Source: an uncultured Candidatus Berkelbacteria bacterium (GTDB lineage: Bacteria > Patescibacteriota > UBA1384 > UBA12157). From it: a stretch of DNA of 44,842 nt. Below the pieces are notes generated by a model. That model did not search any database, was not told where the DNA came from, and saw nothing but the letters and a program-made list of their open reading frames with translations. This document shows positions 1 through 44,842 of this stretch, piece by piece; position 1 is the first letter of the stretch; each line of letters opens with the position of its first letter. Where the stretch lies: NCBI GenBank assembly GCA_903877885.1, contig CAIRFN010000012.1, positions 1 through 44,842 of the forward strand, written 5' to 3'. The translations under genes and the position numbers were made by a program.

Positions 1-38
1 AATTAGAGTAATTTTTGTTACAATAAACTCAAGTTAAA

Positions 39-340
39 TTATTGAGAATTTTCTTCAAAAATAGTTCGAGCCTTAAAGAGAACACACCACCATTTTTCAT
101 TTTTACTGTTTTCTGCCCCTTTGCCCTCGCTTTCAGCTCGGGCATAATCGGGCAAGTTCCAGAGTAAATCATACGGTTTAGGGAAATCCAGTTGCAGTTT
201 CTTGTCCAATAAAATACGGTTCCTGAGTGATAGCGAAGTAAATCTGGGAATATATTAAAATATTCCACACAATATATTTCCAGATTTTGAGCCGACGGTT
301 CTCTTGCCCTGAGGCAAGCTTGGCGAGATTTCCATTGTCG
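39..340 (-). pseudogene. decayed inverted copy of a recombinase 3' end
   Basis: Read on the minus strand, this repeats the C-terminal coding part of the serine recombinase at 408-1922. The outer part (87-222) is identical to 1781-1916. Farther in, a 15-base match at 286-300 and a shorter match near 315-330 (the NGNLA codons) show that an older, diverged copy continues. Between the blocks sits an unrelated hairpin (about 240-288) and a second small hairpin near 302-316 breaks the frame. After the shared KWW codons this copy reads on as CVLFKARTIFEENSQ and stops at 39-41, unlike the intact gene, which stops at once in the tRNA. It has no start and is not expected to be functional. Confidence 0.75.
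87..222 (-). repeat. 136-bp inverted repeat, left arm
   Basis: Perfect reverse complement of 1781-1916, checked base by base across the whole length. The pair flanks the recombinase body, so recombination between the arms would invert 223-1780. Confidence 0.95.
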
Positions 341-407
341 GTGGCGAAGAATAAGAAAGCATTTGATTACCAATAAAATATAAAGTTCGACGAACGAGGA
401 GGGGTTT

Positions 408-1922
408 ATGCTAAAATATTTCATCTACTGCAGAAAGTCGTCCGAGGAGGAAGAACGACAGATTTTATCAATAGAAGCCCAGCTCCAAGAGTTGCGGGAC
501 TACGCTAAACAAAACGACCTTCTGGTCATGAAGGAGTTTACCGAAAGTAGAACCGCCAAGGAGCCTGGGCGACCGATTTTCAATCAAATGCTTTCGGAAA
601 TGGAAAAAGGCAACGCTTCGGGAATTTTGGCATGGAATCCCGATCGACTAGCCAGAAACAGCATTGACGGAGGTAAGGTCATCTATCTAGTCGATGAGGG
701 CAAAATTCAAGCTTTGAAATTTCCGACCTTTTGGTTTGACACTACCCCTCAAGGAAAGTTCATGCTAAGCGTTGCCTTTGGTCAAGCCAAGTATTACACC
801 GACAATTTGAGAGAAAACATTTTGCGAGGAATCAGGCAAAAGTTAAGGCGTGGTCAATTACCGGCAAAAGCTCCGGTCGGATACTTCAATGAACCAAGGT
901 TGCGCACTATTGAGCCCGACAAAGCAACCTTTAAAAAGATGAAGAAGATTTTGGAGCTTTTTGCCATTGGAAACCACACCTTAACTCAAATCCGAGACGA
1001 AATGTTTTCTCTAGGCTTGGTGAGTAAAACGGGAGAGCCATTGCACTTAGCTTCCCTGCATGGGATTTTATCCAATCCGTTTTACTATGGTATGTTCATG
1101 TTCAAAGGCGAACTCCAACAAGGTTCGCACAAACCAATGATTTCCAAGAAACTTTTTGACAAAATTCAATCAGCTCTCTACAACAACGGCAAGCCTCGCA
1201 AAAAGAAAATTAAAGAAGAACTCATTTTTAAAAACTTTGCTGTTTGTGGAATATGCGGATACAAAATAACTGGGGAAAGGCATATCAAAAAAAGTGGCTT
1301 GGTCTTTACCTATTATCGTTGCACGAAAAAAAGCAAAGTTAAAAAATGTACCAATGCCTTTTTGCCTGAAGCCGGGCTTGCCAATCAAATTACCAATGCT
1401 TGTCAAAAAGTTTCCATTCCCGACGAGTGGAGAGACAAATATCTCGAAAGAATATCGGAGTGGGAACAAGAACAACACAACTCGTCGGGAATATTCGCTC
1501 AAAATCTGAAAGACAAACTTACCGAAATAAAAAATAAGATAGATCGTTTGTCTGACGGCTATCTGGAAGGAGCTTTCGAGCTCAAGGAATATCATGATAT
1601 TAAAAACACATTCCTTGCAGAGAAGAAAGGTCTGGAGGAAAAGTTAGACGATTTTGAGCGAAAAGGAAATCATTGGCTCGAACTCTTAAAAAGTTGGATA
1701 ATTGACGCCAACCAAGCAGGAAATCTCGCTAATACAAAAAATTTCCTCGCGATGAGAAATTTTTTGAGAACCGTCGGCTCGAACCGTATTTTATTGGACA
1801 AGAAACTGCAACTGGATTTCCCTAAACCGTATGATTTACTCTGGAACTTGCCCGATTATGCCCGAGCTGAAAGCGAGGGCAAAGGGGCAGAAAACAGTAA
1901 AAATGAAAAATGGTGGACCTGA
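408..1922 (+). CDS. large serine recombinase (site-specific integrase)
   Basis: A 504-residue serine recombinase. The N-terminal resolvase domain has the YCRKSS motif (nucleophile Ser11 or Ser12) and the conserved DRLAR motif near residue 80. A recombinase domain follows, then a zinc ribbon (CxxC near 280, two more Cys near 305-315) and a coiled-coil C-terminus. The start is fixed by a strong GAGGAGGGG just upstream. The last codons run into the 3' end of tRNA-Ala on the opposite strand, the usual geometry of an element integrated into a tRNA gene. The final 136 bp are duplicated in inverse orientation at 87-222. No other genes of a mobile element are visible nearby, so it may be a remnant or the edge of an island that extends left of the window. 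Confidence 0.93.
   Translation: MLKYFIYCRKSSEEEERQILSIEAQLQELRDYAKQNDLLVMKEFTESRTAKEPGRPIFNQMLSEMEKGNASGILAWNPDRLARNSIDGGKVIYLVDEGKIQALKFPTFWFDTTPQGKFMLSVAFGQAKYYTDNLRENILRGIRQKLRRGQLPAKAPVGYFNEPRLRTIEPDKATFKKMKKILELFAIGNHTLTQIRDEMFSLGLVSKTGEPLHLASLHGILSNPFYYGMFMFKGELQQGSHKPMISKKLFDKIQSALYNNGKPRKKKIKEELIFKNFAVCGICGYKITGERHIKKSGLVFTYYRCTKKSKVKKCTNAFLPEAGLANQITNACQKVSIPDEWRDKYLERISEWEQEQHNSSGIFAQNLKDKLTEIKNKIDRLSDGYLEGAFELKEYHDIKNTFLAEKKGLEEKLDDFERKGNHWLELLKSWIIDANQAGNLANTKNFLAMRNFLRTVGSNRILLDKKLQLDFPKPYDLLWNLPDYARAESEGKGAENSKNEKWWT
1781..1916 (+). repeat. 136-bp inverted repeat, right arm
   Basis: Covers the last 45 codons or so of the recombinase and ends two bases into the tRNA-Ala acceptor stem, so the shared segment includes the tRNA CCA and discriminator base. 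The partner is 87-222. Confidence 0.95.
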
Positions 1923-1987
1923 GGAGATTCGAACTCCTGACCTTCTGCGTGCCACGCAGACGCTCTAACCAGCTGAGCTACAGGCCC
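1911..1987 (-). tRNA. tRNA-Ala (anticodon GGC)
   Basis: Folds as a full cloverleaf on the minus strand. The acceptor stem is GGGCCTG/CAGGTCC, which places the G3:U70 wobble pair that marks alanine tRNAs. The anticodon stem is TCTGC/GCAGA with loop GTGGCAC (anticodon GGC), and the T arm has TTCGAAT. Discriminator A and CCA are encoded. The 3' end overlaps the recombinase stop region and is the likely integration target. Confidence 0.96.
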
Positions 1988-2009
1988 TCAATGTTTTATC
2001 GATAATATT

Positions 2010-2038
2010 ATTCTAGCATAAAACCGCGTTGCTTTCAA
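2010..2038 (-). promoter_or_regulatory. promoter of tRNA-Ala
   Basis: On the minus strand TTGAAA, a 17-bp spacer, then TAGAAT. Its -35 overlaps the -35 of the divergent leuS promoter. Confidence 0.65.
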
Positions 2039-2057
2039 GCAGTAAAAGTTGTACAAT
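2029..2057 (+). promoter_or_regulatory. promoter of leuS
   Basis: TTGCTT, 17-bp spacer, TACAAT, about 45 bp before the leuS start. It overlaps the tRNA-Ala promoter in the opposite direction. Confidence 0.6.
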
Positions 2058-2104
2058 TAATCTGTAAAGTTAAATCTAATTCAGATTAAAAAAGATAGGA
2101 TCAT

Positions 2105-5100
2105 ATGAAAGACTACGATTTTAAGGCGATTGAGGCTAAGTGGCAGAAATATTGGACTGATACAAATTACGGCATTGCCGAGGATTTTTCTGATAAACCT
2201 AAATTTTACTCCTTGATTGAATTTCCATATCCTTCCGGATCAGGCCTTCATGTTGGTCACTGTATGATGTACTCGGCTGCTGATGCCCATGCTCGAATGA
2301 TGCGGATGAAAGGTTACAATCTGATGTTTCCGATGGGCTGGGACGCTTTTGGCCTGCCAACAGAAAATTATGCGATCAAAAATAAAGTTAAACCTCAAAT
2401 TGTCACCGAACAATCGGTTAAAACTTTCAAAAAACAACAGCAATCGATTGGTTATTCTTTTGACTGGTCGCGCGAAATAAATACCACTGATCCAAACTAT
2501 TACAAATGGACTCAATGGATTTTCTTGCAATTTTACAAACATGCGGTTGTTGATGGAAAATTAATCGAAGTTACTGATGATGATACCACAACTCCTCGAC
2601 TTGCTTTTCAATCTGAAATGCCGGTTAACTGGTGTCCTTCTTGTAAAATTGTTTTAGCCAATGAAGAAGTGATCAATAATAATTGTGAGCGTTGTGGTGC
2701 GGGAAGCCAAAAACGCAAACAAAAACAGTGGATGCTTCGGATCACCGATTACGCCGACCGTCTGATTAAAGATTTGGGCACAGTCGATTATTTGGATAAA
2801 ATCAAAACCCAGCAAATCAATTGGATTGGTAAAAGCGTTGGAAGCAATATACAATTCAAAATTCAGAATTCAGAATTAAAAATTAATGTCTTTACGACTC
2901 GGGCTGATACCTTGTTTGGCTGTACCTATATTGTGATTGCACCGGAAAGTGATTATATTGCAATGGTCAAAGATCAGGTATCAAATATCAAAGAAGTCGA
3001 AGAATATATTAAAAAAGCAAAATCCAAATCTGATATTGATCGAACTGATGCTGATAAAGACAAAACCGGCGTAAAACTGGAAGGCATAAAAGCGATTAAT
3101 CCAATCAATGATGAAGAAGTTGATGTTTATGTTGCGGATTATGTTCTCGCCTCTTACGGCACTGGCGCAGTTATGGCTGTGCCTGCTCACGACGACCGCG
3201 ATTTTGCCTTTGCCAAGAAATATGGGATAGAGATTAAACAAGTTATCAATGAAAAGATTGCCACGTCGCTGTCAGCTCCTCGCAATGACGATAATCAGGC
3301 CTTTACCGATTACGGAGTTTTAGTTAACTCTGGCGAATTTAGTGGCTTAACCTCTGAAGAAGCTAAAACGAAAATTACTGAAAAATTAAAGAAAGATGAT
3401 TTAGGCGATTTCACTACTAACTTTAAATTGCGTGATTGGATTTTCTCGCGCCAACATTATTGGGGCGAGCCAATTCCGATTATTCATTGCGACAAATGTG
3501 GCATTGTCCCTGTTCCAGTCGATCAATTGCCGGTTACTTTGCCAGATGTGGAAAATTACGAACCAACCGATACTGGCGAATCGCCACTCGCCAAAATCGA
3601 TTCTTGGGTCAATGTGAAATGTCCGAAATGTAATTCTGACGCCCATCGCGAAACCGACACTATGCCAAACTGGGCCGGTTCCAGTTGGTATTTCTTAAGG
3701 TATTGCGATCCCAAAAACGATCAGTTCTTTACAAAACCCACCTTTTTCCAACCAGAAATAGAAGTAACCGAAAAAGATAAGAAATATATTGAAGAATTTA
3801 AAGCCATTTACACTGATTTAGACCAAAAAGGAATCAAAACTTGGGCTGCGAATCGATTTATGCTCAACGGCATTAATCGAAAAGTCTGGCTACCACTTCG
3901 AACAATTTCAGTCATGGGTTCTCTTAAAGATTTACCAGTTGTTGAAAAATATGTAATTGATAATAATTACAAATTAGAAACAGTCTATCCATACGGTAAG
4001 CTTTTCATTAAAGATGATATCCGATTTGAATATGTCACTTTCGAAGAAAAAGATGGAAAGCTAATCTCCTTTTCAGAAAAGGGTGCTATTCAAGAAATGT
4101 CAAAAAATGATTTACCGGAATTTCCGCTAGGTGTTATTGATGATTTCCATTATCGAGTTTGTTCACCAGAATATAATTTAAAACATTATAAATTTATTTC
4201 TAAAAATGAATCAGAAACTCGCCAAGGTTTGGGCGATGAAGAAAAAATTAAATTCTTAGAAGAATGGCTAGAAGCAAATAATAGCAAGCGATTATACTGG
4301 ACGCCGGTGGATTTGTATAATGGTGGGCCAGAGCATATTACTTTACACCTTCTTTATTCTCGTTTTTGGCATAAATTCTTGTACGATTTAGGTGTAGTAC
4401 CGACACTTGAGCCTTATCAAAAAAGAATTCAACATGGAATTATTTTAGGGCCAGACGGTCAAAAAATGAGTAAGTCCAAAGGCAATGTGGTTAATCCAGA
4501 CGAAATGGTAGAAAAATTTGGCGCAGACACACTTCGCGCTTATATGATGTTTATCGGGCCATACGATCAAGAGTCTGCCTGGAATAATGCCGGAATTATG
4601 GGTGTTCACCGTTTCTTAAAACGCGTAGTCGCCAACTCCGAAAAGGTAAATGTTACTAAGGATACGAACGACGTCTTAGTAAAATTGAATCAAACAGTCG
4701 CTGGCGTAACTGATGATTTGGAAAATTTTCAGATGAATACGGTTATTTCTAAATTAATGGAATTAAATAATCTGTTTGAAAAACAAGAAAAAATTAGCAC
4801 TGAATCATTTAAAACATTCTTGCAAATTCTTTATACGGCTTGTCCGCATATTGCTTCGGAACTTTGGTCTGAAATCGATAATACTGTTTCGATCGAACAA
4901 ACGGCTTGGCCAGTTGCCGATGAAAAGTATCTATTAACCGATGAAGTTGATATTGCTGTCCAAATTAACGGCAAAACCAGACAAATCATTAAAATCAAGC
5001 AAAATGCCAGCCAAGAAGAGGCGGAAAATTTAGCTAAGGCTGACACAAAAATCAGTGAGTTATTAAATGGCCAAAATATCAAGAAAACTGTCTATGTTAC

Positions 5101-5131
5101 TGGACGAATTCTAAATTTTGTGTTACAATAA
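2105..5131 (+). CDS. leuS: leucyl-tRNA synthetase with an inserted domain
   Basis: Class I synthetase charging tRNA-Leu. The HIGH motif is HVGH (49-52) and the KMSKS motif is at 787-791. The CP1 editing domain contains the threonine-rich TTRADTLFG stretch near 264, and the WIFSRQHYWGEPIP and MPNWAGSSWYF blocks are conserved. At 1008 residues it is about 140 longer than usual. Nearly all the excess is one insert at about 545-728, between the LRYCDPKND and WTPVDLYNGGPEH blocks, described separately. A second oddity is a dispersed repeat translated in frame at 384-396. First gene of a plus-strand run with rpmF, nusB and rnc. Confidence 0.97.
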   Translation: MKDYDFKAIEAKWQKYWTDTNYGIAEDFSDKPKFYSLIEFPYPSGSGLHVGHCMMYSAADAHARMMRMKGYNLMFPMGWDAFGLPTENYAIKNKVKPQIVTEQSVKTFKKQQQSIGYSFDWSREINTTDPNYYKWTQWIFLQFYKHAVVDGKLIEVTDDDTTTPRLAFQSEMPVNWCPSCKIVLANEEVINNNCERCGAGSQKRKQKQWMLRITDYADRLIKDLGTVDYLDKIKTQQINWIGKSVGSNIQFKIQNSELKINVFTTRADTLFGCTYIVIAPESDYIAMVKDQVSNIKEVEEYIKKAKSKSDIDRTDADKDKTGVKLEGIKAINPINDEEVDVYVADYVLASYGTGAVMAVPAHDDRDFAFAKKYGIEIKQVINEKIATSLSAPRNDDNQAFTDYGVLVNSGEFSGLTSEEAKTKITEKLKKDDLGDFTTNFKLRDWIFSRQHYWGEPIPIIHCDKCGIVPVPVDQLPVTLPDVENYEPTDTGESPLAKIDSWVNVKCPKCNSDAHRETDTMPNWAGSSWYFLRYCDPKNDQFFTKPTFFQPEIEVTEKDKKYIEEFKAIYTDLDQKGIKTWAANRFMLNGINRKVWLPLRTISVMGSLKDLPVVEKYVIDNNYKLETVYPYGKLFIKDDIRFEYVTFEEKDGKLISFSEKGAIQEMSKNDLPEFPLGVIDDFHYRVCSPEYNLKHYKFISKNESETRQGLGDEEKIKFLEEWLEANNSKRLYWTPVDLYNGGPEHITLHLLYSRFWHKFLYDLGVVPTLEPYQKRIQHGIILGPDGQKMSKSKGNVVNPDEMVEKFGADTLRAYMMFIGPYDQESAWNNAGIMGVHRFLKRVVANSEKVNVTKDTNDVLVKLNQTVAGVTDDLENFQMNTVISKLMELNNLFEKQEKISTESFKTFLQILYTACPHIASELWSEIDNTVSIEQTAWPVADEKYLLTDEVDIAVQINGKTRQIIKIKQNASQEEAENLAKADTKISELLNGQNIKKTVYVTGRILNFVLQ
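3256..3291 (+). repeat. dispersed GATTGCC...CGCAATGAC repeat inside leuS
   Basis: Starts GATTGCCACG and ends CTCGCAATGACGA, like the intergenic copies at 23305, 23814 and 33327. Here it is read in frame as about 12 residues (IATSLSAPRNDD) in a region before the conserved VLVNSGEFSGL block. Confidence 0.8.
3737..4288 (+). other. leuS insert resembling an aminoglycoside/lincosamide nucleotidyltransferase
   Basis: Codes for LeuRS residues of about 545-728, absent from typical bacterial LeuRS, where the flanking blocks lie close together. The order of features recalls the Lnu/ANT nucleotidyltransferase superfamily: a helical start, an RTISVMGSLKD stretch where those enzymes have HRDIDL, then YGKLFI..DIRFEYV, a DG turn, a DLPEFPLGVIDDFHYRVCSPEY segment and a final helix. 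The catalytic aspartate pair is not evident, so the domain would be inactive. The family call rests on recall of motif order, not on a search. Confidence 0.5.
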
Positions 5132-5174
5132 GATTACAAAACTTCAAATAAATTATAAATAAACAAGGAAAATC

Positions 5175-5405
5175 ATGGCTGAACCAAAGAAACGACATTC
5201 ATCGACTCGCTCGGGCAACCGCCGCAGTCACTTAGCAGTTAAAGCTCAAAGTCTAGCAACTTGTCCGCAATGCAAAAAACCGGTTTTATCACATCATGTT
5301 TGTGCTAATTGCGGTTTTTACAACGGCAAAGATGTTTTAGAACTCGAAAAAAAGCAAGCAGAAAAAGAAGCTCGACGTAAAGAGGCTGAAAAAACCAATG
5401 AATAG
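5175..5405 (+). CDS. rpmF: 50S ribosomal protein L32
   Basis: 76-residue L32: basic N-terminus with KKRHSSTRSGNRRSH, then a zinc ribbon CPQC...CANC followed by YNGKDVL. The lysine/glutamate-rich tail is longer than in the roughly 57-residue form of many bacteria. The start follows AAGGAA. Its last 8 bases overlap the nusB start, so the two are probably translated together. Confidence 0.95.
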   Translation: MAEPKKRHSSTRSGNRRSHLAVKAQSLATCPQCKKPVLSHHVCANCGFYNGKDVLELEKKQAEKEARRKEAEKTNE

Positions 5406-5856
5406 ACATCTTTCTCGCGTCATTATCATGCAAACGTTGTACGAGTGGGACTTTCGCCCAGATTGTAACATCGACGATATTAAGCAACGCAATATTGATA
5501 ATTACGAAGAAGATGCTGACGCTGATTTTATTGATCAAACTATCAAAGGCGTAATTGCAAATTGCAAAGAAGCCGACGAATTGATTATGAAAGCTGCGCC
5601 AGAATGGCCGCTTGAACAAATTTCTACTGTCGACAAAACAATTCTTCGAATTGCTGTTTATGAAATTCTACATTCCGAAGAAGTCCCACCAAAAGTGGCC
5701 ATCAACGAAGCGGTTGAACTTGGTAAAACTTTTGGCTCGGAAAATTCCAGCAAATTTATTAACGGAGTGCTCGGCACCATTTATCGAAATTCTGCTAAAT
5801 ACAATGCCGAAGAAGATAAAAAAGTGATTGAGGAGGCTGCTAATGAATCCGCCTAA
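5398..5856 (+). CDS. nusB: transcription antitermination factor NusB
   Basis: 152 residues, all-helical NusB fold. It begins RHLSRVIIMQTLYEWDF and ends with the family's PKVAINEAVELGKTFG...SKFINGVLGTI block. NusB joins NusE and the boxA RNA to prevent premature termination of rRNA transcription. It overlaps rpmF upstream and rnc downstream, so rRNA transcription (NusB) and rRNA processing (RNase III) are in one transcript. Confidence 0.95.
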   Translation: MNRHLSRVIIMQTLYEWDFRPDCNIDDIKQRNIDNYEEDADADFIDQTIKGVIANCKEADELIMKAAPEWPLEQISTVDKTILRIAVYEILHSEEVPPKVAINEAVELGKTFGSENSSKFINGVLGTIYRNSAKYNAEEDKKVIEEAANESA

Positions 5857-6544
5857 CCTTGAAATGCTCTTGGAATTTACCAAAAAAATTGGGGTAAAAT
5901 TCAATGATAATGATCTCTTGAATCAAGTTTTTGTGCACCGCTCATATTTGAACGAAAATCCTGGTTTTAAACTAGACCATAACGAACGCTTGGAATTTTT
6001 AGGCGATGCGGTTTTGGAATTAGTTGTGACCGAAAATTTATATCGAAATTTACCAAACCCAGAGGGCGAACTCACTAATCTCCGTTCAGCTCTAGTTCGT
6101 GGTCAAACTTTGTCTGATATTGCCAGTAAACTTGGCATGAATGATTATTTGTTTCTTTCTCGCGGTGAAGCCAAATCTGAAGGTAAAGCCCGCCAACTAA
6201 TTTTAGCTAACGCTTTTGAAGCTTTGATTGGCGGAATTTATTTAGATCAAGGTTATGACGCAGCTAAAAAATTTATTGAAGAAAATATTTTGGGTCGTTT
6301 AAAATCTGTCATTGAACAAAAAACATATTTAGATCCAAAAAGCCATTTGCAAGAATTGGCTCAAGCTGAACAGAGTATCACTCCAACCTATAAAGTCATG
6401 GAAGAATCTGGCCCAGACCACGCCAAAAAATTCATTGTCGGTTGTTTCTTGTTTGACCAACAAATTGGTGAGGGTTCAGGTAGCTCCAAGCAAACCGCTG
6501 AATCTGCCGCGGCAGCTGATGCCCTTTCTCACTGGACTAAATAG
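5843..6544 (+). CDS. rnc: ribonuclease III
   Basis: Cleaves double-stranded RNA, including rRNA precursors. The signature HNERLEFLGDAVL lies near residue 41 and the second metal-binding block (ANAFEALIGGIYLDQG) near 125. The C-terminal third is a double-stranded RNA-binding domain (DPKSHLQELAQ...). The ATG at 5843, preceded by GAGGAGG at 5830-5836, is preferred over an in-frame TTG at 5828 and gives 233 residues. It overlaps nusB by 14 bp, and its stop overlaps that of the convergent paaX-like gene. Confidence 0.95.
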   Translation: MNPPNLEMLLEFTKKIGVKFNDNDLLNQVFVHRSYLNENPGFKLDHNERLEFLGDAVLELVVTENLYRNLPNPEGELTNLRSALVRGQTLSDIASKLGMNDYLFLSRGEAKSEGKARQLILANAFEALIGGIYLDQGYDAAKKFIEENILGRLKSVIEQKTYLDPKSHLQELAQAEQSITPTYKVMEESGPDHAKKFIVGCFLFDQQIGEGSGSSKQTAESAAAADALSHWTK

Positions 6545-7247
6545 CGAATTTACGAAGTTTTAGATAGATCTCATTACACTTTTTCAGTGTTTCATTTTGG
6601 ATCACAAATTCCTGTGGTAATTGTGGGCCTTTTTTTAAAATTGAAGCATATTCAAAAATTAATTTCTTGGCATTAAATTGATCGCTACCAGCTTTACCCA
6701 TAGCCTTCAATGCCCGCTCAGCCTCTCGAGTAAAACGTTCTAATTCGATTTTGAGTATAGGATTATTTAAAGCTTTGTCAATAATTTGTTGATTTAAAAT
6801 TGGAGTCGATTTAACTTCAAAAAACTTGAGTTTCAGACTTAGTTCCAAATCATTATTGATTTCTTCAATTTCTTTTTCCACATTCTTTGGTGTAATCCAG
6901 ACACTCGATTGCAATAGTCCCATTCCCAGATTAGCTAATTGACGACGTAGTTTGTCGCGCAAAGCTCGATCAGTTTCCGGTATTTCAAACATAACTAAAC
7001 GCCATTTTTTATCCCAAGCTCTTGTGCTTTTGAGATAGCTTAAAACATTATCAAAATAATCTTCACCAGTTTCGGTGATTTTATAATAGAGTTCTTTATC
7101 TTTCTCAATTTTTTCAATGTGACCAAGATTCTTTAATTTAGCCAGCACTCCCCTTGCTGATCGACCCCAACGAGTTAAACGATAGTACGGCACCTCTTTT
7201 TCGTCTTCTAACAAAATGAAAATTTCTTGCATTGGACTTAACGACAT
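6537..7247 (-). CDS. PaaX-like transcriptional regulator
   Basis: 236 residues. The N-terminal winged helix (about 1-75, with YRLTRWGRSARGVLAKLKNLGHI) is followed by a Cas2-like ferredoxin domain with WDKKWRLVMFEIPE and SSVWITPKN, the PaaX middle-domain pattern. In proteobacteria PaaX represses phenylacetate catabolism. No such pathway is visible here and the ligand is unknown. The start follows AAAGGAAA. An inverted repeat at 7261-7292 just upstream could be its own operator. Not CRISPR-associated: there is no cas gene or array near. Confidence 0.8.
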   Translation of the reverse strand: MSLSPMQEIFILLEDEKEVPYYRLTRWGRSARGVLAKLKNLGHIEKIEKDKELYYKITETGEDYFDNVLSYLKSTRAWDKKWRLVMFEIPETDRALRDKLRRQLANLGMGLLQSSVWITPKNVEKEIEEINNDLELSLKLKFFEVKSTPILNQQIIDKALNNPILKIELERFTREAERALKAMGKAGSDQFNAKKLIFEYASILKKGPQLPQEFVIQNETLKKCNEIYLKLRKFAI

Positions 7248-7260
7248 AAGTTTCCTTTCT

Positions 7261-7292
7261 GATATGTTTTCTCTTTAGATTTTCAACATATC
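7261..7292. promoter_or_regulatory. inverted repeat upstream of the PaaX-like gene, possible operator
   Basis: GATATGTT at 7261-7268 and its exact complement AACATATC at 7285-7292, 16 bp apart, 14 bp before the gene's start. A TTGACG lies 20-30 bp farther upstream on the minus strand, so the repeat would cover the promoter or start of transcription. Binding is inferred. Confidence 0.45.
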
Positions 7293-7323
7293 ATACTCGG
7301 CTCACGTTCGTCAAGCAAGTAGT

Positions 7324-8268
7324 TTACCAAGTAAAATTACCAAATCCCCATTCAAATAATTTTTTACTTTCGCCGGCGGCAGCATCAATTGAACTATCAT
7401 TTGTATTAATAATCACGGCTAATAATTGGCGATTATCTTGTTTAGCTAATGATACTAATACTCGACCAGCCTTGTCGGTGTAACCAGTTTTCCCACCGAC
7501 TATATTGGGATAATAATATTTTTCAGTTGGCACAATTAATTTATCGGTGCTAATCAATTCATGACTAATTTGACCGTTAGTTGAAGAGATTGTTTTGGTA
7601 GATGTGCTGACGATTTCTAAAAATTTCGGATTGTGTAAAGCGTAACTTGCAATAAGTGCTAAATCTTTGGCCGTAGAATAACCTTCATCATTTAAGCCGG
7701 CTGGATCTTTATATTCAGTATTTTCCAAACCGATTTCGCGAGCCTTGGCATTCATTTCGGCCACGAATTTTTCTTTACCACCAAAATATTCGGTCAAAGA
7801 ATAAGCTGCGTCATTACCAGACATAATCAACATACCGTTTAATAAATTATCCACCGTTATTTTTTCGCCAACTTTCAAACCAATCACTGATGGAATAACA
7901 TTAATCATTGGCTGGGTAATAGTCACGGTATCATTTAAACGATCCTTATAATTATCAAGTACAACCATGGCTGTAGCGATTTTGGTAGTTGAAGCAATCG
8001 GCAGTTTTTGCGTTTCATTTTGACTAAAAAGTGGTAGAGCACTATCGACGTCGATTAAATAAGCAGCTTTAGCGTTGATATTTAAAGCTGTTGCATTAGA
8101 ATTTTTCTGGGGAATTTTCGCCGGCGTAATTTTTATTTGGATTTTTTGATTTGATTGATTGGAATTTATAACATCATTTATTTTGAATGATTTTAATTGA
8201 TCCCAAAAAATAATTGATGCAACAATCAAAAATAAAATTCCACAAATTATCCCCAAAACCTTTTTCAT
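7324..8268 (-). CDS. D-alanyl-D-alanine carboxypeptidase (S11 family, PBP5-like)
   Basis: Trims the terminal D-Ala of peptidoglycan stem peptides outside the membrane. An N-terminal hydrophobic segment (4-21) serves as anchor or signal. The three penicillin-binding motifs are present: STTK with nucleophile Ser93, SGN at 150-152 and KTG near residue 260. The C-terminal PBP5 beta domain and amphipathic anchor are missing, so the N-terminal segment probably does the anchoring. Starts 6 bp after pheT. Confidence 0.93.
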   Translation of the reverse strand: MKKVLGIICGILFLIVASIIFWDQLKSFKINDVINSNQSNQKIQIKITPAKIPQKNSNATALNINAKAAYLIDVDSALPLFSQNETQKLPIASTTKIATAMVVLDNYKDRLNDTVTITQPMINVIPSVIGLKVGEKITVDNLLNGMLIMSGNDAAYSLTEYFGGKEKFVAEMNAKAREIGLENTEYKDPAGLNDEGYSTAKDLALIASYALHNPKFLEIVSTSTKTISSTNGQISHELISTDKLIVPTEKYYYPNIVGGKTGYTDKAGRVLVSLAKQDNRQLLAVIINTNDSSIDAAAGESKKLFEWGFGNFTW

Positions 8269-8274
8269 TAAGAC

Positions 8275-10524
8275 CTAACTTCTTAGTTCTGCTTTAAATT
8301 CATCACTTACTTTTTGAATGATTTGTTTAAAAATAACATCGGCTTCGGCGTCGGACATAGCCCGATTTAATTCTTGTAAGTAAATATGGTAAGCCAAACT
8401 TTTTTTATTTTCGCCAAATTTGGCTGATGAAAATTCATCAAATAAATCGACGAGTAGAATATTGTCAGACACATTAAAAATCGCTTGTTTAATTTTGCAA
8501 GTTTCCACATTTTGATCAACGATGAAAGCTAGATCACGAACAACGGGTGGGTACTTAGAAACCTCTTTGTATTTTTGTTGGCTGGTAGCCTCTTGTAGCG
8601 GTTCGTTTTTCTTGATTAAATCAACTTTTTCTAAAACTTTTGATAAATCAACTTCGGCAATACAAGTCATTGGTTTTCTAATTTTATAACGGTCTAATTC
8701 ATCACGGCCTAATTCTAAAATTTCAATATCTAAATTTATATTTAACTTTTCGTTGATTTTGGAAATAGCATTAGTAAATTCATTCTTGGCATTTTTGCCA
8801 GACGCAGCTAGACCTAAATAAGTTTTTTCATCATCTTTAGTAAAGACATGGCCAATTTCAAAAATCATGACTGGATCAAACGACGGATTTTTAGCCACTG
8901 CTTTAAGTAGCGATGAAAACAAAGAACTTCGCAAAAATTTATTTTCTGGCCGAATTGGATTAGATACTTCTAGTAATTCGGCAGATGTTTGTCCGGTCAC
9001 TTTCAAATCTTGTTCGCTTAAAAAGGCATAACCAAATATTTCGGAAAAACCACAATCAACTAAAATATCTTTAATTAATTCTTTATAATAATAACCGGCG
9101 TTTTCGGGCTCGGCACTGGCTGGAATATCGGCTCGTGGAATTTTATCATAACCATAGATTCTGGCGACTTCCTCGGCCAAATCTTGCCACAAACTAATAT
9201 CGTGTCGCCACAAAGGCACCTGCGCCACGCTAGCTTCAATAATAAAACCAAGATTAACTAAAATCTGGTCGATTTCATCATTAACCAAGCCGAGGCCAGT
9301 CAAACCATTTATTTTATCATAATCAATCTTAATTTTAATTCTTTCTGTCGCTTCGCCAACCGAAACAACTTCCTTAATTTCACCACCAGCTAATTCGCTA
9401 ATCATTTTGGCAGCTTTGAGAGCATTTAAAACCACGCTACCGGAATCAATTTTTCGTTCAAAGCGGTAACTTGCTTCGGTCGACAAATTTATTTTTTTGG
9501 AAGTGGCTCGCACGCTGACAGCATCAAATTCAGCTGATTCTAAAATAATATTTTTCGTTGTATCATCAACTTGGCTATTTTCTCCGCCCATAATCCCGGC
9601 AATGGCAATCGGTTTTTGGTTATCAGCAATAACTAATGAGCCGGCTGGTAAAATATATTCTTTACTGTCTAAACCAATGATTTTTTCATTTTCACTTGAC
9701 TCACGAACAACGATTGACTTGTCGTTAATTTTGGCCGCGTCAAAGGCATGCATTGGCTGACCACAATCAAACATAATGTAGTTGGTAATATCGACAATAT
9801 TATTAATTGGCTTAACCCCAACCGCTAACAATCTTTTTTGTAACCACTCTGGCGACGGTTCGATTTTAATATTCTCAATCAAAATGCCAGTGTATTGTGG
9901 ACACAATTTTTCAGCTTCAATTTTTACCGAAAACAAATCTTTATTTTTCGGCATGAAAAATTCTTGTTGTTTAATATCGGTAATATTTTTGTTTTGTAAG
10001 GCCGCAATTTCGTGAGCTACGCCCAAATGAGAAAGTTCATCACCACGATTAGCAGTAGTTTCTAACTCAAAAACAGTATCAAGATCAATATATTTCGCTA
10101 GAGGCTGGCCAATCTCGTAAGTTTCATCGAGAATTTTAATACCAGCGTGCTCATCGGAAAGACCTAATTCGCGATCAGAGCACATCATACCAAAACTTTC
10201 GACACCACGAATTTCCGCTTTTTTAATTTCAAAATCAGCAAATTTAGTACCGATTTGGGCTAGCGGTACGATTTGCCCGACAACAATATTTGGCGCGCCA
10301 CAAACAATTTGCAAAGTTTCGCTTCCGGTAAAAACTTGGGCAATTTGTAGCTTATCCGCGTTTGGGTGCTTTGCGATTTCTTTAATTTGAGCGACAATGA
10401 TTTTTTCATCAAGCTTGGAATATGATTCCACGGCTGTGCCCGACAAACTTAAAAGATCAGCTAATTTATCGCTTTCCAAATCAAAATCAATATGTTCTTT
10501 CAACCAACTTTTTAAAACTAGCAT
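8275..10524 (-). CDS. pheT: phenylalanyl-tRNA synthetase beta subunit
   Basis: 749 residues. The N-terminal EMAP-type tRNA-binding domain (about 40-150, with HPNADKLQIAQV and QIVCGAPNI) is followed by the B3/B4 editing region, B5 and the catalytic-like domain. The C-terminal ferredoxin-like anticodon-binding domain begins near VSKYPPVVRDLAFIVD. Slightly shorter than the usual roughly 800. It forms the (alpha beta)2 enzyme with PheS, whose gene overlaps it by 7 bp. Confidence 0.97.
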   Translation of the reverse strand: MLVLKSWLKEHIDFDLESDKLADLLSLSGTAVESYSKLDEKIIVAQIKEIAKHPNADKLQIAQVFTGSETLQIVCGAPNIVVGQIVPLAQIGTKFADFEIKKAEIRGVESFGMMCSDRELGLSDEHAGIKILDETYEIGQPLAKYIDLDTVFELETTANRGDELSHLGVAHEIAALQNKNITDIKQQEFFMPKNKDLFSVKIEAEKLCPQYTGILIENIKIEPSPEWLQKRLLAVGVKPINNIVDITNYIMFDCGQPMHAFDAAKINDKSIVVRESSENEKIIGLDSKEYILPAGSLVIADNQKPIAIAGIMGGENSQVDDTTKNIILESAEFDAVSVRATSKKINLSTEASYRFERKIDSGSVVLNALKAAKMISELAGGEIKEVVSVGEATERIKIKIDYDKINGLTGLGLVNDEIDQILVNLGFIIEASVAQVPLWRHDISLWQDLAEEVARIYGYDKIPRADIPASAEPENAGYYYKELIKDILVDCGFSEIFGYAFLSEQDLKVTGQTSAELLEVSNPIRPENKFLRSSLFSSLLKAVAKNPSFDPVMIFEIGHVFTKDDEKTYLGLAASGKNAKNEFTNAISKINEKLNINLDIEILELGRDELDRYKIRKPMTCIAEVDLSKVLEKVDLIKKNEPLQEATSQQKYKEVSKYPPVVRDLAFIVDQNVETCKIKQAIFNVSDNILLVDLFDEFSSAKFGENKKSLAYHIYLQELNRAMSDAEADVIFKQIIQKVSDEFKAELRS

Positions 10525-11213
10525 TTGTCACCCCCGAATTGTTTTAAGAATCGTAAATCGCCGGATCTAAACCAGCGAATGTCTTGAATACCATATTGGA
10601 CCATAATCGGTCGTTCGACACCAGGACCAAAAGCAAAACCAGAATAAACATTTGGGTCTAATCCCATATTTTCTAAAACTTTTGGATGAACCATACCAGC
10701 GCCGCCGAGCTCGAACCATTTGCCTTTAAACTTAACATGAAACTCCACACTTGGTTCGGTAAAAGGAAAATAACTTGGTTGAAATCTTAACTTCACATTT
10801 TCACCATAAGTATATTTGTAAAAATCTTCCAAAATCTTAAACAGCATGCCCATAGTCACGCCTTTATCGATATACAGACCTTCTAATTGCATAAAGGTTG
10901 TTTCGTGGCCAGAATCAGTTGATTCATTGCGATAACAAACCCCAGGAGAAACAACTTTAATCGGCGGCTGGTGCATTTTGCCATAACGAACTTGAGCATT
11001 GGAGGTTTGCGTTCTAAGAACCCGCCCATCAGTTAACCAAAATGTATCTTGAGTGTCTCTGGCCGGATGATCTTTGGCCACGTTTAAGGAATCGAAATTA
11101 TACCATTCAGTATCGACTTCCGGACCTTCAAAAACTTCAAAACCCAGTTTTTCAAAAAAACTGACAGCTTTTCTAATTGTTTGGGTCACAGGGTGCAATG
11201 TTCCTTTAATCAT
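10518..11213 (-). CDS. pheS: phenylalanyl-tRNA synthetase alpha subunit, short form
   Basis: 231 residues holding the whole class II catalytic core: GTLHPVT, GFEVFEGPEV, the motif 2 region CYRNESTDSGHETTFMQLEG, and motif 3 GFAFGPGVERPIMVQYGI. Typical bacterial PheS is about 330-350 residues with an N-terminal coiled-coil arm that contacts tRNA. Here the protein begins right at the core, and the 4-bp overlap with the gene before it leaves no room for a missed upstream exon. The arm is absent. Confidence 0.95.
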   Translation of the reverse strand: MIKGTLHPVTQTIRKAVSFFEKLGFEVFEGPEVDTEWYNFDSLNVAKDHPARDTQDTFWLTDGRVLRTQTSNAQVRYGKMHQPPIKVVSPGVCYRNESTDSGHETTFMQLEGLYIDKGVTMGMLFKILEDFYKYTYGENVKLRFQPSYFPFTEPSVEFHVKFKGKWFELGGAGMVHPKVLENMGLDPNVYSGFAFGPGVERPIMVQYGIQDIRWFRSGDLRFLKQFGGDKC

Positions 11214-11581
11214 TTGCGGCTCCTAAAAAATAATTCGAATAAAATGGTGGCAAAAATTATCATCCCGGCAATCCACCAATTTAAAACTTTAATTTGTTCA
11301 AAAAATAAAAATATGGTTAAAACGAAACTTGCAAAACCAGCTTGGCGAAGCGACGGACCAATATGGGAAAAAATCACTTCGCGATTACTGGCCCAAACCT
11401 TTAAGTAATATCCAGCCAGGGCAAAAATCGCCGTCCAAATCATAAAAAAGGTTAAGTAAAACAAAAAAATAATCCAGGCTGGCGCTTGTAGCGGATTAAC
11501 GCCAAACAAGAGCAGAAACCAAAGAAAGCTGGCCAGAATTAAAGTGGTAAAAAGCCCAAAAATGTAAAGCTTAAGTGCCAC
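11210..11581 (-). CDS. four-helix membrane protein of unknown function
   Basis: About 123 residues with four predicted membrane helices (near 5-25, 32-55, 75-95, 100-117) and a basic end. I chose the GTG at 11581 because a perfect GGAGG lies 9 bases before it inside the 3' end of rbfA. An upstream ATG at 11644 would make it overlap rbfA by 74 bp and add a polar extension. Coupled to rbfA (11-bp overlap) and pheS (4-bp overlap). No family recognised. Confidence 0.75.
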   Translation of the reverse strand: MALKLYIFGLFTTLILASFLWFLLLFGVNPLQAPAWIIFLFYLTFFMIWTAIFALAGYYLKVWASNREVIFSHIGPSLRQAGFASFVLTIFLFFEQIKVLNWWIAGMIIFATILFELFFRSRK

Positions 11582-11909
11582 GATTAATTTCCTCCAAAAG
11601 CTCTTCGACGCGATCGATTTCATGTCGGGCGCGATCAAATTCAAAGCTTAATTTTGGTGTATTTCTAAGTTCCAATTTTTTTCCCACCACTTTTTGAAAA
11701 TTATTCGTTTTATTTTTGAGTTCAATTAAAATATCTTTTTCATAATTATCCAAAATAGCCGTAATAAAAACCTTGGCAGTTCGCAAATCCGGCGCCACCA
11801 TTGTTCTGGTCACTGTAATGATACCAAACTTTTCCGGCAATTCTGTTTGAATCAACCGGGCCATTTCCTCCCGCAATAGTTCTTCTACCTTTGATGTTCT
11901 TCTTGACAT
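11571..11909 (-). CDS. rbfA: ribosome-binding factor A
   Basis: 112-residue KH-fold protein needed for late maturation of the 30S subunit. The N-terminus SRRTSKVEELLREEMARLIQ and the block VTRTMVAPDLRTAKVFI are typical, as is the C-terminal RTPKLSF-like strand (here LRNTPKLSFEFD). No clear Shine-Dalgarno precedes the ATG. A strong hairpin (11926-11948) lies 17 bp upstream. Confidence 0.93.
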   Translation of the reverse strand: MSRRTSKVEELLREEMARLIQTELPEKFGIITVTRTMVAPDLRTAKVFITAILDNYEKDILIELKNKTNNFQKVVGKKLELRNTPKLSFEFDRARHEIDRVEELLEEINRGT

Positions 11910-11925
11910 ACATTAAATATACCAT

Positions 11926-11948
11926 AATTTTGCCTATAAGGCAAAATT
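11926..11948. other. hairpin in the msrB-rbfA gap
   Basis: AATTTTGCC, 5-base loop, GGCAAAATT: a perfect 9-bp stem. It lacks a following T-run on the minus strand, so a terminator is doubtful. It could act in the rbfA leader. Confidence 0.5.
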
Positions 11949-11963
11949 TCCGCATCCGGAGGT

Positions 11964-12371
11964 TTAGCGAGAATTATCTGGCTTAAACTTTAGCGCAATA
12001 GAATTAATGCAATATCTTTTGTGAGTCGACGGCGGACCATCATCGAAAACGTGGCCCAAATGCGACTCGCAGCGGGCGCAAACAACTTCAGTTCGATCCA
12101 TTCCGAGCGAATTATCAGAACGCTCTTCAATATTTTCAGCGTTGATTGGCTGGAAATAACTGGGCCAGCCCGTGCCAGACTCGAATTTAGTCCTCGCATC
12201 AAAAAGTGCTAAATCGCAAGCCGCACAATGGTAAATTCCTCCTTCTTTTTGTGCCAAACTCGCCCCGCAAGTAAAAGGTGCTTCTGTATCTTTTTGTCGC
12301 ATCACTTTAAATTGCTCTGGTGTTAAAATTTTTTGCCATTCTTCTTCTGTTTTTAAAATTTTTGTAATCAT
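11964..12371 (-). CDS. msrB: methionine-R-sulfoxide reductase B
   Basis: 135 residues. Reduces the R form of methionine sulfoxide in proteins. Two zinc-binding CxxC pairs (CAAC and CARC) and the catalytic Cys in RYCINS near the C-terminus are present, as are GTGWPSYFQP and SHLGHVFDDGP. Its ATG overlaps the msrA stop (ATGA), so A and B enzymes are made together. Confidence 0.97.
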   Translation of the reverse strand: MITKILKTEEEWQKILTPEQFKVMRQKDTEAPFTCGASLAQKEGGIYHCAACDLALFDARTKFESGTGWPSYFQPINAENIEERSDNSLGMDRTEVVCARCESHLGHVFDDGPPSTHKRYCINSIALKFKPDNSR

Positions 12372-12907
12372 GATTTTAATAAAGATTTAAATTTCTCTTT
12401 TAATTTATTTATTTTGGGATCGATAATCATTTGACAGTAGGGCGCGCCACGATGATTTTGAAAATATTTTTCGTGATAGTCTTCGGCTACATAAAATTTT
12501 TCTAAAGGTTTCAATTCGGTTACAACCTTAATCCCCTCTTTTTTTAAATTTTCTATAAACATTTCGGCCGTTTTTCTTTGTTCGTCAGTAGTATACAAAA
12601 TAATTGAGCGGTATTGAGTCCCGACATCCGCACCCTGGCTATTTAAAGTTGACGGATCGTGCATCGAAAAAAAGACGGACAATAGCTCGGAAAAAGAAAT
12701 GGTGTTTGGATCAAAAATGACTTTAGCCACTTCGGCATGACCGGTTTTTCCACCACAAACTTCGTCATAGGTTGGATTTTCTTTTGTACCACCAGCATAG
12801 CCAGAAATGACTTTATCCACACCCTTTAACTGATTAAAGCTTGCCTCTGTACACCAAAAACATCCGCCGCCCAAAACCACAGTTTCCATTTTCGTTTGAC
12901 TATCCAT
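12368..12907 (-). CDS. msrA: methionine-S-sulfoxide reductase A
   Basis: 179 residues. Reduces the S form of methionine sulfoxide. The GGCFWC motif gives catalytic Cys16, followed by GVDKVISGYAGG and the AEDYHEKYFQNHRGAPYC block. A clean AAAGGAGG precedes the ATG. With msrB it forms a two-gene oxidative-damage repair unit. Confidence 0.97.
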   Translation of the reverse strand: MDSQTKMETVVLGGGCFWCTEASFNQLKGVDKVISGYAGGTKENPTYDEVCGGKTGHAEVAKVIFDPNTISFSELLSVFFSMHDPSTLNSQGADVGTQYRSIILYTTDEQRKTAEMFIENLKKEGIKVVTELKPLEKFYVAEDYHEKYFQNHRGAPYCQMIIDPKINKLKEKFKSLLKS

Positions 12908-12943
12908 ATGCCTCCTTTCTTTAATTACATTTATTGTTAATTA

Positions 12944-13747
12944 TTATTTACCCAATATTCTCAAAAATTGTGCACCGGCGGTTTGCCACCATGGCGCACT
13001 ATAACGTGGACGCGGTTGACTTGTCGTCACCGCTTTAACTATTTGTTTTACTATTGAAACAGTACTTTTTCTTTCAAGCAACGCGAAATTTGCTTCTTCA
13101 TTTTTCTTAATCTGAACTATATTTTTAGAAAAATATGAAGAATCATTCATCCAGCTGTATTTTGTAGCCATCACTTTCTGATTAAAACCGGTATGATATG
13201 ATCCAGGCTCAATCGTAACGACATGAACATTTTTTGTAATCATTTTCAGCTCTTGTCGCATTACATCGGCGGCAGCCGATAAAGAAAATTTAGTCATACA
13301 GTATGATCCCCAAAATGCCAGTGGCAAACGTCCCGCCAAAGAACTTATGATGATAACTTTGCCAGAGTCCTTTTTCATCATTCCTTTTAGGGCAAGTTGA
13401 GAAAGTTCTAAAGTACCAAAAACATTTGTTTCGAAATTTTTTCTGACTCGCTCCATTGGTATTTCAGTCAGAGAACCCGATTCACCAATTCCGGCATTAT
13501 TTATCAAAATATCGATATCCAGATCGAGAACTTTTTTCCGATCCTCGGGATCGGTGATATCGAGTTTAAAGACCTCTAATGAAATTGCTTTTTCTTTAGA
13601 ATACGCCTTTAGCTCTTCAACTGATTCCTTGCGATGAACTGTGGCAAAAACATGGTAACCAAGATTAGCTAAGGCAATTGCTGTATCTCGACCTATCCCG
13701 CCACGACAACCAGTAATTAGGACATTTTCAACCGTTTTATTTTCCAT
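12944..13747 (-). CDS. short-chain dehydrogenase/reductase
   Basis: About 267 residues from the ATG at 13747, chosen because GGAGGGG lies just before it. An ATG at 13774 would add nine residues. The Rossmann motif TGCRGGIG binds NAD(P), NNAG is at the expected place, and the active site is a Ser-Ser pair then YCMTK (Tyr and Lys). This is a classical SDR. The substrate cannot be told. No pathway partner nearby. Confidence 0.92.
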   Translation of the reverse strand: MENKTVENVLITGCRGGIGRDTAIALANLGYHVFATVHRKESVEELKAYSKEKAISLEVFKLDITDPEDRKKVLDLDIDILINNAGIGESGSLTEIPMERVRKNFETNVFGTLELSQLALKGMMKKDSGKVIIISSLAGRLPLAFWGSYCMTKFSLSAAADVMRQELKMITKNVHVVTIEPGSYHTGFNQKVMATKYSWMNDSSYFSKNIVQIKKNEEANFALLERKSTVSIVKQIVKAVTTSQPRPRYSAPWWQTAGAQFLRILGK

Positions 13748-13830
13748 TTTCCCCTCCATTATTTTGCTGTTCATTCTTAATTCTGCGCTGAATTTTTAGT
13801 AGAGTCAAGGGAAAAATACATTTATTCACC

Positions 13831-13862
13831 ACGGCCCACTTCGGAAGTGGGATTTAAAGGTT
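13831..13862. repeat. solitary REP palindrome
   Basis: CCCACTTCGGAAGTGGG with flanks like one half of the REPIN-like elements at 36143 and 43378. It is the only structure seen in the gap 13748-13914. Confidence 0.75.
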
Positions 13863-13914
13863 AAAAAAATAGAAAATGCCTAATCTTAGTTCTAAAGAGA
13901 ACCATCCCCTATTT

Positions 13915-14178
13915 CTAATTTGTACTGAAATTTTGCAAAAGAGTACTATACATCATTGTATCTTCAGCCGAACGTTGCTCTTTAATTTCAATTTGATCAA
14001 TAGACTTAAAAATACTTTCGATGTGTCGTGGATATATGTTCGATATTTCCAGTTTTCTTTTTTTAGCCTCTTTGAGAAACATTTCCGCCATAGGAAAAGA
14101 TTCATTATAAATCGCTAACGATACTCGTTTTAGATCCATAGCCATCGATTGAATTGCATACTTTTCTAATGCGGTCAT
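13915..14178 (-). CDS. small helical protein coupled to DUF5674
   Basis: 87 residues, predicted all-helical, charged, no cysteine motif or membrane segment. Its ATG overlaps the DUF5674 stop (ATGA), so the two are translated together and may interact. No family recognised. Confidence 0.65.
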   Translation of the reverse strand: MTALEKYAIQSMAMDLKRVSLAIYNESFPMAEMFLKEAKKRKLEISNIYPRHIESIFKSIDQIEIKEQRSAEDTMMYSTLLQNFSTN

Positions 14179-14513
14179 AGTAGTTCCTTGAAAAACTTTT
14201 GAGTTAATTTTTCGTATATTTCTCTGATTTTTGAATCCTGAATTTCATTACTTCGATTATTCTGCTTCGGTCTTATATTAATAAATGAATTATAATCAAT
14301 GATTTTACTGCTTACATCAATACCACCGCCCCACAAATTTTCTTGCTTTGATCCATTTTTCAACAGTAATTGTTCGCAATCAAAATGACGATCGCAACCG
14401 GCGCAGCAAATTCCTTTTTCAACATCAAAAACAGTTTTAATATAAAACTCAAATTGTTCCTTCAGCTTTTCAATTTCTTCTTTTGAATAAATGTCTTCTT
14501 TAATAATAATCAT
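14175..14513 (-). CDS. DUF5674 family protein
   Basis: 112 residues. The pattern DVEKGI...LLLKNGSKQENLWGGGI...FINIRPKQNNRSNEI matches DUF5674, a small family I know mainly from CPR genomes. Function unknown. Four cysteines cluster near 36-47 (CCAGC...C), which could bind metal. Starts near the AT-rich gap 14514-14559, where no clear promoter is seen. Confidence 0.75.
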   Translation of the reverse strand: MIIIKEDIYSKEEIEKLKEQFEFYIKTVFDVEKGICCAGCDRHFDCEQLLLKNGSKQENLWGGGIDVSSKIIDYNSFINIRPKQNNRSNEIQDSKIREIYEKLTQKFFKELL

Positions 14514-14559
14514 AATATTATTTTAACACTGTTTTAACCATAATAGCTAGTAGTAATAT

Positions 14560-15084
14560 TTATTTAATGATGCCGTAGAGGTTGGTGACGGGGTCGAGGA
14601 AAAGGAAATTTTGGATTGGGAAATAGGTAAAGAGTGAGAATTTGAGTAAGATGATGATAATTAAAACTGTGGATAACTTTTCTAAGTTATAGTCCTTGGA
14701 GCTTTTTTCAATTTGGTAACTAAAAACATGACCTAAAATTACAGCTAGCCAGAAAATAGAAATATCGTAAATTAAACTATCAGAAAAGAAAAGTTGATGA
14801 GCATAAAACAAAACAATGATTAAAATTGGCATGGAAACAAATTTAACCATCTGGGCCAAGCAAAAATTTTTAGGTTTCATTTTGACAACAAAATACGCAA
14901 TCAGCGCAAAAATAAACGCCGGCCAAAATGCCAGTTTCAAATGTTCCCAAGTGCTTTCGTTAACCGCAGCAATCAGAGCCATTGGACGCCAATTTCCCGA
15001 CCAAGCATAGGCAAAATGCAACATCGAACCAAAACCAATCGTGCCAATGGCACTCAAGATTTCAAATGTCTTAATTTTTTTCAT
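14560..15084 (-). CDS. DUF6512-like membrane protein
   Basis: 174 residues with about five membrane helices. The motif NESTWEHLKLAFWPA between the first and second helix is the DUF6512 hallmark. Function unknown. It starts 13 bp after the DpnI-like gene and may be the last member of the R-M transcript. Confidence 0.7.
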   Translation of the reverse strand: MKKIKTFEILSAIGTIGFGSMLHFAYAWSGNWRPMALIAAVNESTWEHLKLAFWPAFIFALIAYFVVKMKPKNFCLAQMVKFVSMPILIIVLFYAHQLFFSDSLIYDISIFWLAVILGHVFSYQIEKSSKDYNLEKLSTVLIIIILLKFSLFTYFPIQNFLFLDPVTNLYGIIK

Positions 15085-15097
15085 TTATTCCCTCTCT

Positions 15098-15526
15098 TTA
15101 TTTTTCAAATAACTTAAAATAAGGTAACTTATCAAGACCAATATAATTAAACATTTTATAATTTGCGCGCCTTGCTTCCGGAGATAAAATTTTTTTCTTC
15201 AAATTATCCTTAGGAATAAAAGGATAGAATCTGATTTCTTGTTTTTGACTATCTTTTTCTTCCCAAATAAAGTTTGTAATCAACGGCGGTACCGTATAAC
15301 CAGATTTTAGAACCTTTTCCATTATATCCCAGCCGGCACCAAAAATTTCTTTTTTGGGCTTAGATTTGTTTGTTTTAACTTGCGCCCTAAACGAACAGCC
15401 AGTGCATTGCAAATCAAACAAAGGATAATTTGGTGGCAAAATCATAAGTTTTTTACCGCAATTTGGACAAGTCACTTTTTCACAAACATCCAATTCGCCA
15501 GCATCGCCATTAATTTTGTTATTCAT
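15098..15526 (-). CDS. stand-alone DpnI-like nuclease domain
   Basis: 142 residues. A zinc ribbon (Cys20, 23, 41, 44) is interleaved with a PD-(D/E)xK-type core: Asp38, then Gln49-Val-Lys51 in place of Glu-x-Lys. The later LSPEARRANYKMFNYIGLDKLP segment matches the conserved ARRAGW...L..IP region of DpnI. R.DpnI cuts GATC with methylated adenine. It is about 254 residues, and its C-terminal winged helix is missing here. The gene starts 17 bp after hsdR, so it is probably co-transcribed with the type I system. The family call is from motif recall, and Gln for Glu leaves activity open. Confidence 0.65.
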   Translation of the reverse strand: MNNKINGDAGELDVCEKVTCPNCGKKLMILPPNYPLFDLQCTGCSFRAQVKTNKSKPKKEIFGAGWDIMEKVLKSGYTVPPLITNFIWEEKDSQKQEIRFYPFIPKDNLKKKILSPEARRANYKMFNYIGLDKLPYFKLFEK

Positions 15527-15543
15527 ATTTACCTAAAATCTAT

Positions 15544-18339
15544 TTACCACTCAAAAACATCAACAATCTTTTCGATCACGCCCTTAATACGACTGATGAT
15601 TCCGTGACGTTCTCTAATAGGCGGCACACTCGGCAACATATCGGCGACATCTTGTTCACTTGGCATTTTTTGCGAATACAAATATTCGCCAATCAGCCCT
15701 TCAATTTTTTCAACAGAAATACTTTCTTTTTCGGCTAAATCTTTCAAAACATTTGATCGCTCGCTAGCCCAATATTCGGCAAACGCTTTTTCGACATCAT
15801 CGACCTTGCTCACATTTGGTAAATTTTGCTCGATAAACTTTTTGATCAAATCTTTTTTCTTGCGTAACTGAACATCGCGATCGAACAATCGAAGAATGTC
15901 CTCAGTCTTTCTTTCGCGTATTGAGTCAGAAGTAATATTTTTAAGACCAGCAATTAAAAGAATAATGTAATCAAAATTAATTACATCTCGAATCGTTAAT
16001 TCCAACTCGAAATCGATCTGATCCAATATTGATTCAGGCCCATTTCCGGGATTCTTTCGTTCCTCATAAATATCTAAATATTTACTTTGATAGTCATAAA
16101 ATTCTTGTTCGGAAATTCCTAGTTCATTAAACGAAAATTCAGCGAAAGTCTCCAGTGACGACTTAATACGTAATAAATCTCGAAATGTTTTGACAAACGA
16201 AGCCTTTTCTTCCTCACCCTGCAAAGAGTCAACGGAACTAACAGTTGGTACTTTTTCTTTAAGTTCAATTATTTTCTTCTCAAATTCTTGTTTTTGCTCT
16301 TCATACGGTTTTTTGAAAACAATTTCTTTAGCATTTTCATCACCAAACAAAGCCAGTGCTGTATCAGTCGCTTTTTTTAGATTTCTAAATGAAATAATAT
16401 TGCCATGCGGTTTGTCAGAATCCAATAATCGATTTGTTCTTGAATATGCTTGAACCAAGCCGTGATAGCGCAAATTTTTATCAATATACAAAGTGTTAAG
16501 TCGCGGACTATCAAACCCAGTTAAAAACATATTTACCACCAAGACCAAATCAACTTCTTTGTTCTTGATTCTTTTTTGTAAATCACGGTAATAGTCATAG
16601 AAACGATCGGTCGAATAATTAGTAGAATATGTTTGATTATATTCTTTAATACAATCATCTAAAAAGTCACGCGAGTGTTGATTCCCGGCCGTTCCTTCGC
16701 CGGCAAATATATCAATATCTAAATCAACACTATCATCTTCGTTAGCTTGATAAGTAAAGATTGTAGCAACTTTAAAATCTTCTGCTTTTTTAGCCTTGAA
16801 CAAACTATAATACTTTTTCAAAACATCGATATTGGAAACTGCAAAAAAAGCGTTAAACTTTCCGTTTTTCGTTTTTCTTTTCCAATCAGCCAAAATATAA
16901 TCGGTGATTTTATTTAGTCGATCATCACTTTCAAGCACTTCTCTTGAATCGATCCCGTCAACCAGTGCATCGGCAAAAATATCTTTTTCAATCGTATCGC
17001 TTTCTTTTTGCTTATACTTACCAACATACTCAACTGCAAAACCAAGCACATTATTGTCGGAAATCGCATTAGTAATAATATATTTATGAAGACAATCATG
17101 AAATACATCTTTAGTGGTCACTCCGCCAACATTATTTTCGGCAAAAATTGGCGTACCAGTAAAACCAAAAAGTTGCGCTTTTTTAAAAAATGCTTTGATC
17201 CGAGCGTGAGTCTGGCCGAATTGACTACGGTGGCACTCGTCAAAAATAATCACCACTTTTTCGTCAGTTAAATATTGCAACCCTTTCAAATATTGATCAC
17301 GACCAATGGCGATATCCAATTTCTGAATGGTTGTGACGATCAACTTCCGATTTTTATCTTCCAGTTGCGCTACCAAATTACGAGTATTGTCAGTGCCGTC
17401 TACAGAGCCATCAGAAAAAGAATTGAATTCTTTGGTCGTTTGGATATCTAAATCCTTACGGTCAACAACAAACAAGACTTTTTTGATTTCGGCAATGCGA
17501 GACAGAACCTGGCTAGTTTTGTACGAAGTCAAAGTTTTACCAGATCCAGTCGTGTGCCAAATATAACCGTTTTTGTCTGACTCTTTGACTCGTTTTTCAA
17601 TCGCTTTGACCGCATAGTACTGATAAGGCCGCAAAATCATTGGAATTTTCAGTGATTCCGCTAGAACAATATATTCGCCAATCATTTTGGAAACGGTGCA
17701 CTTTTCCAGAAATGCAGCCGTAAATTCGTCTAGTTTAGTAATTTTATTATTCTGTTCATCCGTCCAATAAAAAGTTTGTTCAAAAGATTGATTTGGATTG
17801 TTGGAAAAATACTTAGTATTGACCCCGTTGGAAATCACAAAAATCTGGACATATTCAAATAAAGTCACTGTAAACGAATGTTTATGATACCGTTGGATTT
17901 GGTTAAAAGCTTCTTTCATCTCCATACCACGGCGTTTAAGTTCAACCTGCACCAAAGGCAAACCATTAACCAAAAGTGTCACATCATAGCGATTTTCATA
18001 TCGCCCCATTTGAGTCACCTGATGCGTCACTTGATACTCATTCTTGCACCATTGATCCATATTAAAGAATCGGACGTAAATTTTAGTGTCGTCATCGCGA
18101 GCGAGGGCAAAGCGATCTCTTAAGGTTTTAGCCTTCTGAAACCGATCGCCTTTATTTAGATGGTTTAATATGCGAGAAAATTCGGCATCAGAAAAAGTAG
18201 TCTGATTAAACTTTTCCAGCTGTGTTTTTAAATTCGCAATCAATGCCGCAGTATCAGCCAGTATCACCGGCGCAAACCCCAGCCGCTTTAATTGCACCAT
18301 TAGGGTTTCTTCAAGTTGTAGTTCTGTTTGTGTTGTCAT
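15544..18339 (-). CDS. hsdR: type I restriction endonuclease subunit R
   Basis: 931 residues. The N-terminal nuclease domain has [18 protein letters not shown] (Asp, Glu-x-Lys) near residue 120-135. The superfamily 2 translocase motor follows, with Walker A TGSGKT near 265 and DECH near 368, then TGTP and the later helicase motifs to about 700. The C-terminal helical part contacts HsdM. It pulls DNA through the complex and cuts at a distance from unmethylated sites. Starts 14 bp after the 248-residue gene. Confidence 0.96.
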
Positions 18340-18353
18340 TTTGTGACCCTGTT

Positions 18354-19100
18354 CTATTTCTTTTCTAATTTAGGAGCATATTCTTCTCGCCAAAATCCAA
18401 TTAACCACCTATACCAAGTTCGATTCTTAATTCTATAATTTCTTTCAGCATCCTCTAGCAACATTAAACATGCATGGTGCCAAAAGTGTAACCTTTGATT
18501 ATCCTCTCGTAGCTTATCTCCAATATGATTAATATGCAGACCTACGTATAGCTCTACCAACTTTAATCTAAAAATTTCAACATCCGCTTTTTCTTCATTT
18601 TTTAAAAGCCCACCAACAACTTCGACAGCATCTGGCACATTCTCACCTTTAATCTTTAAGTGTAAATAAATGTTTTTACTAGGATTTTGCGAAAATTTGA
18701 ACATTCTAATATCTTCAAGAACGGCATTAAAACTAATGATTTCTTGATTAAGTCGAGTAATTGCGTCAACTAAGTCCTTACTTAAAATCATGATCTCTGG
18801 TACCAATAAAACTTGATTGAGATTCCCAGGCGATAAATTGAAAACCAATGAAAAAGGATCGCCCCAGTCGGCATTTTTTATTAATTCATCAAACTGGTCA
18901 ACACGGTACCCGCCTTTGTTCGCTCCAGCCCAGGATCCTATTACATTAAGTTGACTTCTGAGAGCTGTTATTAAATGTATAGTTTTCTTATATTCATTAA
19001 CTGAATATTTGATTTTTTGCTCAAAATACGAAAATACAGCGGTAATAACCGAGGCAGTTGTAATAATTGATGAAATATTTGCCCAGTCTTGTAAAATCAT
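18354..19100 (-). CDS. membrane-anchored accessory protein between hsdS and hsdR
   Basis: 248 residues. One hydrophobic segment near the N-terminus (about 8-24) is followed by a largely helical soluble domain rich in aromatic and histidine residues at the end ([37 protein letters not shown]). No known family or catalytic motif recognised. It overlaps hsdS by 4 bp and sits where prrC lies in the prr locus, but lacks the Walker motifs of PrrC. Confidence 0.75.
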
Positions 19101-20251
19101 AGAAACATCTGCTGAAGCAGGGACTTTTTGAAAAGTTTAGCCTGCTCCAGCTCTTTATTTATTAAATCAACTTTATTATCTAATGCCGTCAAAAACTCCG
19201 CAATTTTTTCTTGCTCTTCTATAGACGGCAGTGCAAATTTTAATTTTTCAACGGCTGGATAATTGACGTAAATCTGTGTTCCGCCCTGAGAAATTTTAAA
19301 TATCTTTTTTCTAAACTGTATTGAATTCAAATAAAGCCAAGCAAATTTGGGCAAAATACTTGAGCAACAAATTAGACGCTCTGTTCGCTGATTGTAGACA
19401 TAGGTACTATCAGCATCTATCAAGATTGTTGAGCCAATTAGGTCACCTGATGAAGTTTTATCGTTTAATACCATCAAAAGATCATTTTTACTGGGAATTT
19501 TTAGGATTGTTTTTGGAGATAAGTTGATTCTTTGTTTATTGTCTATATATTTACCATCAGTTGAATAATTTCCAATCGATATAAATTTATGAGTTCCTTC
19601 TGCAATAACCCTATCTTCTAGCGAGGTTCCGCCGACATGATTGAATACGTCGCCCAATTTCTTTTCTTCCCAATCAGAATAATTTGAGCCGTCAGATTTT
19701 TTGAAACGGATTTTTTGACTGAAAATCGCCTGCATCACGCCTTTTTTGTATTTATCAAATCCTTTTTTCTTTTCTTCCAATTTCTGAATTTTCTCATCCA
19801 CCACCGTTAGAAATGAGGCAATTTTTGATTGCTCTTTTTCTTTTGGAACGGCAACTTTTATTCTTTCAATTGTTGTTTTGGATAAACTTGGAACTCCCGA
19901 AGCCTCGTTATATTTTTGCCAATTAATTTTTTGAAAAATTGAATACAGAAATTCAGGCAAAGCACCTTTATATTTATGGGTATAAAAAAGTGTATCAACG
20001 GTCCAAAATTTACCATCTAGAAATTGTGGCTTATCTATTGTTCCTTTGCGACCGATGCAAATGCTTTTGCCATCATACAAGTGGCCATTCACATAAAGCA
20101 TTAAGCCACCCGTACCGTAAACTGGTACATTGCCAGGCTTGAGATGTTTATAATCTCGGCCATTGCCAATACTTAAAATATCACCAAGCTTTTTTTCTTG
20201 CCAATCGTCGGTAAATTCCTTAAATCTAAGTTTTGGGGTATTTGTTTTCAT
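19097..20251 (-). CDS. hsdS: type I restriction specificity subunit S
   Basis: About 384 residues from the ATG at 20251, which overlaps the preceding stop (ATGA). An ATG at 20269 in the same frame is less likely. Two target-recognition domains (WQEKKLGDI... and WEEKKLGDVFN...) are each followed by a conserved helix (EQSKIASFLTVVDEKIQKLE and EQEKIAEFLTALDNKVDLIN), the half-repeat layout of HsdS. It sets the DNA site for both methylation and cleavage. Its first codons are duplicated at 20752-20811. Confidence 0.95.
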   Translation of the reverse strand: MKTNTPKLRFKEFTDDWQEKKLGDILSIGNGRDYKHLKPGNVPVYGTGGLMLYVNGHLYDGKSICIGRKGTIDKPQFLDGKFWTVDTLFYTHKYKGALPEFLYSIFQKINWQKYNEASGVPSLSKTTIERIKVAVPKEKEQSKIASFLTVVDEKIQKLEEKKKGFDKYKKGVMQAIFSQKIRFKKSDGSNYSDWEEKKLGDVFNHVGGTSLEDRVIAEGTHKFISIGNYSTDGKYIDNKQRINLSPKTILKIPSKNDLLMVLNDKTSSGDLIGSTILIDADSTYVYNQRTERLICCSSILPKFAWLYLNSIQFRKKIFKISQGGTQIYVNYPAVEKLKFALPSIEEQEKIAEFLTALDNKVDLINKELEQAKLFKKSLLQQMFL

Positions 20252-20745
20252 TTTATTATCCCATTCCAATGGACTTTTGTTTTTACTACAGGTAATCTAG
20301 CTATTAAATCTGTTGTTTTCTTTTGGCATGCGCCAACTTTTACTAAAAATTTTTCAATATCAGCAATACTGAATCTAGTAGTTTTTAAATGCAAATCTTT
20401 TGACTCAGGCTTTAGCACAATTTCAGATCTTTCAATTTTGCCTTCGTCAATATCAGATTCTTTAAATATCCATTGATCATGGATATATCTATTCCTTTCT
20501 TGTGATACGTCTCTCGCTGATTCTTCGATAAAATCTTTAATATCTTTAAGAACGTCCAAGTCATCAACTTCATTTGAGTCCAAGTGACCTAAATACTTAA
20601 TTTTCTCTCCCAGAGTCATTCGGCTATCGATATTTGGGTTTTTTACCAATCGGAAAATTAAAATATTTGTTAACATATCCCAAGTAGCAAAAAATACACT
20701 AATATGACCGAACAATTTAAAAAAATCTTCATTAGTATGTTTCAT
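20248..20745 (-). CDS. HEPN-like protein embedded in the hsd operon
   Basis: 165 residues, mostly helical. Arg84-Asn85-x3-His89 (ERNRYIHDQW) fits the RNxxxH motif of HEPN RNases, and the preceding helix (DVLKDIKDFIEESARDV) is as expected. HEPN proteins commonly act as toxins or RNA-cutting effectors in defence. It overlaps hsdS by 4 bp. It is flanked on both sides by the hsdS 5' end, which suggests insertion next to hsdS. The catalytic motif is seen; the activity is inferred. Confidence 0.6.
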   Translation of the reverse strand: MKHTNEDFFKLFGHISVFFATWDMLTNILIFRLVKNPNIDSRMTLGEKIKYLGHLDSNEVDDLDVLKDIKDFIEESARDVSQERNRYIHDQWIFKESDIDEGKIERSEIVLKPESKDLHLKTTRFSIADIEKFLVKVGACQKKTTDLIARLPVVKTKVHWNGIIK

Positions 20746-20751
20746 TTTATC

Positions 20752-20811
20752 TTTTTCTTGTCATCCGTCAGTAAATTCTTTAAATCTAAGTTTTGGGGTA
20801 TTAGTTTTCAT
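20752..20811 (-). pseudogene. duplicated and broken hsdS 5' end
   Basis: Reads MKTNTPKLRFKEFTDG then TGA, against MKTNTPKLRFKEFTDDW in hsdS. One base change turned the Trp codon into a stop. About 60 bp match 20193-20251 with a few mismatches. Its ATG overlaps the stop of the 220-residue gene in the same ATGA manner as the real hsdS start overlaps the HEPN-like gene. The two copies form a direct repeat around that gene. Confidence 0.85.
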
Positions 20812-21470
20812 TTTTTTGGTACCCTTAAAACAATCCAGAGCAACAGTCCGATAATAATACCTATTGGTAAAAATAAAGCTGACGATTTTCCTAGTAATTG
20901 CCACCAGTCAAGAGACAAAATATCGGGATTAAATCGGATCATTTTATCTGTTGATATGACAATAACAGCAAATATTGAGACAAAAACACCGAAGATACCA
21001 ATCATCTGTCTATAAATTTCACCAACTTTCCTGTTTGTTTCTTTCTCAAATTCCGACTTCACATCATTCTGATAAATTGCAATGGCTTCAACCATTTGAT
21101 TTACATCTTCAGCCGAGACCCTTGTTCCATCCAGTAATCGCGGAATTTGAAACTGGCCAATCTTGTTGGTTAAGCAAATTGGTTCCTTGCCAGTATAATT
21201 GTATAGACATATTTTGTCTTCTTCTCGTAATATATTAAGATGAGCAAATTTTTCTAATCGTGCATTTGCATCTGGCCCTGATAGTAGTCGCTTATCTCCA
21301 ATTAGCTCTACTATTGCATTGTCGATATTATCTTGACTAATTTTATTAAAATTATTATAAATATGGGTTCTCTGTACACGATTTGGTGTCTTTGCTAGTA
21401 CATAAGCAACAATAGCTTCTTTTAAATCTGCTTGTTTAATATCTATTTGATTATTTTGTTCTTTTCTCAT
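20808..21470 (-). CDS. two-helix membrane protein with a winged-helix-like N-terminus
   Basis: 220 residues. The first 110 or so look like a small helical and beta-wing region (LKEAIVAYVLAKTPNRVQR...DNIDNAIVELIGDKRLL). A coiled region then leads to two membrane helices (about 163-180 and 195-215). It overlaps hsdM by 4 bp upstream and the broken hsdS start downstream. No family recognised. A membrane role next to a HEPN-like protein suggests a defence accessory, but this is inference. Confidence 0.75.
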   Translation of the reverse strand: MRKEQNNQIDIKQADLKEAIVAYVLAKTPNRVQRTHIYNNFNKISQDNIDNAIVELIGDKRLLSGPDANARLEKFAHLNILREEDKICLYNYTGKEPICLTNKIGQFQIPRLLDGTRVSAEDVNQMVEAIAIYQNDVKSEFEKETNRKVGEIYRQMIGIFGVFVSIFAVIVISTDKMIRFNPDILSLDWWQLLGKSSALFLPIGIIIGLLLWIVLRVPKK

Positions 21471-23056
21471 TTCTCACCTCTAAAAGGCGAATTTATTCCG
21501 AGCTCTTTACAAAACCCAGTGATTTTTTGGTCAATTTCGATTGATTCAGTGTCGATTTTTTTGATTTCTTCAACAACTTTGTCAAGATCGATTTCTTCCT
21601 CTTCTTCAAAAGTATCGACATAGCGGGGAATATTTAAATTAAAATCGTTTTCGCGAATTTCACCGATTGTGGCCTTATGAGAATACTTTTCTATTTCTTT
21701 GCGGCTTTTGTATGTTTCAAAAATCTTGGCGATGTTTTCATTGGTCAGATGGTTTTGGTTTTTGCCTTTTTCAAATTCTCGAGAAGCATCGATAAATAAT
21801 ACGTCGCCATCTTCTTTGCGACATTTCTTGAAGACCAAGACTGTCGCTGGAATTGAAGTACCGTAAAAAAGATTCGCGGGAAGACCAATAACCGCATCGA
21901 GATAATTTTGCTTTTCGATGATATATTTTCTGATAATTCCTTCAGCGCCGGAGCGAAAAAGCACGCCGTGAGGGAGCACTATCGCCATTGTGCCATTATC
22001 AGCCAAATGGTAAAGCATATGAGTGACAAAGGCATAGTCAGCGGCGCCTTTTGGCGCAAGACGGCCATACTGTGAAAAACGATCATCATGGACCAAAGCT
22101 GGATCTTTTTCGCCTTTCCATTCAGCCGAAAATGGCGGATTGGCAACAATTGCTTCAGCTTTTAAGTCTGGATGCATATCATCGGTTAAAGTATCACCCT
22201 GAAGAATTTTAAAGTGATCAAAATGGACACCATGCAAAATCATATTCATGCGGGCAAGGTTGTAGGTCGTAGGATTGAGTTCTTGACCATAATAGTCGTT
22301 AACTTCGGCATATTCCTTAAGACGGAGTAATAAAGAACCTGAACCGCAGGTCGGATCAAAAACCGAACGAATACGTTTTTTGTCTTCCGTCACAATTTGA
22401 GCCAAAAGTCGAGAAACTTGTGCCGGAGTGTAGAATTCACCACCTTTTTTACCAGCACCAGAGGCAAACTCACCGATTAAGTATTCGTAAGCGTCGCCAA
22501 GCAAATCACTTTTAGCGTCATCAAGTTTGAAATCAATGCCAGCCAGTAATGATAAAACTTCAACAATGACTTCGTTTTTCTTATTTTCGCTTGAGCCAAG
22601 TTTTGAAGAAGTTAAATCGACATCATCAAAAAGACCTTTGAAATCATCTTCGCTGGCCGTACCCATGGAGGTTTGTTCAATCGTATTTAAAACGTTCTTA
22701 AGATCTTCAAGAATGAAAATCGAGTCCTCTTTTATCTGGCCTTTCCCCTTTTTGACTAAATAGGAAAATAGTTCGGATGGTTTGAGAAAAAAACCTAGAT
22801 GTGAGATGCAAGCTGTTTTAATGTGTTCTAGAATATCTTTGCCATCTTTGGTACTTTCTTTGATTTCTGAAAATTTAAATTTTTCACTTGAAAGTAGTTT
22901 TTCATCAACATAGAGTTCGAGTTTCTCCGAAAGATATTTGTAGAAAATAAAGCCTAAAATATAGTTTTTATATTCGTCAGCGTTCATTTTGCCACGAAGA
23001 GCATTAGCCACCGCCCAAAGCTGCTTCTCGAGTAATTGTTTTTGCTCATTTGACAT
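21467..23056 (-). CDS. hsdM: type I restriction-modification methyltransferase subunit M
   Basis: 529 residues. The N-terminal HsdM helical domain (QLWAVANALRGKMNADEYKNYILGFIFYKYLSE) is followed by an N6-adenine methyltransferase domain with the SAM-binding FDPTCGSGSLLL (near 240) and catalytic NPPF (near 310). With HsdS it methylates adenine at the recognition site. First gene of the operon, with its own promoter at 23093-23121. Confidence 0.97.
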   Translation of the reverse strand: MSNEQKQLLEKQLWAVANALRGKMNADEYKNYILGFIFYKYLSEKLELYVDEKLLSSEKFKFSEIKESTKDGKDILEHIKTACISHLGFFLKPSELFSYLVKKGKGQIKEDSIFILEDLKNVLNTIEQTSMGTASEDDFKGLFDDVDLTSSKLGSSENKKNEVIVEVLSLLAGIDFKLDDAKSDLLGDAYEYLIGEFASGAGKKGGEFYTPAQVSRLLAQIVTEDKKRIRSVFDPTCGSGSLLLRLKEYAEVNDYYGQELNPTTYNLARMNMILHGVHFDHFKILQGDTLTDDMHPDLKAEAIVANPPFSAEWKGEKDPALVHDDRFSQYGRLAPKGAADYAFVTHMLYHLADNGTMAIVLPHGVLFRSGAEGIIRKYIIEKQNYLDAVIGLPANLFYGTSIPATVLVFKKCRKEDGDVLFIDASREFEKGKNQNHLTNENIAKIFETYKSRKEIEKYSHKATIGEIRENDFNLNIPRYVDTFEEEEEIDLDKVVEEIKKIDTESIEIDQKITGFCKELGINSPFRGEK

Positions 23057-23092
23057 AATTTAACCTCACGATTTTCTTATTTATCCCTTTCT

Positions 23093-23121
23093 ATTGTAGC
23101 CCTTACTGGTTAAATATACAA
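23093..23121 (-). promoter_or_regulatory. promoter of the hsd operon
   Basis: Minus strand TTGTAT, 17-bp spacer, TACAAT, 37 bp before hsdM. Its spacer shares AACCAGTAA with the Nudix-gene promoter at 24304-24332. Confidence 0.65.
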
Positions 23122-23141
23122 GAAGGAAGAAAAGAGAAAGA

Positions 23142-23194
23142 ACTGGATCCTTGATGTCGGTGTTCAACAAAGCTCACACCGGCTCGAGGATGAC
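23142..23194. repeat. ACTGGATCC...GGATGACA repeat, copy 1
   Basis: Begins ACTGGATCCTTGATGTCGG and ends CCGGCTCGAGGATGACA. The middle differs from the other copies. The ends are roughly complementary and can fold. Confidence 0.8.
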
Positions 23195-23246
23195 AAAGAG
23201 AGAATGACGAAATGGATTTGTGGTATAATGGGAAAGAAGGAAATGG

Positions 23247-23333
23247 AACTGGATCCTTGATGTCGGATTAACATCCGGCTCGAGGATGACAAAGAGAGAA
23301 TGATAGATTGCTTCGACTGCGGTCTCGCAATGA
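23247..23333. repeat. two adjacent dispersed repeats
   Basis: 23247-23291 is a second ACTGGATCC...GGATGAC copy (inner GATGTCGGATTAACATCC). 23305-23333 is a GATTGC...CTCGCAATGAC repeat of the family also found in leuS. The gap 23057-23367 otherwise holds only the hsdM promoter. Confidence 0.8.
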
Positions 23334-23367
23334 CAAACATAATAATCAAAAAATAAGGAGTAAAAAA

Positions 23368-23766
23368 ATGTCGAATTTTAGTTTGAGTTTAGTTTCCGAA
23401 AACGGAAATCGGTTGGTGGATTTTTCAAACAACACCAACAATTTTGTGGAGGTGGTGCTGGATATCGACGGGTCGGTGATTAAAGGTTATTGCTATCCGC
23501 CGTTTCATCACAAGCCGATTCGAAAATTAAGAGATGGCCGGGCCTTGCCGTTTTCTAATTCCGGCCGCGTCCGCGCCTATATTTTTTCTGGTATTGGTCA
23601 ACTTAAAAATGATGTCGACTTGGATGTGCCGCCGTGGATTCGTCGTAAACTGTATGAAAAAGGCCATATTTCAACGGATCAAATTATTCAACAACCGCAT
23701 ATTCAAAAAGTGATTTTTCGCCGAACCAGTTTAAATCCGATTGAGATGCTGGAGATACCGTACTAA
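23368..23766 (+). CDS. hypothetical protein
   Basis: 132 residues from the ATG at 23368, which follows AAGGAG. The frame is open upstream to 23308 only because the repeat there has no stop. No signal peptide, membrane helix or recognised motif. It has a beta-rich middle with PPFHHKPIRKLRDGR and a basic C-terminus. It stands alone on the plus strand between repeat clusters. Confidence 0.7.
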   Translation: MSNFSLSLVSENGNRLVDFSNNTNNFVEVVLDIDGSVIKGYCYPPFHHKPIRKLRDGRALPFSNSGRVRAYIFSGIGQLKNDVDLDVPPWIRRKLYEKGHISTDQIIQQPHIQKVIFRRTSLNPIEMLEIPY

Positions 23767-23813
23767 AGTTAGTATTTTGTATTTTGAAGAGTGTATTTTG
23801 TATGGGAAATGAT

Positions 23814-23877
23814 GGATTGCCACGACTGCGGTCTCGCAATGACAAAGATGAAGATCCTGAAACAAGTTCAGGATGAC
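23814..23877. repeat. two dispersed repeats
   Basis: A GATTGCCACGACTG...CTCGCAATGAC copy followed by the palindrome TCCTGAAACAAGTTCAGGA (23854-23872) and GATGAC. They fill the gap 23767-23883 with some TATTTTGTA direct repeats. Confidence 0.8.
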
Positions 23878-23883
23878 TATTAT

Positions 23884-24279
23884 TTATTTTCTCAACATTT
23901 TTTTGAGTGCGATGAGAAAATCGGGGAAAATGTCGAGTTTGGCGATTTCATCGATGGTTAGCCAATCGTATTCAATATGTTCGTCGCTTAAAATTATTGG
24001 CTCAACTCCCGCTTCGGCTTTGACACAAATAACAATATATTGGGTTTTATATGATTCACTGTTAAGCGTAAAAATATGGACAACTTTATTCATTTTGGTA
24101 TTTTTCCAGCCAAGTTCTTCTTCAATTTCCCTGGCAAAACAATCATCAATCGATTCGCCGAGTTCAATTTTACCGCCCGGAAATTCCCACCAATTTTTAT
24201 CTTCTTTGAGAACTAAAAATTTATCGTCTTTTTGAAAAATTCCTTTGATGGAAATTTTTTGTTTTTCAATATTGGACAT
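23884..24279 (-). CDS. Nudix hydrolase
   Basis: 131 residues. Nudix box at about 34-56: GG-x5-E-x7-REIEEELGW, here GKIELGESIDDCFAREIEEE, which binds the metal and cleaves nucleoside-diphosphate-linked substrates. The WEFPGG approach to the box resembles MutT-type enzymes, but the substrate is not determinable. Its promoter at 24304-24332 adjoins a repeat. Confidence 0.92.
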   Translation of the reverse strand: MSNIEKQKISIKGIFQKDDKFLVLKEDKNWWEFPGGKIELGESIDDCFAREIEEELGWKNTKMNKVVHIFTLNSESYKTQYIVICVKAEAGVEPIILSDEHIEYDWLTIDEIAKLDIFPDFLIALKKMLRK

Positions 24280-24303
24280 TTTTACCTCGTATTATTTATC
24301 ATA

Positions 24304-24332
24304 ATTGTAGTCTTTACTGGTTGGTTTGGCAA
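24304..24332 (-). promoter_or_regulatory. promoter of the Nudix gene
   Basis: Minus strand TTGCCA, 17-bp spacer, TACAAT. The region from the -10 through the following repeat resembles the hsdM promoter region. Confidence 0.6.
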
Positions 24333-24345
24333 GAAGGAGAAACGA

Positions 24346-24391
24346 GAACTGGATCCTTGATGTCGGATTACCATCCGGCTCGAGGATGACA
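24346..24391. repeat. ACTGGATCC...GGATGACA repeat, copy 3
   Basis: Nearly identical to the copy at 23247 (inner GATGTCGGATTACCATCC). Confidence 0.8.
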
Positions 24392-24403
24392 ATAACAACA
24401 CAA

Positions 24404-24433
24404 AAGAAAACAGCCGGTTGGGGCTGTTTTCTT
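24404..24433. terminator. terminator of the ribosomal protein operon
   Basis: AAGAAAACAGCC, 6-base loop, GGCTGTTTTCTT: a perfect 12-bp stem with A/T runs on both sides. It can end the rpsI transcript on the minus strand. Confidence 0.8.
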
Positions 24434-24448
24434 GATATCTATTATATT

Positions 24449-24490
24449 CTGGATCCCGGATCTAGGACGCCGTCCTGTCTGGGATGACAG
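24449..24490. repeat. divergent GGATCC...GGATGACAG repeat
   Basis: CTGGATCCCGG at one end and GGGATGACAG at the other, with the inner palindrome GGACG...CGTCC. It lies directly after rpsI. Confidence 0.65.
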
Positions 24491-24496
24491 TAAAAA

Positions 24497-24892
24497 TTAA
24501 CGTTTGGTCCATTGAGGAGCGCGTCGGGCGCCGCGGAGACCTGGTTTCTTGCGTTCTTTCATACGAGGATCGCGAGTTAAGAAACCTTCTTTTTTAAGGG
24601 TGGTGTGCCAGTCGGAATCAAATTTGTCGAGAGCGCGAGTAATACCGAGACGAATTGCATCGAGTTGAGATACAATGCCGCCACCGATGGTTTTAGCTTC
24701 AACATTGAAAGCTTTTTCTTGTCCCAAAACTTTAAGTGGTTCTAGATAAACACGGCTTGGATTGGCAACAACTTCGCCATTGACAGTAATTGTGCCAGTG
24801 CCTTTAGTTAAACGAACTTTAGCAATCGCAGTCTTGCGGCGGCCGAGTCCATACCAGTAATCAGCGATTTTAGTTTTATTGGTTTCTTCCAT
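24497..24892 (-). CDS. rpsI: 30S ribosomal protein S9
   Basis: 131 residues. YWYGLGRRKTAIAKVRL at the start and the family's basic C-terminal tail (RDPRMKERKKPGLRGARRAPQWTKR) reaching toward the P site. The last gene of the cluster, in the usual L13-S9 pair. Confidence 0.97.
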   Translation of the reverse strand: MEETNKTKIADYWYGLGRRKTAIAKVRLTKGTGTITVNGEVVANPSRVYLEPLKVLGQEKAFNVEAKTIGGGIVSQLDAIRLGITRALDKFDSDWHTTLKKEGFLTRDPRMKERKKPGLRGARRAPQWTKR

Positions 24893-24907
24893 TTTTTTAT
24901 CCTTAAA

Positions 24908-25282
24908 TTAGTTAGTAATTTCCAAATTCTTCATCCAATGTTGGCGAAGTTTGTTGTCAGGTAACATACCATAAACCGCGCGTTCAATGATGGAAGCCGG
25001 GTTGGTAGCCATCAATTCCTTGGCGGAAACGGTTTTTAGGTTACCCAAATAACCGGTGTGATGATAATATTTCTTTTCATCAATCTTGCGACCGGTTAAA
25101 ACAATTTTAGCGGCATTGATAACTTTGACTTTTTCACCCATGACTAAATTCGGGCGAAAGCCTGGTTTATCTTTACCACGTAAAACCACGGCGATTTGAG
25201 AAGCTAGACGACCTAAAACTTGGCCGGCGGCATCAAATTCGCGGGTTAAGGTTTGATTATTTGTTAGATTTTCGTTTTGCAT
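24908..25282 (-). CDS. rplM: 50S ribosomal protein L13
   Basis: 124 residues, about 20 shorter than the common L13. GQVLGRLASQIAVVLRGKDKPGF and the TGRKIDEKKYYHHTGYLG block are diagnostic. The start overlaps the rplQ end by 26 bp. The C-terminal extension found in many bacteria is missing. Confidence 0.95.
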   Translation of the reverse strand: MQNENLTNNQTLTREFDAAGQVLGRLASQIAVVLRGKDKPGFRPNLVMGEKVKVINAAKIVLTGRKIDEKKYYHHTGYLGNLKTVSAKELMATNPASIIERAVYGMLPDNKLRQHWMKNLEITN

Positions 25283-25703
25283 TGGATTTGCCTTCTACTT
25301 CTTTTTTATCTTCGGCGACTATTTCTTTTTTATCTTCGGTTTTTTCTTTACTTACTTCTTTTTTGACTTCTGGGCGAAGTTCCAAAATCATCATTTCGGC
25401 AGCATCACCTTTGCGGCGAGCAGTTTTATATGAATGAATGAAACCAGTTGGAACGTTCTCATATCTTGGCATTAAAACATCGATAGTTTTATTAACCGCA
25501 TTTTCGTCAAACAAGTAAGCCAAAAGTTTACGACGACCATTAACATCACCTGGGCGAGCTGAATTAATTAAATGTTCAGCCACTGATTTTAATTCTTTAG
25601 CTTTAGCTTCGGTGGTAGTAATTCGCTCAAACAAAATCAAACTAGTCGTAAGGTTACGCAAAGTTGATTTTCGATAATCTGTTTTTCTTGATAATGATCG
25701 CAT
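25257..25703 (-). CDS. rplQ: 50S ribosomal protein L17
   Basis: 148 residues. Core domain from LSRKTDYRKSTLRNLTTSLI to the LELRPE segment, then a lysine/glutamate-rich tail of about 35 residues that is not part of the core fold. Follows rpoA, as in most bacteria. Confidence 0.96.
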   Translation of the reverse strand: MRSLSRKTDYRKSTLRNLTTSLILFERITTTEAKAKELKSVAEHLINSARPGDVNGRRKLLAYLFDENAVNKTIDVLMPRYENVPTGFIHSYKTARRKGDAAEMMILELRPEVKKEVSKEKTEDKKEIVAEDKKEVEGKSNAKRKSNK

Positions 25704-25722
25704 GTATACCTACTTTTCTTGT

Positions 25723-26556
25723 TTAGTCTTTTTTAGCTTTTTTAATGGTTTTCTTAACTTTGGCGACTTTAACTTCTTCTTCCTCTTCTTCTTCGATTTC
25801 ATCAGCAACCACTTCTTCAATTTCTTCTTTTTTAGCTTTTTTAGCTGATTTTTTTTCGACAGGAGCGAAAGCGTCGCGGATAATCCCAAAATGCTCAACA
25901 ATGATACCAGCAGCGCGGTTTAAGGCTTCTTCTGGATCAAGTGAACCATCGGTAGCAATTTCCAAAGTGATTTTATCAAAGTTGGTCATGCCGCCGACGC
26001 GGGTATTTTCGACTTCGTAATGAACTTTTTTAACTGGTGTAAAAATGGAATCAACGGCAATGGTGCCAAGTGGCATTTTTTCTTCGCCGCGTCGTTCAAC
26101 TGGAACATAACCGCGACCTTTGGCCACTGTGATTTCCATTTCCAATTTAGCGGTTTTGTCTAAGGTAGCCAAGAAAACATCTTTGTTGACCACTTCACAA
26201 GCAGAATTTGCCGAAAAATCAGCAGCGGTGACTTGTTTTGGACCTTTGACTGACATTTTCAAAACCACTGGTTCATCTTGATGAAGTTTGAAACGCAAAG
26301 TTTTCAAGTTTAAAATAATTTCTACAACATCTTCTTTGATACCAGGAACAGTGGTGAATTCGTGGGTCGCACCTTCAATTTTGATTGAAGTGATCGCCGC
26401 GCCTTCAAGACTGGAAAGCAAAACTCGGCGAAGAGCATTAGCCACAGTCACACCATATCCAGGAGAAAGTGGTTCAATGACAAAGGTGCCATTGTTGTCC
26501 AATTTTTCCATTGTTTTAATTTGTAATAAGCTGGTTTCTGGTAAAATGTAATCCAT
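25723..26556 (-). CDS. rpoA: RNA polymerase alpha subunit lacking the C-terminal domain
   Basis: 277 residues from the ATG at 26556, preceded by GAGGTC. Upstream in-frame codons are not credible. The N-terminal dimerisation domain is complete (IEPLSPGYGVTVANALRRVLLSS ... DPEEALNRAAGIIVEHF). After about residue 230 there is only a charged, low-complexity tail (KKSAKKAKKEEIEEVV..., then a run of Glu, then Lys). The helix-hairpin-helix CTD that binds UP elements and activators is missing. Confidence 0.96.
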   Translation of the reverse strand: MDYILPETSLLQIKTMEKLDNNGTFVIEPLSPGYGVTVANALRRVLLSSLEGAAITSIKIEGATHEFTTVPGIKEDVVEIILNLKTLRFKLHQDEPVVLKMSVKGPKQVTAADFSANSACEVVNKDVFLATLDKTAKLEMEITVAKGRGYVPVERRGEEKMPLGTIAVDSIFTPVKKVHYEVENTRVGGMTNFDKITLEIATDGSLDPEEALNRAAGIIVEHFGIIRDAFAPVEKKSAKKAKKEEIEEVVADEIEEEEEEEVKVAKVKKTIKKAKKD

Positions 26557-26602
26557 TTTGACCTCTTTTTTATTAATATTGATATTAATTTGATTTACTA
26601 TA

Positions 26603-27196
26603 CTAACGGGAATAGAATTCGACGACGAGTTGTTCATCGATTGGAGTTTCAATTTCCTCTCGAGTTGGCAAACTGACAATTTCAGCTTTCAAAGCTTTTA
26701 CTTTTAACCAAGCTGGAATTTGCGCTTTTTCCACTGAAGTATTTTGAATTAATTCCGTGTTAGCTGGTTCTAAACTATCTTTAACTTTAACCTGATATGA
26801 AGGAATATCCACAACTTTGTCATTTACTTTAATATGACCATGGTTGACTAACTGTCTGGCTTGAATGCGAGAGCTAGCCCAACCAAGTCGGTAAATAACA
26901 TTGTCTAATCGGGTTTCTAATAATTTCAACATGGCATCGCCGGTGGCTTCTTCGCTATGGGCGGCTTTATCGAATGTCAAACTAAATTGACGTTCGCGAA
27001 GACCATATTCCATTTTAGCCATTTGTTTGGCTTGGAGTTGCAAACCATATTCTGACTTTTTACTCTTGCGGGCGGCGCCGTGTGAGCCTGGACCATAGGC
27101 GCGACGAACTACGCCGCATTTAGGACTATTACAACGTTCACCTTTTAAGAAAAGTTTTTCGCCGAATTTACGGCAGGTACGACATTTGTTTTCCAT
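26603..27196 (-). CDS. rpsD: 30S ribosomal protein S4
   Basis: 197 residues from the ATG at 27196, which overlaps the rpsK stop by one base. An upstream start at 27226 would lie inside rpsK. Zinc-binding form, with Cys residues in CRTC and CNSPKC. The S4 RNA-binding domain is TRLDNVIYRLGWASSRIQARQLVNHGHIKVN. It nucleates 30S assembly. Confidence 0.96.
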   Translation of the reverse strand: MENKCRTCRKFGEKLFLKGERCNSPKCGVVRRAYGPGSHGAARKSKKSEYGLQLQAKQMAKMEYGLRERQFSLTFDKAAHSEEATGDAMLKLLETRLDNVIYRLGWASSRIQARQLVNHGHIKVNDKVVDIPSYQVKVKDSLEPANTELIQNTSVEKAQIPAWLKVKALKAEIVSLPTREEIETPIDEQLVVEFYSR

Positions 27197-27582
27197 TAGA
27201 CACGTCTCACTTTCTTTGGCCGACATCCATTATGAGGCATTGGCGTAGTATCTTTAATTGAAGTAACTTTAATTCCTGAAGTTCCAATGGCGCGGACAGC
27301 AGATTCACGGCCAGAACCGACACCAGAAACTCGAACTTTGGCTTCTTTGATATTAAACGGAATCACATTATCCAAAGCTTTTTGCATGGTGATTTGGGCC
27401 GCATATGGAGTGGCGCGCTTAGCACCTTTAAAACCACATGAACCGGCAGAAGCCCAACCTAAAACATTACCGCCATCATCGCTGATGCTGATAATTGTAT
27501 TGTTGAAGCTGGAACTGACAGTGATAGCGGCTTTTGCCACATCCCGCAGGGTTTTCTTTTTTTTGATTACTTTTTTTGCCAT
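27196..27582 (-). CDS. rpsK: 30S ribosomal protein S11
   Basis: 128 residues. Typical SSFNNTIISISDDGGNVLGWASAGSCGFKGAKRATPYAAQ and the C-terminal PMPHNGCRPKKVRRV. In the standard order S13-S11-S4-alpha. Confidence 0.97.
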   Translation of the reverse strand: MAKKVIKKKKTLRDVAKAAITVSSSFNNTIISISDDGGNVLGWASAGSCGFKGAKRATPYAAQITMQKALDNVIPFNIKEAKVRVSGVGSGRESAVRAIGTSGIKVTSIKDTTPMPHNGCRPKKVRRV

Positions 27583-27633
27583 GTTATTCTCTGTTCTATT
27601 TATCTATTTTTCTGTTTGTCTATTTATCTAAGA

Positions 27634-28020
27634 CTAGGTTTTTTCTGCTGATTTCTTGCGGCCTGAACCAACAGTCACTTTTTTACCCCGTTTGGTGCGA
27701 GCATTGGTTTTTGTGCGTTGACCATGAACCGGAAGGTTTCTGGCGTGACGAACACCACGGTAAGCGCCAATTTCTTTTAAGCGTTTAATATTTTGGCTGA
27801 TTTCCATGCGGAGATCGCCTTCAATCTTATAATTTCGATCAATGACTTCACGAATGCGTTCGAGTTCAGCATCAGTTAAGTCTTTAACATCAGTACCCAA
27901 TTTGACATTGGCTTGTTCACAAATCTTTTTTGCGAGAGACAAACCAATACCATTAATATATGGTAGTGAATATTCAACATGTTTGTTGTCTGGAATTGTT
28001 ACACCGGCGATTCTTGCCAT
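27634..28020 (-). CDS. rpsM: 30S ribosomal protein S13
   Basis: 128 residues beginning [20 protein letters not shown], with [23 protein letters not shown] and a basic tail that contacts tRNA. The 50-bp gap to rpsK holds only pyrimidine-rich sequence. Confidence 0.97.
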
Positions 28021-28030
28021 AATTACTCCT

Positions 28031-28144
28031 TTAACCTTGTCTTTGTTTGTGTTTAGGATTTTCGCAAATAACTAAAACTTTCCGTTTGCGGCGGATTACT
28101 TTACATTTTTGACAGATTTTTTTAACTGATGGTCTTACTTTCAT
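28031..28144 (-). CDS. rpmJ: 50S ribosomal protein L36
   Basis: 37 residues: [20 protein letters not shown], then [17 protein letters not shown]. The zinc ligands are Cys11, Cys14, Cys27 and His32. Between infA and rpsM, its usual place. Confidence 0.96.
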
Positions 28145-28166
28145 ATCGGTTACTCCTATTACAAAT

Positions 28167-28379
28167 TTACAAACGTCTTGTGATACGGCCTTTGGTCAAA
28201 TCATATGGCGACATTTCCAATTGAACCCTGTCACCAGCCAGAATTTTGATGTAGTGCAAGCGAATTTTACCGGAAATATGGGCCAAAACTTGTTGACCAT
28301 TGGTTAAATCCACACGAAAAGTCGCATTAGGCAATGCTTCAGAGACGACTCCTTCTAATATGATTTTTCCGTTGTCCAA
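28167..28379 (-). CDS. infA: translation initiation factor IF-1
   Basis: 70-residue OB-fold protein: [44 protein letters not shown] and [14 protein letters not shown]. It occupies the ribosomal A site during initiation. The RBS is TGAGGT. First gene of the alpha-operon transcript. Confidence 0.97.
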
Positions 28380-28420
28380 TTGCTTACCTCAACTAATCTC
28401 GTATCTTTGTATTCTCAAAG

Positions 28421-28458
28421 CGAAATTATAAATAATTTCGTCCTCATGAAAATGAGGA
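28421..28458 (-). promoter_or_regulatory. twin hairpins in the infA leader
   Basis: Two perfect hairpins lie side by side in the 5' leader: TCCTCAT-4-ATGAGGA (28441-28458) and CGAAATTAT-2-ATAATTTCG (28421-28440). They start within about 10 bases of the expected transcript 5' end. Candidate stabiliser or binding site for a ribosomal protein. Confidence 0.6.
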
Positions 28459-28471
28459 TCTATGTAAATAT

Positions 28472-28500
28472 ATCTTACCACAAACTTATTTGTCCGTCAA
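28472..28500 (-). promoter_or_regulatory. promoter of infA-rpmJ-rpsM-...-rpsI
   Basis: Minus strand TTGACG, 17-bp spacer, TAAGAT. The -35 lies within the last codons of the upstream pseudouridine synthase gene. Confidence 0.7.
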
Positions 28501-29172
28501 GAGTTTCCGAATATCTTTTGGCTCAATTTCAATATATTTGCTCTCTTTTATGTTTCCAAGTGTAATTTGACCGATTCGAACCCGTTGTAATTTGGTTACA
28601 TTCATGCGAAAAGCTTCGCACATGCGGCGAATTTGGCGGTTTCGGCCTTCAATAATAGTGATTTTAAAGCTTCGGTCAGATAGTTTTTGAACCTTGGCCG
28701 GTAGTACTGGAAAACCGTCGATTACGACCGTGCCATTGGAAAGTCCGGCAATGACTGCTTCGTCAAGGTTTTTATCAACCCAAACCAGATATTCCTTCTC
28801 AATTGTCTTGGCTTTCATCACTTCTTGAGCGAGTTCCCCATCATTGGTTAACAAAATCAAACCTTGAGAGTTCACATCCAAGCGGCCGATCGGGAAAATT
28901 CGGGTCGGATATTTAATATGATCGATAATATTGTTTGGTGAGTTGGGATCTGTGGTACAAATGACGCCAACTGGTTTGTGAAAAGCTAAATAAACCAGTT
29001 TTGTTACCGGTTTAATCAGTTTTCCATCAACAAAAACTTGGTCAGTTGGACCAACTTTATGAATGGGGATGGCAATTTTGTCATTAATTTTAACTTGCCC
29101 AGCTTTGATTAGTAGGTCAGCACCGCGCCGAGAAGCAATTCCGGCTTGAGCAATGTATTTATTGATATTCAT
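28486..29172 (-). CDS. rRNA pseudouridine synthase, RsuA/RluB family
   Basis: 228 residues. N-terminal S4 RNA-binding domain (NKYIAQAGIASRRGADLLIKAGQVKIN), then the catalytic domain with Asp in GRLDVNSQGLILLTNDG and the EGRNRQIRRM block typical of RsuA, RluB and RluF. It makes pseudouridine in 23S or 16S rRNA. Which position cannot be told. Confidence 0.93.
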   Translation of the reverse strand: MNINKYIAQAGIASRRGADLLIKAGQVKINDKIAIPIHKVGPTDQVFVDGKLIKPVTKLVYLAFHKPVGVICTTDPNSPNNIIDHIKYPTRIFPIGRLDVNSQGLILLTNDGELAQEVMKAKTIEKEYLVWVDKNLDEAVIAGLSNGTVVIDGFPVLPAKVQKLSDRSFKITIIEGRNRQIRRMCEAFRMNVTKLQRVRIGQITLGNIKESKYIEIEPKDIRKLLTDK

Positions 29173-29199
29173 AACTTATGATCTTTGATCTTTATAAAG

Positions 29200-29228
29200 A
29201 GTATACCATATATTGGCTTGACAATCAA
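29200..29228 (-). promoter_or_regulatory. promoter of the pseudouridine synthase gene
   Basis: Minus strand TTGATT, 17-bp spacer, TATACT. It shares base 29223 with the -35 of the opposite promoter inside the palindrome GGCTTGACAATCAAGCC (29215-29231). Confidence 0.7.
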
Positions 29229-29246
29229 GCCTTTTTGTGGTAAAAT
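29218..29246 (+). promoter_or_regulatory. strong promoter of the 28-codon microgene
   Basis: Consensus TTGACA, 17-bp spacer, TAAAAT. Among the best promoters in the window. Confidence 0.8.
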
Positions 29247-29276
29247 TGACACATCGATTTAGTCAAAGGAGGGGTC

Positions 29277-29363
29277 ATGGAAGCATTTTTGCAAAAGTAC
29301 TTGTTCCACCTTGGAGCTGGTGCTTTCGCACTTGGAATTGCCATTTGCGAACTTTGCAAATAG
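29277..29363 (+). CDS. 28-residue microprotein
   Basis: Reads MEAFLQKYLFHLGAGAFALG then IAICELCK, stop TAG. AAAGGAGGGG stands 4 bases before the ATG, a consensus promoter lies about 30 bp upstream, and a strong terminator follows within 20 bp. This is a complete monocistronic unit. The peptide could form one short membrane helix (about 8-24) and ends with CELCK. No known family recognised. Confidence 0.75.
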   Translation: MEAFLQKYLFHLGAGAFALGIAICELCK

Positions 29364-29375
29364 TAATCGCCCATC

Positions 29376-30011
29376 TTAGCCGCCGGTACCACCGGCGGTT
29401 TTTTCATTATAATTTTCTAAGTGTTTAGCACAATTAATTAATTTCGCCTGATGATTATTATCTTTTGAAAGTTCAAAAATCGTCACTGATGTATTTTTAA
29501 AATCATAAAGCGATTCTTCGGAAAACGGCATGTTGGTTATATAACTCATGAAAGAGTTTTTCCAGCCACCATGAGTCACCACTAAAATTGTTTCATTTGC
29601 TTGATGTGAACTAAGTAGATAATTAATGAATTTTTCAACCCGAATTTTAACATCAATAAAACTTTCGCCACCAACTGGCCTAAAATCAAATTTACCCAAA
29701 CCACTTTTTGTTCTAGCCTTATTATGTTCAGTTTGTGGGAGACCTTCAAAAATACCTTTAGCGCGTTCACGAAGAAGTGGATCATAAACTACGGGTACAC
29801 CGGGATGATATTTAATAATTTCTTTGAGCGTGTCTTTTGTGCGCCCCAAATCACTACAATAAATAAAATCGAGCTTTTCGTCTTTAAAAAGTTCACCTAA
29901 TTTTATGGATTGAATAATACCATTTGGGGTTAGCGTACCATCGATATGGCCCATGGAAATATTGTTGACATTTTCAAAAGTTTCGCCGTGACGAACAACG
30001 ATTAATTTCAA
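29376..30011 (-). CDS. histidine phosphatase / phosphoglycerate mutase-like
   Basis: 211 residues. RHGET near residue 8 gives the phosphorylated histidine. A second catalytic His is in VTHGG near 145, and LRERAKGIFEG is the usual acidic region. Broad family: sugar-phosphate phosphatases, mutases and cobalamin-type phosphatases, so the substrate is open. Its last codons (GGTGG, stop) are read from the terminator hairpin of the convergent microgene. Confidence 0.9.
   Translation of the reverse strand: MKLIVVRHGETFENVNNISMGHIDGTLTPNGIIQSIKLGELFKDEKLDFIYCSDLGRTKDTLKEIIKYHPGVPVVYDPLLRERAKGIFEGLPQTEHNKARTKSGLGKFDFRPVGGESFIDVKIRVEKFINYLLSSHQANETILVVTHGGWKNSFMSYITNMPFSEESLYDFKNTSVTIFELSKDNNHQAKLINCAKHLENYNEKTAGGTGG
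29380..29405 (+). terminator. terminator of the microgene
   Basis: CCGCCGGT, 3-base loop, ACCGGCGG, then TTTTTTC. Strong GC stem. Confidence 0.9.
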
Positions 30012-30023
30012 TTAGTTCCTTTT

Positions 30024-30347
30024 TTACTTAATAAAAACCGCGGTGACCATCGCTAGACCGGCTAGAACAAAAATCACAATGAAGGTCATCCAGAGCGCAT
30101 AAACCGCTTCGGTTCGCTCACCATCAAGATACATGGTTAGGGGTTTGCCAAAAACCAATGCAAAAACCAGAGTAGTAATTAATACCATAAAGACGAGTAA
30201 AACAATACTAGTGAAAACTGGATTGGCAGTGATTAAAAGCTGACCAGCATAAGATAGAAACATCGCCACGGCCACACCACAAATACTAGCAAGAACGCCA
30301 TTAATCGCCGCGATTTTCCATAGAGTTAGATTTTTAAAATTTTGCAT
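30024..30347 (-). CDS. three-helix membrane protein
   Basis: 107 residues with three membrane helices (about 13-35, 43-68, 82-105) and a short charged loop YLDGERTEAVY. No family recognised. It lies between map and the phosphatase gene, where many bacteria have map directly followed by infA. Confidence 0.75.
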   Translation of the reverse strand: MQNFKNLTLWKIAAINGVLASICGVAVAMFLSYAGQLLITANPVFTSIVLLVFMVLITTLVFALVFGKPLTMYLDGERTEAVYALWMTFIVIFVLAGLAMVTAVFIK

Positions 30348-30383
30348 TTTTTCCTTTCCTTATTTTTTTCTATTATATCATAC

Positions 30384-31136
30384 TTAAAGTTTAGTTAAAA
30401 TTTCATAACCGTCTTTAGTTACCACAATTGTATGCTCAAAATGGGCTGATAAGGAGTTGTCGGCAGTGACAACTGTCCAACCATCGTCAAGCATCAAAAC
30501 ATGCCAATCGCCCATGGTACTCATTGGCTCGATCGCCAAGGTCATACCTTCTTCCAAAATTAAACCTTGACCTTTGCGACCATAATTGGCAATTGCTGGA
30601 GATTCTTGAAGTTCGCGACCGACACCGTGGCCGGTTAGGTCGCGAATGACGCCCAAGCCGCCGGTTTCTAAAGTTTTTTGAATTTCCGCTTGCGCGTCGC
30701 CCAAATAAACGCCGGCTTTAATTTTACTTAAACCGTTTTCCAAGGATTGCTTGGTTATATTGATCATTTTTTGCGCTTTTTCGCTAACTTTCCCAACTCC
30801 AACAGTCACGGCAGTATCGGTATGCAAACCTTGATAAAAAACGCCGACGTCAATCCCAACCACATCGCCATCAACTAATTTCCGATTTGAGGGAATGCCG
30901 TGGACGACTTCATTATTAACCGAAATACAAGTCGCCGCCGGATAGCCTTTAAAACCTTTGAAACTGGCAGTCGCGCCATGAGAAATAATGATTTTTTCAG
31001 CCAGATCATTTAATTCTAAAGTGGTGACCCCTGGTTTAGTTGCCTTAGATAATTCTGCCAAAACTTCGCCGGCAATTTTACCGCCAGCGCGCATTATGGC
31101 AATTTCTTTTTTAGTTTTTAGACTAATTTTACTCAT
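30384..31136 (-). CDS. map: methionine aminopeptidase type I
   Basis: 250 residues. Metal ligands: Asp pair in the GIDVGV...LHTDTAVTV region, His in LTGHGVGRELQESP, Glu in AIEPM and Glu in FEHT. Removes the initiator methionine from new proteins. Overlaps adk by 8 bp, the classic secY-adk-map-infA order. Confidence 0.97.
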   Translation of the reverse strand: MSKISLKTKKEIAIMRAGGKIAGEVLAELSKATKPGVTTLELNDLAEKIIISHGATASFKGFKGYPAATCISVNNEVVHGIPSNRKLVDGDVVGIDVGVFYQGLHTDTAVTVGVGKVSEKAQKMINITKQSLENGLSKIKAGVYLGDAQAEIQKTLETGGLGVIRDLTGHGVGRELQESPAIANYGRKGQGLILEEGMTLAIEPMSTMGDWHVLMLDDGWTVVTADNSLSAHFEHTIVVTKDGYEILTKL

Positions 31137-31800
31137 TGATTTTAATTTTCTCTAGAATTTCACGTTCTACTTCTTCGATTGGCGGTTCGCCATCAATTGT
31201 AACCAATTTTCCTTGTTTGGTAAAAAAATCGATTAACGGTTTGGTTTGATGTTCGTAAACATCGAGTCGTTTTTGGACCACAGCTGGTTCGTCTTCCTGA
31301 CGTTTAAACAGCGCGCCACCGCATTTACTACAATCAGTGATATGTTGTAAATCAGCATGAAAAAATATTTTGCCGCATTCGTGACAAACTTTGCGAGTTG
31401 CCATCCGGTCAACCAAACTTTTGTCAGCCACTTCAATATCTAAAACAATAAAATCTTCGCCCGCTTCGGTAAATTTTCGTTCAAGCTGAATGGCTTGATG
31501 TAAGGTTCGCGGATAGCCGTCAAAAACGACACCTTGACCAAAATCAATTTGACTAAATTTTTCTTCGACAAATTTTTCCGTAATTTCGTCCGGAACTAGT
31601 TCGCCCTGGCCATGATCCCAGACTTGTTGAAAAATCTTACCATATTCGGTGCCATTTTTGGCTTCTTGGCGCATTAAGTCACCGGTACCAAAATAATAAA
31701 CACCCAAGTGTTCAGCTAGATTTTTGGCTTGAGTACCCTTTCCTGATCCAGGAGGCCCCATTAAAATAACGTTTTTATGACCATCGGTCTTCATATGCAT
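31129..31800 (-). CDS. adk: adenylate kinase
   Basis: 223 residues. P-loop GPPGSGKGTQ near residue 16, then TGDLMR and FDGYPRT. The lid carries a structural zinc site, with four Cys in CHECGKIFF and CSKCGGALF. Interconverts ATP + AMP and 2 ADP. The ATG at 31800 and the one at 31794 are both possible. Confidence 0.96.
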   Translation of the reverse strand: MHMKTDGHKNVILMGPPGSGKGTQAKNLAEHLGVYYFGTGDLMRQEAKNGTEYGKIFQQVWDHGQGELVPDEITEKFVEEKFSQIDFGQGVVFDGYPRTLHQAIQLERKFTEAGEDFIVLDIEVADKSLVDRMATRKVCHECGKIFFHADLQHITDCSKCGGALFKRQEDEPAVVQKRLDVYEHQTKPLIDFFTKQGKLVTIDGEPPIEEVEREILEKIKINE

Positions 31801-31861
31801 TTTTCTTTCTGTTTTACTTTACTCAAGCAGTGTATCACAAATTTTTAATTTCGTCTATTTG

Positions 31862-32323
31862 TTATTTTGCTGGCACTTTTAGGACTTGACCAACTTTAAT
31901 ATTGTTGGCCGTGGTCGCATCGAGTCCATTGGCTTCTGCCATTGTTAACCAATTAACCCCCAAACTGGCAGCAATGCTCGACATACTATCTCCCGCTTTA
32001 ACTGTATATGTTCCCGAGGTGGCCGTAGTTGATTTTGGTGTCGGCGAAGCTATTGTAGTCGCTTTTGGCGTTGGTGTCGCTTTTGGTACGACAGTCGCTT
32101 TGACCGAAATACTCGGTGATGGCGTGACCGATGGTATAACAACTGGCGCGGATAAATCAATATCCGGCGTTTCAATAACTTTAACATTAGCCGCATTTGT
32201 GGCAGCAGTTTTTAGCTGTCCCTCTAAATTTGTCGTTTTGGCATAGAAATAACCAGTCGCTACCGCTAAAGCGCCGACGATTAAGACTAAAACCGTTGTT
32301 AGAACTTTGAATCCCCTCGTCAT
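31862..32323 (-). CDS. membrane-anchored LysM protein
   Basis: 153 residues: one N-terminal membrane helix (about 5-27), a Pro/Thr/Ser-rich linker (about 60-105), then a LysM domain (YTVKAGDSMSSIAASLGVNWLTMAEAN...VGQVLKVP) that binds peptidoglycan. No catalytic domain, so likely a wall-attachment or scaffold protein. Confidence 0.9.
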   Translation of the reverse strand: MTRGFKVLTTVLVLIVGALAVATGYFYAKTTNLEGQLKTAATNAANVKVIETPDIDLSAPVVIPSVTPSPSISVKATVVPKATPTPKATTIASPTPKSTTATSGTYTVKAGDSMSSIAASLGVNWLTMAEANGLDATTANNIKVGQVLKVPAK

Positions 32324-32357
32324 GTCTCCTCCTTTAGATTTATCTTTAGATTTTATA

Positions 32358-33314
32358 TTAAGGTAACCAAGAAATTATTTTTGAACCAGTTGAAATTTTT
32401 TGTTTATTGGCGCCATTAGAATTGATAATATAAATTGCGCCATATGGATCATCGCTAACCATATCATTGACCAAATAAGCAATTTGGTTTTTGTCGGATG
32501 AAAATGTCGGATTATAAATAATCCCACTATCTTCAGTATATAACTTTTTTGGATTCTTGCCAGTAGGGTCAAGTTGATAAAGAGAACTGGAACTAGCATC
32601 GGTAGTACCAAGACTAATCAGAAGTTTTTCATTAGAAAAATTAAGATCGTAAAGATTTTCATTAATACCAACTGAATAAAGATCAGTTTGGTCACCGGTA
32701 GCAATATCGATTTGAGCTAGTGTCGTTTTGTCGTCAATTTGCGCTTTAATAAAAACAAGTTTTTTGTCGTCGAGCCAAACTGGTGAAGATAAAATTTTAT
32801 TAGACCGAAAAATTGTTTTGGTATTTTGGCCTGTCTTGTCAGAAATATTTAAACTATAGCCATAATCTTTTTCCGCATTGGAAAAACTAATTGAAGCAAT
32901 CTTTTCACCACTAGGACTTAAACTTAAATCTTGAGCATTAAAATTTTGGTTCAAAATTTGATTCTTGCCAGTTCCATCAAGAGCGATTAGAGCGAGTTCG
33001 CCTGTACCTTCAATCACCGGAATATTTTTAGTTTGAACATTAGTTGAACCGACTTTAAGAATCTTGGCTGATTCAGTTTTATCGGTAAAAATAATTTTAT
33101 TTTGACCATTGTTCGAAAAAGAAATAATTTGATTAGCTAGATTAGTTTTGGTCGCAATAATAAGTTGACCAGAATTAATTTTTACATTAGCCACTTTTTG
33201 TTCTGTAATAGTTGTATTTGATGATTTTACAGCGTTATTTTGACTCAAAAACCAGGCCGCCCCGCCTATAATTATAAAAGCTAAAATTAAAGGAAAAATG
33301 TTTGTTTTTTTCAT
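32358..33314 (-). CDS. membrane-anchored beta-propeller (TolB-like) protein
   Basis: 318 residues. N-terminal membrane helix (about 7-25), then repeats such as LSPSGEKIASISFSN, SPVWLDDKKLVFIKA and NPTFSSDKNQIAYLV, the pattern of WD40/TolB-type propellers. Likely exposed outside the membrane. Partners unknown. It is one of two genes inserted between secY and adk. Confidence 0.75.
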   Translation of the reverse strand: MKKTNIFPLILAFIIIGGAAWFLSQNNAVKSSNTTITEQKVANVKINSGQLIIATKTNLANQIISFSNNGQNKIIFTDKTESAKILKVGSTNVQTKNIPVIEGTGELALIALDGTGKNQILNQNFNAQDLSLSPSGEKIASISFSNAEKDYGYSLNISDKTGQNTKTIFRSNKILSSPVWLDDKKLVFIKAQIDDKTTLAQIDIATGDQTDLYSVGINENLYDLNFSNEKLLISLGTTDASSSSLYQLDPTGKNPKKLYTEDSGIIYNPTFSSDKNQIAYLVNDMVSDDPYGAIYIINSNGANKQKISTGSKIISWLP

Positions 33315-33326
33315 TTAGTATTGATA

Positions 33327-33357
33327 GATTGCCACGCCTGCTGGCTCGCAATGACGA
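33327..33357. repeat. GATTGCCACG...CTCGCAATGACGA repeat
   Basis: A further copy of the family in leuS and at 23305 and 23814. Fills the secY/propeller gap. Confidence 0.85.
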
Positions 33358-33365
33358 ATATAATA

Positions 33366-34640
33366 TTAGTAATTATCGTATGAACGCATCGAAAGTTGAG
33401 CTTGGATTTGACGAATAGTTTCAATGATGACCGAAACCATAATCAAAATTCCGGTACCACCGATTGCCAAGGTTGAAACTTTAGTCATAGCCTGGACGAT
33501 GAATGGTAAAACTGCTACTAGTCCCAAGAAAATGGCGCCGGTTAAAGTAATTCGCGTGATAATTTTTGATAAGTAATTGGCGGTTTCACGCCCCGGACGA
33601 ATACCAGGCACAAAACCACCTTGTTTTTGTAAGTTTTCCGCCATCTGATCGGGCTTGAAAATCACACTGGTGTAAAAATAAGTAAATAAGATTACAAGCA
33701 CAAAATAGGCGGCGCCATAAAACCAGTTGTTAGCAAAAAGATTAGCCACAGTTCGAGCGCCATTAGCTAGCCATGGCGATTTGGCGGTTTCCAGGAATTT
33801 AGCAATCACACCCGGAAAAATCATTAAACTCATGGCAAAAATAATCGGAATGACCCCAGCAGAATTAACCCGAATCGGCAAATGTGTATCCACGCCGCCG
33901 TAGGATTTTAAACCGCGCATGCGTCTGGCATAGGAAACAGGGACCTGGCGTGTACCTTCATTGGCAATAATAATCAGAGCCACAGTGGCGACAGCGATAA
34001 TGGCAAAGAAAACCAAACTAATGATTCGGCTGACATCTACCACCGCAAGAGTATTGCGAATTTGCGACGGAATGCCGGCAATAATACCAAGGGCGATAAT
34101 CAAAGAAACACCATTGCCAATGCCGTTTTCAGAGATAAGTTCGCCGATCCACATTAGAAGAATAGTACCAGCGGTAATAGAAATTAAAATTGTCGCCCAT
34201 TGGAGTGGTTCAAGCGTGCCTAAAACCTGTTGGCTTTGCAAAACCCGAATCATGGCAAAAGCTTGAACTAAAGCCAGCGGTACGGTCACCAATCGAGTCC
34301 AGTGATTGATTTTTGCGCGACCCGATTCGCCTTCTTTATTTAGCTCATCAAGTTGAGGTACAACCATACCTAAAAGTTGAAAAATAATCGAAGCGGTAAT
34401 ATAGGGACCGACGCCCATCATAATAATGGAAAAGTTTTGCATGGCGCCGCCAGAGAACATATTGAGCATGCCAAAAATTTGGTTGCGATCAAAAAAAGCC
34501 CGCATTGCTTCAAGATTAACACCCGGCAACGGAACATGAGCTAAAATTCGAGTTACAACTAAAAGCGCTAGACAATAAAGTATTTTATTGCGCAAATCCG
34601 GCATAGTAAAAATTTGTTTCAGAGTATTTAAAAATCGCAT
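33366..34640 (-). CDS. secY: preprotein translocase subunit SecY
   Basis: 424 residues with about ten membrane helices. LPGVNLEAMRAFF, the FNIFSGGA-like MLNMFSGGAMQNFSII, RMRGLKSYGGVDTHLPIRVNSAGVIP and the C-terminal GGTGILIMVSVIIETIRQIQAQL are typical. Forms the Sec channel. It has its own promoter, so it is not preceded by the usual rplO. Confidence 0.98.
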   Translation of the reverse strand: MRFLNTLKQIFTMPDLRNKILYCLALLVVTRILAHVPLPGVNLEAMRAFFDRNQIFGMLNMFSGGAMQNFSIIMMGVGPYITASIIFQLLGMVVPQLDELNKEGESGRAKINHWTRLVTVPLALVQAFAMIRVLQSQQVLGTLEPLQWATILISITAGTILLMWIGELISENGIGNGVSLIIALGIIAGIPSQIRNTLAVVDVSRIISLVFFAIIAVATVALIIIANEGTRQVPVSYARRMRGLKSYGGVDTHLPIRVNSAGVIPIIFAMSLMIFPGVIAKFLETAKSPWLANGARTVANLFANNWFYGAAYFVLVILFTYFYTSVIFKPDQMAENLQKQGGFVPGIRPGRETANYLSKIITRITLTGAIFLGLVAVLPFIVQAMTKVSTLAIGGTGILIMVSVIIETIRQIQAQLSMRSYDNY

Positions 34641-34665
34641 CTGGCCCTTTCATTAACTTGTATTA

Positions 34666-34693
34666 ATTGTATCATTTTTAGAATCAGAGTCAA
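34666..34693 (-). promoter_or_regulatory. promoter of secY
   Basis: Minus strand TTGACT, 16-bp spacer, TACAAT, about 25 bp before the secY start. Confidence 0.65.
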
Positions 34694-34709
34694 TGGAAGT
34701 ATGTGAATA

Positions 34710-34738
34710 TTGACTTTTGATAAGTTTGGTGATAATAT
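34710..34738 (+). promoter_or_regulatory. promoter of the 111-residue gene
   Basis: TTGACT, 17-bp spacer, TAATAT, 40 bp before the start. Divergent from the secY promoter. Confidence 0.75.
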
Positions 34739-34778
34739 AATTTCAATCTTGCACATTTCAAGATAAGGAGTACTAACT

Positions 34779-35114
34779 ATGACGGAGCCGAAGTATGATT
34801 TTAAACAAACGGCAGTAGTCAACTATGTCGACCTTGATGGCATGAATCACAGATTTGTTATCACAACTATACCAGAATCGCAAATCGGTTCAATTATGGC
34901 CAAGAAAAACGCTATAAATGCTGTTGTTAATCTAGTTAGACACGGCAATCAAAAACAAGAATTACTCCCTGATCAAAGTTTAGCTGATGAAATGCTGCAT
35001 TATTTGGCCACTGACCGTTTTCAAGTCGATCTTGGCGATGAAATACCAACTCAAAAAAACGAACATTATCACCATAATCAAAAGCTTGATAAAGATACTT
35101 TAGAGCTTTTTTAA
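34779..35114 (+). CDS. hypothetical protein
   Basis: 111 residues, soluble, no recognised motif. Mixed alpha/beta with a charged, His-rich tail (NEHYHHNQKLDKD). The RBS is AAGGAG. A single-gene unit with a clear promoter and a T-rich hairpin after the stop. Confidence 0.75.
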   Translation: MTEPKYDFKQTAVVNYVDLDGMNHRFVITTIPESQIGSIMAKKNAINAVVNLVRHGNQKQELLPDQSLADEMLHYLATDRFQVDLGDEIPTQKNEHYHHNQKLDKDTLELF

Positions 35115-35116
35115 CT

Positions 35117-35140
35117 TCCCGCTATCCAACGGGATTTTTT
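35117..35140 (+). terminator. terminator of the 111-residue gene
   Basis: TCCCG, 8-base loop, CGGGA, TTTTTT. Short stem, overlapping the 3' end of the convergent DUF167 gene. Confidence 0.6.
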
Positions 35141-35355
35141 AATACCTCAAAAACTTTTTGCTTAGAACTTAGTCCTGAAACAATTTGAATATTGGATTTG
35201 GCAGTGTCAAAATACTCGGCTAGAAGTTCAATAATCGCTAAATTGGCCCGACTATTAATCGGTAGTTCTTTAGTTTTAACCTCAAAATGCGTGTCGTCAA
35301 TTTTTATAACTTCATCGATTCGGGCATTGGCTTTGGCTTTAACAAATATTTTCAT
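35122..35355 (-). CDS. DUF167 / YggU family protein
   Basis: 77 residues. IFVKAKANARIDEVIKID, the central LPINSRANLAIIELLAEYF and SGLSSKQKVFEV match DUF167 (YggU), a small conserved protein of unknown function. Starts one base after the nuclease gene stop. Confidence 0.9.
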   Translation of the reverse strand: MKIFVKAKANARIDEVIKIDDTHFEVKTKELPINSRANLAIIELLAEYFDTAKSNIQIVSGLSSKQKVFEVLKNPVG

Positions 35356-35356
35356 C

Positions 35357-36061
35357 TTAAAACGGCTCTGATTCTGATTCTTCCAGGTTCATGGCTAGTT
35401 GTTTGACACTGCCTAAATGAGCCATATTTTCACCCAAATGACGATATTGGCACCACTTACAATTAGCATCTTCTTCTGGCAGTGGACCGTCTAATAAAAC
35501 GTCAACTTCACGAGCAAAATTTAAAAAGCCAGCATCATCGATCGGAATTTCCAACCATTTTGGTGGAAAAGTTAAAGTCGCGGCGCCATCTTTAAAATCG
35601 ACTTGGTCAGGATAAAAAATCAGTAAACCAATTTTAGTAATTTTAATTGGTTCACCTTGAGCCGGATTTTCCAGGGCAAATTTATAGGCGCCAAGTTGCG
35701 TTTTATATTTATCAATTTTACTCTCGTCCGGCTGACTAATTTTTAAATCCACCAAGGTGTAGGTGTCATCAGAATTTTTAACTAAAAGATCGTATTTACC
35801 TTTGATAAAAACTTTGGTTTGGGGAATCACCTTTGATTCAACCCAACCTTCTTGGTTCACAACTTGACCATCAGGCAAATTATCAGCCAAAACTTTTAGA
35901 TTTTTACCAACTAAATTACCTTGTAAACGAGTATTGATCGCACTAAAAACACCAGGCATCGGCATACTGGGTTGATAAATTCCTTCCTTAACTTTTAGGC
36001 AGTAGCAGAGTTTGCATTCTTCATAAAGATAGGCAAAATCACTAGGTGAAAGTTTATACAT
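35357..36061 (-). CDS. PD-(D/E)XK nuclease of the Cas4/RecB type
   Basis: 234 residues. Catalytic pattern Asp91 (KGKYD), Asp105-Leu-Lys107, and Gln122-x3-Tyr126 (the QxxxY motif of RecB-like nucleases). Cys16, 19 and 21 and Cys201 and 204 are placed like the iron-sulfur ligands of Cas4 and AddB. No CRISPR array or cas1/cas2 in the window, so a repair role is more likely than adaptation. RBS is AAAGGAAA. Confidence 0.8.
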   Translation of the reverse strand: MYKLSPSDFAYLYEECKLCYCLKVKEGIYQPSMPMPGVFSAINTRLQGNLVGKNLKVLADNLPDGQVVNQEGWVESKVIPQTKVFIKGKYDLLVKNSDDTYTLVDLKISQPDESKIDKYKTQLGAYKFALENPAQGEPIKITKIGLLIFYPDQVDFKDGAATLTFPPKWLEIPIDDAGFLNFAREVDVLLDGPLPEEDANCKWCQYRHLGENMAHLGSVKQLAMNLEESESEPF

Positions 36062-36142
36062 AATTTTCCTTTAATTAAATTATTTTTTATTTTATATTCT
36101 AATTCTGCGCCAGTAATTCACATCAGTCAAGAAATTCCACCA

Positions 36143-36244
36143 CAGCCCACTTCCGAAGTGGGATATATGGTTAACATATTATTATAATACTTAATAGTTG
36201 ATATCTCAAACCTTGAAAGTCCACTTCGGAAGTGGGCTATGGTT
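36143..36244. repeat. 102-bp REPIN-like element A
   Basis: Two inverted palindromes (CCCACTTCCGAAGTGGG and its partner CACTTCGGAAGTGGG) with outer AGCCCAC ends and inner GGATATATGGTT and AAACCTTGAAAGT, separated by an AT-rich variable core. Same length and layout as element B. Nothing else is seen in 36062-36240. Confidence 0.85.
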
Positions 36245-36271
36245 GACTTTGTTTTAGAAACCATATACTCT
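36243..36271 (+). promoter_or_regulatory. promoter abutting REPIN-like element A
   Basis: TTGACT at 36243-36248 with TATACT 15 bp on, or TACTCT 17 bp on. The first two bases of the -35 belong to the conserved end of the repeat element. Confidence 0.5.
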
Positions 36272-36293
36272 CAATTTAAAAGGGAGGTGTACC

Positions 36294-36560
36294 ATGTTCG
36301 TACTAGCGCTAGTCGGAATCGTTGTGATTCTGATACTTCTGAATCGCATCCTTTCGTTTGACGACTGTCCGTTTTGCAAGAGATTTGCCTTCGACAGTCT
36401 GCCGGAATTAGAACAAATTAGTTCGACAAAAAAACAAACTTTGTTTAAATTGACAAAAAAGTGCCGCTTATGTGGCCACACTGAAACGCAATATCTGGTT
36501 AGAACTTATGATGCACATGGAATGCCAATCGACAACTATACTCAAATCGAACCAGTCTAA
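36294..36560 (+). CDS. membrane-anchored zinc-ribbon protein
   Basis: 88 residues: one N-terminal membrane helix (about 2-19), then CPFC near 25 and CRLCGH near 57, likely a zinc ribbon at the cytoplasmic face. GGGAGG precedes the ATG. Single-gene unit ending at a perfect terminator. No family recognised. Confidence 0.8.
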   Translation: MFVLALVGIVVILILLNRILSFDDCPFCKRFAFDSLPELEQISSTKKQTLFKLTKKCRLCGHTETQYLVRTYDAHGMPIDNYTQIEPV

Positions 36561-36567
36561 AACCAAC

Positions 36568-36593
36568 AATCGGCTATTGCTAGCCGATTTTTT
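36568..36593 (+). terminator. terminator of the zinc-ribbon gene
   Basis: AATCGGCTA, 4-base loop, TAGCCGATT, then TTTT. Perfect 9-bp stem. Confidence 0.9.
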
Positions 36594-36637
36594 AAAACTC
36601 TAAATGACGCTATATTGATTATGATCGTCAGATCTTC

Positions 36638-36802
36638 CTATGCGCGATCGTATTTTTCCACGAATGCTTTGATGGCGTCGATATTTTCCAAAATCAGTTT
36701 GGCTTTTTTAACACCAAATTGAAAAGGAAATTGATCTTCTTCGCTGTTTTTCAACACAATCATTTTGTTACCTTTGAATTCAGATTCAGATACGATAGAC
36801 AT
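36638..36802 (-). CDS. 54-residue conserved small protein
   Basis: Begins MSIVSESEFKGNKMIVLKN, continues SEEDQFPFQFGVKKAKLILE and ends NIDAIKAFVEKYDRA. GGAGG precedes the ATG. The core (FKGN..IVLK, PFQFGVKKAKLILENIDAIKAFVE) resembles small proteins I have met in other CPR genomes. Function unknown. Predicted two strands and a long helix. Confidence 0.8.
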   Translation of the reverse strand: MSIVSESEFKGNKMIVLKNSEEDQFPFQFGVKKAKLILENIDAIKAFVEKYDRA

Positions 36803-36874
36803 TTTTGCCTCCACGATTTATTTTTTATTAATTTCATCATAGCAAAATATTTATTTTTATAACAGAGCGGACTG

Positions 36875-36896
36875 AAAAACCCAGATTGCTCTGGGT
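36875..36896 (-). terminator. terminator of the 158-residue gene
   Basis: On the minus strand ACCCAGA, 4-base loop, TCTGGGT, then TTTTT, 6 bp after the stop. Confidence 0.85.
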
Positions 36897-36902
36897 ATAA
36901 AG

Positions 36903-37379
36903 TTACTTGTTTTCGTCAGTTGGCTCAACATTAGCGAATCTGGAACTATCATCTTCCATGGGTGTTTCAATTTCTGGCGCTGATTCTTGCAATTTTTCTA
37001 GACTAAGATAATTTGAGGCGCCAATTATTCCGGCAATGATGGAAATAATAATCCAGCCTAAAAAAAGATAAACAATCCAATTTGGCTGAAATATTCCAAT
37101 AATTAAAGCAAAAACTCCACAACCGCATAGCCATTTGTAAAAAATACACCAACTACCTTCAGTTTCTTCCCAATCATTGAAAAACCAATAACAAAGATAG
37201 CAAATAAAAGTCAAATAAAAACAGGAAAAAAGAAATGGATTGATTGGCTGGGTTTCCATATTCTGACTAATTAGTCGTAAATTATAGTTAAATGCCGGGG
37301 AGTAGTAAGAAAAAATTCCTACCAAAACCATGGAGATAGCAAAGCAAAGCACTATTGACGCAAAAATACGACGGCCCAT
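36903..37379 (-). CDS. four-helix membrane protein
   Basis: 158 residues with four membrane helices (about 5-25, 48-68, 83-100, 103-125), many aromatic and Cys residues and an acidic soluble tail. RBS GGGGGTG. A possible promoter (TTGCAA, 16 bp, TATACT) lies upstream. No family recognised. Confidence 0.8.
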   Translation of the reverse strand: MGRRIFASIVLCFAISMVLVGIFSYYSPAFNYNLRLISQNMETQPINPFLFSCFYLTFICYLCYWFFNDWEETEGSWCIFYKWLCGCGVFALIIGIFQPNWIVYLFLGWIIISIIAGIIGASNYLSLEKLQESAPEIETPMEDDSSRFANVEPTDENK

Positions 37380-37460
37380 TTTACACCCCCTGTTAATAAA
37401 GATTGCCTTCGAATAAAGTATAGGCTTGTAAATTAAATTTGCAATTTCGTCAAGAGATTG

Positions 37461-37763
37461 CTATTTTTCTGCTTTAAAACCGATTTGTCGTTCGGCTTCG
37501 TCCTTCATTTTAGTCGTCAATTTTATTTCACCAAAATTGCTTTCGTATTGTTTAATTTGATTAGCTAAAATTTCGGAAAAAACTTTGGCATGTTGCGGAC
37601 TCATGGCAATCCGCGATAAAACTCGAGTAGTTTTCATCTGCGGTAAAATCTGCATAAAATCAAAAGTTAAACCAAACGGACCGAAGTTGGTTAAAACTTG
37701 ATCGCAAAACTTGGCATCAATTTTATCTTGGTCAATATTCACATTCATTTGATCTTGATTCAT
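37461..37763 (-). CDS. DUF3467 family protein
   Basis: 100 residues. The core FGPFGLTFDFMQILP...RVLSRIAMSPQHAKVFSEILANQIKQYESNFGEI is the DUF3467 pattern. Function unknown. No coupling with a neighbour. Confidence 0.85.
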   Translation of the reverse strand: MNQDQMNVNIDQDKIDAKFCDQVLTNFGPFGLTFDFMQILPQMKTTRVLSRIAMSPQHAKVFSEILANQIKQYESNFGEIKLTTKMKDEAERQIGFKAEK

Positions 37764-37814
37764 TTTTTATCCTTGATTTTATCTTTAAATTTATCTTACC
37801 ACAAATATTTTGTA

Positions 37815-37844
37815 TTAAAAAAGGACCGGAGTGAACCGATCCTT
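37815..37844 (-). terminator. terminator of the transglutaminase-like gene
   Basis: Minus strand AAGGATCGG, 6-base loop, CCGGTCCTT, then a T-run. One G-T pair in the stem. Confidence 0.8.
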
Positions 37845-37861
37845 GAATTTGGATGTTTGTA

Positions 37862-38878
37862 TTATTGGAGGGCGATGTAGCCCATCAGATCTTTTGCGCT
37901 GGCGCAACCATCATCAGTCAGATATTGTGAGAAAAGATCAACGCAATTTTTTCGAGTGATAATATTGCGCAGATACATTTCCTGTAAAACCGCAAAAGTT
38001 GGATTAAAAGTTTCGCTAGGCGCAAAAGTCGGATCCAGTCCAATAATTTGGCAAGACTTTGGACTAGTGATATTAATCGCTAGAGCCGGTGTGTGCCAAC
38101 TCATTGGATAATATGTCGGAATTAGATAGAGATTGTCATATTGACCAGGATAAATCGATTTGATTTCCTGTGAGACTATCACCATAAAATCAACATAATG
38201 GCGACAAACGACTTCGTGATAACCAGTGATAAGCTTATCAGCCGAGATGCCATCAACCGAAACAAAACCTTCTTTGAATTTTTTAGTATCGCCAAGACAG
38301 AAATGGAAATCACCGGTGATTGGCTCATAGTGTTGCCAGGTTAAACTTGCTCGACTATAAACCAAATGATGATTTACGATTTTCTGGCAAATATTTACAA
38401 ATTCGGTCTGCCGATTATTATGTTTTACATTTACTAAATATTGGTCGACTTCACATTTAATTACATTCCGAAAATGTATTGGGCAAAGTGGCGCGCTAAC
38501 CCAAGTTAGCCCTGGACTTTTAAGCGCCTTCAGCAGATTGCTATCGATCTTAATTTTCTGATCAATATAATCCGAACTGAATTTTGCCAATGTAACAATA
38601 CATGTTTGACCAACCTTAATTTTACTACCATTTACTTGCTTCACGATCGTGAGCTTACTACTCGTAAATTGATTGTTATTTTCAACTCTAACTTTTGTCT
38701 TTATTTGCCGAGCTACAACATTATAATTAAACCAAGAACAATGAATCAAGCAATTATTTATAAGTAGAATAATGATAATAAAACTAATAATCACTGAAAT
38801 AAACAAATGAAATAATCTGACATATGTTTTATTAAATGTCTGACGAAAATCAACTGCTTGCGTGTCTAGTAAATACAT
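37862..38878 (-). CDS. membrane-anchored transglutaminase-like protein
   Basis: 338 residues from the ATG at 38878, which follows GGAGGTGC. One membrane helix near 21-41. The outer domain has Cys225 (VVCRHYVDFM), His262 (SWHTPALAI) and Asp282 (GLDPTF), with the order and spacing of a transglutaminase-fold Cys-His-Asp triad. It could be a cysteine peptidase or a wall-modifying enzyme. Divergent from the secreted-protein gene at 39080. Confidence 0.65.
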   Translation of the reverse strand: MYLLDTQAVDFRQTFNKTYVRLFHLFISVIISFIIIILLINNCLIHCSWFNYNVVARQIKTKVRVENNNQFTSSKLTIVKQVNGSKIKVGQTCIVTLAKFSSDYIDQKIKIDSNLLKALKSPGLTWVSAPLCPIHFRNVIKCEVDQYLVNVKHNNRQTEFVNICQKIVNHHLVYSRASLTWQHYEPITGDFHFCLGDTKKFKEGFVSVDGISADKLITGYHEVVCRHYVDFMVIVSQEIKSIYPGQYDNLYLIPTYYPMSWHTPALAINITSPKSCQIIGLDPTFAPSETFNPTFAVLQEMYLRNIITRKNCVDLFSQYLTDDGCASAKDLMGYIALQ

Positions 38879-38925
38879 AATGCACCTCCAATTTTTCAAG
38901 TTCATTCGCCTAAGGCGAACGATTA

Positions 38926-38954
38926 ACCATACCATATAAATCGACTTTAGTCAA
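38926..38954 (-). promoter_or_regulatory. promoter of the transglutaminase-like gene
   Basis: Minus strand TTGACT, 17-bp spacer, TATGGT. The leader contains a small hairpin TTCGCC-3-GGCGAA (38905-38919). Confidence 0.6.
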
Positions 38955-39079
38955 GAGAAAATTGCGCAATAAATTGGGTTTTCTCTTTTAAATTTGACAA
39001 AATATTGTTATTTGATAAAGATTAAATTATCTCGTTCTTGAACAATCAAAAGATCGCGCAGATCAAAAGGAGGAAGGTC

Positions 39080-40138
39080 ATGAAAACCATCCGTTTAGTT
39101 TTAATAACTCTGGTTTTGTTTCCTCTTTCAGGATTAACAAAGCCGTCTGTCAAACCGCCAATAGTACCATCCGCTTTTGAAGAAGTTAAAACCGTTAAAA
39201 TGATTTCTTCGAGCTCGCCAAGATTTTCCGATGAATATGGCTATTTGCAAACCAAAATTATATTCACCCTTGTTTCTGGGAAAATTGAATTTCAATTTGC
39301 AACCGATTTATATTGCGAAAAAAATCCGTTAGCTTTTCAAGTTAATAATTCGCCAATTGTTCAATTCGTTTTTCTAGATAAAATCAAAAATATGACCAAA
39401 CAACCGGACGGTCTGTGGCAAATAAATCTTAATGACAGTTCAAATTTTTCTGGCTCATGGCGGCTGAATCAGCCTTTGTCGTTTATTCGCGACAATGATA
39501 GCCCGCATGTTTTTCAAATCGGACCAAATAAAAAAAGTTCAGTCATTATGATTAGTGATATTTTATCAATTGATTTTTCGGTAGCAAAAATTGCACCGCA
39601 AAAACCATTTGATTATTTATATCACGGTGGACCAATAACAATTCTTCTTAAAGATAATACGACTTTAAAAACAGATGAAGGCCATATTGTTGATTTCTGT
39701 GATTTGCGGAAAGACCCAAGCATTCCAAAAATCGAAAAACCCAAAAAATATAGGCGAAGACCAATTGAATATATTAGACAATTTAGCAGTCTAGTAAATA
39801 AAAACGATGGCCTTGACTGGAGTTTTAAAACCCTACCAAACTTCACTCATATAAATACAAGCTTCTTTGAATTAGTTCCTTGTTATATGATAGATTCGAT
39901 CGAATTTACGGGAAATTATAGCCATTTATGGAAAAATTCTCGGGAGATTATTCTAAAATACCGTTTCGATGATAAGAAAGTTGTCAAAACAAATCTCTAT
40001 TTGGAAAGTGACAGCATGCAAGACTTTCTAAATTCTAGCCGCAATCCAGCTAACGATCTATTGGTTGGTCAAACTTCCTATGGCCAGTTTGCTGTTAGAC
40101 TCGACAATGTTAAAAAAATTACTTTCGAACTACCCTAA
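39080..40138 (+). CDS. secreted protein of unknown function
   Basis: 352 residues from the ATG at 39080, after AGGAGGAAGG. An open frame upstream to 39038 is not needed. The signal peptide is KTIRLVLITLVLFPLSGLTK with likely cleavage near residue 20. The rest is beta-rich with a short two-fold motif (KMISSSSPRFSDEYGYL..., then MIDSIEFTGNYSHLW...). No family recognised. A TTGACA at 38994 may be its -35. It ends at a strong terminator. Confidence 0.85.
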   Translation: MKTIRLVLITLVLFPLSGLTKPSVKPPIVPSAFEEVKTVKMISSSSPRFSDEYGYLQTKIIFTLVSGKIEFQFATDLYCEKNPLAFQVNNSPIVQFVFLDKIKNMTKQPDGLWQINLNDSSNFSGSWRLNQPLSFIRDNDSPHVFQIGPNKKSSVIMISDILSIDFSVAKIAPQKPFDYLYHGGPITILLKDNTTLKTDEGHIVDFCDLRKDPSIPKIEKPKKYRRRPIEYIRQFSSLVNKNDGLDWSFKTLPNFTHINTSFFELVPCYMIDSIEFTGNYSHLWKNSREIILKYRFDDKKVVKTNLYLESDSMQDFLNSSRNPANDLLVGQTSYGQFAVRLDNVKKITFELP

Positions 40139-40141
40139 CTT

Positions 40142-40164
40142 CCCGCCTCGCCGGCGGGTTTTTT
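40142..40164 (+). terminator. terminator of the secreted-protein gene
   Basis: CCCGCC, 5-base loop, GGCGGG, TTTTTT, starting 4 bp after the stop. Confidence 0.9.
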
Positions 40165-40167
40165 ATA

Positions 40168-40196
40168 TAAAAAAGCCCCGTTTAGTAAAACGAGGC
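40168..40196 (-). terminator. terminator of the radical SAM gene
   Basis: Minus strand AGCCTCGTTT, short loop, AAACGGGGCT, then TTTTTT, with one mismatch in the stem. Confidence 0.8.
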
Positions 40197-40214
40197 TGTG
40201 GATATCTTTGATAG

Positions 40215-41525
40215 TTAGATTTTTGGAATACCTTGATGGTAACGAAAACCACCATAAAGTAATCCTAATTTATACAAAATATTTTTGGCGCGCATTGAGC
40301 GAGCAAAAACATGATCCAGACGAGTAAAATCAACGTAAGCTTTACGCCATAATTGACGCCGAACTTCCGGTGATAAATTATGAATAAGCGTCGGGTGAGC
40401 GCCATCATAATTTTCCCAGTTTTCAAAACCTTGGTCGATTATTCGATTTTCGCGTAAGGCTTTTTTACGCATCGTGCAACCCGGAAGAGCGGCCACCAAA
40501 GAAAATTGGGCAAAATCGAGCCATTCGGTAGCCCAAGCAATCATTTCTTCGGTTTCCTCAATTGTTTCGTCGCCAAAGGCATCGATAATTAATGCGCCAA
40601 TAGTAATAATCCCAACTCGGCGACATTCTTTAATCGCAATCTCGGCAATTGCCCGACTACTTTTATCGGCACTCACTCTTCGAGTTACACTTTCGAGACC
40701 AAAATATAGTAGTCGACAACCGGCTCTAGCCATTTGACCGATCAGTGGTTCGCCAACTTCTAGCCCCAAAGCATCGGCCACAGAAATTTCTGTACCCCAA
40801 TGTTTATTCGTTCGAGTATAAAGAGGCAAAACAGTTTCAATTACATAATCACGATTTCCGGCAAAGGAATCAGCCGTGTCTAAGTAAAATGACCCATGAA
40901 TCTGATTAAGATCTTCTTCTAAGACGGCTGGTTCTTTAAAATAGTAACCGCGACCACCAACTGTACACCACGGACAATTTAAATTGCAGCCTTCAGAGCT
41001 GCGTAAAGTGTTGCCGGCAAAGTACCGACTTGGTTCGATTAAATCCCGCTTTGGCAGAATCAGTTGTGATGATTCAGTTGGCGGCAGTATATAATTGGCT
41101 TTTAAATTTTTTGATTCGGCATCAGCCAATATTTCCGCCATTAAATTTACATTTAGAGTTGTGGTGCAAACAGACGGAAAATTCTCATGAATCTGACTTA
41201 AACCATTTTCTTCACGAGCCCAACCAATAATATCACGACCACCGGCAACAAATGGCACTCCAACTACTTGCGCCGTTCTAGCAATATCGATTGCCCTGTA
41301 ACGCGACGGCGTTAAAAATGTCAGAGCCAGCAAATCAGAACATTGAATTAATCCCAAAGGAATTTCACCTTGAACTGATTCATCCCAAGCGATGATTTCA
41401 CATTTAGGATTTGCGATTTTAATCATCGCGCCAATCTCCGTTAAAGCGCCCGGCGCCATCCATGGTTTATGAATATGAGCAAGCTCGCTTTTTACTACTG
41501 AACTCACGATCGTGATTCGAGTCAT
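40215..41525 (-). CDS. radical SAM protein with a B12-binding-like N-terminus
   Basis: 436 residues from the ATG at 41525. The N-terminal 130 or so form the Rossmann-like fold seen in B12-binding radical SAM proteins, but the DxHxxG cobalamin-ligand motif is not visible. The iron-sulfur cluster motif is CNLNCPWC (Cys-x3-Cys-x2-Cys) in SSEGCNLNCPWCTVGG. FYLDTADSFAGN and YFGLESVTRRV lie in the barrel. Substrate unknown. A single-gene unit with its own promoter, structured leader and terminator. Confidence 0.9.
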   Translation of the reverse strand: MTRITIVSSVVKSELAHIHKPWMAPGALTEIGAMIKIANPKCEIIAWDESVQGEIPLGLIQCSDLLALTFLTPSRYRAIDIARTAQVVGVPFVAGGRDIIGWAREENGLSQIHENFPSVCTTTLNVNLMAEILADAESKNLKANYILPPTESSQLILPKRDLIEPSRYFAGNTLRSSEGCNLNCPWCTVGGRGYYFKEPAVLEEDLNQIHGSFYLDTADSFAGNRDYVIETVLPLYTRTNKHWGTEISVADALGLEVGEPLIGQMARAGCRLLYFGLESVTRRVSADKSSRAIAEIAIKECRRVGIITIGALIIDAFGDETIEETEEMIAWATEWLDFAQFSLVAALPGCTMRKKALRENRIIDQGFENWENYDGAHPTLIHNLSPEVRRQLWRKAYVDFTRLDHVFARSMRAKNILYKLGLLYGGFRYHQGIPKI

Positions 41526-41612
41526 AACCAACCAACCTTTCTCTAGAAATATCTAGAAGACGACCAAACTATGACGTTTGGTAAAGTTTTGAAGTTGCGT
41601 TTCAATGTATTG

Positions 41613-41641
41613 ATTTTACTCCTGATAGAAGTTAATGTCAA
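41613..41641 (-). promoter_or_regulatory. promoter of the radical SAM gene
   Basis: Minus strand TTGACA, 17-bp spacer, TAAAAT. The leader of about 80 bases has two hairpins: ACCAAAC/GTTTGGT near 41557-41576 and TCTAGA/TCTAGA near 41541-41556. Confidence 0.75.
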
Positions 41642-41662
41642 TCAGAATTTGAGTTCAAATAT

Positions 41663-43072
41663 TTAGTGTTTAAAACTTTTTTTATGTTTTTTTGGTTTTA
41701 ATTCCAGTGTTCGCAAGACACCGCCACAAAAAATCAGAAAACTGTCGTGCATTTTTTTAAGTTCAATTTTAGAAATATTAGCAAATAATTTTTGCACCGC
41801 TTGTGAATCATTCCGAAGTTCTAAATCTTTTTTCAAAACTTCTTCGTCAACTTTAAAAGCGCGATCATTCCAACCTAAAATATAGATTCCGGCTAAGCGC
41901 CGTACTCGCGATAAAGCCACATAGCCTTGACCGAATTCAAAAACTTTAGATAAATCGATCACTGCCTCATCCAAACTAATCCCCTGACTTTTGTGAACTG
42001 TTATTGCCCAAGCTAACCGTAAGGGTAATTGGGTTAAACGGCCTTTAACTTTCCCATCTTCTTCCACTGTCCAATCGGCTTCGCTGACTGTAATTTTTCG
42101 ACCATTGCGCAATTTGACAATTGGCAGTTCGGTATCATTATCAAAGCCTTCGACTATTCCCAAAGTGCCATTAACATAACCTTCTTTGGCATTATTTTTG
42201 GTAAACATGATTGATGCGCCAATTTTTAAAAATAAACTTTCTGGGCTTAAACAACCTTTTTTCATCACCGCCACAAGCGCTTCGTGACCACGTGTTGTCA
42301 TGGGAAAAAAGTGCGCTTCTTGATCAATTTTGCTAAGTTCACGATCATTAACTTGGTCAACATCAAAGTTGTGCGAATAAAGTTTTGGTGCTTGTGCTGG
42401 CGCTAACGAAATATCCATTTGTCTTTTTTTGATATGCGATAGCGACAAATCGTCAAAACTATTGCTGCGAATTTTATTTAACAATTTTAAAAAATCTGGG
42501 TCGTCTTGTCGATGTTGTTCGGTTAAATAACAGGTCGCAAATTCGGCCTGGCGCCACGTGGCCGATTCATAGGCAAATTTCCCCGGCGCTTCCTCAAATA
42601 AATTTTCTTGCGAATATTCCTGTGTTACTCGTTTTTTAACCGGCGGTAATTGAAAAAAATCACCAACTAAAACAACTTGCAAACCGCCGAACGGTTGTTT
42701 AGCTTTTTTTATTTCTCGGCAAATCGAATCAATCATTTGTAGAGTTTCCGGCGGTAACATTGAAATTTCATCAATAATTAAAACTTTAGCTTTACCTACA
42801 CGTTTGCTTACATAGTCGTTGTTCGTAATGTTGCTTAACTCTGCTTTCGACAATCGGTTTTTAATGCCAATACCACTCCACGAATGGACGGTCATACCAC
42901 CAATGTGAGTGGCGGCAATACCGGTCGAAGCAGTAATAGCCGGTTCGATACCATGAGAATGTAAATAAGACACATACTGATTAATTGTATATGTTTTACC
43001 ACTGCCCGGTTCGCCAGTTAAAAAAACATTGGCCCCGGTTTTTAAAATATCGAGCGCTTCATTTTGAGTCAT
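41663..43072 (-). CDS. Pif1-like superfamily 1 helicase
   Basis: 469 residues. Walker A GEPGSGKT at 20-27, Walker B IDEISML near 100, VGDFFQLPPV, and the late motif TVHKSQGISLDEAV followed by FGQGYVALSRVR. This is the Pif1/RecD2-type motor without an added C-terminal domain. Likely acts on G-rich or structured DNA in repair or replication. Separated from the SemiSWEET gene by 16 bp. Confidence 0.93.
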   Translation of the reverse strand: MTQNEALDILKTGANVFLTGEPGSGKTYTINQYVSYLHSHGIEPAITASTGIAATHIGGMTVHSWSGIGIKNRLSKAELSNITNNDYVSKRVGKAKVLIIDEISMLPPETLQMIDSICREIKKAKQPFGGLQVVLVGDFFQLPPVKKRVTQEYSQENLFEEAPGKFAYESATWRQAEFATCYLTEQHRQDDPDFLKLLNKIRSNSFDDLSLSHIKKRQMDISLAPAQAPKLYSHNFDVDQVNDRELSKIDQEAHFFPMTTRGHEALVAVMKKGCLSPESLFLKIGASIMFTKNNAKEGYVNGTLGIVEGFDNDTELPIVKLRNGRKITVSEADWTVEEDGKVKGRLTQLPLRLAWAITVHKSQGISLDEAVIDLSKVFEFGQGYVALSRVRRLAGIYILGWNDRAFKVDEEVLKKDLELRNDSQAVQKLFANISKIELKKMHDSFLIFCGGVLRTLELKPKKHKKSFKH

Positions 43073-43088
43073 TTTTAAATTTTAGTTT

Positions 43089-43343
43089 CTATTTATCACC
43101 AAGTTTTAAATATATCAATAAAATCGCGCCAAGTAAATTAATAGCATTGGCAATAATTACCGCCCAATCATGAATATGAATTCCATAAATAAGCCATATC
43201 AAACAACCCAAAGCAACTAGTAGAGCAAAGCCAAACGACAAGTCACGAACTTTTTTTGTTTTAAATGATTGATAAACTTGCGGAAAAAGTTGCACCGCAG
43301 TGAGTACTACGGCAAAGCCAGCCACAATTGTCCAAATATCCAA
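43089..43343 (-). CDS. SemiSWEET sugar transporter
   Basis: 84 residues with three membrane helices and a PQ-loop motif (LFPQVYQSFKTKKVRDLS). A conserved Asn in the third helix (AIIIANAINLLGA region) fits SemiSWEETs, which work as dimers and carry sugars down their gradient. The length is as usual for the family. Confidence 0.85.
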   Translation of the reverse strand: MDIWTIVAGFAVVLTAVQLFPQVYQSFKTKKVRDLSFGFALLVALGCLIWLIYGIHIHDWAVIIANAINLLGAILLIYLKLGDK

Positions 43344-43377
43344 TTTTTCTCCTAATTAGATTTATTTATTTTACCTA

Positions 43378-43479
43378 CAGCCCACTTCGGAAGTGGGATA
43401 TATGGTTCATAAATAATATTATCTTTATGATTCAATACAGTCAAACCTTAAAAGTACACTTCCGAAGTGGGCTATGGTT
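43378..43479. repeat. 102-bp REPIN-like element B
   Basis: Same design and length as element A at 36143: two inverted palindromes of CCCACTTC(G/C)GAAGTGGG around an AT-rich core. The right-hand palindrome is part of the GNAT coding region. It accounts for the gap 43344-43440. Confidence 0.85.
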
Positions 43480-43968
43480 TATCATTAGCCGCATTAGATA
43501 GGTGTCTTTAAAACCATTATAATGCTTCTTTGCGATTTTACAAAACCCAACTTTTTCATAGCAACGAATCGCTCGAGGATTATCGGTATTTACTTCCAAT
43601 TCCAAAGCTTCTTCATCAGGATGATTTTTCGTAAACCACTCAACTGCCAAATTAAGGGCAATTGTACCAATACCTTTGCCCCAATAATCTTTTTCACCAA
43701 TGGCTGTGTCAATCATAAAATAGCGCTTACGATTATTTTCTTTAATCCGAATATGACCAATCGGCTTACAATCCACTTCAATAATAAATTCGGCATTATT
43801 TTGGTCAACTAAATTTTCGGCGATCATTTCGTCAATTTCTTTATTTGTCAAAATTTCCGTCACTTGAGCGGTCAATGCCCGAATTTCCAAATCATTCCAC
43901 CAAGCGTAAAATAAGTTTTTGTCAGCCAAAGTTAGCGGTCGAATAGTAATATTCATTGAGTTCATTCT
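43441..43968 (-). CDS. GNAT family N-acetyltransferase
   Basis: About 175 residues from MNSMNITIRPL (ATG at 43968; the ATG at 43959 is also possible). The acetyl-CoA site is GEKDYWGKGIGTIALNLAVEW, and NPRAIRCYEKVGF is the usual motif B. Resembles the RimJ/RimL/AAC(6') groups. The last 13 or so residues (NHSPLRKCTFKV) and the stop come from the right arm of REPIN-like element B, so the original C-terminus has been replaced. Confidence 0.9.
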   Translation of the reverse strand, partial: RMNSMNITIRPLTLADKNLFYAWWNDLEIRALTAQVTEILTNKEIDEMIAENLVDQNNAEFIIEVDCKPIGHIRIKENNRKRYFMIDTAIGEKDYWGKGIGTIALNLAVEWFTKNHPDEEALELEVNTDNPRAIRCYEKVGFCKIAKKHYNGFKDTYLMRLMINHSPLRKCTFKV

Positions 43969-44034
43969 ACTCGCTAAATATTTATTTAGCAAAGATTAAA
44001 TTTATTTTCACTAAAACGTTGTTCGTGAGTTAAT

Positions 44035-44059
44035 TAAAAACCACCTTTTTACAGGTGGT
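44035..44059 (-). terminator. terminator of the 187-residue gene
   Basis: Minus strand ACCACC, 8-base loop, GGTGGT, then TTTTT. Confidence 0.8.
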
Positions 44060-44064
44060 AGAAG

Positions 44065-44628
44065 TTAGTTCACAGGCAAGTTATCAGAATTAATTAGAAT
44101 TTCGAAAGTTTGCTTCATTGTTTTATCTGAAGTTAATTTTATTCCCAATTCCAATTCTCTCATTTTCTTTAAAAATTCTTCTTTAAATTCTTCTAAAACA
44201 TCAGGATAATTTAAATCGTAAACAATAATACAAAACTTATCATTACTTTCACCCACCCAAACAGACCATTTATGCCCCACAGCATTAAATTCATTGACTA
44301 AGTTGGTGATATATTTTTTAAACTCGTTAAACGAAGTAAATTCTTCACCAACTTGATTTCTAAGAAAATCGATAAAATCATCTGGCCAACATTGTCCATA
44401 ACGAGTGAATGTTTTAGCGATTTTTCTGATTAGACGATCATGTTTTTCGGCAGAAAGTTGCAAATCTAAATCAGAATAATAAGCTAGACGATCAGTTAAA
44501 TCGTCTAATTGTCCATAGATTTGCTCGGATAATGATTCTTCATCATTAACTTTGATCTTCAGTAAATCGGTTGCAATTAAATCCAACCAATCAGCCGGTG
44601 TGCGAAGTTTGTATTCCGGAAGCATCAT
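44065..44628 (-). CDS. hypothetical protein
   Basis: 187 residues, soluble, mostly helical with an alpha/beta C-terminal half (KWSVWVGESNDKFCIIVYDLN). No recognised motif. AAGGAGGAA precedes the ATG. Single gene with a near-consensus promoter and a terminator. Confidence 0.8.
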   Translation of the reverse strand: MMLPEYKLRTPADWLDLIATDLLKIKVNDEESLSEQIYGQLDDLTDRLAYYSDLDLQLSAEKHDRLIRKIAKTFTRYGQCWPDDFIDFLRNQVGEEFTSFNEFKKYITNLVNEFNAVGHKWSVWVGESNDKFCIIVYDLNYPDVLEEFKEEFLKKMRELELGIKLTSDKTMKQTFEILINSDNLPVN

Positions 44629-44662
44629 TGAAGTTCCTCCTTAAATTGTCAAAGTAATTCTG

Positions 44663-44691
44663 ATTATACCAGCTTACTTTAAACAAATCAA
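44663..44691 (-). promoter_or_regulatory. promoter of the 187-residue gene
   Basis: Minus strand TTGATT, 17-bp spacer, consensus TATAAT. Confidence 0.8.
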
Positions 44692-44756
44692 GGTTCGACT
44701 ATGCAGAAGTTGAGATACATCGGTAATACCCCTAATATTATATTTGAGGTATCCGA

Positions 44757-44842
44757 TGAACAAAAAACTTCCAGCTAGCCTGCTTCATTATTTTAGATCC
44801 AAGCCAATTATTCTAATGAATAAATACGAGCGGTGGAAAAAG
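44757..44842 (+). CDS. possible start of a gene cut by the window end
   Basis: An ATG opens a frame to the window edge: MNKKLPASLLHYFRSKPIIL, then MNKYERWKK. The RBS is weak. An inverted repeat (CATCGG...ATACC with GGTAT.CCGATG, 44717-44759) covers the start. Too short to identify. Confidence 0.35.

Follow-up and report, generated by a model that had tools for sequence, protein, structure and literature searches.

A nucleotidyltransferase-like domain with replaced catalytic residues inserted in the leucyl-tRNA synthetase of a Candidatus Berkelbacteria bacterium

The leucyl-tRNA synthetase (LeuRS) of an uncultured Candidatus Berkelbacteria bacterium contains, within its catalytic region, an additional domain that is related to nucleotidyltransferases (NTases) and in which the catalytic residues of these enzymes have been replaced. 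The insert very probably originated as a captured NTase. We also consider it probable that this enzyme was of the ANT(2'')/Lnu type, that it lost its catalytic activity, and that it has been kept as a non-catalytic binding or structural lobe. The window, i.e. the whole stretch of DNA that was analysed, comprises 44,842 nucleotides, and its relevant features are listed in Table 1.

Table 1. Features of leuS and its inserted domain, in window coordinates.
Feature	Position	Strand	Basis or remark
leuS, leucyl-tRNA synthetase, 1008 aa	2105..5131	+	HIGH-type and KMSKS motifs and editing domain present
Inserted domain, NTase-like, catalytic residues replaced (aa 541-728)	3725..4288	+	Loop flanked by SSWYFLRYCDPKND and WTPVDLY (site D)
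Helix 1 in the predicted NTase fold (model residues 18-36)	3770..3826	+	Model
Stretch also matching phage family phrog_7070 (RFxLNGxNxxVWxP)	3788..3943	+	Profile and pairwise match
Asn583-Arg584, aligned with the NTase G-G/G-S motif	3851..3856	+	Alignment
Thr600-Ile-Ser602, aligned with the D-x-D metal motif (RTISV for HRDID)	3902..3910	+	Alignment
Glu642, aligned with the third metal aspartate	4028..4030	+	Alignment A1, less certain here
VCSPE, counterpart by alignment of CISPE, a C-terminal element in LnuA/ANT-type NTases	4157..4171	+	

The leuS product matched TIGR00396 in two stretches (E = 7e-282; 937 bits vs a cut-off of 548). In the genome search, profile positions 1-509 and 512-842 were both matched, such that hardly any profile position was missing and about 183 residues were extra. 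As this is the only LeuRS of the genome, it is presumably essential and working. The LeuRS of T. thermophilus (1h3n) aligns to residues 1-541 and resumes from residue 728, which locates the insert between T. thermophilus residues 519 and 525. An earlier sequence-only reading had proposed that some 180 residues split the catalytic region at 3737-4288. These coordinates correspond exactly to residues 545-728 and the T. thermophilus alignment indeed breaks there; the extra stretch begins a few residues earlier, at about residue 541. In total, a segment of approximately 181-185 additional residues takes the place of part of a loop whose usual length, in nearly all relatives, is 19 residues. We compared the length of this loop, which runs from the SSWY(x)xRY strand to PVDxY, in 25 Patescibacteria LeuRS, two of which failed to match the search pattern. 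The loop measured 19 residues in 20 of the 25 proteins, vs 200 in the window, 190 in genome G057 and 32 in genome G042.

Searched alone, the insert gave no Pfam or NCBIfam match at E ≤ 10 and no sequence match in the PDB. Its best match among 380 Patescibacteria genomes was the insert at the same site in the LeuRS of G057, a member of another class, and the reciprocal search from the G057 insert returned the window insert (1.3e-4). Pfam assigned the G057 insert to Aminoglyc_resit (PF10706; 29 bits vs a cut-off of 21) and weakly to NTP_transf_5, and both parts of its GS...DIDI motif, including the DxD aspartates, are intact (FWVSGSVALNALN...TDINDIDIIVE). Smith-Waterman alignment of the two inserts gave Z 8.5 over almost the entire window insert (0 of 1000 shuffles). 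Ahead of the first predicted helix, both also have a PEI..(S/T)E linker. The free-standing NTase of genome G074 (PF10706, E = 2.7e-18) aligned to the window insert with Z 7.8 (0 of 1000 shuffles), while unrelated LeuRS, Nudix and Ham1 segments, used as controls, gave Z values from -1 to 2.8.

Profile comparisons extended this relationship along the insert. A profile built from 15 NTases, with the window left out, gave a collinear match along 163 residues (profile 10-162 to insert 14-176) with E = 2e-4 among 559 sequences and scored above 2000 shuffles; hhalign of this profile against the insert returned a probability of 81% (E = 1.3e-5). The profile match persisted when the middle of the insert was masked (8 of 2000 shuffles were as good) and the C-terminal part on its own also gave a match (2 of 2000 shuffles). 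The C-terminal half alone gave no significant match to NTases in single pairwise alignments, and a profile of viral NTases failed to detect the insert.

The insert is predicted to adopt the palm fold of NTases. Its AlphaFold model, based on an alignment of 11 sequences (the window, G057 and viral NTases), reached pLDDT 70 and pTM 0.67, with values of 83-95 over about residues 11-110, and the order of helices and strands is that of NTases. In a Foldseek search of the PDB, LnuA ranked first (E = 1.6e-6), followed by ANT(2'')-Ia (4e-6 to 9e-6); further matches were FKRP and TM1012. Among viral models, LicD-type NTases were matched. The structure prediction that the sequence-only reading had called for supports NTase homology, but not independently, because the alignment contained NTases.

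The GG/GS motif and all three metal aspartates are replaced in the insert (Table 1), and because of these substitutions it should neither bind the metal pair nor transfer nucleotides. A likeness in motif order to lincosamide and aminoglycoside NTases, with the metal aspartates lost, had been suggested from the letters of the sequence; the NTase at the same site in G057, the pairwise and profile scores, the model and the substituted positions agree with that assignment. The best structural matches, LnuA (4fo1) and ANT(2'') (4wqk, 4xje and 5cfu), have a polymerase-beta-like fold (PF10706) and resemble the insert in predicted helix and strand order, in the positions of the motif segments and in the CSPE-like element. 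In contrast to these free-standing enzymes, the insert lacks the metal aspartates and the GG motif, falls below Pfam detection and resides within LeuRS. An antibiotic role is not implied by this likeness.

We propose that an ancestral LeuRS took in a small free-standing NTase of the ANT(2'')/Lnu type, in frame, at a loop on the surface of the catalytic domain where insertions are tolerated. Judged from its residues, the captured domain would then have lost the GG motif and the three metal-binding aspartates, and with them nucleotide transfer. Most likely it forms a lobe of its own next to the active-site domain of LeuRS, and was probably retained, without catalysis, either for binding (with tRNA or a protein as its partner) or for a structural role.

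In a tree of the LeuRS core, the window was sister to G042 (100/99; 63% identity), whose 32-residue loop at site D is without the domain. The G057 core was placed elsewhere, with G345 (91/95), and does not form a sister pair with that of the window. A tree of the inserts neither united nor rejected a clade of window and G057 (p-AU 0.33), and placed the window insert on a very long branch. The NTases at site D may have been captured independently, the loop being permissive, or may derive from a transfer that was followed by losses. Among 55 genomes of the same class, the insert was detected in this genome alone. The earlier reading expected a LeuRS alignment across Patescibacteria to reveal when the insert appeared; its restriction to one genome of the class and its absence from the sister G042 answer this question in part. 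No relative of the insert was found in scans of GTDB contigs and viral contigs or in a search of phage records, and a search of plasmids gave only a short Paenibacillus match. A second draw from the phylum, centred on G312 and consisting largely of the same genomes, added no LeuRS that has an NTase at site D. Several candidate matches were rejected: a weak one in G044 (E 0.007-0.03), because its 184-aa open reading frame reads as an unrelated protein of the transcriptional-repressor type, those in G182 and G210 because of internal stops, and one in G137 because its open reading frame reads as ribosomal protein S1-like.

It is possible, if rather unlikely, that the insert has no function at all and is a once-working NTase, carried within LeuRS as in G057, that is now decaying and merely tolerated. 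The motif at the same site in G057 is intact, inserts elsewhere in Patescibacteria LeuRS mostly keep their active-site motifs (e.g. intact Nudix boxes), and the window insert, on its very long branch, occurs in one genome of its class; all of this would suit a passenger. So would base composition: the insert has a GC content of 0.319 vs 0.389 in the remainder of leuS and a GC3 of 0.228 vs 0.36, only 17 of 506 coding segments of the same length in the window ranked lower, and the low GC3 would fit a recent as well as a decaying passenger. However, all 184 codons are free of stops and frameshifts, even though losing the insert would trim an essential gene of a reduced genome, and the first ~110 residues are still modelled with high confidence. 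Because the frame is open and the core of the model is confident, we infer that a retained binding or structural role is more probable than a tolerated relic. The insert is missing from close relatives.

The N-terminal part of the insert also resembles phrog_7070, a small family of Staphylococcus and Bacillus phage proteins of unknown function that includes ORF114 of Staphylococcus phage K. Insert residues 18-69 (LeuRS ~562-613) matched positions 7-58 of the 91 in the family profile (E = 9.4e-5). The members tested gave Smith-Waterman Z values of 7-15, and the profile gave a p of about 8e-10, no weaker than any NTase match. The overlap centres on ANRFMLNGINRKVWLP, where 10 of 16 positions are identical, exactly at the expected catalytic segment of the NTase. 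This part could accordingly be a phage segment rather than an NTase, alone or fused with NTase remnants. We regard such an origin as improbable, since the same stretch matches the N-terminal halves of the G057 (Z 9.5) and G074 (Z 7.2) NTases, the linker shared with G057 precedes it, and the NTase at the same site in G057 constitutes independent evidence. Moreover, the first 20 residues look helical and fit NTase helix 1, and because several large libraries were searched, the E-value understates the odds of a chance match. There was no mutual match between phrog_7070 and the other NTases tested. This conflicting resemblance could be due to chance, to convergence after catalysis was lost, or to a short stretch of foreign origin.

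An enlarged standard LeuRS element (the leucine-specific domain or a CP loop) is scarcely credible: the loop is longer than the usual 19 residues in G042 (32) and in some other relatives too, but the exact 19-residue norm in 20 of 25 LeuRS, the Pfam-recognised NTase at the same site in G057 and the position of the insert refute this explanation in substance. The leucine-specific domain, which is variable and absent in some bacteria, is likewise an insertion in the LeuRS catalytic domain, but it is much shorter and lies elsewhere, just before KMSKS; it is absent from the window LeuRS, where alignment with T. thermophilus (1h3n) leaves 1-2 residues between the blocks before KMSKS. An intein or homing element was rejected on the missing Pfam match at E ≤ 10 and the NTase nature of the G057 insert, and a chance open frame was also considered and rejected.

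Inserted domains also occurred in other long LeuRS of the phylum. Inserts of about 100 aa or more occurred at three other fixed sites in 19 of 20 proteins, which were picked for their length such that no frequency can be derived. At the start of the editing region these were Ham1-like, HAD, serine hydrolase and Y1 transposase domains. Nudix domains lay inside the editing domain, and Ham1-like and serine hydrolase domains followed the YCDxC zinc knuckle; Pfam confirmed the insert families in the LeuRS proteins scanned. The full Nudix box was retained in most LeuRS with a Nudix insert. Site D held an NTase in the window and G057 only, and the G057 LeuRS (DYJS01000001.1) combines HAD, two Ham1-like, Nudix and NTase domains, i.e. 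five inserted domains in one chain. Like the window insert, those at the other sites (Nudix, Ham1-like, RBBP9-like serine hydrolase, HAD and Y1 transposase-like) are whole small-enzyme domains in a fixed surface loop; unlike it, they mostly keep recognisable active-site motifs and use the three other sites. The UvrC of G098 (C14) contains an NTase (PF10706) inserted ahead of its endonuclease part, with the GG...DFD motif present, which indicates that the habit of domain insertion is not limited to LeuRS.

On balance, we lean towards the view that patescibacterial LeuRS has served as a chassis that repeatedly captured complete small enzyme domains at four fixed loops, with up to five per protein (G057), and that the window represents one captured enzyme turned into a non-catalytic part of the synthetase. 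G057 and the window represent an apparently active and an inactive state of an NTase at one site. The recurrent capture of domains at fixed sites may matter more than the window insert itself, and makes it possible to examine whether essential genes of reduced genomes harbour small enzymes as passengers, and by what route a passenger turns into a dead accessory domain.

Transfer RNA synthetases with extra domains are known. In the literature searched, which was confined to open-licence papers, we found no account of such domain inserts in LeuRS, i.e. of whole enzymes inserted repeatedly at the same loops of its catalytic core in genomes of ~1 Mb. A comparable case is the MetRS of Mycoplasma penetrans, likewise a tRNA synthetase of a reduced genome, which carries an aminotransferase and an NTase-like domain (PMC13215547). 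It differs in being a MetRS with an N-terminal fusion, and in that its NTase-like domain belongs to the Rossmann-type sugar-NTP superfamily rather than to the polymerase-beta type.

Some further observations concern LeuRS sequences and the surroundings of leuS. The conserved W.PVD segment of LeuRS is broken by short low-complexity peptides in G225 (SPSPQSSPIKGEEAIGNPPPLVGGVRGG) and G044 (DAGDAARSSKSGGG), reminiscent of the in-frame insertion of a small repeat element. A LeuRS match at G223:C1:374889-375251 lies in an open frame of 24,558 aa, which is probably a masked stretch. At two sites of the editing region where relatives hold whole domains, the window LeuRS has the short extra peptides FKIQNSELKIN and IATSLSAPRNDDNQ (2855-2887 and 3257-3298); a second copy of either DNA stretch was not found within the window. 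A type I restriction enzyme, HsdR, is encoded at 15547-18339 (-). Just upstream of leuS lies a gene for a large serine recombinase (408-1922), the 3' end of which overlaps a tRNA-Ala gene on the opposite strand (1911-1987), a possible sign of an integrated element at the contig end.
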